From positions 1 through 36,373 of the forward strand of contig JAGXKT010000019.1 of NCBI GenBank assembly GCA_018335035.1: DNA of 36,373 nucleotides. Direction: 5' to 3'. Of this stretch, positions 1 to 36,373 are shown one piece after another. A model generated the notes under the pieces. The model saw only the letters and a list, made by a program, of their open reading frames with translations. It was not told where the DNA came from and did not search any database. Made by a program: the position numbers and the translations under genes. Position 1 is the first letter of the stretch; each line of letters starts with the position of its first letter. This stretch comes from Phycisphaerae bacterium (GTDB taxonomy: Bacteria > Planctomycetota > Phycisphaerae > SM23-33).

Positions 1-27
1 CGCTCTAACCAACTGAGCTACAAGCCC
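1..27 (-). tRNA. 5' part of a tRNA gene, possibly tRNA-Ile
   Basis: On the minus strand the first 27 bases read as a 7-nt acceptor half (GGGCTTG), then TA, a D-stem GCTC, a loop AGTTGGTTA, the closing GAGC and G26. This is the canonical 5' third of a tRNA. The anticodon lies outside the window. A GGGCTTGTAGCTCAG start is typical of bacterial tRNA-Ile(GAU), but the identity cannot be proven from this fragment. Confidence 0.85.
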
Positions 28-437
28 ATCCGTGCGACCGTGCAAGTCGCGGTCACGGCTGGTTCGGCACAGGCGCGTGTTCTGGCTCTTCGGGGTTGTC
101 AATCAACTCCGGCGACTCGATCAGCCGGCCGGCTGAGGGCGAAAAAAAAACCATCCCGCAGGGGATGGCATGCCAAACGGAGCAGGCACGGGGCCTTACC
201 CGCTTCGACAGCCATCGGTGCTGAACTTTCTCGCTGCGGTGCGTCTCGTTTTCGTGCCCTCGTCTCGCGTTCGGCCCGGCACATCCGGGCCAGCACCGTA
301 TGATACGTCACACCGGATTGCCCGGTCAACACCTTCTTTTCGTCATTTGCCGCCTGTCGGCTTGAGCAACATCGCCCGCCCGGGGCCCGCCATGCCTCGC
401 TCGCGGAGCCGCAAGCCGCCGAAGCACCGCGCACGCC
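28..437. other. Intergenic stretch between the tRNA and ffh
   Basis: About 410 bases with no convincing protein gene. The open frames here are low-complexity, Arg/Ala-rich and unlike any known family. The only clear element is the minus-strand terminator at 142-168. rpsP, which often follows ffh in other bacteria, is not recognisable here. The stretch probably holds the ffh 3' region and the tRNA promoter. Confidence 0.5.
142..168 (-). terminator. Rho-independent terminator
   Basis: On the minus strand, CCATCCC, a CTGC loop and GGGATGG form a 7-bp perfect stem that is followed at once by nine T residues. This is a textbook intrinsic terminator. It would end transcription coming from ffh before the tRNA gene. 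Confidence 0.85.
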
Positions 438-1874
438 TCATCGCCTCTTGTTGCGTTTCTTCCGCCGCTTGTTCCGCTGTTTCTTACTCATTCTCTTGGA
501 GCGTTGCTTGACCTTGAACTTCGGCATCCCCCCGGCCATGCCGACCTGCCCCATCTGCTGGGCAAATTTCATCCGGTCGCGCATGCCCATCCCGGCCATC
601 TGCTTCATCATCCCGGAGGCCATGTTGAAGCTCTTGACCAGCCCGGAGACGTCCTGGGGCTCGGTACCGGATCCGCGAGCGATTCGCCGCCGGCGCGAGG
701 CCTCGATCACCTCCGGGTCTTCGCGCTCGACAGGCGTCATGGAGTTGATGATCGCCTCCATGCGAGCGAATTCCGCGCCGTCGAAGCCCATCGCGTCGGC
801 CTGCGAGCCCATCCCCGGCATCATCTTGAGGATGTCCTTCATGGGCCCCATCTTCTGCATGCGTTTCATCTGGCCCATGAAATCGGTCAGGGTGAAGCGG
901 CCCTTGGCCATCTTCTCCTGCATCTTGGCGGCCTGGTCCTCGTCGAACTGCTGCTGGGCCTTTTCGACCAGCGAGACGACGTCGCCCATGCCCAGGATGC
1001 GACTGGCCATGCGATCCGGGTGAAACGCCTCGAGGGCATCGAGCTTCTCGCCGACGCCAAGGAACTTGATGGGCTTGCCGGTGACCTCCTTGACCGACAG
1101 CGCCGCCCCGCCGCGGGCGTCGGAGTCGAACTTCGTCAGGATCACGCCGTCCAGTTCCAGACGTTCGTTGAACTCCTTCGCGCTGGTTACGGCGTCCTGG
1201 CCGGTCATCGCGTCGCAAACGAGGTAAATCTGGTGCGGGTGGACCGTCGAGGCGATGTCTTCCGCCTGCTGCATCATCTCGGCGTCGATGTGCAACCGCC
1301 CGGCCGTGTCGATTATCACCACGTCGCAGTCGTTCTGCGGCGCCCACGCGGCCGCTTTGCGGGCGACCTTGACGGGGTTGGTCTCGCCTTCGATCTTGAA
1401 CGACGCCGCGCCGACCTGCTCGGCAACGACGGACAGTTGCTCGACAGCCGCCGGACGCTGAAGGTCGCAGGCGACCAGCACGGGCCGGTGCCCGTCGGCG
1501 ATGATGCGTTTGGCGAGTTTGCCGCAGGTCGTCGTCTTGCCGGAGCCCTGCAGACCTGCCATCATCAGGATCGTCGGCGGCGGGCTGACGTAGTAGATGC
1601 GCGAGTCGACCGGGCCCATCAGCTCGGTCAGCTCGTCCTGGACGATCTTGACCATGAGCTGCCCCGGATGGAGGGACTTGATGACCTCCGTCCCGGCGGC
1701 CTTGGCGGTCACGTCGTCGCAGAACTTTCGGGCGACCTTGTAGTTAACGTCCGCCTCCAGCAGGGCCTGACGGACCTCGCCCATCGCGTCGGCGACGTTC
1801 TTCTCGCTGATCCGCCCGCGTCCGGACAGGTTGCGGAAGACGTCGGTGAATTTGTCGGTCAGCGCCTCGAACAT
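438..1874 (-). CDS. ffh: Signal recognition particle protein Ffh (SRP54)
   Basis: GTPase subunit of the bacterial signal recognition particle, which binds SRP RNA and signal sequences of nascent membrane proteins and docks with FtsY. The 478-residue protein has an N domain (about 1-95), a G domain with P-loop GLQGSGKTTT (107-116), DTAGR (189-193) and TKFD (247-250), and a Met-rich M domain from about 300. The RNA-binding motif SRRRRIARGSG lies at 393-403. The C-terminus is an unusually basic tail (about 453-478) of Lys/Arg repeats. The start at 1874 begins the conserved MFEALTDKF. Its RNA partner is encoded at 18182-18280. It diverges from the sulfatase gene and is followed by a terminator. 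Confidence 0.98.
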   Translation of the reverse strand: MFEALTDKFTDVFRNLSGRGRISEKNVADAMGEVRQALLEADVNYKVARKFCDDVTAKAAGTEVIKSLHPGQLMVKIVQDELTELMGPVDSRIYYVSPPPTILMMAGLQGSGKTTTCGKLAKRIIADGHRPVLVACDLQRPAAVEQLSVVAEQVGAASFKIEGETNPVKVARKAAAWAPQNDCDVVIIDTAGRLHIDAEMMQQAEDIASTVHPHQIYLVCDAMTGQDAVTSAKEFNERLELDGVILTKFDSDARGGAALSVKEVTGKPIKFLGVGEKLDALEAFHPDRMASRILGMGDVVSLVEKAQQQFDEDQAAKMQEKMAKGRFTLTDFMGQMKRMQKMGPMKDILKMMPGMGSQADAMGFDGAEFARMEAIINSMTPVEREDPEVIEASRRRRIARGSGTEPQDVSGLVKSFNMASGMMKQMAGMGMRDRMKFAQQMGQVGMAGGMPKFKVKQRSKRMSKKQRNKRRKKRNKRR

Positions 1875-1945
1875 GACCCGCGCATGGTATCACATCCACG
1901 CCCGCCGACGGAAGCCCGCGGCGGCGAACGCGCCGCCGGCATCCG

Positions 1946-1974
1946 TTGCGGGTGGTGCCGGCCGGCGGTACGAT
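1946..1974 (+). promoter_or_regulatory. Candidate sigma70-type promoter of the sulfatase
   Basis: TTGCGG (1946-1951), a 17-bp spacer and TACGAT (1969-1974) resemble -35 and -10 hexamers. The predicted start (about 1981) is only 3 nt before the ATG at 1984, so the transcript would be nearly leaderless. No Shine-Dalgarno sequence is present, which fits. Confidence 0.45.
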
Positions 1975-1983
1975 ACGCCGACC

Positions 1984-3436
1984 ATGCCGAACGCCCGCCC
2001 GAACATCCTGCTGATCGTCACGGATCAGCACCGGCACGACTTCGTCGGCTATCGCGGCGCCGGCTGGCTACGAACGCCGAACATGGACCGCATCGCCGCC
2101 GGGGGCCTGACGTTCACCCGCTGCTACGTCAACTCGCCGGTCTGCGGACCGGCGCGGTGCGCTCTGGCGACCGGAAAGCAGCCGCACCGCCTCGGGCGGC
2201 TGACCAACAGCGACGTGCTGCCGCTGAGCCACCGGACGCTCTACCAACAACTCCGCGATCACAATTACTGGACCGGCTTCGTCGGCAAACTTGACCTGGC
2301 GAAATACGCCAACGGTTTTCCCGGCGGCGGGCGAGCCATGCGGACGGACGGCGCCTCCCCCGAGCACTTCGTCTTCGGCTTCTGCCGACCGGTGGAGATC
2401 GACGCCTCCATGGACGGCGCCATCGACCGCAACGGGCCCTACGGGCGGCACCTGGAGCGGATGGGCCTTCTGGAGGCGTGGATCGCCGACCGCAGGTCCC
2501 GCATCCCGCGCGACGCCGTCGTCCGCCGTCAGCAACTTCAGCGGCACTGACCTGCGTCATGCGGACATGCCGACCGGCTGGGTCCGCGACGTCTGCCGCG
2601 ACTCGTCCCTGCCGACCGAGGCGCACGTGGATGCGTTCATCGGCGCCCAGGCGGTGCGGTGGCTCGAGGACGCCGAATCGGCCGGACCGTGGTTCTGCCA
2701 GGTCAACTTCATGGGCCCGCACGACCCGTTCGACCCCCCGGCCGAGTTTGCCGACCGCTATCGCGACGCCGACGTGCCGGAGCCGATCCCGGCTGAGTAC
2801 GCCGACAAGCCCGACTGGGTCGCCCGGCGGTTCATCACCGACGACGCCGAGCCGGTCCGCTTCTCGCGGCAGCAGTATTCGGCCGTCATCGAGCTGATCG
2901 ACCACCAGATCGGACGCATGCTCGACGTGCTGGAGCGGCGCGACGTGCTGGACAATACGGTCGTGATCTTCACGGCCGACCACGGCGAGATGCTGGGCGA
3001 CTTCGGCCTGTACATCAAGCACGTCGGCTACGAGGCGTCGGCCCGCGTGCCGCTGGCGATGTGCGGGCCCGGCATTCCCGCGGGGCGAACCTCCGACGCG
3101 CTGGTCGAGTGGATCGACCTGAACCCGACGATCTGCGAGTTGGCCGGGGCGCCGCCGCTGGCGCGGACGGACGCCCGCTCCCTGCGTCCGGTCCTGGACG
3201 ACGCCTCACGCCCGCACCGTGATTCGGCGCTGTGCTGCGAGGCGAACTTCAACTCCGTGCGCGACGCGCGGTGGAAGCTCATCACCAGCCCGAACGACCG
3301 GGCGGAGCTGTACGACCTGGACGCCGACCCGCAGGAGCGTCGCAACCTAGCCGACGACCCGGCCTGCGCCGAGCCGCGCCGGCGCATGGGCGGCCTGCTC
3401 AAACGCCGCCTGACCGAAGGCGCCTGGCTGCGCTGA
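1984..3436 (+). pseudogene. Sulfatase (formylglycine type), interrupted by a frameshift
   Basis: Cytoplasmic-looking arylsulfatase-family hydrolase. The N-terminal half reads in one frame from ATG 1984: metal-site residues VTDQH (12-16) and the signature CGPARCALATG (54-64), whose Cys54 would be converted to formylglycine. That frame ends at 2550. The C-terminal half continues in the next frame, with SNFSGTDL, NFMGPHDPF, the metal motif ADHGEMLGDFG and the family C-terminal ELYDLDADPQE. The switch lies at about 2490-2525. Dropping one C from the run near 2492 rejoins the halves into about 483 residues. The two parts together cover the whole family, so the gene is either recently inactivated or mis-assembled. 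No signal peptide is seen. gatB follows 47 bp downstream. Confidence 0.85.
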
Positions 3437-3448
3437 CGACAGCGGCTC

Positions 3449-3477
3449 TGGACGCAACCGCGGCGGATTGGTACGCT
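3449..3477 (+). promoter_or_regulatory. Candidate promoter of gatB
   Basis: TGGACG (3449-3454), a 17-bp spacer and TACGCT (3472-3477). The hexamer ends six bases before ATG 3484, so transcription would start at the A of the ATG. This leaderless arrangement resembles the TANNNT-N6/7-ATG pattern known from Deinococcus. No Shine-Dalgarno sequence precedes the ATG. Confidence 0.4.
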
Positions 3478-3483
3478 CCGACC

Positions 3484-4971
3484 ATGAGCGACGACGTCAT
3501 CATCACGCCGATTATCGGGCTGGAGATTCACGTCGAGCTGGCGACGGCGACGAAGATGTTCTGCCGCTGCGCGAATCGGTTCGGCGATGAGCCCAACACG
3601 CACGTCTGCCCGGTGTGCCTGGGGCTGCCCGGGGCGCTGCCGGTGATGAACGCCGCGGCCGTCGAGTTGGCGATGACCGTCGCGCTGGCGCTGGACTGCA
3701 CCGTGCCGGACTTCACCAAGTGGGACCGCAAGGGCTACTACTACCCCGACCTGCCGAAGAACTACCAGATCAGCCAGTACGACCTGCCACTAGGCGCCCG
3801 CGGGCGGCTGGCGGTGCCCGTCACGGGCGATGACGGCGTCGTGACGACCAAGACCGTGCGCGTCAAGCGGGCACACCTGGAGGAGGACGCCGGCAAGAAT
3901 ATCCACGACCGCGGCGCCGGGACCGGCGTGGACCTGAACCGCGCGGGCGTGCCGCTGCTGGAGATCGTCTCGGAGCCGGACATGAACGGCGTCGCCGAGT
4001 TGCTCGCCTACGCGCGGGCGATGCAGCGGCTGGTCCGCTGGCTGGGCGCGTCCGAGGCGAACATGCAGATGGGGCAGATGCGATTCGAGCCGAACATCAA
4101 CCTGAACATCGAATCGGGCGGGCGGACGTACAAGACGCCCATCGTCGAGGTCAAGAACCTCAACAGCTTCCGCGCCCTGGAGCGGACGTGCGCGTTCGAG
4201 ATTCAGCGACAGACGGCCGAGTGGCGAAAGGACCCCGAGGGCTTCTCGTTGGAGACCCTGGGCAAGCAGAACCGCGGCTACGACGACGCCGGCGAGAAGA
4301 CCGTCTTCCAGCGCGAGAAGGAAGAGGCCCACGACTACCGCTACTTCCCCGACCCGGACCTGGTGCCGGTGACCATCAGTGACGACTGGCGCGAGACGGT
4401 GGGCGGGACCATCGGCGAGTTGCCCCTGGCGCGGCGGCAGCGGTTCTGCGACGCCTACGGCCTGGCGCCCGCCGAGGCCGACGCGCTGACACAGGACGCC
4501 GCCACCGGCGACCTGCTGGACGCCGCCGTCGCGACCGGCGCCGAGCCCAAGCGCTGCGTGAACCTGCTGCTGGGGCGCGGCGCGGCGATGGCCAACGAAC
4601 GCGACTGCGCGATCGGCGCCCTGGGCGTGACGGGCGTGGCGCTGGGCGCGCTGGCACAGATGATCGACGCCGGCGAGGTCAACGCGACGGCGGGCGAGAA
4701 GATTTTCGCCGCTCTGGCCGACGGCGACGCCGACAGCCCGCGCCAGATCGCCGAGCGCGACGGGCTTCTGGCCGTACGCGACAGCGGACAACTCGCCGCG
4801 TGGGTGGACGCGGCGATCGCCGCCAATCCCCAGGCCGTCGCCGACGCCACCGGCGACGGCAAGAAGCAGAAGAAGGCCTTCGGCTTCCTCATGGGGCAGG
4901 TGATGCAGAAATCCCGCGGCGCCGCCCAGCCGAGCGAGGTGCAGAAGCTCCTGAGCGAGAAGCTGTCGTAA
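3484..4971 (+). CDS. gatB: Asp/Glu-tRNA(Asn/Gln) amidotransferase subunit B
   Basis: Kinase/tRNA-binding subunit of the GatCAB amidotransferase, which converts misacylated Glu-tRNA(Gln) and/or Asp-tRNA(Asn) to the correct species. The 495-residue protein is full length. It shows GLEIHVEL (12-19), the zinc-binding Cys27/Cys29 and Cys42/Cys45, YPDLPKNYQISQ, and KRAHLEEDAGKN. A C-terminal YqeY-like helical domain (from about residue 345) ends in FGFLMGQVMQKS. gatA and gatC are not adjacent, so the complex is encoded at dispersed sites. The start at 3484 is the only one that keeps the conserved N-terminus. The gene has no ribosome binding site and probably gives a leaderless mRNA. Confidence 0.98.
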   Translation: MSDDVIITPIIGLEIHVELATATKMFCRCANRFGDEPNTHVCPVCLGLPGALPVMNAAAVELAMTVALALDCTVPDFTKWDRKGYYYPDLPKNYQISQYDLPLGARGRLAVPVTGDDGVVTTKTVRVKRAHLEEDAGKNIHDRGAGTGVDLNRAGVPLLEIVSEPDMNGVAELLAYARAMQRLVRWLGASEANMQMGQMRFEPNINLNIESGGRTYKTPIVEVKNLNSFRALERTCAFEIQRQTAEWRKDPEGFSLETLGKQNRGYDDAGEKTVFQREKEEAHDYRYFPDPDLVPVTISDDWRETVGGTIGELPLARRQRFCDAYGLAPAEADALTQDAATGDLLDAAVATGAEPKRCVNLLLGRGAAMANERDCAIGALGVTGVALGALAQMIDAGEVNATAGEKIFAALADGDADSPRQIAERDGLLAVRDSGQLAAWVDAAIAANPQAVADATGDGKKQKKAFGFLMGQVMQKSRGAAQPSEVQKLLSEKLS

Positions 4972-4982
4972 AACGTAAGAGA

Positions 4983-5070
4983 GCGGGGTGCCGCGGTTGC
5001 GGAGCAACCACGTTTGGTCAGCGCGGGCGTGGTTGCTCGCCCTTGGGGCTCGCAGCCCACGGCACCCCGC
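4983..5070. repeat. Nested inverted repeat between convergent genes
   Basis: The outer arms GCGGGGTGCCG (4983-4993) and CGGCACCCCGC (5060-5070) are perfect complements. The inner arms GAGCAACCACG (5002-5012) and CGTGGTTGCTC (5028-5038) are also perfect complements. The element sits between the stops of gatB and the convergent lipoprotein gene. It could stop transcription from both sides, though there is no U-tract, or it may be a small mobile palindrome. Confidence 0.75.
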
Positions 5071-5075
5071 CTGTT

Positions 5076-5528
5076 CTACTGCAACACCTCCAACCGCCGC
5101 TTCGCGTGCCGTGCGGCCGGCTGCTCACTGTAGTCTCGCAGGACCCGGTGGTACAGCGTCTCAGCGCGGTCTGCGTCGCCGAGCTTCTCCGCGCAGTAGC
5201 CCGACCAGTAAGTGGCCTCGGCCGCTCGGCGCCGGTCGCCCGTGCGGGCGAACCGCTCGGTCAGAGGCCTGAGCCGCTCGGCCGCGGCGCGGTAGCTGCC
5301 CTCAGCCGCCAGCGCCACGGCGCGGTTCAGCGCCCGCTGGTCCGGCGTGCGCAAACCGTCTTCGACCGACGGCAGCTGCGCCGCGACAGGCACGGCCTCA
5401 GTCGTCGCGTCGGATGCCTTGCCGCCCACCCACCGCGCGCGCTGGTCGTTCATCGCGCCGCAGCCAGCAGCCAGCAGCCACGCGGCGATCAGCCCGCCCC
5501 GGACAAGTTGTGATACCCTAAGCCGCAC
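5076..5528 (-). CDS. TPR-type lipoprotein
   Basis: A 150-residue predicted lipoprotein. A lipid-attachment site, LLAAGC, ends at Cys23. The second half (about 60-148) contains helical TPR-like repeats, including ATYWSGYCAEKLGD and AETLYHRVLRDYSE, similar to outer-membrane TPR lipoproteins of the YbgF/BamD type. Its start overlaps the end of the upstream coiled-coil gene by 11 nt, so the two are probably translationally coupled and belong to the sigma-factor operon. A role as a periplasmic sensor or scaffold is only an inference. Confidence 0.75.
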   Translation of the reverse strand: MRLRVSQLVRGGLIAAWLLAAGCGAMNDQRARWVGGKASDATTEAVPVAAQLPSVEDGLRTPDQRALNRAVALAAEGSYRAAAERLRPLTERFARTGDRRRAAEATYWSGYCAEKLGDADRAETLYHRVLRDYSEQPAARHAKRRLEVLQ

Positions 5529-6738
5529 GTTCCGCCGCCTCCAGAATCATGTCCGCCTCGAACAACAGCGTCGCCACCTTGCCGGCGACATTGGCGTCGT
5601 CGCGAGCGCGGGCGATCCGCCCTCGGATGCCCGTCTGCGTGAGCAGTTCCTCAAATGACGCCGCCGCCTGCGGCGCGTACGGGTCCAGAAGGTCCAGACG
5701 TGTGAAGACGATTTCCACGGCGTCCAGCAGCCGGCGCTGATCGGGCGCTCGGCTGCGCGTCGCCAGTGCCGCAGCCCGGCCGGCGATATCCGCCCTGCGG
5801 GCCGCTCGACGACAGCCCGCCAGGTCGACCGTACGGGCGGCTTCGTCACCGCCGTGCGCCGTGCGTTCGGGGGCGGCGTCATCCGACGCCCCCGCCAGCG
5901 CCGCGATGTACGCACGCCGCATCCGCGCGCGGGCGGCCGCGTGCCCCGCGCGAATCCGCGAGAGTTCGGCCTTCGCGTCGCGCGCCGTCGCCAACGCCTC
6001 GTCGTGCATCCGGCGCATGCGCCGCAGTTCCTTTGTCGCGGCGGCGAGGCGCTCGGCCGCTCGCGCGGCACCCGCCGCCGCCGTGTCGCGCGCGTCGGCA
6101 AGCTGTTCGGCTTCCCTGCGTGCGGCTGCGAATTTGTCCTCAAGCGCGTCGACACGTCGGGCAAGTTCCTCGGCGCGCTGATCAATGCCGGTAGAGGCCG
6201 TCCCGAGCTGCGCGAGGCGCTTCTCGGCCTGCTCGGCCCGCCGGCGCGCTTCGGCGAGTTCCCGCTCTCGCGCGCCATGCATCGCCTCGTCCAACGTGGC
6301 GGCCAGCTCGCGTTTCGCCTTTTCGGCCGCCGCGAGTTCAACTTCCCGCCGCTCGAGGTCCTTCCGCAGCGCGGTGATCTCGCCTTTGAGCGTATTCAGT
6401 TCGCCGTCGGCCGGTCGCGTCTTCGGCGTTCGCGTCATCTTGGTCGCCTCGGGCGCCTGCGGAGCGTGCGCCACTTTGCGCTGCCGGTCGGCGGACTCAT
6501 CGTTTGCTTGAGACGGCGCCCGCAGGTGCGACGACCACACGCCGACGGCGACGACGATCAGCGCCGCGGCCGCCGCGGCGGGCATCGTCCACCACAGCAC
6601 GCGCGACCAGACGCGCCGACGCGGCACGCCCGGCAGCGGCGCGAGCCGGTCGCCGGCAGCGCGACGGGCCTCCTCGGCGCCCCAGCGCCGCAGGAGCCGC
6701 TCGACCCGCTCGTTCGCGTTGTTCGGCGTATCGCTCAT
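5518..6738 (-). CDS. Single-pass membrane protein with long coiled coil; possible anti-sigma partner
   Basis: A 406-residue protein of no named family. The N-terminal ~45 residues are cytoplasmic, with a helix RVERLLRRWGAEEARR. One transmembrane segment follows (about 48-69), then a Thr/Pro-rich linker and a long Ala/Glu/Arg-rich coiled coil (about 113-270). A helical C-terminal domain ends at 406. It lies 40 bp downstream of the ECF sigma factor, which is where planctomycete genomes often place a membrane-bound sigma regulator, so an anti-sigma role is plausible but unproven. No zinc anti-sigma motif (HxxxCxxC) is present. A TAGTAT hexamer ends seven bases before the ATG, suggesting an extra leaderless promoter. 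Confidence 0.75.
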   Translation of the reverse strand: MSDTPNNANERVERLLRRWGAEEARRAAGDRLAPLPGVPRRRVWSRVLWWTMPAAAAAALIVVAVGVWSSHLRAPSQANDESADRQRKVAHAPQAPEATKMTRTPKTRPADGELNTLKGEITALRKDLERREVELAAAEKAKRELAATLDEAMHGARERELAEARRRAEQAEKRLAQLGTASTGIDQRAEELARRVDALEDKFAAARREAEQLADARDTAAAGAARAAERLAAATKELRRMRRMHDEALATARDAKAELSRIRAGHAAARARMRRAYIAALAGASDDAAPERTAHGGDEAARTVDLAGCRRAARRADIAGRAAALATRSRAPDQRRLLDAVEIVFTRLDLLDPYAPQAAASFEELLTQTGIRGRIARARDDANVAGKVATLLFEADMILEAAERAA

Positions 6739-6778
6739 CCGATAGATACTATCCGCCGCGCGGCCCGTTCGCGCAGCA

Positions 6779-7336
6779 TCAGCACAGGCCTTTTTCTCGC
6801 AGGCAGCGTTCCAGGGCGGCTCGCGCCTCGCCCAGCCGCAGGCGGACGGTTGCCTCGGGCATGGTCATCGCGGCCGAGACACCGCGCGTCGTCCGCCCCT
6901 CGACGTACCGCAGCCGAATGACGCGGCCCAGTTCGTCAGGCAACTGGCCGACGCAATCGCGGACGGCGGCGATCTCTTCGGCGGCCTCGGCCGCGGGGGC
7001 GGGGTTGTCCGTCGATTCGAGCATCACCTCGGCCAGTTCGGGATCGAAGTTCGCCGGTGCGGGCCGCCGGGCGAAATGCCGCCGCGCCACGTTGTGGGCG
7101 ATCGCGGACAGCCAGACACCGAACGCCCCGCGCCCCGCGTCGAACGTGCCAAGCGACCGGGCCGCGCGAACGAACGTCTGCTGCGTCAGGTCGTCGGCGT
7201 CCGCGCCGGCGAAGCCGCTGCGCGCGAAATATGCCGCGATTCGCGGCCCGTGGGCGGCGTAGAGCGCGTCGAATGCCTCGCCGCGCCCGGCGAGGTACTG
7301 CGCCACAAGCTCCGCATCGTTCGTCGTGCCGCCCAT
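6779..7336 (-). CDS. ECF-type RNA polymerase sigma factor
   Basis: A 185-residue sigma70-family protein with only regions 2 and 4. Region 2 (about 22-92) carries DADDLTQQTFVRAARSLGTF and WLSAIAHNVARRHFARR, for core binding and -10 recognition. Region 4 (about 120-180) carries LPDELGRVIRLRYVEG and ATVRLRLGEARAALERCL, a helix-turn-helix for the -35. I chose ATG 7336 because the longer open frame upstream overlaps the divergent gene and has no sigma-like sequence. The downstream membrane coiled-coil and lipoprotein genes form a probable operon and may regulate it. The subgroup cannot be assigned by eye. Confidence 0.93.
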   Translation of the reverse strand: MGGTTNDAELVAQYLAGRGEAFDALYAAHGPRIAAYFARSGFAGADADDLTQQTFVRAARSLGTFDAGRGAFGVWLSAIAHNVARRHFARRPAPANFDPELAEVMLESTDNPAPAAEAAEEIAAVRDCVGQLPDELGRVIRLRYVEGRTTRGVSAAMTMPEATVRLRLGEARAALERCLREKGLC

Positions 7337-7448
7337 GTGGCCCGCGATTGTCGCGCCAGCCGCGGCCGGCGTCAATCGCCACGGCGCGGGAAGTTTTTTC
7401 TGCGCAGCCGGGGCCCACGGAGGTATGAGCGGTCGAAAGGGACTCACG

Positions 7449-8705
7449 ATGATTGGACGACTGTTGCGGCACCACACGGCATGTTGGACCATCCTCCTGC
7501 TTCCGGCCGCCGGCGCCTCACCCCGGACGGCGGCGGGCGACGGGGCGTTTTTCAGACCCGTCGGGCAAGCGGCCGAGTTGGTGGGGGGGGCGGGCGACGG
7601 GGTCGCCTCGCCGAAACAGGAAGCTCTGCTGGCAACGGACGGGCAGGAGGTGACCGTGGTTCTGCGGACGTATTTCCGTCGCGGTCCGGACGAACTGGCG
7701 TGGGTCGTGCCCGTCCCCGCCAAGCCCGACAGCGTGGACAAGGCCGACGACGCGATCTTCGAACAACTCAACCGTGAGACGACGCCGCGATTCTTCCTTC
7801 CGTCAAATAAGGGCGGCGGTCTGGGCTGCGGCTGCGGAGCGGCCAACTGGGCCGGAAACGGTATACAGGCAGATCCGGCGGTGACGGTCGAGGAAGCGGG
7901 CACGGCCGGCATCTTCGAATACGTGGTGCTCTCGGCCAAGGAGCCGAAGGCACTGCACCAGTGGCTCAACGACCATCGCTACGCCGTCGGCGTCGGCGCC
8001 GACCGCGTCTTTGCGCGATATGTAGCCGACGGCTGGTACTGGCTGGCGATGCGCATCCGACCCGAGGAGGCGGACAAGCCCACGCTCGCCCCTCATCCGA
8101 TCACCTACACGTACACGGACGACGAACTCGTTTATCCCCTGGTCATCTCGCAGCTATCGGCCGATTTGGAAAACGAAATCGTGCTGTACGTGGTCGCGCC
8201 CCAGCGCGTCGCTTGCGCGAACTGGGCAAACCACACGGTCGACGCAGACCGCGTCCGCGTTGTGCCCGACAGCCCCAGCGGGACGAACTACGAGAAGCTC
8301 ATCACCACGGCGACGACCGAACACGGCGGGCACGTGTTCGTCACGGAATACGCCCAGCCGGTCGCCCGTGCGTATGGACTGACCGATGAACTTGCCGGAC
8401 TCGGAACCGCCGGCCGGCAGCACGACCGCTACCTGACACGACTCCGCGCGGTGATGACGCCCAAGGCGATGGACCGTGACGTGACACTCGTCCCCGTCTC
8501 CGGCTGGGGCGACGTGAGCAATTCCTTCATGCTCCCGGACAACGGCGCAACGACGGCGGCCGCGGTGCTCGTCCCGCTGGCGCCGCTGGGCCTCGCCGCG
8601 TGCTTCGCGCTGACCGGTGTGGGGCTCCTGCGCCGCGGCGGGTGGCGCCGCGGGATCGGCGTGGGCTGTCTGGCGCTGGCGGCCGTGGCAAGCGCCATGG
8701 TCTAA
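7449..8705 (+). CDS. DUF2330 family membrane-anchored protein
   Basis: A 418-residue protein with an N-terminal signal sequence (about 7-24) and a C-terminal hydrophobic segment pair (about 370-415). The DUF2330 hallmark is visible: DGAFFRPV near residue 31, ASPKQEALLATDGQEVTV, then DELAWVVPVPAKPD (81-94). A Gly-rich GGGLGCGCG (122-130) contains Cys127 and Cys129. The biochemical function of the family is unknown. ATG 7449 is preceded by AAAGGGA at good spacing. An in-frame ATG at 7425 directly abuts GGAGGT and is less likely. It is divergent from the sigma gene, with 112 bp between the two starts. Confidence 0.85.
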   Translation: MIGRLLRHHTACWTILLLPAAGASPRTAAGDGAFFRPVGQAAELVGGAGDGVASPKQEALLATDGQEVTVVLRTYFRRGPDELAWVVPVPAKPDSVDKADDAIFEQLNRETTPRFFLPSNKGGGLGCGCGAANWAGNGIQADPAVTVEEAGTAGIFEYVVLSAKEPKALHQWLNDHRYAVGVGADRVFARYVADGWYWLAMRIRPEEADKPTLAPHPITYTYTDDELVYPLVISQLSADLENEIVLYVVAPQRVACANWANHTVDADRVRVVPDSPSGTNYEKLITTATTEHGGHVFVTEYAQPVARAYGLTDELAGLGTAGRQHDRYLTRLRAVMTPKAMDRDVTLVPVSGWGDVSNSFMLPDNGATTAAAVLVPLAPLGLAACFALTGVGLLRRGGWRRGIGVGCLALAAVASAMV

Positions 8706-8726
8706 GCAACGCCGCCCATCGCCCAC

Positions 8727-9650
8727 CTACTCGACATCCGGAATGCGGATAGCCGGCGGGCGGGCGCCGGACGAAGCAGACGTGTCCGTCTCGGCCGGCG
8801 GCGCGGGATCGTCCGGCACGTCGGGCAGATCCTCCTTCGGCGGCGGGGGCGGGAGATTCACGATTCGCCCGTGCATCGCCATGAACCGCCCGGCGTTCGG
8901 GTCGGGCTGCGTGGGCGAGAACGCGGGGTAGTCCTCGCGGAGCGTGTCCTCGACCTCCTCGATCCGCTTGCTGGTCAGCGGGTGCGTACTGAGCATCTCG
9001 CCGAGCGTGCCGGCCTCCTTCTCACGTTCCAGCAGGCGCAGAAGCTCCACCATTCCCCACGGGTTGTAGCCCACCGCGGCCATGTGCTTGATGCCCGCCT
9101 GATCGGCGTTGTATTCCTGGTCGCGGCTGTAGCGAAGGTTGACCAGCCCGCCGACGACCTTCGCGGCGGTCTTGGCCGCCGTGCCGCCCCCGCCGCCGAC
9201 CGCCTCGCCGACGATGGCGGCCAGCAGCTCCACGCCGAGCTGGCGCTGGAGCCCCTTGGCGCTGTCGCGGTGGACGATGTGTCCGATCTCGTGTCCGAGC
9301 ACGGCCGCGAGCTGGCGCTCGTTGGTCATGTCCTTCATCAACCCGACGGTCACGTAGATCCGCCCGCCGGGCACGGCGAACGCGTTCGGCGTGTGCGACC
9401 GCAGCAAGGCGAATTGATACGGCATGTCGCGCTCGGCCGCCGTCGTCAGATCCAGCCCGATCGAGCTGACATACTCCTGCACGCGAGCATCGTCGACCCG
9501 GCCACCGTATTCGGCCTCGAACTCCGGGCCATACTTCTCGCCCAGCGCGATCTCGTCTTCCCGGCTGAACAGAAAGACCTTGTTGCAGCCGGCCGACATC
9601 ACCGGCGAGGCCAGAAGCAGACAGCCCACAATCAGACGAAAGGTCTTCAT
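8727..9650 (-). CDS. M48-family zinc metalloprotease, lipoprotein
   Basis: A periplasmic or outer-membrane-attached metalloprotease related to BepA/LoiP-type enzymes, which act in envelope quality control. The 307-residue protein has a lipobox ending at Cys22 (MSAGC). The zinc site is HEIGH (120-124), and the third ligand is Glu179 in SRDQEYNADQAG. The family motif STHPLTSKRIE follows. The last ~60 residues are a Pro- and Asp-rich tail of low complexity. ATG 9650 has a strong GGAGAAAGG ribosome site, and a TAAGAT -10-like hexamer lies further upstream. It converges with the DUF2330 gene, 21 bp between stops. No TPR domain is fused, unlike E. coli BepA. Confidence 0.93.
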   Translation of the reverse strand: MKTFRLIVGCLLLASPVMSAGCNKVFLFSREDEIALGEKYGPEFEAEYGGRVDDARVQEYVSSIGLDLTTAAERDMPYQFALLRSHTPNAFAVPGGRIYVTVGLMKDMTNERQLAAVLGHEIGHIVHRDSAKGLQRQLGVELLAAIVGEAVGGGGGTAAKTAAKVVGGLVNLRYSRDQEYNADQAGIKHMAAVGYNPWGMVELLRLLEREKEAGTLGEMLSTHPLTSKRIEEVEDTLREDYPAFSPTQPDPNAGRFMAMHGRIVNLPPPPPKEDLPDVPDDPAPPAETDTSASSGARPPAIRIPDVE

Positions 9651-9746
9651 CAGCGTGCCCTTTCTCCGGCGCGGCCGGTTCTCAGCACCTGCGAAATCTT
9701 AGCCCGCCGCCTCTACAGGCGTCAACGCGGCCCGCACAGTCATTAT

Positions 9747-9866
9747 TTCGTTGATTCGTGAACTCGTTGGCCAGGCCATATGGTCAACCGGTCAATCCGT
9801 CACGTGGTTCTCGCATGTCAGAGGGGCGAACGCATTCACGAGTCAACGAGTCCACGAGATAACGAG
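9747..9866. repeat. Inverted pair of 8-bp tandem arrays (CTCGTTGA family)
   Basis: On the plus strand, 9747-9770 is three units (ttcgttga, ttcgtgaa, ctcgttgg). At 9835-9866 the same unit appears four times in reverse orientation (as plus-strand ttcacgag, tcaacgag, tccacgag, ataacgag). The arms are 64 bp apart. The same 8-bp unit forms a five-copy array at 31583-31622. This occupies most of the M48-pncB intergenic region, and I see no gene in it. Confidence 0.75.
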
Positions 9867-9907
9867 CCGTCCTCGCTCCGGCGTTTCAGCCAGCCGCCAT
9901 CGGCCTC

Positions 9908-9913
9908 TATAAT
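9908..9913 (+). promoter_or_regulatory. -10 element of pncB
   Basis: A perfect TATAAT lies eight bases before ATG 9922. The predicted transcription start (about 9920) leaves at most a 2-nt leader. The usual ribosome site is absent. The -35 region (TTCAGC or TTTCAG at about 9884-9890) is weak. Confidence 0.5.
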
Positions 9914-9921
9914 ATCCCAGC

Positions 9922-11388
9922 ATGTTACGGGAACTCTACGGCCATTCACTCGCGCTGCTGACGGACCTGTATGAATTGACCATGGCGCAGGGGTACTGGA
10001 ACCTGGGCATGGCCGATCGCGAAGCGTCGTTCCACGTCAGCTTTCGGGCCAATCCGTTCGGTGGCGGCTACACGATCGCCTGCGGGCTGGCGCAGGTCGT
10101 CGAGTACGTCGAGTCGTTCGGCTTCGACGCCTCTGATACGGACCTGCTGGCGCAGATCACCGGCAACGACGGCGAGCGCATCTTCAGCGATGACTTCCTG
10201 ACGCATCTGCGGCAGCTTCGCCCGAACGTGGCCATCGACGCGGTCGCCGAGGGCGACGTCGTCCTTCCGCACGAGCCCCTTCTGCGCGTCACCGGGCCGC
10301 TGGTGGACTGCCAGATTCTCGAGACCGCCCTGCTGAATATCCTGAACTTCCAGTCGCTGATCGCCACGAAGGCCGCACGAATCTGCACGACCGCCGGGAG
10401 CGAGCCGGTTCTGGAGTTCGGCCTGCGGCGGGCCCAGGGCATCGACGGCGGCATCTCGGCCAGCCGGGCCGCGTACGTCGGCGGCTGCGCCGGCACCAGC
10501 AACGCCCTCGCCGGCAAGCTGCTGGGCATCCCCGTCAAGGGCACGCACGCCCATAGCTGGGTGATGCTCTTCGACGACGAGCCCCAGGCGTTCAACGCCT
10601 ACGCCGAGGCCTTGCCCAACAACGGCATCTTCCTGGTCGACACGTACAACACGCTGCGCGGCGTGCGCCACGCGATCGAAACCGCCCACCGCCTGCGCGA
10701 TCGCGGTCACGCGATGATCGGCATCCGCTTGGATTCCGGCGACCTTGCCTGGCTGAGCCGCGAGGCGCGCGCCATGCTGGACGAGGCCGGGCTGAGCGAC
10801 GCCAAAATCGTCGCCAGCGGCGACGTGGACGAGCACGTGATCGAATCGCTGCACGAGCAGGGCGCCGCGATCGACCTGTGGGGCGTCGGCACCCGCCTGG
10901 CAACGGGCTACGACGAGCCGGCGCTCGGCGGGGTCTACAAGCTCTCGGCCGTGCGCGAGGGCGACACCTGGCGGCCGCGTATCAAGTTATCCGAGCAGCT
11001 TGCGAAGGTCTCCACGCCGGGGCGGCTGCGCGTGCGGCGGTACGTGTCCGACGGCGAGGCCCTCGGCGACGCCATCTACGACGAGGACATCGGCATCGGC
11101 GACGGCGTGACGATCGTCGACCCGGCCGACCCAACGCGGCGCAAGGACCTGCCCGCCGACGCGGACCAGCGCGAGCTGCTCGTGCCGGTCTTCCGCAATG
11201 GGCGGCGCGTCTACGACGTTCCGCCGCTCGAAGCGGCGCGGGACCGCTGCGGCGACGAACTCGGGAGGTTCCACGCCGGCATCAAACGGTTGATGAATCC
11301 GCATTCCTATCCGGCCGGGCTGGAACGGAACCTGCACGAGCGCAAGACGGAGATGATCCTCGATGTGCGACGACGATCGAAAGGATAG
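9922..11388 (+). CDS. pncB: Nicotinate phosphoribosyltransferase
   Basis: Converts nicotinate and PRPP to nicotinate mononucleotide, the first step of the Preiss-Handler NAD salvage route. The 488-residue protein shows the family landmarks: LLTDLYELTMAQGYW (12-26), LEFGLRRAQG (164-173), GTSNALAGKLLGIPVKGTHAHSW (191-213, with the conserved His pair), LVDTYNT, and IRLDSGDLAW. The length is normal. pncA follows after 5 nt, so the two enzymes are made from one transcript. The start at 9922 is favoured by the adjacent TATAAT and the conserved N-terminus. Confidence 0.97.
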   Translation: MLRELYGHSLALLTDLYELTMAQGYWNLGMADREASFHVSFRANPFGGGYTIACGLAQVVEYVESFGFDASDTDLLAQITGNDGERIFSDDFLTHLRQLRPNVAIDAVAEGDVVLPHEPLLRVTGPLVDCQILETALLNILNFQSLIATKAARICTTAGSEPVLEFGLRRAQGIDGGISASRAAYVGGCAGTSNALAGKLLGIPVKGTHAHSWVMLFDDEPQAFNAYAEALPNNGIFLVDTYNTLRGVRHAIETAHRLRDRGHAMIGIRLDSGDLAWLSREARAMLDEAGLSDAKIVASGDVDEHVIESLHEQGAAIDLWGVGTRLATGYDEPALGGVYKLSAVREGDTWRPRIKLSEQLAKVSTPGRLRVRRYVSDGEALGDAIYDEDIGIGDGVTIVDPADPTRRKDLPADADQRELLVPVFRNGRRVYDVPPLEAARDRCGDELGRFHAGIKRLMNPHSYPAGLERNLHERKTEMILDVRRRSKG

Positions 11389-11393
11389 ACACC

Positions 11394-12014
11394 ATGGACG
11401 CGTTGATTCTCGTCGACCTGCAAAACGACTTCATGCCGGGCGGCGCGCTGGCTGTCCCCGGCGGCGACGAGGTGGTTCCCGTCGCCAACGCCCTGACCGA
11501 GCAGTTCGAGCTGGTCGTCGCCACGGGCGACTGGCACCCGCCGGATCACGTCAGCTTCGCCGAAAACCACCCGGGCCACGACGTCGGCGAGACCATCCAG
11601 GTCGAGGGGGTCGACCAGCACCTCTGGCCGGTGCATTGCGTGGCCGACACGCAGGGGGCGGCGTTGCATCCGGACCTGAACACCGACGCGATCGACAAGA
11701 TTCTGCACAAGGGCGACGACGCCAAGCTCGACAGCTACAGCGTCTTCTTCGACAACGCGCACGTGCGGCGGACCGGCCTGGCCGGTTTCCTGCGCGGGCG
11801 CAGCGTGGAGGCGGTCTACCTGGCGGGTCTGGCAACGAACGTGTGCGTCAAGGCCTCGGCGCTGGACGCGCGGCGGTTAGGATTCGAGACCTACGTGGTC
11901 GCTGACGGCTGTCGGGGCATCGAATTGACCGACGGCGACGTGGCGCGCGCCTTCGAGACGATGCGCGCAGCCGGCGCCCACATTGTCAACAGCGCCGAGG
12001 TCCTCGGACCGTAG
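11394..12014 (+). CDS. pncA: Nicotinamidase
   Basis: Hydrolyses nicotinamide to nicotinate and ammonia, supplying the substrate of the PncB encoded just upstream. The 206-residue isochorismatase-like protein has Asp8 (LVDLQNDFMPGG), a Lys in ILHKGDD (Lys106) and the nucleophile Cys151 (GLATNVCVKAS). The metal ligands are Asp47 and His49 (GDWHPPDH) and His81 (WPVHCV). The start at 11394 lies 5 nt after the pncB stop, with AAAGGA inside the end of pncB as ribosome site. The stop is 2 bp from the convergent response-regulator stop. Confidence 0.97.
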   Translation: MDALILVDLQNDFMPGGALAVPGGDEVVPVANALTEQFELVVATGDWHPPDHVSFAENHPGHDVGETIQVEGVDQHLWPVHCVADTQGAALHPDLNTDAIDKILHKGDDAKLDSYSVFFDNAHVRRTGLAGFLRGRSVEAVYLAGLATNVCVKASALDARRLGFETYVVADGCRGIELTDGDVARAFETMRAAGAHIVNSAEVLGP

Positions 12015-12016
12015 CC

Positions 12017-12664
12017 CTACCGCGCCGAGACCAGCCCCCGCCGGATGGCGAACTTGACGAGATTCGTCTGGTCGTGGATGTCCAGTTTGCGCATCAGGTG
12101 GGATCGATGCGTGTCGATCGTTTTGAGCGCCAGCTTCAGCTCCTCGGCGATCTGCCGGTTGGTCTTTCCCTCTGCAATGAGATGAAGCACCTGGCGCTCG
12201 CGGGTGGTCAGTTTCTCATACGGGTCGCTCTCGCCGTCCCGCGCGCGCTGCACGACGTCGCGCGGGATGCCCGGGCCCAGGTAAATCTCACCCCGCGCCA
12301 CGGCGCGAACCGCCTCGGCCAGGCGCTGACCGACGGCCTCCTTGAGCAGGTAGCCCGACGCGCCGTAGTCGAAGGCGCGCGCAATAAACTGCTCGTCGTC
12401 GTACATCGTCAGAATCAGGATCGCCAATGAGCCGTCACGACGGCGCAACTCGCGGCAGGCGTCCAGTCCGTTAAGCCGCGGCATCATGATGTCCAGCACG
12501 GCCACGTCCGGCTCGGTCCGGCGGACTTCCTCAGCGACGCGAAGCCCGTCGCCGCATTCGCCCACCACGCGAATGTCACTTTCGCGCCGCAGCAGTGTCG
12601 CCAGACCCTCGCGAACCATGCGATGGTCATCGGCCAGCAATACGTCAATGGTTCCCGTAGTCAT
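12017..12664 (-). CDS. NarL/FixJ-type response regulator
   Basis: A 215-residue two-component regulator. The receiver domain (1-120) has Asp12/Asp13, the phospho-acceptor Asp58 (VLDIMMP), Thr86 and Lys108, all intact. The LuxR-type DNA-binding domain (about 148-210) has LTTREREVLHLIAEG-like sequence, NRQIAEELKLALKTIDTHR and a typical final helix. No histidine kinase gene is adjacent, so it is an orphan regulator. An AT-rich segment about 120-190 bp upstream of the start probably holds its promoter. The target genes cannot be told from the sequence. Confidence 0.95.
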   Translation of the reverse strand: MTTGTIDVLLADDHRMVREGLATLLRRESDIRVVGECGDGLRVAEEVRRTEPDVAVLDIMMPRLNGLDACRELRRRDGSLAILILTMYDDEQFIARAFDYGASGYLLKEAVGQRLAEAVRAVARGEIYLGPGIPRDVVQRARDGESDPYEKLTTRERQVLHLIAEGKTNRQIAEELKLALKTIDTHRSHLMRKLDIHDQTNLVKFAIRRGLVSAR

Positions 12665-12911
12665 ACCCCAACCCCACCGTAGAGTCGACGCAATCGCGAT
12701 GCCTTGTCAATACTCATCCCTGCCCCTTGAACCATCTGCACACGGATACACCCGTACGCCCCCAATCAGCATGTGAACCATACCGTCCCACAAGGGAAAC
12801 TGCAAGAAAAAATGTCTAAGGTAAATACCCTAAGGTTTTGATCACATTGCACTTGCGCCGTTTGGGGCCCCATGGGCGTGCCACGGCCCGCCGCGCGAAC
12901 CGCCTCGGCGC
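12665..12911. promoter_or_regulatory. Response-regulator upstream region with CTAAGG repeats
   Basis: A non-coding stretch. Its segment 12795-12850 is clearly richer in A and T than its surroundings. It carries two direct copies of CTAAGG (12816-12821 and 12830-12835), 14 bp apart, which reads as CCTTAGGGTATTTACCTTAG on the minus strand. This could be an operator in front of the response regulator, but the distance to the start (about 150 bp) is long. Confidence 0.3.
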
Positions 12912-14165
12912 TCACTCGCCGGGCTCGACCGGCTCCGGACCGAGCATTGTATCCGGGGCCACTGTGTCAACGGTAAAGCGGGCGGACAGCGCCAGCATCA
13001 GCGCGTCGCCCTCGTCGCCGCGCGGCCGGGCCACCACGCGCAGGCGGCAGTTCTTGCTGGTCACCTCGGGGACGGTCCAGGCGACTTTCCATGACGGCTC
13101 CTGTTCGCCTTCGCTCGGCGTGATGCCCTCGGCAACGACATGCCAGGACCGCCCGTCGTTGGCGGAGAACTCCAGGTCGATCCGTTTGTCCGCGTGTCGG
13201 GCGGCCAGTTTCGGCATCCATGTCAACACGCGCGGCCGCCCGCCGCGAACGAATGCGCCCTTGTGGGGCCAGCCGGTTTCCTGCCGCGCCGGCTGCTGAT
13301 AGACGATCTCGAACTGACCGGCCGGTCGCACGGACGGTTGCTCGCTCGGCGCGTCGTCGCCCTCGACGTGCATCAACTCGGTCATCGCCAGGCCGATGTT
13401 GCCCGCGCGGTCCCGCGCCTCCATTCGGAAGCGCATCCCGCCGTGACGCCCCGCTGCGGCCGGCAGAACAACCCCCTCGATGGTGCCTTCCGCCTCGAGC
13501 GGGCGCGGCCACTCGCCCCAGACGAGGTTGTGCGGGAACTCGGCGAAGCAACTGCTCAGCCGGATGCTGTCGGGCTCGAGGTACCGCTCATCGACGCGCC
13601 AGTGCAGCGAGACCTCGTCACCGACGTGATAGGTATGCGGAATGCGATTACCTTCCTCGTCCACGGTATACGGCGGGGGCGTCAGGTCGAGCGTAATCTG
13701 CGGACGCTGGCGATCGACCACATAGATACGGTGTGGCTGGCCGGGCGGAACCTCGCTGATCGGCTGGCCCGGTCCGGCAAAGCGGACCCAATATCGCCCG
13801 TCCTGCTCCGCCTGCATCAGAAAATGCGACTGCTCGACGCCGAAATACCCCGCCCGCTGCCACCGCTCGTGGTCGAGCGAGTACCACACGCCCATCCGGG
13901 GCTCACCGGTGACCTGGTAGCCGGACGGGTGAACGACGAAGAATTGCGCCTGGTTGACGAAGTAGACGTCGATGTTCGGCGCGACCTCGAAGCCCAGCGA
14001 GCCCGGCTCGACCGGCGCGAGGTCTTCCGTCGGGCGGTAGTACACCGGGGCGTCGTAGCTCCAGGCGGGCAGGTCCGCTCGCGGATCCCAGTCGGGGTTC
14101 TCGTCCGAGTGCGTGCAGCCGACCGCCGCCAGAAGCACCCCGGCAATCCAAACATATCTGTACAT
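12912..14165 (-). CDS. Lipoprotein of unknown function with Ig-like regions
   Basis: A 417-residue predicted lipoprotein with signal peptide and lipobox LLAAVGC near residues 12-18. The rest is beta-rich. It includes SGYQVTGEPRMGVWYSLD, HRIYVVDRQRPQITLDL, a segment describing loads on a body (DRAGNIGLAMTELM) and RIDLEFSANDGRSWHVV. These resemble repeated immunoglobulin-like folds, but no named family is recognised. ATG 14165 was chosen because AAAGGA precedes it and the lipobox then falls at normal distance. It lies downstream of purQ on the same strand with a 142-bp gap, so a separate promoter is possible. Confidence 0.65.
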   Translation of the reverse strand: MYRYVWIAGVLLAAVGCTHSDENPDWDPRADLPAWSYDAPVYYRPTEDLAPVEPGSLGFEVAPNIDVYFVNQAQFFVVHPSGYQVTGEPRMGVWYSLDHERWQRAGYFGVEQSHFLMQAEQDGRYWVRFAGPGQPISEVPPGQPHRIYVVDRQRPQITLDLTPPPYTVDEEGNRIPHTYHVGDEVSLHWRVDERYLEPDSIRLSSCFAEFPHNLVWGEWPRPLEAEGTIEGVVLPAAAGRHGGMRFRMEARDRAGNIGLAMTELMHVEGDDAPSEQPSVRPAGQFEIVYQQPARQETGWPHKGAFVRGGRPRVLTWMPKLAARHADKRIDLEFSANDGRSWHVVAEGITPSEGEQEPSWKVAWTVPEVTSKNCRLRVVARPRGDEGDALMLALSARFTVDTVAPDTMLGPEPVEPGE

Positions 14166-14307
14166 GATGCGTATCCTTTCCCGCCTCGGCGAAGCCGAGG
14201 ACGTCCGGCTCGCGATGTTCATGAACTCCATATCGGCCGCACGGGCCCGCGGCATATCAGGATTTCCGCTCGCGGACGCCCGATCACATCGCTTTGACGC
14301 GCGGGCC

Positions 14308-15081
14308 TCAATTCAACGCCGCCCGCGCATTGTCGAATATCCGCCGCCCGTGCGCGACATCCGCGAGACCGCGCGTCCAGCGCGGGTGATGCGTCGCGTC
14401 GACAAATCGCTCCGGGTGCGGCATCAGGCCCAGAATGCGCCCGCTCGGATCGCACAGTCCCGCGACGTGGTCGACGCTGCCGTTGGGGTTGGCCGAGTCA
14501 TTGCTTCGCCCCTCGGCGTCGGCGTAGCGTATCGCCAACTGGCCGCCCTGGCGCAGCCGGGACAGCACCGCCGGCTCGCGTGGAACGAACTTGCCCTCGC
14601 CGTTGGCGATCGGCAGCGTGATCACGTCGCCGCGTGCGAGAAACACACACCGGTCGCTGTCACCGCGAAGATGCACCCAACGGTCCTCGAACTGCCCGGT
14701 GTCGCTCCAGCCCAACGTGGCGTCGGCGGCGCCATCCGCGCCGACCTGCCCCCGGGGCAGCAGCCCGCACTTGAGCAGTACCTGGAACCCGTTACAGATG
14801 CCCAGCACCAGCTTGCCCGCCGCGACAAAGGCGTTGAGTTCGTCGCGAAGGTGGTGGATCAACTGGTTGGCGAGAATCTTGCCCGCCGAGACGTCGTCGC
14901 CGTAGCTGAACCCGCCCGGCACGACGAGAAACTCAAACTCGCCCAGACGTTTCGGGCGGTCGATGATGCTCAGCACGTGAACGGCGCAGGCGTCGAAGCC
15001 GGCCTGGCTGAGCGCATAGGCCGTCTCCCGGTCGCAGTTCGTCCCGGCGGTGCGTAACACGATGGCTCGCGGCTTGACCAT
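14308..15081 (-). CDS. purQ: Phosphoribosylformylglycinamidine synthase, glutaminase subunit
   Basis: Supplies ammonia from glutamine to PurL in the fourth step of purine synthesis. The 257-residue class I amidotransferase has the N-terminal VLRTAGTNCD, FSYGDDVSAGKILA, the nucleophile Cys96 in GICNGFQ (94-100), and the catalytic His222/Glu224 in GLMPHPERF. Asn-Pro-Asn-Gly near 198-201 is the usual PurQ marker. purS and purL are not next to it. I start at ATG 15081; an ATG seven codons upstream is possible. A GATAAT hexamer at 15117-15122 (minus strand) may be its -10 element, giving a leader of about 29 nt. Confidence 0.95.
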   Translation of the reverse strand: MVKPRAIVLRTAGTNCDRETAYALSQAGFDACAVHVLSIIDRPKRLGEFEFLVVPGGFSYGDDVSAGKILANQLIHHLRDELNAFVAAGKLVLGICNGFQVLLKCGLLPRGQVGADGAADATLGWSDTGQFEDRWVHLRGDSDRCVFLARGDVITLPIANGEGKFVPREPAVLSRLRQGGQLAIRYADAEGRSNDSANPNGSVDHVAGLCDPSGRILGLMPHPERFVDATHHPRWTRGLADVAHGRRIFDNARAALN

Positions 15082-15150
15082 GGCTTCTCGACCCCGCGAC
15101 AACGGGCACGAGGCGAATTATCGCACGCCCGTACACCACGGGGCAAGACC

Positions 15151-15960
15151 TCACCGCCTCCCGCTCGACACGGCGCCTGCAGGCCAGTACGACGATCGAA
15201 CCCACGGCGCCACCCGGCGCCGCACGAAGCCGGCCCCCGTCGCGGCCGTGTGCGCGTCGGCGCCGCCGAGCATGCCGGCGGTCACCTGAAACTCGTACAG
15301 TTTTCCGTAGGCGGCCCGCTTGTCCGCCGGCGCGGACGGCGGCGGGCGATCGAAGCCGATCGCCCCCGCCGCCGGACCGTGCGTCCCGTCCACGTTTCCG
15401 GCCAGGATCGTCCCGATGACCAGAAGGCCTACATCGGCTTCGGAGTAGAAATTGATCAACCCGTTTCGCGAGCGGTTCAGCGCCTTGGTCAGGTCGTAGG
15501 CGCTGGAGACGCTCGCCGACAGCAGGACGAGCCCGTCGACTTTGTGCTCGTCGCGCAGTGCCTCGGCGGCGAAGACAGCCACGCCGCCGCCACCGCTGTG
15601 CCCGATGATGTGCACGGGTCGGCCCGGGTAGTCGTCCTGGTATTTCATGATTCGGTCGGCGACGCCCCGGGCGGCGATGCGGTTGCCGATCACGTCCATC
15701 TGGTTGAGCAACATGCCGACGCCAGGCACGGGGCGCCCCCAGTGATGGATCGGCATGGCGCGGTCGACGCCGGCCGACAGAAGCCCGCGGCGAATGTTGC
15801 GGTTGAACTGGCTCTCGCCCTCGATGCCGGGCAGGATGATCACCAGCCCCTTGTCGAGTCGCTCTTCGTCCATGTACGGGCCGGTGGCGTTGCAGCCGCC
15901 GGCAACGGCCGCCGCCAGAACCAGCCACAGGCCCATTCGCCTGTCGATGAGGTACTTCAT
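15151..15960 (-). CDS. Alpha/beta-hydrolase-fold lipoprotein
   Basis: A 269-residue predicted lipoprotein (lipobox AGGC, Cys23) with an alpha/beta-hydrolase core. LVIILPGIEGES holds the oxyanion-type turn, and the nucleophile elbow GHSGG (120-124) contains Ser122. Asp and His partners are expected in VDGLVLLSASV and the C-terminal HTAATG regions but cannot be fixed by eye. The substrate is unknown; an esterase or lipase role is the usual guess. A strong AAGGAG site lies before ATG 15960. purQ follows 69 bp downstream on the same strand. The last ~30 residues are Arg/Ala-rich and not conserved-looking. Confidence 0.75.
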   Translation of the reverse strand: MKYLIDRRMGLWLVLAAAVAGGCNATGPYMDEERLDKGLVIILPGIEGESQFNRNIRRGLLSAGVDRAMPIHHWGRPVPGVGMLLNQMDVIGNRIAARGVADRIMKYQDDYPGRPVHIIGHSGGGGVAVFAAEALRDEHKVDGLVLLSASVSSAYDLTKALNRSRNGLINFYSEADVGLLVIGTILAGNVDGTHGPAAGAIGFDRPPPSAPADKRAAYGKLYEFQVTAGMLGGADAHTAATGAGFVRRRVAPWVRSSYWPAGAVSSGRR

Positions 15961-16080
15961 CGTCGGCTCCTTGCCAAACGGGCATACCCGTCACCGCCGC
16001 ACCATACGGCGGCCGGGCCGATGCGCCCGCACCGTCGGCTCCACGCCGGACTGTCCGTGCGAAACGACGGTGCCGCGCCG

Positions 16081-16086
16081 TATAAT
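16081..16086 (+). promoter_or_regulatory. -10-like TATAAT upstream of the acidic DUF2007-like gene
   Basis: A perfect TATAAT is embedded in a GC-rich region, 17 bp after TGCGAA. If used, it would give a leader of about 113 nt for the gene starting at 16206. Confidence 0.35.
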
Positions 16087-16205
16087 CTATACGCCGGCGC
16101 GTCCGAACAACAGGGCGAAGTTCGCTTCAGCCCAGGGGGGTCGGACGCCGACGATGAATCAGAGTCGTCGCGGACGGTCCCGACGATGCAACAGCGAGGT
16201 CTGCA

Positions 16206-16682
16206 ATGCCTGACGGCGATGCCATGACACCCGCCGGCGACGAGATGGTTCCCGTCGCGTTCGCCCGCTCGCAGGACGAAGCGGAGGAGTATATCGACCT
16301 GCTCGACGATCACGACATTCCGGCCGAAGCCGGCGACGTCGCGGACGTCGATGCGGAGACCCTTGCCGGCCGCCGAGGGCTGACGCGAGGCGTGCCCGTT
16401 CTGGTTCCCGAGGCGCTGCTGGACGAGGCCAGCGAGGTGATTGCTGACCGCGAGGACGTCGAGGAATTCCGACCCGCCGACATGGCCGAGGACGAGGACG
16501 ACGCAGAGGACGAAGACGACGAAGGCCTCGGTCTGGCCGGCGAGATTCGCCGGGAGACCGACGGCTTCGACGACGAGGACAACGCGGAATTGTTCGAGTT
16601 TGGCGAGGGCGACCTGGACGCGGACTACCACGATGACGACGGGTTCGAGGACGATGAAGACGACGACCGCGACGAGCTTTAG
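16206..16682 (+). CDS. DUF2007-like protein with very acidic C-terminal tail
   Basis: A 158-residue protein. The N-terminal half (about 14-85, VPVAFARSQDEAEEYIDLLDDHDIPAEAG and following) resembles the small DUF2007 'putative signal transducing protein' fold, which has a ferredoxin-like ACT-type topology. The C-terminal half is a run of Asp and Glu, with several stretches of EDEDD. The tail has very low pI and is probably disordered. The next gene encodes an Arg-rich protein, so charge-based interaction is possible but is only an inference. GAGGT six bases before ATG 16206 supports this start. Confidence 0.65.
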   Translation: MPDGDAMTPAGDEMVPVAFARSQDEAEEYIDLLDDHDIPAEAGDVADVDAETLAGRRGLTRGVPVLVPEALLDEASEVIADREDVEEFRPADMAEDEDDAEDEDDEGLGLAGEIRRETDGFDDEDNAELFEFGEGDLDADYHDDDGFEDDEDDDRDEL

Positions 16683-16726
16683 CACGACGCGGCCTGTCGC
16701 AGACAGATCTTCGGAGAGCCCCCTTG

Positions 16727-17050
16727 ATGACCGATAAGTCCATGGATGCTGACCGGAAGGCCGACGACGAGCAGCAACGCGCCGACGAGGAGCGCCGTCG
16801 CGCCGAGCGGCGGCGTGTCGTAGATCGCCGCCTCGGCCTGGACCGGCGGCGCGGGCCCGGGCGGCGACGCTCGGACAGCCGCCGCGCCGCCGAAGAAGGC
16901 GAGATGACCGACGAGCAGTTCGAGTTCCTCATGGCCATTCGTCAATACCAGGAAGCGAACAGGCGCCATTTTCCGTCGTGGACGGAGGTGCTCGATGTCG
17001 TCAAGGCGCTGGGCTACAGAAAAGTTGCCGAGCCCGGCGACCTGGAGTAG
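16727..17050 (+). CDS. Small Arg-rich protein with LexA-like helix pattern
   Basis: A 107-residue protein of no named family. Residues about 20-55 are dominated by Arg/Glu repeats (RRRAERRRVVDRRLGLDRRR). The last ~45 residues are compact: FEFLMAIRQYQEANRRHFPSWTEVLDVVKALGYRKV. This resembles the start of a winged helix-turn-helix of the LexA type (xFIxxYxxxNxxxPSxxEIxxxLG). DNA binding is therefore possible, not shown. The first possible codon is TTG 16724; I prefer ATG 16727, with GGAG about 10 nt upstream. Confidence 0.6.
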   Translation: MTDKSMDADRKADDEQQRADEERRRAERRRVVDRRLGLDRRRGPGRRRSDSRRAAEEGEMTDEQFEFLMAIRQYQEANRRHFPSWTEVLDVVKALGYRKVAEPGDLE

Positions 17051-17053
17051 AAT
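17048..17053 (+). promoter_or_regulatory. -10-like TAGAAT overlapping a stop codon
   Basis: TAGAAT begins in the stop codon of the preceding gene and lies 30 bp before ATG 17084. It could give the membrane-protein gene its own promoter. A clear ribosome site, GGAGG, sits at 17071-17075, so a leader of about 24 nt is reasonable. Confidence 0.35.
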
Positions 17054-17083
17054 GCGCTGTTACAGGAGACGGAGGCGTCTGGA

Positions 17084-17719
17084 ATGATCGCCGACGGACA
17101 ACTCGCCCAGCCGCTAGACATCGTCACCGTCGTGGTGCCGGTGGCGGTGTACTTCTTCATCCTCGGGCTGCTCAACAGTCGGCGCCGTCCCCAGTTGCTC
17201 AGCGGGCGGTGTGATTTCGCCATCCTCGCCATCGCCCTGAGCCCGCTGGGCGTCCTGCCGATGGTCAAAACCCTTGGCGGCGCGGCGTGGACGATCCCCC
17301 TGGCCGTGGCGATGCCGGCCGTGCTGATCGCGCTGCTCTCGCCCGGCCGGGCTACGTGGGTCATTTACAACGTGTCCCGCCCGGCCGCTCGCAAGGCGGT
17401 GGCACGCACGGTCAAGCGCCTTGGGCTGCCGTACCGCCAGGCGGCCGAGGGGCTCTATCTGCCGGGCGCCGATGCCACGGTCCGCCTCGGCGGGCTCACC
17501 GTGCTGCGGAATGTCTCCGTGCGGCTCAGCGGCGGCGACCGCCAGTTGGCACGCCGCTTCTCCGAAGCACTTGGCACCGAGTTGGCCGGCGTCCGCGTCG
17601 AGCCGACACCGACCGGTGTCACCCTCCTTCTGGTCGCCACCGGCATGCTGGCCGCCCCCTTGACGCTCGTCGCGCGAGACGCGCCCCAGGTCGTCCGCCT
17701 GCTGACGGATCTTTTCTAG
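17084..17719 (+). CDS. Integral membrane protein of unknown function
   Basis: A 211-residue protein. Hydrophobic segments lie at about 12-31, 44-62, 66-86 and 178-198. A basic soluble region (about 92-175) sits between the third and last segments. It is not a recognised family. GGAGG eight bases before ATG 17084 supports the start. It follows the small Arg-rich gene by 33 bp and may belong to the same transcript. Membrane location is well supported; the function is unknown. Confidence 0.7.
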   Translation: MIADGQLAQPLDIVTVVVPVAVYFFILGLLNSRRRPQLLSGRCDFAILAIALSPLGVLPMVKTLGGAAWTIPLAVAMPAVLIALLSPGRATWVIYNVSRPAARKAVARTVKRLGLPYRQAAEGLYLPGADATVRLGGLTVLRNVSVRLSGGDRQLARRFSEALGTELAGVRVEPTPTGVTLLLVATGMLAAPLTLVARDAPQVVRLLTDLF

Positions 17720-17776
17720 GCAGCCCTCGCCACGGTCGCTTGCCCCCGCCGCCACAGGCGCGCCGGAGACGATGCG

Positions 17777-17944
17777 TCAGCCGCCACGCACCCACGCGAC
17801 GGGGAGAACCCGCCGCAACACCAGGTCGGCCACACCACAGACAAACAGGACAATCTGCAGCGCCAATGCCCAGGCCCACGCCGCACGCTGATAGACCTTC
17901 AGCTTGACCGACTGCCCGACGGCCTGGTCAATGCCTTGCGTCAT
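17777..17944 (-). CDS. Possible 55-residue membrane protein
   Basis: ATG 17944 to TGA 17777-17779 encodes 55 residues: MTQGIDQAVGQSVKLKVY, then a hydrophobic helix of about 20 residues (AWAWALALQIVLFVCGV), then a basic end VLRRVLPVAWVRGG. About 80% of its third codon positions are G or C, in line with neighbouring genes. Its ATG overlaps a TGA as ATGA, suggesting translational coupling to a second small frame upstream. It lies downstream of the SRP RNA on the same strand. No homolog is recognised, so a chance frame cannot be excluded. Confidence 0.4.
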   Translation of the reverse strand: MTQGIDQAVGQSVKLKVYQRAAWAWALALQIVLFVCGVADLVLRRVLPVAWVRGG

Positions 17945-18096
17945 CAGCGACCCCAGCGCGCGCCCATGGCTCGGCCAAGAGCGTCGCCCGGCTGCGTGGC
18001 TGGTGTCATGTTCATCTCGGGGCGCGTCTCAGGCGGCTTCCATGCAGCGACCGCGTCTTCGAGTTCGTCGTACGCGACGTGCGCCGCAACCGCCAT
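17944..18096 (-). CDS. Possible 50-residue small ORF
   Basis: This frame starts MAVAAHVAYDELEDAVAAW and ends in RWGR. Its TGA overlaps the ATG of the 55-residue frame (ATGA). Third positions are about 75% G or C. There is no clear ribosome site and no known family. It may be the first cistron of a small pair, or the 5' transcript of the SRP RNA read-through. Low confidence. Confidence 0.2.
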   Translation of the reverse strand: MAVAAHVAYDELEDAVAAWKPPETRPEMNMTPATQPGDALGRAMGARWGR

Positions 18097-18181
18097 CCCG
18101 ATCGACCGACGCAGCGCAAAACAAAAGCCGTGCGCTCTGTGTCGAACCATCGCGGCGGGGCTTGCCCGGGCAGACGGCTCC

Positions 18182-18280
18182 GGCCAGGTTGCCCTCCGGC
18201 ACACGCTACCGGCACGCTTATGGCTGCTTCCTTCCGGACCTGACCAAGTTCACGGCGCAGCGTTGCAGAGGACCCAGCCC
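18182..18280 (-). ncRNA. ffs: Bacterial small SRP RNA (4.5S RNA)
   Basis: On the minus strand this ~99-nt segment carries the hallmark domain IV of SRP RNA: GGTCAGGTCCGGAAGGAAGC with its GGAA tetraloop and symmetric and asymmetric internal loops. The flanking CTTGGTC and CAGCCATAAG complete the hairpin. The ends pair: GGCTGGGT at the 5' end with ACCTGGCC at the 3' end (8 pairs including G-U). The upstream TCCTCTGCAACGC matches the usual 5' strand. Its protein partner Ffh is encoded at 438-1874 on the same strand, 16 kb away. The boundaries are estimated from the pairing. Confidence 0.95.
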
Positions 18281-18464
18281 TCAACGCCGTCGCTCGGGCC
18301 AGGGGGCCCGACGCGAACAGCCCTCGACAGAGCATCAGCCCCGCTATAGCGGATTGCGGGTCATCCCGACGAATCGGAACTCAGGGCACCGCTAGCGCCC
18401 CACCTAGCACGGCGACCACGCATTCTACCGCATCGCGCCCGGCCGCGACAACCGCTGTGCCGCC
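18281..18464. other. Upstream region of SRP RNA
   Basis: About 180 bases with no gene. On the minus strand it holds a possible promoter at 18422-18451 and a TATAGC hexamer at 18343-18348. It also holds a hairpin, TCGGGCC-N4-GGCCCGA, just 5' of the RNA. Any of these could define the RNA's 5' end or be part of a longer precursor. Confidence 0.4.
18422..18451 (-). promoter_or_regulatory. Candidate promoter upstream of SRP RNA
   Basis: On the minus strand, TTGTCG (18446-18451), an 18-bp spacer and TAGAAT (18422-18427) resemble a sigma70 promoter. The predicted start is at about 18415, which leaves a leader of about 135 nt before the mature SRP RNA. A precursor that is trimmed afterwards would be needed. 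Confidence 0.4.
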
Positions 18465-20588
18465 TCAGGACGACAGCGGCGCCAGCGGGAAGGTCCGCTT
18501 GTCCTTCGGTCGCGGGCCGACGTCCGAGACGTCCAGCGGCTTGAAGCCCAGTTCCAGCGCAGGCGAATCGTCGGCGAGGGTGAAATCCCGTCCGGCGATA
18601 TCGGCGCATTTCGGATCGGCGATGACGGAGTGGCGATCATTGCCCCGCTGCGTCCACTCGTCCCACGGGTAGACGCGGTCGTACCCCTCGTCGGCGATCA
18701 GGTGCCCGCCATCGGCGCACCACAGCTCCGCGCCGCCGACGTCCCAGAAGCAGTTCAGGTCGCTGATGAAGTTGTCGCGGTCGAGCGTGCCGGTCACGTC
18801 GCCGATCCAGCGCTCCATGCCGCCGAGGAAGATCGGGCTGCCGTCCGTGATAACGATGTTCCGTTCGAAGGTAAACGCGTTGGTGATGCGCCCGTCGGGG
18901 GCGCTGCCGGTGTACTCCGTGTCGTTGCCGCGGCTGATGGCGATAATCGCCTCGCCGGCGAAGGCCCACAGGTTGTTTCGGACGTGGCTCTCGCGCCCGA
19001 AGTGCAGGTGGAACAACTGGCTCGTGCAGTCGTAGCAGAGGTTGTTCTCGATGACGATCTCGCTGGAGCCCTCGTCCGGGTAAATCGCCCAGCCGCCGTA
19101 CCTGTGGCTGTGGACGTCGTGGATCACGTTGCCGCGCACGGCCGTGCCGGGCTGAACGCCCAGCAGGTACACCGCGCCCATGTCGTTGAGCCAGCCCTGC
19201 CCGACGTCGTGGATGTGGTTCTTCTCGATGCGGTTGTCCCGCGCGACGGACTCGGCGTAACCCCAGACCCAGCCGACGGAGATGCCCGTGTAGTACAGGT
19301 CGTGGATGTGGTTGTGCGCCACGTAATTGCCGAAGGTGTTCTTCAGCGTGATCGCGGGCCCGCAGTGATGCACGCGCCCGAGTGCGTGGATGTGATTGTC
19401 GCTGATGATGTTGTTGCCCGTGCGTCGGCGGCGCGGGCCCTTGGCGTTGGCGCCGTCGACCTTGATGCCCCCGGCGCCGATGTCGCTGATCTCGCAGCCG
19501 ACGATGCGGCAAAACGCACAGCCGTCCTGGATGTCGAACGCGTAGTTGCCCGCGTGGCGGATCGCGCAGTCCTCGAAGGCGATCTCGCGCGCCCCACGCA
19601 GCTCAATCGCCCCGGGCATTTTGGCCGCCGACTGGGCGGCGCGGTTGTACTGGCGCCAGTCGTGTCCCTCGAAGGCGATACCCTCGAAGCGGACATTCTC
19701 GACCAGCGCCTCGGCGTCCGGGTCGCCGTGGATATTCAGCAGCGCGTCCGGGGCGGGCGCGACGACGTCGGCGGTTTCGGGCGTCTCGCCATCCTGCGGA
19801 ACGTAATACGCGCACTGGGCCTCGCGGTCGAGGTACCAGTCGCCCGGCGCGGTCAACGCCTCGAAGACGTGCTCGATGTAGTACCGCGCGTACTGCGCGT
19901 TCAGGTCGTCGACCAGCGGGCGATTGGGCTCCTCGGCGAGCGTCACCGACCGCGTGTGCGGGTCGTACGAGGCCACGGGGCAGCGCTCCTCGATCCACCA
20001 GTGCAGCATGACCACGTTGCAGTCGGTGATGTTCCGGAACTCCTGCCAGTGGCCCTCGCCGGCGATGAAGGTATGCCGCTGCTCGACCTTGCGCTCGAGG
20101 ATCGGCGTCAGCGTCGTGCCCGGCACGTCGGCCATCCAGTAGACGCCCTCCTTGGGCAGGCGGGCGGGCTGCGCGCGGCGGCCGTTGACGAAAAGCTGGC
20201 GGAAGTCGCCGATCCGGTCGATCACGTCGGCGACGTCGGCCTTCCAACAAGCGACGCCGTCATTGACCGTCGCCGGCTGCCAGCCGGTGACCGGAACGCA
20301 CGTGGCGATCACGGGGCGGGCGCCGTCGGCGGCGCGGAACGTGATGTGCGACGCGTCGGGGCCCAGCGGCAGCGGCGCGTCGAGGCGATGCCGCCCGTCG
20401 GCAAGCACCACCGTCGCCGGGCGCTCGGGCGACCGGGCCATGTCGCGGGCCGCAGCCACCGCGGCCGGGAGCGTCGCCAGCGGTCCATCGGATCCGTCGG
20501 CGGCGGGCGCCGCGAGCCGGCCCGTCCAGTCGTCGTTGCCCTCGGTTGCCGATACGTACACCACGTGGTCGTCCGTTGCTGCGTTCAT
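18465..20588 (-). CDS. Right-handed beta-helix protein (probable carbohydrate-active)
   Basis: A 707-residue protein. The first third has extra beta domains. It begins MNAATDDHVVYVSATEGNDD and has no signal peptide. From about residue 230 it is a parallel beta-helix: repeated xxIxxNxIxxxxxxGIxx coils (NNIISDNHIHALG, VAHNHIHDLYYTGISVGW, EKNHIHDVGQ). This architecture is shared by pectate lyase-like and polysaccharide-degrading enzymes and by DUF1565 proteins; the exact substrate is unknown. ATG 20588 has GGAGAG at ideal spacing. The reading frame stays open upstream, but that part only translates the hairpin repeats, so it was excluded. It is divergent from another beta-helix gene. Confidence 0.8.
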   Translation of the reverse strand: MNAATDDHVVYVSATEGNDDWTGRLAAPAADGSDGPLATLPAAVAAARDMARSPERPATVVLADGRHRLDAPLPLGPDASHITFRAADGARPVIATCVPVTGWQPATVNDGVACWKADVADVIDRIGDFRQLFVNGRRAQPARLPKEGVYWMADVPGTTLTPILERKVEQRHTFIAGEGHWQEFRNITDCNVVMLHWWIEERCPVASYDPHTRSVTLAEEPNRPLVDDLNAQYARYYIEHVFEALTAPGDWYLDREAQCAYYVPQDGETPETADVVAPAPDALLNIHGDPDAEALVENVRFEGIAFEGHDWRQYNRAAQSAAKMPGAIELRGAREIAFEDCAIRHAGNYAFDIQDGCAFCRIVGCEISDIGAGGIKVDGANAKGPRRRRTGNNIISDNHIHALGRVHHCGPAITLKNTFGNYVAHNHIHDLYYTGISVGWVWGYAESVARDNRIEKNHIHDVGQGWLNDMGAVYLLGVQPGTAVRGNVIHDVHSHRYGGWAIYPDEGSSEIVIENNLCYDCTSQLFHLHFGRESHVRNNLWAFAGEAIIAISRGNDTEYTGSAPDGRITNAFTFERNIVITDGSPIFLGGMERWIGDVTGTLDRDNFISDLNCFWDVGGAELWCADGGHLIADEGYDRVYPWDEWTQRGNDRHSVIADPKCADIAGRDFTLADDSPALELGFKPLDVSDVGPRPKDKRTFPLAPLSS

Positions 20589-20717
20589 CGTCTCTCCATG
20601 GCATCGTGTGCGTGTCGCAAACGCGGCATTAGAGGCCGCGGCGGCGGGAAGTTCAAACGAAAAGCCCCTCGTCGTGGCATGGGCCCGTGCGGACCTGCGA
20701 CATCCTGCCCATGTGTC

Positions 20718-20879
20718 GCACGGCCGTCTCGGCCGTGCTCGCCTGGCGTCGTTCGTGTAGGCAGGGGCCGGAGGCCCCTGCGACACACGGGCGAGACGCC
20801 CGCGCCACGACACGTCATTCGTATGGGCAGGGGCCGGGGGCCCCTGCGACACACGGGCGAGACGCCCGCGCCACGACAC
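20718..20879. repeat. Tandem hairpin-repeat cluster
   Basis: Two 53-bp copies at 20761-20813 and 20827-20879 differ at one base and repeat with a 66-bp period. Each has two hairpins: GGGGCCGGAGGCCCC and CGGGCGAGACGCCCG. A third hairpin, CACGGCCG-TCT-CGGCCGTG, precedes them (from about 20718). The repeated text resembles GC-rich hairpin elements known from planctomycete intergenic DNA. Confidence 0.85.
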
Positions 20880-20949
20880 ATGGCCCGTGCCACGACGAAC
20901 GGAGCATCGATCGAGCCGCGGTTCTCATGGCGAGCGGCGGGACGGCGGG

Positions 20950-20955
20950 TATAAT
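20950..20955 (+). promoter_or_regulatory. -10 element upstream of the secreted beta-helix gene
   Basis: A perfect TATAAT lies 39 bp before ATG 20995 in an otherwise GC-rich region. It would give a leader of about 33 nt that includes the AGGAAAGG ribosome site. No convincing -35 hexamer is seen at standard spacing. Confidence 0.4.
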
Positions 20956-20994
20956 GCCCGCCACCGCGGGGGGTACGACAGGAAAGGCCATCCC

Positions 20995-23037
20995 ATGACA
21001 GCATCGTCCCCCCGCCGCGTCCTGATCGTCGCCGCGGTCGCCCTGGCGACCCTGCCGCCCGTCGCGGCCGGACGCACCTACATCGTGGACCGGAACCATC
21101 CCAAGGCCGCTGACGACAACCCCGGCTCGCCCGCCGCACCGCTGAAGACGATCTCCCGTGCGGCCGCGCTGGCCGGACCCGGCGACACCGTGCGCGTCCA
21201 CGGCGGGGTCTATCGTGAGCGGGTCGCGCCGGTCCGCGGCGGCGAGCCGGGCAAGCCGGTGGTCTATCGCGCCGCAGCCGGCGAGGCGGTGGCGATCCGC
21301 GGGTCGGACCTGTGGCCGGGCCCGTGGGAACCCGTCGCCGGCGCCGACGGCGTCTATCGCACCACGCTGGACGCGGCGGCCTTCCGCACCGGCGCGCCGA
21401 AAGGCGCGGTGCAATCGTATAACCCTTTTGCCACGCCGCTGCAAACGCGGAAGGACTATAGCTGCGGGCAGGTGTTCGCCGACGGTCAGCCCCTGCGCGA
21501 ACTGCCGGACGCCGAGCAGCTCGCCGCGGCGCCGGGCTGCTGGACCTCAGACGGCAAGACGCTGACAATCCATCTGCCGCGCCCCTACCGACGGATCGAC
21601 GACGTCCGCGTGGAGATCTCCGTCCGGGGGCGGGTCTTCGCGCCGTACACGCGCGGGCTGGGCTACATCCACGTGATCGGCTTCCGCATGGCCCACTGCG
21701 GCAACAACTTCCACGCCGGGTTCTACGTGCCGGGCAATCGCTTCCCGCAGGCCGGGGCCCTGGGCTGCCGCGGGGGGAACCACTGGCGGATCGAGAACTG
21801 CATCATCGAACACGCCAAAACCACGGGCATCGACTGCGGCTACGAAGGCCGCCACGACCTCGACGGGCTCGACCAGGGCCCGGGGCGCGACTGCGGCTAT
21901 CACGTCATCCGCGGGTGCATCATCCGCGACAACGGCGCCGCGGGCATCGTCGGGTGCAACACGCCGGAGGTGCAGATCGTCGGAAACGTCATCGAGCGCA
22001 ACGACACGCTCGGCCTGGGCGGCATGGAAACCGGCGGCATCAAGCTCCACGGCTTCACCGACGGGCTGATCGCCGAAAACCTCATCCGCGAGAACGATAC
22101 CTCCGGCATCTGGCTGGACAACATCTACCGACACAGCCGAGTGACCCGGAACGTCATCATCGCCAACCGCGGCGCAGGGCTGTTCCTGGAACTCGGGCGC
22201 GGGCCGCTGCTGGTGGACAACAACATCCTCGCGCTGAGCACGGCGGGGCGCGGCCTGGCCGGCGACGGCATCTACAGCCACGACGCCGGCGGCGTGACCG
22301 TCGCACACAACCTGATCTACTTCAACGGCAACTTCGGCGTCTGGGCGCACGTGGGCACCGAGCGCCGCAGCCGCGGGCCCGGCGCCTCCGGCTGGCGCGT
22401 GGTGAACAACATCATCATCGGCAACCATCGCGGGGCGATCTCGCTGCCGGCCGAGTCGCGACGCTCCCGCGACAACCACAGCGACTACAACGTACTGGCT
22501 GGGGCCTTCGGGCTGGTGATGTCCGAAACGTACGGCGCGCCGCTCGATGCGCCGCTGCTTCTGGTCAACAGCAACAAGGACCGCACGTCGCGCGATGAGC
22601 TCGTCGACCAGTACCGCGCGGCGCTCGACGCCGCCGACGTGCCCGCCGCCGAACGCCCGAACCTCGCCCGCTGGCGCGAGCGCCCGGTGCTGTCGCTGGC
22701 GCATTGGCGGCTCTGGACCGGCCGGGACCGCCACAGCCGCGCCGCAACCGTGCTGCGCCCCCAACTGAGCCGCGAAGGTCTGACGCTGAGCTTCGTCCTC
22801 GACGACGCGGCCGCAACGCTGGCCTGCCCGCCTCTCGACGGCGTCCGAACCGATCTGCTCGGACGGGCGATCGACGCGACCACCGTCCGCCCGGGACCGT
22901 TCCAGGACCTCGTCGGCGAGCCGCGCCTGTCCGAAGACGACGGGACATACCACACCCCCCACCGCGGACAGTTCGAGAAGCTCCGCGACCCCGCGACCAA
23001 CCGCTACCGCCTCTGGCCGCTGCCCGGGACTAAATAG
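20995..23037 (+). CDS. Secreted right-handed beta-helix protein (DUF1565-like)
   Basis: A 680-residue exported protein. A signal peptide (about 1-25) ends in PPVAAG. The N-terminal RTYIVDRNHPKAADDNPGSPAAPLKTISRAAALAGPGDTV is the typical start of DUF1565/beta-helix proteins. From about residue 250 to 500 there are beta-helix coils with Asn ladders (NVIERNDTLGLGG, NLIRENDTSGIWLDN, NIIIGNHRGAISL). The last ~130 residues are a separate domain. Such proteins commonly bind or cleave polysaccharides outside the cell, but the substrate is unknown. The stop codon lies inside the left arm of the palindrome at 23036-23110. Confidence 0.85.
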   Translation: MTASSPRRVLIVAAVALATLPPVAAGRTYIVDRNHPKAADDNPGSPAAPLKTISRAAALAGPGDTVRVHGGVYRERVAPVRGGEPGKPVVYRAAAGEAVAIRGSDLWPGPWEPVAGADGVYRTTLDAAAFRTGAPKGAVQSYNPFATPLQTRKDYSCGQVFADGQPLRELPDAEQLAAAPGCWTSDGKTLTIHLPRPYRRIDDVRVEISVRGRVFAPYTRGLGYIHVIGFRMAHCGNNFHAGFYVPGNRFPQAGALGCRGGNHWRIENCIIEHAKTTGIDCGYEGRHDLDGLDQGPGRDCGYHVIRGCIIRDNGAAGIVGCNTPEVQIVGNVIERNDTLGLGGMETGGIKLHGFTDGLIAENLIRENDTSGIWLDNIYRHSRVTRNVIIANRGAGLFLELGRGPLLVDNNILALSTAGRGLAGDGIYSHDAGGVTVAHNLIYFNGNFGVWAHVGTERRSRGPGASGWRVVNNIIIGNHRGAISLPAESRRSRDNHSDYNVLAGAFGLVMSETYGAPLDAPLLLVNSNKDRTSRDELVDQYRAALDAADVPAAERPNLARWRERPVLSLAHWRLWTGRDRHSRAATVLRPQLSREGLTLSFVLDDAAATLACPPLDGVRTDLLGRAIDATTVRPGPFQDLVGEPRLSEDDGTYHTPHRGQFEKLRDPATNRYRLWPLPGTK

Positions 23038-23110
23038 GGACAGCCACCATTTTCGCACTTAGTTTCCCCACATTGCGTGGGCGCGTCATGCGAGAATGGT
23101 GGCTGTCCCT
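23036..23110. repeat. GGGACAGCCACC palindromic repeat (RAYT/REP-like)
   Basis: 22-bp arms at 23036-23057 and 23089-23110 are inverted with one mismatch. Both carry AGGGACAGCCACCATT. A 31-bp central loop contains its own short stem (CCAC/GTGG). This GGGACAGCCACC sequence is typical of palindromes mobilised by REP-associated IS200-like transposases. No such transposase is in the window. It also could act as a terminator of the beta-helix gene. Confidence 0.85.
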
Positions 23111-23169
23111 GTTTACCCCCTGTTTACCCGGCCGTCTCGGGTGGGCGGGTCGATCGCCGCCGGGCGGGC

Positions 23170-23175
23170 TACAAT
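23170..23175 (+). promoter_or_regulatory. -10-like TACAAT upstream of nifU
   Basis: TACAAT ends 24 bases before ATG 23200. The predicted leader is about 18 nt and includes the purine-rich GAAAGG. Confidence 0.35.
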
Positions 23176-23199
23176 GGTACGAAAGGCAATGAGGGCGCG

Positions 23200-24060
23200 A
23201 TGTGGGATTATACAGACAAGGTCAAGGATCACTTTCTCAACCCGCGCAACGCGGGCGCGGTGGATGCACCCGATCTGGACGCGACGGTCGGCAACATCAC
23301 GTGTGGCGACGCGTTGCGGCTGACGGTGAAGCTCGACGAGGCCGGGCGCATCGCCGACGCGAAGTTCCAGACCTTCGGCTGCGCCAGCGCCATCGCCTCC
23401 AGTGACGCGCTGATCGAGTTGGTCAAGGGCAAGACCGTCGACGAGGCCGAGGCGATCACCAATGACGATATCGCCGAATACCTCGGCGGCCTGCCCGAAG
23501 CCAAACTGCACTGCTCGGTGATGGGCATGGAGGCGCTGCAAAAGGCCATCGCCCAGCATCGCCATCGTCCGTTCGACCTGGAGGATGCCGGCGAGGTCAT
23601 CTGCCAGTGCTTCGGCGTGACGGACACGCTGATCGAGAAGGTCGTCCGCGAGCACTCGCTGACGACGGTCGATGAGGTCACGCACTACACCAAGGCCGGC
23701 GGCGGTTGCGGGGCGTGCCACGCGGCAATCGAGCGGATTATCGCCAACGTGCGCGAGGAGACACAATCCGGCCCGGAGCCCGGGGCCCGGCGGCCCAAAC
23801 TGACGAATATCGAGCGCATGCGCCGCGTCGAGGAGGTCATCGAAGCGGAGATCCGCCCCGTCTTCCAGGCCGACGGCGGCGACATCGAGCTGGTGGACAT
23901 TGTCGGGTCGACCGTGCAGGTCGCCTTCCGCGGCAAATGCGCCTGGTGCCGCCAGCGGGACTTCACGGCCGACGGGACGATCGGCGGCAAGCTCCGCGAG
24001 CTCGTGGACGAGACCATCACCGTCGAGGACGTCAGCGAGCGGCTCGGCGACGAGCGCTAA
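23200..24060 (+). CDS. nifU: Three-domain Fe-S scaffold protein NifU
   Basis: Scaffold on which NifS-derived sulfur and iron are assembled into Fe-S clusters. The 286-residue protein has the full NifU layout. An IscU domain has Cys35, Asp37, Cys61 and Cys105. The central BFD-type [2Fe-2S] domain has Cys135, Cys137, Cys170 and Cys173 (CQCFG and GGCGACHA). The C-terminal Nfu domain has Cys247 and Cys250 (GKCAWCRQ). It does not imply nitrogen fixation on its own, since full-length NifU also serves as a general system in many anaerobes. nifS follows 103 bp downstream. ATG 23200 starts the conserved MWDYTDKVKDHF. Confidence 0.97.
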   Translation: MWDYTDKVKDHFLNPRNAGAVDAPDLDATVGNITCGDALRLTVKLDEAGRIADAKFQTFGCASAIASSDALIELVKGKTVDEAEAITNDDIAEYLGGLPEAKLHCSVMGMEALQKAIAQHRHRPFDLEDAGEVICQCFGVTDTLIEKVVREHSLTTVDEVTHYTKAGGGCGACHAAIERIIANVREETQSGPEPGARRPKLTNIERMRRVEEVIEAEIRPVFQADGGDIELVDIVGSTVQVAFRGKCAWCRQRDFTADGTIGGKLRELVDETITVEDVSERLGDER

Positions 24061-24067
24061 CGACATT

Positions 24068-24150
24068 CAACGCAGAGATCGCAAAGAGCGCTGAGAAGGG
24101 CTTTTGTTCAGAGTAATCTTTGCTCCGCGTTCTCAGCGTGCCCTGCGTTG
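24068..24150. repeat. Inverted repeat CAACGCAG...CTGAGAA
   Basis: The left arm at 24068-24097 and right arm at 24130-24150 match at both ends (CAACGCAG and CGCTGAGAA), with nine extra bases in the left arm. It lies between nifU and nifS. It is one of several 'ACGCAGAG/ACAGAGG'-type elements in the block. Confidence 0.65.
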
Positions 24151-24163
24151 AGAGGGTGTTTCC

Positions 24164-25342
24164 ATGAGCGACGTGATCTACATGGACAACAACGCCACGA
24201 CCCGCGTGGCCGACGAGGTCCGCGAGGCGATGGCGCCGTACCTCGCCAAGGCCTACGGCAACCCGTCCAGCGTGCACACGTTCGGCGGGCGGATCGCCCA
24301 CGATGTGGACCGCGCCCGGCAGCAGGTCGCCGATCTGCTCGGCTGCGATCCGACGGAGGTCGTGTTCACCTCCTGCGGCACCGAGAGCGACAACACCGCC
24401 ATCCGCAGCGCGCTGGCGGTCTATCCGGCCAGGCGGCACGTCGTGACCTCGCGCGTGGAGCACCCGGCCGTGCGCAATCTCGCGCTGCGCCTGGCGCGCG
24501 GCGAGGGAGTGTTGCCGCGCTACCGGCACACCGAACTGCCCGTCAACAGCGACGGCACGCTCGACCTGCCGGACGTGGGAAACGCGCTGGACGACGACAC
24601 GGCGGTCTGCTCGATCATGTGGGCCAACAACGAGACCGGCGTGGTCTTTCCCGTCGAGCGGATCGGTGCGATGTGCCGCGAGACGGGCGTGCTCTTCCAC
24701 ACCGACGCCGTGCAGGCCGTCGGGAAGATTCCCATGACCCTGGCCGACCTGCCGATCGACATGCTCAGCGTCTCCGGGCACAAGCTCCACGCTCCCAAGG
24801 GGATCGGGGCGCTGTACGTCCGCCGCGGGTGCCGGTTCAGCCCGTGGCTGATCGGCGGGCACCAGGAGGCCGAGCGCCGCGGCGGCACCGAGGCCGTGGC
24901 GCAGATCGTCGCGCTGGGCGCCGCGGCCGAGCTGGCGGGGCGGCGGATCGACGAGGAGCGTACCCGCGTCGTCGCGTTGCGCGACCGGCTGGAGCGTGAG
25001 CTGCTGGCCCGCTGCCCGGACGCCCGCGTCAACGGCACCACGGCCAGCCGACTGCCGAATACGACTAACATCAGCTTCGAGTACATCGAGGGCGAGTCGA
25101 TCCTGCTGATGCTCGACGAGTACGGTATCTGCGCCTCCAGCGGCTCGGCCTGCACGACCGGCAGCTTGGAGCCCAGCCACGTCCTGCGGGCGATGGGCGT
25201 GCCCTACACGGCCGCTCACGGGTCGGTGCGCTTCTCCCTGAGCGTCGAGAACACCGACGCCGACGTCGACAAAGTCATCGAGGTCCTCCCGCCGATCATC
25301 AAGCGCCTGCGCGAGCTGTCGCCTTTCGGCCGGGAGGAGTAA
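24164..25342 (+). CDS. nifS: Cysteine desulfurase NifS
   Basis: PLP enzyme that removes sulfur from cysteine for Fe-S assembly on NifU. The 392-residue protein has YMDNNATT (6-13), His100, Asn/Glu in WANNETG, Asp181 and Gln184, and the PLP lysine Lys207 in SGHKLHAPKG. The catalytic persulfide Cys330 sits in a short loop, SSGSACTTG. The length and motifs match the NifS/IscS class I group. It is downstream of nifU with an intervening inverted repeat, and the two are probably co-expressed. The order nifU-nifS is usual. Confidence 0.98.
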   Translation: MSDVIYMDNNATTRVADEVREAMAPYLAKAYGNPSSVHTFGGRIAHDVDRARQQVADLLGCDPTEVVFTSCGTESDNTAIRSALAVYPARRHVVTSRVEHPAVRNLALRLARGEGVLPRYRHTELPVNSDGTLDLPDVGNALDDDTAVCSIMWANNETGVVFPVERIGAMCRETGVLFHTDAVQAVGKIPMTLADLPIDMLSVSGHKLHAPKGIGALYVRRGCRFSPWLIGGHQEAERRGGTEAVAQIVALGAAAELAGRRIDEERTRVVALRDRLERELLARCPDARVNGTTASRLPNTTNISFEYIEGESILLMLDEYGICASSGSACTTGSLEPSHVLRAMGVPYTAAHGSVRFSLSVENTDADVDKVIEVLPPIIKRLRELSPFGREE

Positions 25343-25353
25343 ACGGCAGGAAC

Positions 25354-25432
25354 CACAGAGGGCACAAAGAACACGGAGAGCGCCAAGGGGTGCTTCTGCC
25401 AAGACGTCCCCACGCGCTGCGCGGCCTCTGTG
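25354..25432. repeat. Imperfect inverted repeat CACAGAGG/CCTCTGTG
   Basis: The arms are CACAGAGG (25354-25361) and CCTCTGTG (25425-25432), flanked by text (ACAAAGAACACGG, TGCTTTATAGTGC) of a common 'ACCACAGAGG...ACAGAG' intergenic repeat type. It sits between nifS and the CRP/FNR gene. Confidence 0.5.
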
Positions 25433-25465
25433 CTTTATAGTGCTTGTTCGCACTGAAATGGGACT

Positions 25466-26146
25466 ATGACGGAAACCAATGCTGACACGCGCGAGGCGCT
25501 GCGGGGCGTGCCGATGTTCGCCGCGCTGGACGCGGCCGCGGTGGAGCGAATCATCCGCGCCTGCCGCGTGCGCCGGTGCGACGCCGGGCAGATTCTGTTC
25601 ACCGACGGCGGCGAGGCGCGCGAGTTTTTCGTGCTGCTCGAAGGCCGCGTGAAGGTTTACAAGCTCTCGCCAGGCGGCGAGCAGCAAATCCTCCACCACT
25701 ACGGGCCCGGGCGGACGTTCGCCGAGGCGGCCGTGCTGGCCGGGGGAACCTACCCCGCGTATGCCGAGGCCGTCGACGGCTGCCGCCTGCTGGCCGTGCC
25801 GGCACGGCGGATTCACGACCTGGTCGGCGAAAGCCCGGACCTGGCGCTGGGGATGCTGGCGGGCATGGCCGCCAAGCTGCACGAGTTCGCCACGTTGATC
25901 GAGGCGCTGTCGCTCAAGGACGTCCCCGCCCGGCTGGCGACGGAGTTGCTCGATGAGGCCGATGCCGCCGGCGGCGACGACTTCCGCCTGGCGGTAAGCA
26001 AGTCCGAGCTCGCCGCTCGAATAGCCGCCGCCCCCGCCACGCTCAGCCGCGCGCTGGGCAAGCTCGCCCACGCCGGCGTCATCGCCGTCGAGGGCAGGCA
26101 CGTCCGCATACTCGACCGCGCCCAACTCGAACAGCTTGCGGGATGA
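25466..26146 (+). CDS. CRP/FNR-family transcription regulator
   Basis: A 226-residue regulator. A cyclic-nucleotide-type beta-roll (about 15-125) has the turn FTDGGEAREFFVLLEGRVKVYK. A dimer helix follows, then a winged helix-turn-helix (about 178-207). There is no N-terminal [4Fe-4S] Cys cluster; only Cys33 and Cys38 occur near the start, so it is not a classical FNR oxygen sensor. The recognition helix APATLSRALGKL keeps Ser194-Arg195 but has Ala191 where FNR and CRP have a base-contacting Glu. Its position beside the Fe-S genes and the downstream hcp group suggests an HcpR-like nitrosative-stress regulator, which is an inference. It converges with the URO-D gene. Confidence 0.9.
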   Translation: MTETNADTREALRGVPMFAALDAAAVERIIRACRVRRCDAGQILFTDGGEAREFFVLLEGRVKVYKLSPGGEQQILHHYGPGRTFAEAAVLAGGTYPAYAEAVDGCRLLAVPARRIHDLVGESPDLALGMLAGMAAKLHEFATLIEALSLKDVPARLATELLDEADAAGGDDFRLAVSKSELAARIAAAPATLSRALGKLAHAGVIAVEGRHVRILDRAQLEQLAG

Positions 26147-26160
26147 GGTCGCGCGACGCC

Positions 26161-27204
26161 TCAGAACTGCTGGCGGTGGGCGGCGCCGTAGGTGCGCGCC
26201 TCGTCCAGGAACGCCTCGATGTTCTCGTACGGCGTGCCGGCGACGATGCCGTTGCCGGCCGCGATGCACATCCCGCCGTCCGGGCGGTCGAACGTGTCGA
26301 TCAGGTGCCGCACCTCCTGCCGCACGTCGTCCGGCGAGCCCTCCTGCAGCGTGTGCTGCACGTCGAAGCCCGCCAGAAAGCACAACCGGTCGCCGAAGTC
26401 GCGCGCCACGGCCTGTTCGTCCATGGTGTGCTTCTGTACCGGGTGAAACACGTCCACGCCCGCCTCGGCCAGATCGCCGAGGATCTCCGTGTTGTTGCCG
26501 CAACTGTGCAGCCAGAAGTGCATCCCGAATTCGTCGCACGCCTCGCTGACGCGCTGGTAGTACGGCTTGATGAACTCGCGGAAGTGCTCGGGCTTCATCA
26601 TGAGCTGCTTCTGATTGCCCAGATCGTCGCTGGTCCAGAATCCGTCGGGCTTCAGCTCGCGCCCCGCCCGGCGGATCAACCCGCAGTACAGCGTACACAG
26701 CGCGTCGTAGAGACGATGAATCTGCTCCGGATACAGGTAGTAGTCCATCATCAGGTTCGCCATGCCGCGGAGCGACCACGGCCGCTCGAAGAACAGACAC
26801 CAGAAGCCGAAAATCAGGTACCGCCCGTCGGCGTGGGCTTGCTCGGCTTGCGAGGCGATTGCATCGAACAGGCCCGGAGCTTCCGGATCGGGCATCTTCT
26901 CGATGAACTCGTCGAGGTGTTTCCAGTCCGGGATCACGCCGCCGGCGTCGTGGCTTGCCCCGGCCTGTGCGGCCGGGTCGTACCAGCTCAGCCCCATCGG
27001 CTCGATCGGCAGCGGTTCGATGTACATCCGCACGGCGTCTTCGGGATACCGCGCGTCCAACTCGCCGATACGGTCGCCGTACTGCTCGATGAGCCCCTCG
27101 CCCCACCACGTCGCGGCCACTATGGGCACCCGCGCCGGATGGCGGCGTTCGACGGCTTTGACGACTTCCTCACGCGACAACGGCTCAGGGGGTTCGTCAG
27201 ACAT
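26161..27204 (-). CDS. Uroporphyrinogen-decarboxylase-fold methyltransferase family protein
   Basis: A 347-residue protein of the URO-D superfamily. It looks like the corrinoid-linked methyltransferase branch (MtaA/CmuA type) rather than a true heme-pathway HemE. Its zinc motif is His233-x-Cys235 (LHSCGN) with Cys313 in GGMCIAAGN, spaced like methylcobamide:CoM methyltransferases. Substrate unknown. I start at ATG 27204 (MSDEPPEP), with GGAG just upstream; a GTG start seven codons earlier is possible. It diverges from the ferredoxin gene, and the region between them holds an FNR-type box. Confidence 0.85.
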   Translation of the reverse strand: MSDEPPEPLSREEVVKAVERRHPARVPIVAATWWGEGLIEQYGDRIGELDARYPEDAVRMYIEPLPIEPMGLSWYDPAAQAGASHDAGGVIPDWKHLDEFIEKMPDPEAPGLFDAIASQAEQAHADGRYLIFGFWCLFFERPWSLRGMANLMMDYYLYPEQIHRLYDALCTLYCGLIRRAGRELKPDGFWTSDDLGNQKQLMMKPEHFREFIKPYYQRVSEACDEFGMHFWLHSCGNNTEILGDLAEAGVDVFHPVQKHTMDEQAVARDFGDRLCFLAGFDVQHTLQEGSPDDVRQEVRHLIDTFDRPDGGMCIAAGNGIVAGTPYENIEAFLDEARTYGAAHRQQF

Positions 27205-27308
27205 TCTGTTCTCCATCTCAACCACGGGGCGGTCCGGGACGGTCTGTTACCACGATAACGATCGGTAATCCACCCGCAACATGCCGGGACGTCCTTTTTC
27301 GCGCGGAA

Positions 27309-27322
27309 TTGACCCACGTCAA
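27309..27322. promoter_or_regulatory. FNR/CRP-family operator TTGAC-N4-GTCAA
   Basis: The 14-bp TTGACCCACGTCAA is a perfect inverted repeat of TTGAC about a 4-bp centre, the geometry of FNR/DNR/HcpR boxes (consensus TTGAT-N4-ATCAA). Its centre is exactly 41.5 bp upstream of the start predicted from the -10 hexamer TAGAGT at 27345-27350, the class II activator position. It also lies between divergent genes and could act on the URO-D gene. Confidence 0.85.
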
Positions 27323-27344
27323 GGAACCTTATACCGGCAGATGC

Positions 27345-27350
27345 TAGAGT
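27345..27350 (+). promoter_or_regulatory. -10 element of the ferredoxin/hcp transcript
   Basis: TAGAGT places the transcription start at about 27357, giving a 33-nt leader with the ribosome site GGGAGA before ATG 27390. The -35 position is occupied by the FNR-type box, as in class II activated promoters. Confidence 0.6.
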
Positions 27351-27389
27351 TTGTGTGAAGCGAGCGCGCAAACCGCCGGGAGACGAACC

Positions 27390-28184
27390 ATGACACGCCG
27401 AATGCGCGATATTGTGCGGATCGACGAGGACAAGTGCGACGGCTGCGGCGTCTGCGTCCCGAGCTGCGCCGAGGGCGCCATCCAAGTGGTCGACGGCAAG
27501 GCCCGCCTGGTGGCCGAGAACCTCTGCGACGGGCTGGGCGCCTGTTTGGGCACGTGCCCGAAAGGCGCGATCACCATCGAGCAGCGACCGGCCGAGGCGT
27601 TCGACGAGCAGGCCGTCGAGGCGGCAAACGCCGGCGGCGCCGAAGGGCAGGCCCCCGAGCGGCCGGACGCGGGCGACGCCCCGGCCGAGTTGCCGTGCGG
27701 TTGCCCGAGGACGATTATGCGAAAGCTCGACGGGCGCGACGACGACGCGCCGGACACCGCGCCGGGCGGCACCGATGCCGCCGACGGGCTCGCTCGCTCG
27801 CGTCTCGGTCAGTGGCCGGTTCAGCTTTCGCTTCTGCCGCCGACGGGCGACATCTGGGACGGCGCGGACGTGCTTCTGGCGGCCGACTGTGCCGCCTATG
27901 CCGTCGGCGACTTCCACGACCGCTTCCTCGCCGGGCGGACGCTGGCGATCGCCTGCCCGAAGCTCGACGAGGTCGCCGCATACAATACGAAGTCGCGGCG
28001 GATCGTGGCGGACAATGCCGTCCGCTCGATCACGGTCGTGCGGATGGAGGTGCCCTGCTGCAGCGGGCTGGAAACGCTCGCCCGCGAGGCCATCGCCGCG
28101 TCCGGGCGGGACGTGCCCCTGAACGTCGTCACCGTCGGCGTCGACGGGGACGTCCAGAACGTCAACGGACTGAAAGTGGCGTGA
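27390..28184 (+). CDS. Ferredoxin-domain protein, Hcp-associated
   Basis: A 264-residue protein. The N-terminal ferredoxin unit has CDGCGVCVPSC (Cys16, 19, 22, 26) and a second motif, CDGLGACLGTCP (Cys46, 52, 56). The second motif has Leu49 in place of its second Cys, so only one standard cluster, or an unusual second one, is expected. Residues 70-140 are a low-complexity linker that includes CGCP (103-106). The C-terminal domain (about 140-264) has conserved-looking Cys167, Cys189 and Cys223/Cys224. It is the first gene after the FNR-type box, in the position of ferredoxins that donate electrons to hybrid cluster protein. It probably supplies electrons to Hcp at 29778, which is an inference. 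Confidence 0.9.
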   Translation: MTRRMRDIVRIDEDKCDGCGVCVPSCAEGAIQVVDGKARLVAENLCDGLGACLGTCPKGAITIEQRPAEAFDEQAVEAANAGGAEGQAPERPDAGDAPAELPCGCPRTIMRKLDGRDDDAPDTAPGGTDAADGLARSRLGQWPVQLSLLPPTGDIWDGADVLLAADCAAYAVGDFHDRFLAGRTLAIACPKLDEVAAYNTKSRRIVADNAVRSITVVRMEVPCCSGLETLAREAIAASGRDVPLNVVTVGVDGDVQNVNGLKVA

Positions 28185-28239
28185 ATTGTGGCGAATGTGA
28201 TTTCCGCTGCGCGCCGAAACCACGAACCGGGAGTACCTT

Positions 28240-28593
28240 TTGGCCATTCGGATCAAGCGAATCTACGACGACGCTGACGATGGGGACGGTTACCGCGTGC
28301 TGGTGGACCGCCTCTGGCCGCGCGGGATCAAAAAGGCCGACGCCGAGCTCGACGCCTGGGCCCGCGAGCTGGCGCCGAGCGACGCGCTGCGCAAATGGTT
28401 CGGCCACGACGCGGACAAGTTGGATGAATTTAAGAAGCGCTATGCCAAGGAGTTAGATTCAAACGACGACGCGGCCCAGACGCTGGACGATCTCAAGAGC
28501 CGCGCCCGCGACGGGCGGGTGACGCTGCTCTACGCGGCCAAGGACACCGACCACAACAACGCCGTGGCATTGAAGGAATACCTCGAATCATAG
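28240..28593 (+). CDS. DUF488 family protein (YeaO-like)
   Basis: A 117-residue protein. IKRIYD, DGYRVLVDRLWPRGIKK, DAWARELAPS and LRKWFGHD are the family's conserved elements, and it ends with TLLYAAKDTDHNNAVALKEYL. The enzymatic function is not known. The start is TTG 28240, with GGGAG seven bases upstream; no ATG fits the conserved N-terminus. It follows the ferredoxin gene by 55 bp, probably in the same transcript. Confidence 0.93.
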   Translation: MAIRIKRIYDDADDGDGYRVLVDRLWPRGIKKADAELDAWARELAPSDALRKWFGHDADKLDEFKKRYAKELDSNDDAAQTLDDLKSRARDGRVTLLYAAKDTDHNNAVALKEYLES

Positions 28594-28777
28594 GCAGTGC
28601 CACGGGTCCACAAAATGGCTACACAGAAGCACAGGGGAACAGAAAAACGCTAGCCATAAAACTTTTAGATGCGGCGCCAAAACAAGACTTTTTGATTAGG
28701 GCAAATATATGTTTTTTTCTGCCGCCCTGAACCTCGATGTTGAATGCTTTTGCCGCACGCGGCTGTAAGAAATAACG
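28594..28777. other. AT-rich non-coding island
   Basis: Between the DUF488 and cupin genes. The part 28620-28720 is far richer in A and T than any other segment here, with long T and A runs. It has text (ACACAGAAGCACAGG) like the intergenic repeats at 25354, and could hold a second promoter for cupin-DUF6448-hcp. A TTGAT half-site at 28692-28696 has no good partner. Confidence 0.45.
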
Positions 28778-29119
28778 ATGATCGAGAGCAAAAATGTCGC
28801 CCAGGTCGAGCCGATGCCCAACCCCCACGGCGTGGCCGCCCGCAAGCTCCACGACAGCGAGCACGCCCAGGTGGTGCACCTGACGATGACGCCCGGCCAG
28901 GGCCTCCGCCCGCATATTACGCCGGTCGACGTGTGCTTCTATGTGCTCGCCGGGCGGGGGACGGTGGAGATCGGCGCCGCGTCGCGCGAGGTGGGCCCGG
29001 AGACGCTGGTCGAAAGCCCGGCCGGCATCCGCCACCGCTGGCAAAACGACGGCGACGAAACGCTGAGCATCCTGGTCATCAAGGCCCCGAAACCCACCCA
29101 GCAGACGCAATTGCTGTGA
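28778..29119 (+). CDS. Small cupin-domain protein
   Basis: A 113-residue single cupin. PHITPVDVCFYVLAGRGTVEIG (from 45) and SPAGIRHRWQN (80-90) are the two cupin motifs. His46 and His86 are likely metal ligands. Such small cupins are frequent next to hcp in anaerobes, but their role is not established. It lies 47 bp before the DUF6448 gene. Confidence 0.85.
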   Translation: MIESKNVAQVEPMPNPHGVAARKLHDSEHAQVVHLTMTPGQGLRPHITPVDVCFYVLAGRGTVEIGAASREVGPETLVESPAGIRHRWQNDGDETLSILVIKAPKPTQQTQLL

Positions 29120-29166
29120 GACGAAGCCGCCCTAAGGCCTGACAAGGAATCCCCGGAGACTGCGTG

Positions 29167-29781
29167 ATGATCCCCGCGACGACTGTGATGCTGACGATGA
29201 CCCTGGCCGGCGGCGCGCTGGCGTGGTTGCTGCTGGGCGGGCATTGCGACTCGCTGGGCGGGCCGGTCGTGGCCGACGCCCGCTACGCGCTGGAGGCCGA
29301 CGACGCGACGCCGCTGCTCAAGTGGGTCGGCCCGGAGCAGGCCGACGAGTTGGCCGACGTGTTCGGGCAGGTTCAGAAGGCTCGCCGTGGCGGTGACCCC
29401 GCCGCGACCGAGCTGGCCGAGCGATACCTGCTGGAGATGGCCGTGCGGCTGCACCGCGCCTCGGAAGGCGCGGGCTTCGACGGGCTCAAGCCCGCCGACG
29501 CCGTTCCGCCCTGGGTCCGCGCCGCCGACGAGGCCATCGAGCGCGGCGGCGCCGAGGCGTTGATCGATCAACTGACCGCGCGGGTCGCAGACGGACTGGG
29601 CCAGCGCTTCGCCGAACAGCGCGACGCGCGCCCGGCCGATGAGACCGACGTGGCCGCCGGGCGACGATGGGTCGAACGATACATCCGATTTGTTCACTGT
29701 GTCCACGAGGTCGCCGACGCCGTCGGCGGCGGCGAAAACGATAACCCGCCAAACCCCGACCTCAGAGGAGACGAGCGATGA
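29167..29781 (+). CDS. DUF6448 family protein
   Basis: A 204-residue protein with an N-terminal hydrophobic segment (about 7-24), directly followed by HCDSLGGPVVADARYALE (His26, Cys27). This HCD-x-x-x-GPV motif with a helical body (VEAGRRWVERYIRFVH-like end) is typical of DUF6448. The function is unknown. GGAG and ATG 29167 give the start; a GTG at 29164 is possible. Its stop overlaps the hcp start as ATGA, so the two proteins are probably translationally coupled. Confidence 0.8.
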   Translation: MIPATTVMLTMTLAGGALAWLLLGGHCDSLGGPVVADARYALEADDATPLLKWVGPEQADELADVFGQVQKARRGGDPAATELAERYLLEMAVRLHRASEGAGFDGLKPADAVPPWVRAADEAIERGGAEALIDQLTARVADGLGQRFAEQRDARPADETDVAAGRRWVERYIRFVHCVHEVADAVGGGENDNPPNPDLRGDER

Positions 29782-31445
29782 ACATGTTCTGTTACCAATG
29801 TGAGCAGACGGCCAAGGGAAGCGGCTGCACCGCGCACGGCGTCTGCGGCAAGGACCCCGAGACCGCGACCATGCAGGACCTGCTGGTCTATGCCGTCAAG
29901 GACATCGCCCGCTACGCCCACCGCGCCCGGCAGCTCGGTGCGGCCGACGCGGAGATCGACGCATTCGTGCCGGCGGCGCTGTTCGCGACGGTCACGAACG
30001 TCGACTTCGATCCGCAACGCATTCAGCAGCTCGTCGCGGCCGCGGGGAACCTGCGGGACAAGGCAGTCAATCTGTACGAGAACGCCTGCCGCGACGCCGG
30101 GCAGGAGCCCGAGACGCTCACGACCAAGCTGGCGTGGTGGGAGAGCACCGACGACCTTTCGGCGATGATCGACGCCGGCGAGCAGATCGCTATCACCAAG
30201 CGGATCAACGCCTACGGCGACGACGTGGCCGGCCTGCAGGAGCTGACGCTCTACGGGCTCAAAGGCGCCGCGGCCTATGCCGATCACGCCCGGTTGCTGG
30301 GCGTCGCCGATGACAATCTGTTCGGCGACTTCCACGCGATGCTCAGCGACCTGGCTGACGAGCCGACCGACGCCGAGGCGCTGACCGCCAAGGCCCTGAC
30401 GGCCGGGGCAATCAACCTCCGCGCCATGGAGCTTCTGGACAAGGCCAACACCGACGCCTACGGGCACCCGGAACCGACGCAGGCCCGCGTCACGCCGGTG
30501 GCGGGCAAGTGCATCTGCGTCTCCGGGCACGACCTGAAGGACCTCGCCGAGCTGCTGGAACAGACGGCCGGGACCGGCATCAACGTCTACACCCACGGCG
30601 AGATGCTGCCGTGCCTGGCGTATCCCGAGCTGAAGAAGTACGACCACCTCGTCGGCAACTACGGCGGCGCGTGGCAGAACCAACGCCAGGAGTTCGATGA
30701 ATTCCCCGGCGCGATCCTGATGACCACCAACTGCATCCAGAAGCCCAAGGACAGCTACAAGGATCGCATCTTCACCACGGGCCTGGTCGCCTGGCCGGGC
30801 GTGACGCACATCGACGAGAACGCCGACGGCACGAAAGACTTCTCGCCCGTGATCGAAGCCGCCCGGGCCGCGGCGGGCTTTGCCGAAGACGCCGAGGAGA
30901 AACGCATTCCCTGCGGCTTCGCCCGCAACGCCGTGATGGGCGTGGCCGAGGAGGTCGTCGAGGCCGTCAAGGGCGGCGATATCCGGCACTTCTTCCTGAT
31001 CGGCGGCTGCGACGGCGCCAAGACCGGGCGGAACTACTACACGGAATTCGCCCAGGCGGTCCCCGACGACTGCGTCATCCTGACGCTGGCGTGCGGCAAG
31101 TATCGCTTCAACAAGCTGGAGTTCGGCGAGATCGGCGGCATCCCCCGCCTGCTGGACGTGGGTCAGTGCAACGACGCATACTCGGCCGTCAAGATCGCCC
31201 AGGCCCTGGCCGACGCGTTCGACTGCGACATCAACGAGCTGCCGCTGTCGCTGATCCTGAGCTGGTACGAGCAGAAGGCCGTGGCGATTCTGCTGACCTT
31301 GCTGCACCTCGGCGTCAAGGACATGCGTCTGGGTCCGTCGCTGCCGGCCTTCGTGGCGCCGAACGTGCTGAACGTGCTCGTCGAGCAGTTCGACCTCAAA
31401 CCCGTCGCCAGCCCGAGCGAGGACCTGCAGGCCGCGCTGGCGTAA
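29778..31445 (+). CDS. hcp: Hybrid cluster protein (hydroxylamine reductase)
   Basis: Fe-S-oxygen enzyme that protects against nitrosative stress; it reduces NO and/or hydroxylamine. The 555-residue protein is class I. The N-terminal cluster motif is Cys5, Cys8, Cys17 and Cys23 (CX2CX8CX5C). All hybrid-cluster ligands seen in Desulfovibrio are present: His251 (GHD), Glu275 (HGEMLP), Cys319 (TTNCIQKP), Cys411 (GGCDGAKTGRNYY), Cys439 (LACGKYRFN), Cys464 (GQCNDAYSA) and Glu498 (WYEQKAV). It lies at the end of a transcript that begins with the FNR-type box, and starts 4 nt inside the DUF6448 gene. No Hcr reductase is nearby; the ferredoxin at 27390 is the likely donor. Confidence 0.98.
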   Translation: MNMFCYQCEQTAKGSGCTAHGVCGKDPETATMQDLLVYAVKDIARYAHRARQLGAADAEIDAFVPAALFATVTNVDFDPQRIQQLVAAAGNLRDKAVNLYENACRDAGQEPETLTTKLAWWESTDDLSAMIDAGEQIAITKRINAYGDDVAGLQELTLYGLKGAAAYADHARLLGVADDNLFGDFHAMLSDLADEPTDAEALTAKALTAGAINLRAMELLDKANTDAYGHPEPTQARVTPVAGKCICVSGHDLKDLAELLEQTAGTGINVYTHGEMLPCLAYPELKKYDHLVGNYGGAWQNQRQEFDEFPGAILMTTNCIQKPKDSYKDRIFTTGLVAWPGVTHIDENADGTKDFSPVIEAARAAAGFAEDAEEKRIPCGFARNAVMGVAEEVVEAVKGGDIRHFFLIGGCDGAKTGRNYYTEFAQAVPDDCVILTLACGKYRFNKLEFGEIGGIPRLLDVGQCNDAYSAVKIAQALADAFDCDINELPLSLILSWYEQKAVAILLTLLHLGVKDMRLGPSLPAFVAPNVLNVLVEQFDLKPVASPSEDLQAALA

Positions 31446-31906
31446 GCCGGCGGCCGCAGCGCCGTGGCACCATACGTCCCTTGCGGGCGCCGCATGGACC
31501 GGCACGCGATGGTCGGTGCGCCGCGCGGGTGGCGTACGCTGCGAGGCGCAGCCGGGCACCCACGCCCCCCACGATGCGCGGGCTCGTTGATGCGTTGACT
31601 CGTTGACGCGTTGATTCGTTGACGCGCTTGCCCAGGCGTAACCGTAGGCCAGGCACGCGTGCCCGCGAGATCATGAACCGTAGGCCGGGCCCGCACGGCC
31701 ATACGGCTCATACGAGCCCTGCGACATGTATGTCGAAGCGTCGTATGGGCCCGCGGAACGGTCATGCACGCCCACGCGTCGATCAGCCGCGCAGGCGTAG
31801 GGCTGGCAGCTTAGCCGAAGGCGCGCTGCCAGCGCGATGATGGGCGGGATTCCGCCGGCAGCAGAGCTGTCGGCCTACGGCTTATGTGGCTACCGCTTGT
31901 GCACGG
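31446..31906. other. Gene-poor stretch with repeats after hcp
   Basis: About 460 bases with no protein gene found. It contains the 8-bp tandem array at 31583-31622. It also has direct copies of CCGTAGGCC (about 31639 and 31678) and several short hairpins (for example GGCACGCGTGCC). The low coding signal and repeats suggest an insertion-prone spacer. Confidence 0.55.
31583..31622. repeat. Five-copy 8-bp tandem array NNCGTTGA
   Basis: Five adjacent units, each NNCGTTGA (ct, tg, ct, cg, tt), occupy exactly 40 bp. The same unit forms the inverted arrays at 9747-9770 and 9835-9866. Confidence 0.9.
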
Positions 31907-32125
31907 TCATTCGAACGCCTCGCGCGGCAGGCGGCTCTGGCGGATGATGGCCCAGAGCGTCCCGCGGCGAATAACCTTGTGGTCGGGCACGGGCACACTG
32001 ATCGTCGACGTCGCAGTGCGCTTCTGCATCATGACGTGGCTGCCCCGTTGGCGGACGGGTGCAAAGCCGTGGCGCTCCAGGATCGCGATGATTTACCTGC
32101 CGGATCGGACGGGAAGCTTAGCCAA
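31907..32125 (-). pseudogene. hicA: HicA toxin remnant with in-frame stop
   Basis: HicA is the small mRNA-interferase toxin of HicAB. From TTG 32125 the frame reads MAKLPVRSGR, then TAA (32093-32095), then IIAILERHGFAPVRQRGSHV and on to IIRQSRLPREAFE. All of HicA is recognisable, including the catalytic GSH region and IRRGTLWAIIRQS. Codon 11 (usually Glu or a similar residue) has become TAA. The nonsense change would give a 10-residue fragment, so the toxin is dead unless the stop is misread. It overlaps the end of hicB by 8 nt, the normal arrangement. The gene order is hicB then hicA on the minus strand. Confidence 0.8.
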
Positions 32126-32343
32126 CCTCGACCTCCACCGGACCGACTTGAACGTCGCCGCGGAGGCGTTCGGCAATTTCCCCGGCATCGGCCGATTTGA
32201 GCAGGAGTTCGACGGCCTCGCGCAGGTTGGCGCGGGCCTCGTCAGGCGTATCGCCCTGGCTGGCGACGTCCAGCTCCGGGCACAGGGCCACGTAGCCCTT
32301 CGTCTTCGCGATAGACCGCTGCGGTAAATGTGCGTCTGACCAT
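32118..32343 (-). pseudogene. hicB: HicB antitoxin with a single-base frameshift
   Basis: HicB neutralises HicA and represses its own operon. From ATG 32343 the frame reads MVRRTFTAAVYREDEG, then shifts. Removing one G from the GGG at 32296-32298 (minus strand) continues as YVALCPELDVASQGDTPDEA, then ARANLREAVELLL, and ends ...VEVEVG before TAA 32118-32120. YVALCPELxxxxSQGDT is the HicB hallmark. The restored protein has 74 residues. GGGAG precedes the ATG. The extra G may be a real mutation or a sequencing indel. Confidence 0.8.
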
Positions 32344-32473
32344 GATCCGCTCCCGTCTGCGCTCCCGTCTGGCTGTCTCCATTATCGCCGTCGACGCCGC
32401 ATCAGGCAAGGCCGTAGCCCGGCCCGACGCTGCACACAGTGTGGGCACGCGCCGGAGGCCGGGGGCGCGACGT

Positions 32474-32543
32474 GTTTCTGCGCACGGACGCGACGCGGAT
32501 GACACGTTTCTGCGCGCCGGCGGAAAGGGGTCTGCGCAGAAAC
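32474..32543. repeat. GTTTCTGCGCA inverted repeat, three copies
   Basis: GTTTCTGCGCA at 32474-32484 and its exact complement TGCGCAGAAAC at 32533-32543 form an inverted pair. A third near-copy, GTTTCTGCGC, lies in direct orientation at 32506-32515. They are about 140 bp from the parS-like cluster. Confidence 0.7.
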
Positions 32544-32678
32544 GCGCGTCGGTGCGGCGGCCCGGCGCGCCACGGCGGCAGGAGCGCATCTCGCGCCGGG
32601 GGCGTCTGTTGACGGCGTCGGCGTCGCGCTCCGCGCACGCGTTGCCGCGCAGGAATGTGGCCTCTGGCGGCCGGCGAA

Positions 32679-32694
32679 TGTTCCACGTGGAACA
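32679..32694. promoter_or_regulatory. parS site 1 (perfect)
   Basis: TGTTCCACGTGGAACA, a perfect 16-bp palindrome, matches the bacterial parS consensus (TGTTNCACGTGNAACA), the ParB-binding site for chromosome segregation. Confidence 0.9.
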
Positions 32695-32744
32695 TTTCGC
32701 CCGGCGCGCGGAATCGGCGACGCGAATCGGCGCAGGATTGTAGA

Positions 32745-32760
32745 TGTTCCCCGTGGAACA
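32745..32760. promoter_or_regulatory. parS-like site 2
   Basis: TGTTCCCCGTGGAACA differs from site 1 only in the centre (CCCGTG for CACGTG). A CCCGTG centre also occurs in Thermus-type parS. Confidence 0.8.
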
Positions 32761-32777
32761 ACGGCGGCCGGCGCGCT

Positions 32778-32793
32778 TGTTCCCCGTGGAACA
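32778..32793. promoter_or_regulatory. parS-like site 3
   Basis: TGTTCCCCGTGGAACA, identical to site 2 and 33 bp from it. The three sites lie within 115 bp. No parA or parB is in the window. Confidence 0.8.
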
Positions 32794-32931
32794 CTTCGCG
32801 CGGCCGGGGCGCCTCGGCGCGGCGCTCGGCGTTTGGCGGCGCGCCTATCGCGCGCGGCGTCGTGTGCGGAGTGGACGCCGGCGGCGCGGGCGGTCATAAT
32901 GGCGGCGCCGCACAGGCGGAAAGGACACGGC

Positions 32932-34806
32932 ATGCGAAGTAATCGAGTCAAGAAGGGACTTCAGCGCGGTCCGCACCGCAGCTTGATGAAGGCGACGGGC
33001 CTGGACGACGCGGCGATCAAGCGGCCGATGATCGGCATCGCGTGCAGCTACACGGACGCCGTGCCGGGACACGTGCACCTCGACGCGGTGGGCGAGTACG
33101 TCAAGGCGAAGGTTCGCGCGGCCGGCGGCACGCCGATTCTGTTCAACACGATCGCGATCTGCGACGGGATCGCGATGGGCCACACCGGCATGAAATACTC
33201 GCTGGTGTCGCGCGAGCTGATTGCCGATTGCGTGGAGTCGATGTTCGAGGCGCACCAGTTCGACGCGATGCTGTGCATTCCGAACTGCGACAAGATCACG
33301 CCGGGCATGCTGATGGCGGCGCTGCGGGTCAACGTGCCGACGGTCTTCGTCTCGGGCGGGCCGATGGAGGCCGGGCGCGTCGCCGGCTGCGACGTGGATC
33401 TGATCGACCAATTCTACGCCGTCGCACAGAAGAAGACCGGCCGCATGACCAACAAGCAGGTCGCCGAGTACGAGGCCAACACGTGCCCGACGTGCGGCTC
33501 GTGCAGCGGCATGTTCACGGCCAACAGCATGAACTGCCTGTGCGAGGCGATCGGCATTGCGCCGCCGGGCAACGGCACGACGCTGGCGACGAGCCCCGCG
33601 CGGATGGCGCTGTTCGACACGGCGGCCGAGCGGATCGTCAAAATGGCGCGCGCCTGGACCCGCGGTGGCTGCAAGAAAAGCTACCCCCTGCTGCCGCGGC
33701 GGATCATGACCAAGCGCGCGTTCGCCAACGCCTTCACGCTGGACATGGCGATGGGCGGCTCGACGAACACCGTGCTGCACCTGCTGGCGATCGCCAACGA
33801 GGCCGGCGTCAACTTCACGCTGGACGACATCGAACGCATCTCGAAGCGCACGCCGAACATCTGCCGCGTCGCGCCGTCGGCCACGCCCGAAGGCCGCATC
33901 TACCACGTCCAGGACGTCCACCGCGCCGGCGGCATCCACACGATCCTCTGGCAACTGCGCGCCGGCAAAAAGACGCTCGTCCGCGACGACGCCATGACCG
34001 TCACCGGCGAGACGATGGGCCGCAACCTCGACAAGTGGTCGCTGCGCAGCAGCAAGCTCTGTGCGGCCGGCAGGCACCTCTACCGCGACGGCTGGCGCGC
34101 GACCGGGCGATCCGTCGAGCAGGTCCGCGCGATGTATCGCGGGCAGCGACCCGCGCGCCTGACGACCAAAAACGCCGATCGCAACTTCGCGCCCGAGGAC
34201 GTCATCCGCCCGATGGAGCTGGCCTACACGAAGAAGGGCGGGCTGGTCGTGCTGCGCGGCAACATCGCGCGGAACGGTTCGGTCGTCAAGCTCGCCGGCG
34301 TCGATCCGGCGATGTACGTCCACAGCGGGCCTGCGCGGATCTACGAAAGCCAGGACGACGCCTGCGAGGGCATCCTCGGCGGACAGGTCGCCCCCGGCGA
34401 CGTGGTCGTCATCCGAAACGAGGGCCCCAAGGGCGGGCCCGGCATGCAGGAGATGCTCGCCCCGACCAGCTACATCCGCGGCATGGGCCTCGGTGAGAAG
34501 TGCGCGCTGATCACCGACGGGCGCTTCAGCGGCGGCACGGCCGGGGCGTCCATCGGGCACGTCTCGCCGGAGGCGGCCGCCGGCGGCGAAATCGGCCTGC
34601 TGCGCAACGGCGACATCATCGACATCGACATCCCCGGCGGCACGCTCAACGCGCGCCTCAGCGCGGCCGAGTTCAAACGCCGCCGCAAGAAGCGGCAGCC
34701 GCGACCCGCGCCGATCCGCCACGGCGCGCTCGGCCGCTACGCCGCACACGCCACCAGCGCCGATACCGGCGCCGTGCTCGACTGGCCCGGCAAACCCAAA
34801 CCGTAA
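32932..34806 (+). CDS. ilvD: Dihydroxy-acid dehydratase
   Basis: Fe-S enzyme of valine, leucine and isoleucine synthesis; it dehydrates 2,3-dihydroxy-3-methyl acids. The 624-residue protein is of the longer, E. coli-like type. It has VPGHVHLD (44-51), IPNCDKITPGM with Cys119 and the metal-binding Lys121, CPTCGSCSGMF with Cys185/188/191, and the C-terminal GRFSGGTAGASIGHVSPEA. It ends with a basic, Pro-rich tail. ATG 32932 is preceded by AAAGGA; an upstream in-frame ATG at 32899 only adds a basic segment. It lies right after the parS-like cluster. No other ilv gene is near. Confidence 0.97.
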   Translation: MRSNRVKKGLQRGPHRSLMKATGLDDAAIKRPMIGIACSYTDAVPGHVHLDAVGEYVKAKVRAAGGTPILFNTIAICDGIAMGHTGMKYSLVSRELIADCVESMFEAHQFDAMLCIPNCDKITPGMLMAALRVNVPTVFVSGGPMEAGRVAGCDVDLIDQFYAVAQKKTGRMTNKQVAEYEANTCPTCGSCSGMFTANSMNCLCEAIGIAPPGNGTTLATSPARMALFDTAAERIVKMARAWTRGGCKKSYPLLPRRIMTKRAFANAFTLDMAMGGSTNTVLHLLAIANEAGVNFTLDDIERISKRTPNICRVAPSATPEGRIYHVQDVHRAGGIHTILWQLRAGKKTLVRDDAMTVTGETMGRNLDKWSLRSSKLCAAGRHLYRDGWRATGRSVEQVRAMYRGQRPARLTTKNADRNFAPEDVIRPMELAYTKKGGLVVLRGNIARNGSVVKLAGVDPAMYVHSGPARIYESQDDACEGILGGQVAPGDVVVIRNEGPKGGPGMQEMLAPTSYIRGMGLGEKCALITDGRFSGGTAGASIGHVSPEAAAGGEIGLLRNGDIIDIDIPGGTLNARLSAAEFKRRRKKRQPRPAPIRHGALGRYAAHATSADTGAVLDWPGKPKP

Positions 34807-35022
34807 CGCGCGGCGCAGGGCCGGCGCTGTGCTGCGTGGCGGCAACTGCCGGCGCAATCTGCTGCCGGCGGAAGCGCCTGCACCATGCCGCGGCCGCGCG
34901 CCGGCGCATCGCCGGCGCCGCGCGATTGCGCTTGCGTGTTCGGGCGGGCGTCACTACCCTACCCGCTTTATTTGTCTCGGGCGGGCCGGGCTGCCCCAAA
35001 CGAACCGGAGAGAAAGGTAATA
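34807..35022. other. Intergenic region before the outer-membrane protein
   Basis: About 216 bases with no gene. Several GC-rich hairpins (for example GGCGCATCGCCGGCGCC) occur but no clear U-tract, so a terminator for ilvD is uncertain. AGAAAGG lies just before ATG 35023. Confidence 0.45.
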
Positions 35023-36369
35023 ATGCACAAGCGTATGGCGAGCGTGCTGACAGTGGGTATGCTTCTGGCAATCACGGCCGTCGCCGCCCGGGCCGACGCC
35101 GCCGCGCCGGACGACCCCGCCGGCGCGCCGGACGACAGCGCGCCCGCGTGGTTGCGTAATCCCGTCGGGCGGCTGTTCGAGCCAGTCAACCAACTCGGCA
35201 TCGGCACGTTTTCCGGCAAGGTGCAGTTCCTCGCCATGCGGCGCGACTACGATGGGCAGGACGCCGGCAGCGGCACGCTCGCGACCACGATTCGCTATCG
35301 CTCGCCCGAATATCACAACATCCGCTTCGGCGCCGAGTACATCTGGACGCCGCGCCTGTTTGAGGGCGGCTGCCGCGACGAGCCGCCGAACCCCGGCTGG
35401 GTCATCCTCAACGACGATTTCCACGTCCTCAGCGAGGCCTACGTCGACGTCGGCCTGGCCGCGATCGGGCTGGACCGCACGCGCGTGATCATCGGCCGGC
35501 AGAAGAGCGAGTACGACTTCGCCCCGGCGTATCCCATCCGCCAGAAGGCCCAGTACATCGAGGGCGTCGTGCTCAAATGCCGCCAGTTCGAGCACCTGTC
35601 CGTCGACGTCGGGCACATCGAGCGCTTCAGCAGTTGGAGCACGCGGTCCGGCCGCGGCGACTGGCTCCGCGCCGGCTTCAACGACGTCGAGGACATCGTA
35701 GCCGATTACGAGAGCGACAGCCGCATCCGCGAAGCCAACACCGGCATGCAGTTCGTCTCGGCCACGACCGACGCAATCCCGCGCGTCACGCTCACCGTCT
35801 ACGACCTCTACGGCTGCGACCTGTACAACACGCTGGGGCTCAAGGCCGACGTGGCGCTGTACAAGACCGACACGGCCTCCGTGACGTGGAAAAACCACTA
35901 CATCATGCAGCGCGAGACGGGCTCCTGCCCCGTGGATATCGACGCGGACGTAATCGAATCCTCCCTGGCCGTGCAGGCCGGAAACCTGCTCGTCGAGCCG
36001 GGCATCATCTCCACCTGCGGCGGCAACGACGCCCGCAACGATTTCCGGCATCCGTTCGAGTCCACGCTGACCTGGCAATATACGCTTTTGTGGAACACGC
36101 GCGCCCACCTGGCCGGCAGCGACTCGGTCTACCTTAAATCCAAGTACACCTTCGGAAAGAACCTTCTGTACTTCCTCGGAATGGCCACGTGCCACGAGAA
36201 CAATGTTAATGACGGCTCGACGGATTACGAACTCAACGCCGTGTACAAATACACGTTTACGGACAACTTCTCCGTAACGCTCAAGGCCGGCTGGGCCCAC
36301 CGAAATTACGGAAACGGCGACAGCCCGGAGTACTCCGACCTGCGCCTGTTCGTGACGTACTCGTTCTGA
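35023..36369 (+). CDS. Outer-membrane beta-barrel protein
   Basis: A 448-residue exported protein. A signal peptide (about 1-24) ends in AARADA. The mature part is rich in alternating hydrophobic/aromatic strands (YNTLGLKADVALYK, ELNAVYKYTFTDNFSVTLKAGW). It ends in YSF, the terminal Phe of the outer-membrane beta-signal. Its length and strand pattern fit an alginate-export/OprD-like porin family, but the substrate is unknown. A diderm envelope is implied. The start has AGAAAGG upstream. It is complete in the window; the stop is four bases before the end. Confidence 0.85.
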   Translation: MHKRMASVLTVGMLLAITAVAARADAAAPDDPAGAPDDSAPAWLRNPVGRLFEPVNQLGIGTFSGKVQFLAMRRDYDGQDAGSGTLATTIRYRSPEYHNIRFGAEYIWTPRLFEGGCRDEPPNPGWVILNDDFHVLSEAYVDVGLAAIGLDRTRVIIGRQKSEYDFAPAYPIRQKAQYIEGVVLKCRQFEHLSVDVGHIERFSSWSTRSGRGDWLRAGFNDVEDIVADYESDSRIREANTGMQFVSATTDAIPRVTLTVYDLYGCDLYNTLGLKADVALYKTDTASVTWKNHYIMQRETGSCPVDIDADVIESSLAVQAGNLLVEPGIISTCGGNDARNDFRHPFESTLTWQYTLLWNTRAHLAGSDSVYLKSKYTFGKNLLYFLGMATCHENNVNDGSTDYELNAVYKYTFTDNFSVTLKAGWAHRNYGNGDSPEYSDLRLFVTYSF

Positions 36370-36373
36370 GCCG

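Follow-up and report, generated by a model that had tools for sequence, protein, structure and literature searches.

A conserved palindromic box at class II activator distance before a ferredoxin-hcp operon of a Phycisphaerae bacterium, a probable HcpR1-type operator

We analysed in silico a stretch of 36,373 nucleotides (contig JAGXKT010000019.1 of assembly GCA_018335035.1, hereafter the window; G+C content 68%) from a Phycisphaerae bacterium. Five same-strand genes encoding a ferredoxin, a DUF488 protein, a cupin, a DUF6448 protein and the hybrid cluster protein Hcp follow one another with gaps of 55, 184, 44 and -4 bp. On their upstream side lie NifU, NifS and a CRP/FNR-family gene, and between the latter and a palindromic box in front of the ferredoxin gene there is a divergent URO-D-like gene; the CRP/FNR gene and the divergent gene agree with the first-pass annotation of this DNA. 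The features are as follows.

25466..26146, + strand: CRP/FNR-family regulator, HcpR1/DNR-like, with Ala for Glu181 (Pfam; genome-wide HTH_Crp_2 search; best solved relative DNR; residue reading)
26161-27225, divergent from the ferredoxin gene: URO-D/MtaA-like gene
27309..27322, + strand: putative HcpR1/FNR-like palindromic activator box TTGACCCACGTCAA (sequence; conserved before orthologous ferredoxin genes)
27323..27344, + strand: 22-bp spacer, conserved in length and free in sequence except for the leading GG (locus comparison)
27345..27350, + strand: -10 hexamer TAGAGT, preceded by TGC; start predicted at 27357 (sequence, locus comparison)
27390..28184, + strand: FrdX-type ferredoxin, Fe-S dicluster-like in its N-terminal part, the C-terminal domain lacking a Pfam model (Pfam, alignment)
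28240..28593, + strand: DUF488 protein, inactive N3 subclade (domain search)
28778..29119, + strand: Cupin_2 protein (domain search)
29164..29781, + strand: DUF6448 protein (domain search)
29778..31445, + strand: hybrid cluster protein Hcp (NF003658 at 821 bits, cut-off 367; PF03063)

No terminator-like site was found on the + strand up to 28800, and the 184-bp gap between the DUF488 and cupin genes may contain a promoter or a transcript end. The ferredoxin/hcp gene order of the window recurs in relatives, and from this order and the adjacency of both genes in relatives carrying the box, hcp would belong to the ferredoxin transcript; the view of hcp as a target, already put forward in the first-pass annotation, is borne out by the comparison. 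The ferredoxin is best described as a probable FrdX on the basis of context and domains, and its closest named records in the ferredoxin search came from metagenome-assembled genomes of Phycisphaerae and other Planctomycetota. In its C-terminal domain (about residues 105-264, positions 27700-28184) five cysteines, C105, C167, C189, C223 and C224, are invariant across phyla and possibly form a further metal site; the predicted structure of the ferredoxin matched no PDB fold below E 0.001 (best 0.012) that would assign this domain.

Direct reading of the window places TTGACCCACGTCAA at 27309-27322 with its centre at 27315.5, the outer ten bases forming the perfect palindrome TTGAC....GTCAA. The spacer between the box and TAGAGT (27345-27350) is exactly 22 bp long (27323-27344), TGC stands directly before the hexamer in the manner of an extended -10, and the predicted start at 27357 puts the centre of the box at -41.5; the box centre, the hexamer, the start and the distance of -41.5 had been given correctly to the base in the first-pass annotation. 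Downstream of TAGAGT follows a leader with GGGAGA and then the ferredoxin start at 27390. A promoter scan detected no sigma-70 promoter at the box region, and a -35 element is absent. The arrangement corresponds to that of class II CRP/FNR-activated promoters, namely a centre near -41.5 (relative to the predicted start), a -10 and no -35. On the strand of the divergent gene CGGCAT lies 22 bp from the box, which is not a -10, and the geometry therefore points only at the ferredoxin gene; control of the URO-D-like gene by the box was rejected for this reason.

The box was the sole match in the window when up to one mismatch was allowed, and perfect TTGACN4GTCAA occurs five times in the whole 2.74-Mb draft genome. 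Three of the other four sites lie within coding sequence (ORF reading) and one is located on contig C48 without a fitting -10; a wide regulon in this genome was rejected, as these sites are not in promoter-like places. When the 164-bp intergenic region was randomised 20,000 times with a first-order Markov model, the perfect palindrome arose in 0.01% of the versions, and its combination with a -10 at 22 bp in none (0/20,000). Together with conservation in relatives these shuffles rule out a chance palindrome.

The conservation check proposed in the first-pass annotation was performed on two sets of loci and proved strongly positive. The first set came from a search for the ferredoxin in the window's own genome and those of relatives, 60 genomes in all, from which 30 orthologous loci were read. 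The box precedes the orthologous ferredoxin in 17 of them, with identical 22-bp spacing and varying spacer sequence, and a pattern search added G056 as the 18th boxed genome. The second set comprised 80 loci drawn from named records that span many phyla, and 103 upstream regions were available after removal of duplicates. A perfect TTGAYN4RTCAA was present within 200 bp upstream of the ferredoxin gene in 35 of the 103 loci, counted irrespective of the relatedness of their genomes, as opposed to 0.1 expected. A [TGC]ANNNT hexamer stood exactly 22 bp past the box in 27 of these 35 loci (8 for the next commonest spacing; some of the -10 matches are loose), and the class II architecture suggested for the window thus holds in relatives. 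The second half-site is as strictly conserved in the relatives as the first, and some of them carry TTGAT...(A/G)TCAA boxes. Apart from a GG right after the box, the spacer sequence is not conserved among the 35 loci; a class II activator site requires its distance, but not the intervening sequence, to stay constant. This GG, at 27323-27324 in the window, is found at 28/35 and 32/35 loci and on the promoter side only, and is an asymmetric extension of the palindrome. At three boxed loci (L170, L191, L227) the position 22 bp past the box holds no good -10, and no regulator was found in the genomes of L170 and L191; for these reasons the three boxes have perhaps arisen by chance. Judged by these comparisons, the box is a real, evolutionarily conserved element at a fixed promoter distance before the ferredoxin-hcp operon.

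The same box was also observed in front of other genes. In a Desulfovibrionaceae contig (L222) and a Smithellaceae contig (L172) hcp comes first and is preceded by a TTGAC box lying 22 bp from a -10-like hexamer (TATCTC and TATAGA, respectively); a Desulfovibrio-type TGTGA site was sought before hcp in L222 and was absent, the TTGAC box being there instead. HD-domain proteins recur in boxed ferredoxin-hcp operons (L054, L055, L060, L061, L092, L067), and one gene in L092 (zinc ribbon and HD-like part) and one in L067 (zinc-ribbon protein) are each preceded by a separate box followed 22 bp later by a -10. In L082 (G024:C40) a box, with a -10-like hexamer 22 bp past it, stands before a gene judged Fur/PerR-like by eye; the genome has the regulator and hcp and lacks a close ferredoxin orthologue. 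Furthermore, in four relatives (L054, L055, L061, L062) a YgbA_NO (PF11756)-like gene, called by Pfam in two and by evident similarity in the other two, lies 3' of the ferredoxin gene, and in related boxed operons it is placed between ferredoxin and hcp. The E. coli ygbA is NO-responsive and regulated by NsrR (PMC5320621).

The first-pass annotation had pointed to a CRP/FNR protein encoded 1.2 kb away. This is the product of 25466-26146, whose gene lies 1.16 kb from the box; it combines HTH_Crp_2 and cNMP_binding domains (Pfam), and no other HTH_Crp_2 protein encoded in the genome exceeds the Pfam cut-off. Of the 18 boxed genomes, 16 contain a close orthologue, defined by E below 1e-45 and with the fragmented gene of G025 counted in; the 13 genomes whose ferredoxin gene lacks the box contain none (Fisher 5e-7, to be read with care since the genomes are related). 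The two boxed genomes in which no close regulator was found, G006 and G056, perhaps owe this to incomplete assemblies. In several genomes the regulator gene adjoins ferredoxin or hcp, and in Malonomonas rubra and other Desulfuromonadales regulator orthologues accompany the same box. The regulator gene is in pieces in G025 and interrupted by a stop in G024 (L051, L109), though box or hcp is kept, which may reflect assembly error or decay. Autoregulation was considered and rejected, as the 160 bp upstream of the regulator gene contain no box, even with two mismatches allowed, either in the window or in those close orthologues that are full-length; L114, a distant homologue, does have a perfect box upstream. 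The nearest solved relative of the regulator is DNR (1e-26). Its only cysteines are at 33, 38 and 106, and the FNR cysteine cluster is absent.

A peculiarity overlooked in the first-pass annotation concerns the recognition helix (26008-26080), which reads PATLSR and hence has Ala at the position of CRP E181 and FNR E209. Every box-associated orthologue with a readable helix, as well as DNR, has Glu there (ETLSR, ETFSR). Rodionov et al. 2005 (PMC1274295) reported a correlation between this position (CRP E181) and the A in the half-site, and with Ala at 181 the window regulator might bind its box less well or differently. The box itself still matches the core consensus perfectly. Judging from the sequences, either the Ala regulator still reads the box or the change to Ala would be recent.

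In Geobacter, Desulfuromonas and Desulfotalea, hcp and frdX were predicted to be preceded by the HcpR1 motif wyTTGACnnnnGTCAArw (Rodionov et al. 2005, PMC1274295). The window shares with that regulon the core motif TTGACnnnnGTCAA, hcp and frdX as targets, and a CRP/FNR regulator lacking the FNR cysteines and having Pro or Ser at helix position 180 (Pro180 in the window regulator); of the flanks aa...gg, the positions w and r agree with the published motif and y and the last w do not, GTCAAGG being found in most relatives as well. In contrast to the published regulon, the host is a member of the Phycisphaerae, Ala replaces Glu at 181 so that the Ser/Pro180 and Glu181 pair, which has been linked to DNA specificity, is incomplete, DUF488, cupin and DUF6448 genes stand between frdX and hcp, and the class II spacing is fixed across many genomes. 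A literature search, covering few subscription papers, found no paper on an HcpR-type system in Planctomycetota. With class II promoters of E. coli FNR the window has in common the shape of the box, the centre at -41.5 and the protein family, but the regulator lacks the [4Fe-4S] cysteine cluster, the targets differ, and the box TTGAC...GTCAA has C/G where the FNR site TTGATnnnnATCAA prefers T/A. The earlier label "FNR-type" is thus better replaced by HcpR1-like, as the box is not of the TTGAT...ATCAA form. Pseudomonas DNR (PDB 3dkw), the closest solved sequence, has a similar box and senses NO by haem (PMC12750200), but it controls the nir/nor/nos denitrification genes through TTGATnnnnATCAA-like sites and its helix is PETFSR. 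The HcpR2 branch, which includes the HcpR proteins of Porphyromonas and Clostridioides, likewise provides CRP-family control of hcp in anaerobes, with haem and NO sensing in Porphyromonas HcpR (PMC12750200); it is another branch, with the motif GTAACnnnnGTTAC in most members and another residue at 181 (PMC1274295).

In view of the box and its constant 22-bp spacing from the -10, of their conservation, and of the co-occurrence with the regulator and the gene content, we consider it probable (roughly 0.78) that the site is an HcpR1-type operator through which the 25466-26146 protein exerts class II activation of the frdX-to-hcp operon. The assignment to the HcpR1 type follows from the agreement of motif core, targets and regulator class with Rodionov 2005 and refers to the mode of action, Glu181 being the HcpR1 feature that the regulator lacks. 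A dimer of the protein would bind TTGACCCACGTCAA at -41.5 and touch RNA polymerase, replacing the missing -35 element, and frdX, the DUF488, cupin and DUF6448 genes and hcp would be switched on from about 27357, with both transcript ends predicted. On the model of HcpR and DNR, NO or some other reactive nitrogen species would most likely be the activating signal, sensed via a cofactor other than the Fe-S cluster of FNR, probably haem. FrdX would most likely hand electrons to Hcp, which would remove NO or hydroxylamine.

The signal is the part of this scheme for which a different reading deserves most attention. With box and activator unchanged, the regulator might, like other members of the CRP/FNR family, sense the redox state or a small molecule such as haem or hydroxylamine; the lack of FNR cysteines and of any solved structure closer than DNR (1e-26) leaves room for this, but Hcp and, in relatives, YgbA_NO are NO-linked and the nearest solved relative is DNR itself, and we regard a signal other than NO as unlikely. 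Still less probable is that the box is a relic, read poorly at TTGAC by a regulator devoid of Glu, with the operon now expressed weakly or constitutively. The substitution of Glu181 by Ala in the window protein only would suit such a relic, but box and 22-bp spacing are intact, although held by only 10 bases, and the reading frame of the regulator is whole, its end branch of 0.9 being within the range of relatives. We consider it very improbable that the regulator is a repressor leaving the box on meeting NO, a mode proposed for HcpR2 of Desulfovibrio desulfuricans (PMC5701242), since the fixed -41.5 position and the absent -35 suit activation and a repressor would need no fixed spacing. Finally, a sigma-70 promoter with TTGACC as -35 (resembling TTGACA), TATACC 15 bp downstream (27330-27335) as -10 and a palindrome by chance is refuted by the negative promoter scan and by relatives, which conserve the second half-site and the hexamer 22 bp past the box and not TATACC.

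Not all ferredoxin loci carry the box. In 25 loci an Rrf2-family gene lies directly upstream of ferredoxin (three calls by Pfam, the others with a profile made from five of these genes); these loci belong to Synergistota, Myxococcales, Armatimonadia, some Planctomycetota and others, and include L037-L039, L042, L045, L165, L173, L177, L195, L203 and L214. None of the 25 has a TTGAC box before ferredoxin or rrf2. Near the rrf2 promoter most of them carry a palindrome resembling GGTAYYRTAATACC, and a similar palindrome was seen in L041, L066 and L213, ferredoxin loci without an adjacent rrf2; statistics on GGTAYYRTAATACC are not independent, as the palindrome was spotted by eye in sequences later used for the count. 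The situation resembles control of hcp by NsrR, also of the Rrf2 family, in which hcp is switched on under NO, and differs from that of the window in that protein and operator are unrelated, the TTGAC box is missing and such a regulator is absent from the window's operon. We tentatively suggest, at somewhat less than even odds, that frdX-hcp has been rewired between an HcpR1-type activator (TTGAYN4RTCAA, fixed at -41.5) and an upstream-encoded Rrf2 regulator that recognises a GGTAYYRTAATACC-like operator close to the core promoter, with no locus of our sets combining both, and that in the lineage of the window the HcpR1-type protein reads an unchanged box without the invariant Glu.

The system of the window would be a further case of the already described HcpR control scheme for NO defence, and would widen the range of this predicted switch to several more phyla, among them Planctomycetota that are uncultured. 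The promoter geometry is precise enough for predicting transcript starts in many genomes. Moreover, the pairing of an unaltered operator with a regulator that lacks the conserved Glu provides a natural test of the recognition code of the CRP family.

Follow-up and report, generated by a model that had tools for sequence, protein, structure and literature searches.

Nine dispersed intergenic loci of a Phycisphaerae genome combine parS with a companion TGCGCA palindrome

The parS cluster upstream of ilvD

The window, that is the whole stretch of DNA analysed (36,373 nucleotides), belongs to contig C7 of a Phycisphaerae genome (G000), a 2.74 Mb assembly of 82 contigs that is 96.84% complete. Three parS-like sites span 115 bp upstream of ilvD, in a gap that extends from 31446 to the ilvD start at 32932 or 32986 according to a home-made codon-usage gene caller. 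The gene-free gap before ilvD described in an earlier, sequence-only reading of this DNA is therefore retained. The label "dead HicAB" that the same reading gave to 31905-32345 (minus strand) is unproven, the hicB-like frame having no Pfam match at E<=0.001; the translated frame of the other HicAB-like piece holds a stop. The features of the region are as follows.

29778-31445, strand not given: Prismane-family gene (PF03063), on the other side of the gap from ilvD
32471..32492, no strand: companion box, far position, a TGCGCA palindrome with its core at 32479
32525..32546, no strand: companion box, mid position, core at 32533, 54 bp from the far box
32638..32659, no strand: degenerate companion box, near position, core at 32646 (weight-matrix score 16.1), outside the 20 exact cores
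32679..32694, no strand: parS site 1, the perfect 16-bp palindrome TGTTCCACGTGGAACA (pattern match; the exact 16-mer adjoins parB in relatives)
32745..32760, plus strand: parS variant site 2, TGTTCCCCGTGGAACA, one half-site intact and A changed to C in the other (pattern match)
32778..32793, plus strand: parS variant site 3, TGTTCCCCGTGGAACA, identical to site 2 in variant and orientation (pattern match)
32872..32900, plus strand: possible sigma-70-type promoter of ilvD, TGGACG-17-CATAAT, a consensus match only, downstream of the parS cluster
32932..34806, plus strand: ilvD, dihydroxy-acid dehydratase (PF00920, PF24877), start at 32932 (ATG) or 32986, uncertain

Compared with the chromosomal parS consensus, the 16-bp palindrome TGTTYCACGTGRAACA, site 1 is an exact match and sites 2 and 3 have one mismatch each. 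At up to three mismatches the window contains six strand-wise parS matches, all from these three places, a number reached in none of 100 dinucleotide shuffles of the window (mean 0.37, largest 3). The pattern search and the shuffles thus confirm the one perfect and two one-base-variant palindromes within 115 bp that had been reported from the letters alone. The A-to-C change of sites 2 and 3 is at position 6 of one half, a position read through residue 201 of ParB according to an excerpt of PMC7383237, and these two sites may for this reason bind ParB more weakly. Sites with two mismatches are described as unbound in vivo in P. aeruginosa (excerpt of PMC5098823). The single strand of the cluster has a stable fold (z -3.3), which is expected of palindromes and is therefore not counted as evidence. 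Elsewhere in the window, at 18128-18412 on the minus strand, lies a bacterial large SRP RNA (RF01854, 138 bits).

Composite elements at nine loci

The genome contains 12 exact and three one-mismatch parS sites, together 15 sites at nine loci on nine contigs (C1, C4, C7, C9, C17, C18, C38, C44 and C82). The one-mismatch sites are C17:2884 and the two variants of the window. About 0.0002 exact sites are expected from base composition, and the reversed control pattern gave no sites. Many copies scattered over the genome, which the earlier reading had named as evidence against itself, were not found, the 2.74 Mb holding these 15 sites at up to one mismatch. By the home-made codon-usage caller all nine loci are intergenic, though 81% of the 164 kb of fetched DNA is coding. 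Contig C38 begins 54 bp before its parS, so that the upstream side is not visible.

A second palindrome, of 22-26 bp, centred on TGCGCA and with the extended consensus CGCGnTTnTGCGCAnAAnCGCG, is present in addition at each of the nine loci, in one to three copies; TGCGCA lies 11-205 bp from parS, start to start. No other 6-mer is as enriched in the 210-bp flanks of parS as TGCGCA (20 occurrences against 2.89 expected, nine of nine loci). In 60-bp flanks only CAGGAA, found in two loci, ranks above it (for TGCGCA, 10 against 1.13 expected, eight of nine loci). A search of G000 with the companion consensus at up to two mismatches placed 13 of 32 distinct positions (19 of 41 strand-wise matches) at eight of the nine loci, the remaining 22 matches comparing with 13 for the reversed control; since the 22-bp consensus was built from these loci, its genome-wide enrichment is partly circular.

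The boxes recur at set distances from each other, namely 53, 53, 54 and 55 bp, and 112, 113, 114 and 115 bp; the near and mid boxes of the window are 113 bp apart, as at other loci. The 14 spacing coincidences, against a null mean of 2.8, were reached by 1 of 20000 randomisations, in a test made after the spacing had been noticed. The distance from the near box to parS is variable (33-51 bp).

The two arms of the boxes show no co-variation (91 of 180 paired cells, null 91.3), and this independent variation of the halves points to a double-stranded protein site and not to an RNA hairpin. An RNA element was also rejected because, at the Rfam gathering thresholds, the only matches in the nine sources were two tRNAs near the C4 element, the SRP RNA of the window and a borderline PYLIS. 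The last is a match to PYLIS_3, a pyrrolysine insertion element, on contig C9 (L037, 13885-13984; 38.7 bits, threshold 38).

The combination of parS and box appears to be restricted to this genome. Solo TGCGCA boxes away from parS (C9, C13, C20 and C33) have no half-parS within 1 kb. Among 28 parS loci of relatives, TGCGCA was found once, 12 bp upstream of parS (start to start) in L015, with no other within 260 bp. A search for the composite in the GTDB r220 collection, from which the genome itself was possibly left out, gave 23 stretches in 23 records with one match each, read as background, and viral contigs gave no match to it.

ParB, the parS of relatives and the replication origin

The only TIGR00180 protein of G000 is a ParB encoded at C17:3481-4029 (174 bits), with the domains ParB_N, HTH_ParB and ParB_C, and four parS sites are located upstream of its gene, between asnB and parB. 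The sequence-only reading hinged on a ParB homologue in the genome, and this one gene provides it. Candidate ParA partners, AAA_31 ATPases of the ParA type, are present as well, the best on C2 (174.6 bits; Walker-A KGGVGKT, by eye) and so on another contig than parB. The family searches, which put parB on C17, dnaA on C63 and C59 and the AAA_31 genes elsewhere, agree with the earlier statement that parA, parB and dnaA are absent from the window.

Sites at up to one mismatch were found in 28 of 34 family relatives (29 of 35 with G000 included), one to three in each, and six relatives had none. They are confined to one contig in 26 of the 28. The fetched 3-kb parS locus contains parB by tblastn in 26 of 28 relatives, 24 with the exact 16-mer and two with a one-mismatch form; no match to parB was obtained in L018 and L030, the latter a shortened locus. 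The order asnB-parS-parB of G000 is also found in relative G010. Because parB is present in so many of these loci, the 16-mer is taken, on gene neighbourhood, as the parS of this family, and the earlier identification of the sites as parS is upheld by it together with the ParB and ParA-type ATPase of G000. Since the relatives have one to three sites, mostly beside parB, the additional dispersed loci are peculiar to the G000 lineage.

The scattered sites for a ParB-family protein resemble Noc-binding sites (NBS), as does the C of sites 2 and 3 at position 6, the position that separates NBS from parS (excerpt of PMC7383237). Unlike NBS, 12 of the 15 sites are exact parS and the base at position 1 is of the parS type. 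In an NBS, position 1 is A and position 6 is C in both halves; here only the position 6 base is present, in one half of sites 2 and 3. The protein differs likewise. Noc has Q173, R201 and Lys at 179/184, whereas, with residue numbering from an excerpt of PMC7383237, the ParB of G000 keeps the parS-specificity residues R173 and G201 and has Y/D, with no Lys or Arg, at 179/184. On the Noc model it scores 184.9 bits, below the cut-off of 315. Residue 170 is A in G000 and G in 24 of 26 relatives.

The earlier suggestion that the replication origin may be close to the cluster is not supported, the cluster being one of nine loci and parB, dnaA and dnaN all being on other contigs. The contigs that carry dnaA (C63 and C59) and dnaN (C8) in G000 are without parS sites. 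The alternative that the earlier reading offered, an off-origin centromere, is a possibility on this assembly of unordered contigs. No full parS-like palindrome was found upstream of ilvD in 29 relatives' loci, several of which end at contig ends, and ilvD and parS are on different contigs in 28 of 28 relatives with sites, a weak observation given the short contigs. The par locus itself is probably origin-proximal in this family, because the C63 dnaA has a homologue about 47 kb from parB in relative G019, and dnaN is about 4.5 kb from parB in relative G007. The two DnaA genes of G000, on C63 (L045/L146) and C59 (L046/L145), are divergent and both above the family cut-off, while a single dnaN was found.

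Readings of the dispersed elements

In several respects the sites resemble a chromosomal ParABS system. The sequence is identical to parS2 and parS3 of P. aeruginosa (excerpt of PMC5098823), G000 has parB and a ParA-type ATPase, and the parS of relatives are beside parB. Unlike the relatives, which have one to three sites, G000 has nine intergenic loci, each with the second palindrome and with recurrent spacing. The unexpected feature is this dispersed composite architecture. The explanation favoured here, with a confidence that leans only slightly its way, is that the cluster upstream of ilvD belongs to a set of nine composite parS elements, dispersed and intergenic, that would load ParB and carry a candidate site for a partner protein. 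Each element would consist of one or more parS and one to three of the TGCGCA-centred palindromes. From known ParB biology, ParB from the par locus on C17 would load at parS, close as a CTP-dependent clamp and slide, so that each composite element would seed a ParB domain outside the par locus. The TGCGCA boxes may be occupied by a second, putative dimeric DNA-binding protein that acts together with ParB, for example, as a guess, as a barrier, a loader or a bridge. As a putative binding site, the box offers a way to search for a possible ParB partner.

A parS array of the ordinary kind found in Bacillus, Listeria and Streptomyces, enlarged but close to the origin, with the nine contigs all near the origin and the boxes incidental or regulatory, is a serious alternative that falls somewhat short of an even chance. 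The nine site-bearing contigs sum to about 507 kb (C82 140,892, C4 136,980, C44 85,263 and others), and with the two largest outer arms removed and one chromosome assumed the nine loci could fit into as little as about 277 kb, or 10% of the genome; the distances from parB to dnaA in G019 and to dnaN in G007 are in line with such an array. Against it, relatives carry zero to three sites, and the boxes and their spacing would be left unexplained. The genes adjoining the dispersed elements (ilvD, thrS, an argB-like gene, ybeY and others) are moreover unmatched on the 294-kb parB contig of G019 at 40% identity over half the length. That contig matches parB, the C63 dnaA, two ORFs of C38 and two of C7, none directly beside a dispersed element. 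This comparison is weak, since asnB, which adjoins parB in G000, is also unmatched there and gene order is thus poorly kept between genera. Excerpts of PMC5815017 and PMC5098823 describe different tolerances for the position of parS: Caulobacter accepts a second cluster in restricted zones only, in Pseudomonas parS has to lie within about 650 kb of oriC to work, and in V. cholerae it can be moved 650 kb without effect.

A stricter form of the composite reading, a dispersed centromere of two proteins with ParB at parS and a second palindrome-binder at fixed spacing, in which the nine elements would anchor the chromosome along its length, is rather doubtful. A limited literature search found no published description of such a centromere, and nothing relevant on parS and ParB in Planctomycetes or on parS in interspersed repeats.

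It is unlikely that parS was carried by chance in a dispersed neutral or selfish intergenic repeat of REP or MITE type. Like REP and BIME repeats, the elements are short palindromes repeated between genes, and some flanks can be aligned (unmasked, C7-C82 over 194 bp and C1-C38 over 127 bp). If parS alone is masked, similarity equalled by no more than 3 of 100 shuffles is seen in 11 of 36 locus pairs, which together with these alignments makes duplication of whole elements possible. A frame on C18 with a Y1-type (IS200-like) transposase domain (L039, 290-1576), about 3.3 kb from the parS element, also fits a mobile repeat. Unlike REP and BIME repeats, the elements of G000 have little copied flank, and their box arms are without hairpin co-variation. 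When parS and boxes are both masked, 32 of the 36 pairs are without flank similarity at this cut-off and four are weak (C1-C38, C4-C9, C4-C18 and C9-C82); some control intergenic pairs score higher, 8 of 401 reaching at least 40 against 38 for the highest masked element pair listed. Two of ten pairs of near-mid spacers exceed shuffles, C7-C82 (0 of 200 shuffles) and, weakly, C7-C44 (2 of 200), and none of three mid-far pairs do so. Most spacers show no more than chance identity, while 12 copies of parS are identical, which suggests selection on the parS sites. The composite is carried by one species only, so that conservation over time is not visible.

The elements could instead be operators by which ParB, or ParB and the box-binder, regulates the adjoining genes, a reading equally given little credence. 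At nine of nine loci parS lies 21-442 bp upstream of some gene start, a promoter-like match lies downstream of site 3, and the intergenic parS3 and parS4 of P. aeruginosa repress adjacent genes (excerpt of PMC7022226). The orientation of the elements relative to the adjoining gene is mixed, however, and the genes concerned (ilvD, thrS, an HPr-like gene, two GH2 hydrolases and glycosyltransferases) form no obvious regulon.

Counted as the single exact 16-mer variant, parS was found in 143 of a sample of 397 genomes of the class (G000 included), itself part of a larger group, and ten had at least five copies: 82 (G052), 12 (G000), 11, 8, 7, 7, 6, 6, 5 and 5. G052 (4.7 Mb, very fragmented in 720 contigs; loci L047-L061 and L103) has 107 copies at one mismatch and a par locus with seven parS. 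Outside the par locus, part of its sites sit in intergenic units of about 100 bp that recur as interspersed repeats, and on four of eight examined contigs the first clusters have 56-65 of 70 upstream bases in common. These shared upstream bases make G052 an apparent case of a repeat carrying parS, and its units fit the REP/BIME type better than the elements of G000 do. No companion box common to the other multi-site genomes was seen by eye in the fetched loci. Excerpts of a review (PMC7333895), in which high parS numbers are 20-23, ask why the number of sites varies and why they cluster; the nine-element lineage and the class member with 82 exact copies are natural cases for the multiplication of centromeres and its limits. 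Dispersed parS are also found in G207 (L066, L071, L076 and L158), at several loci with a partly common AT-rich upstream stretch similar to TTTGTTTGGTTTTAGTTAGCAA.
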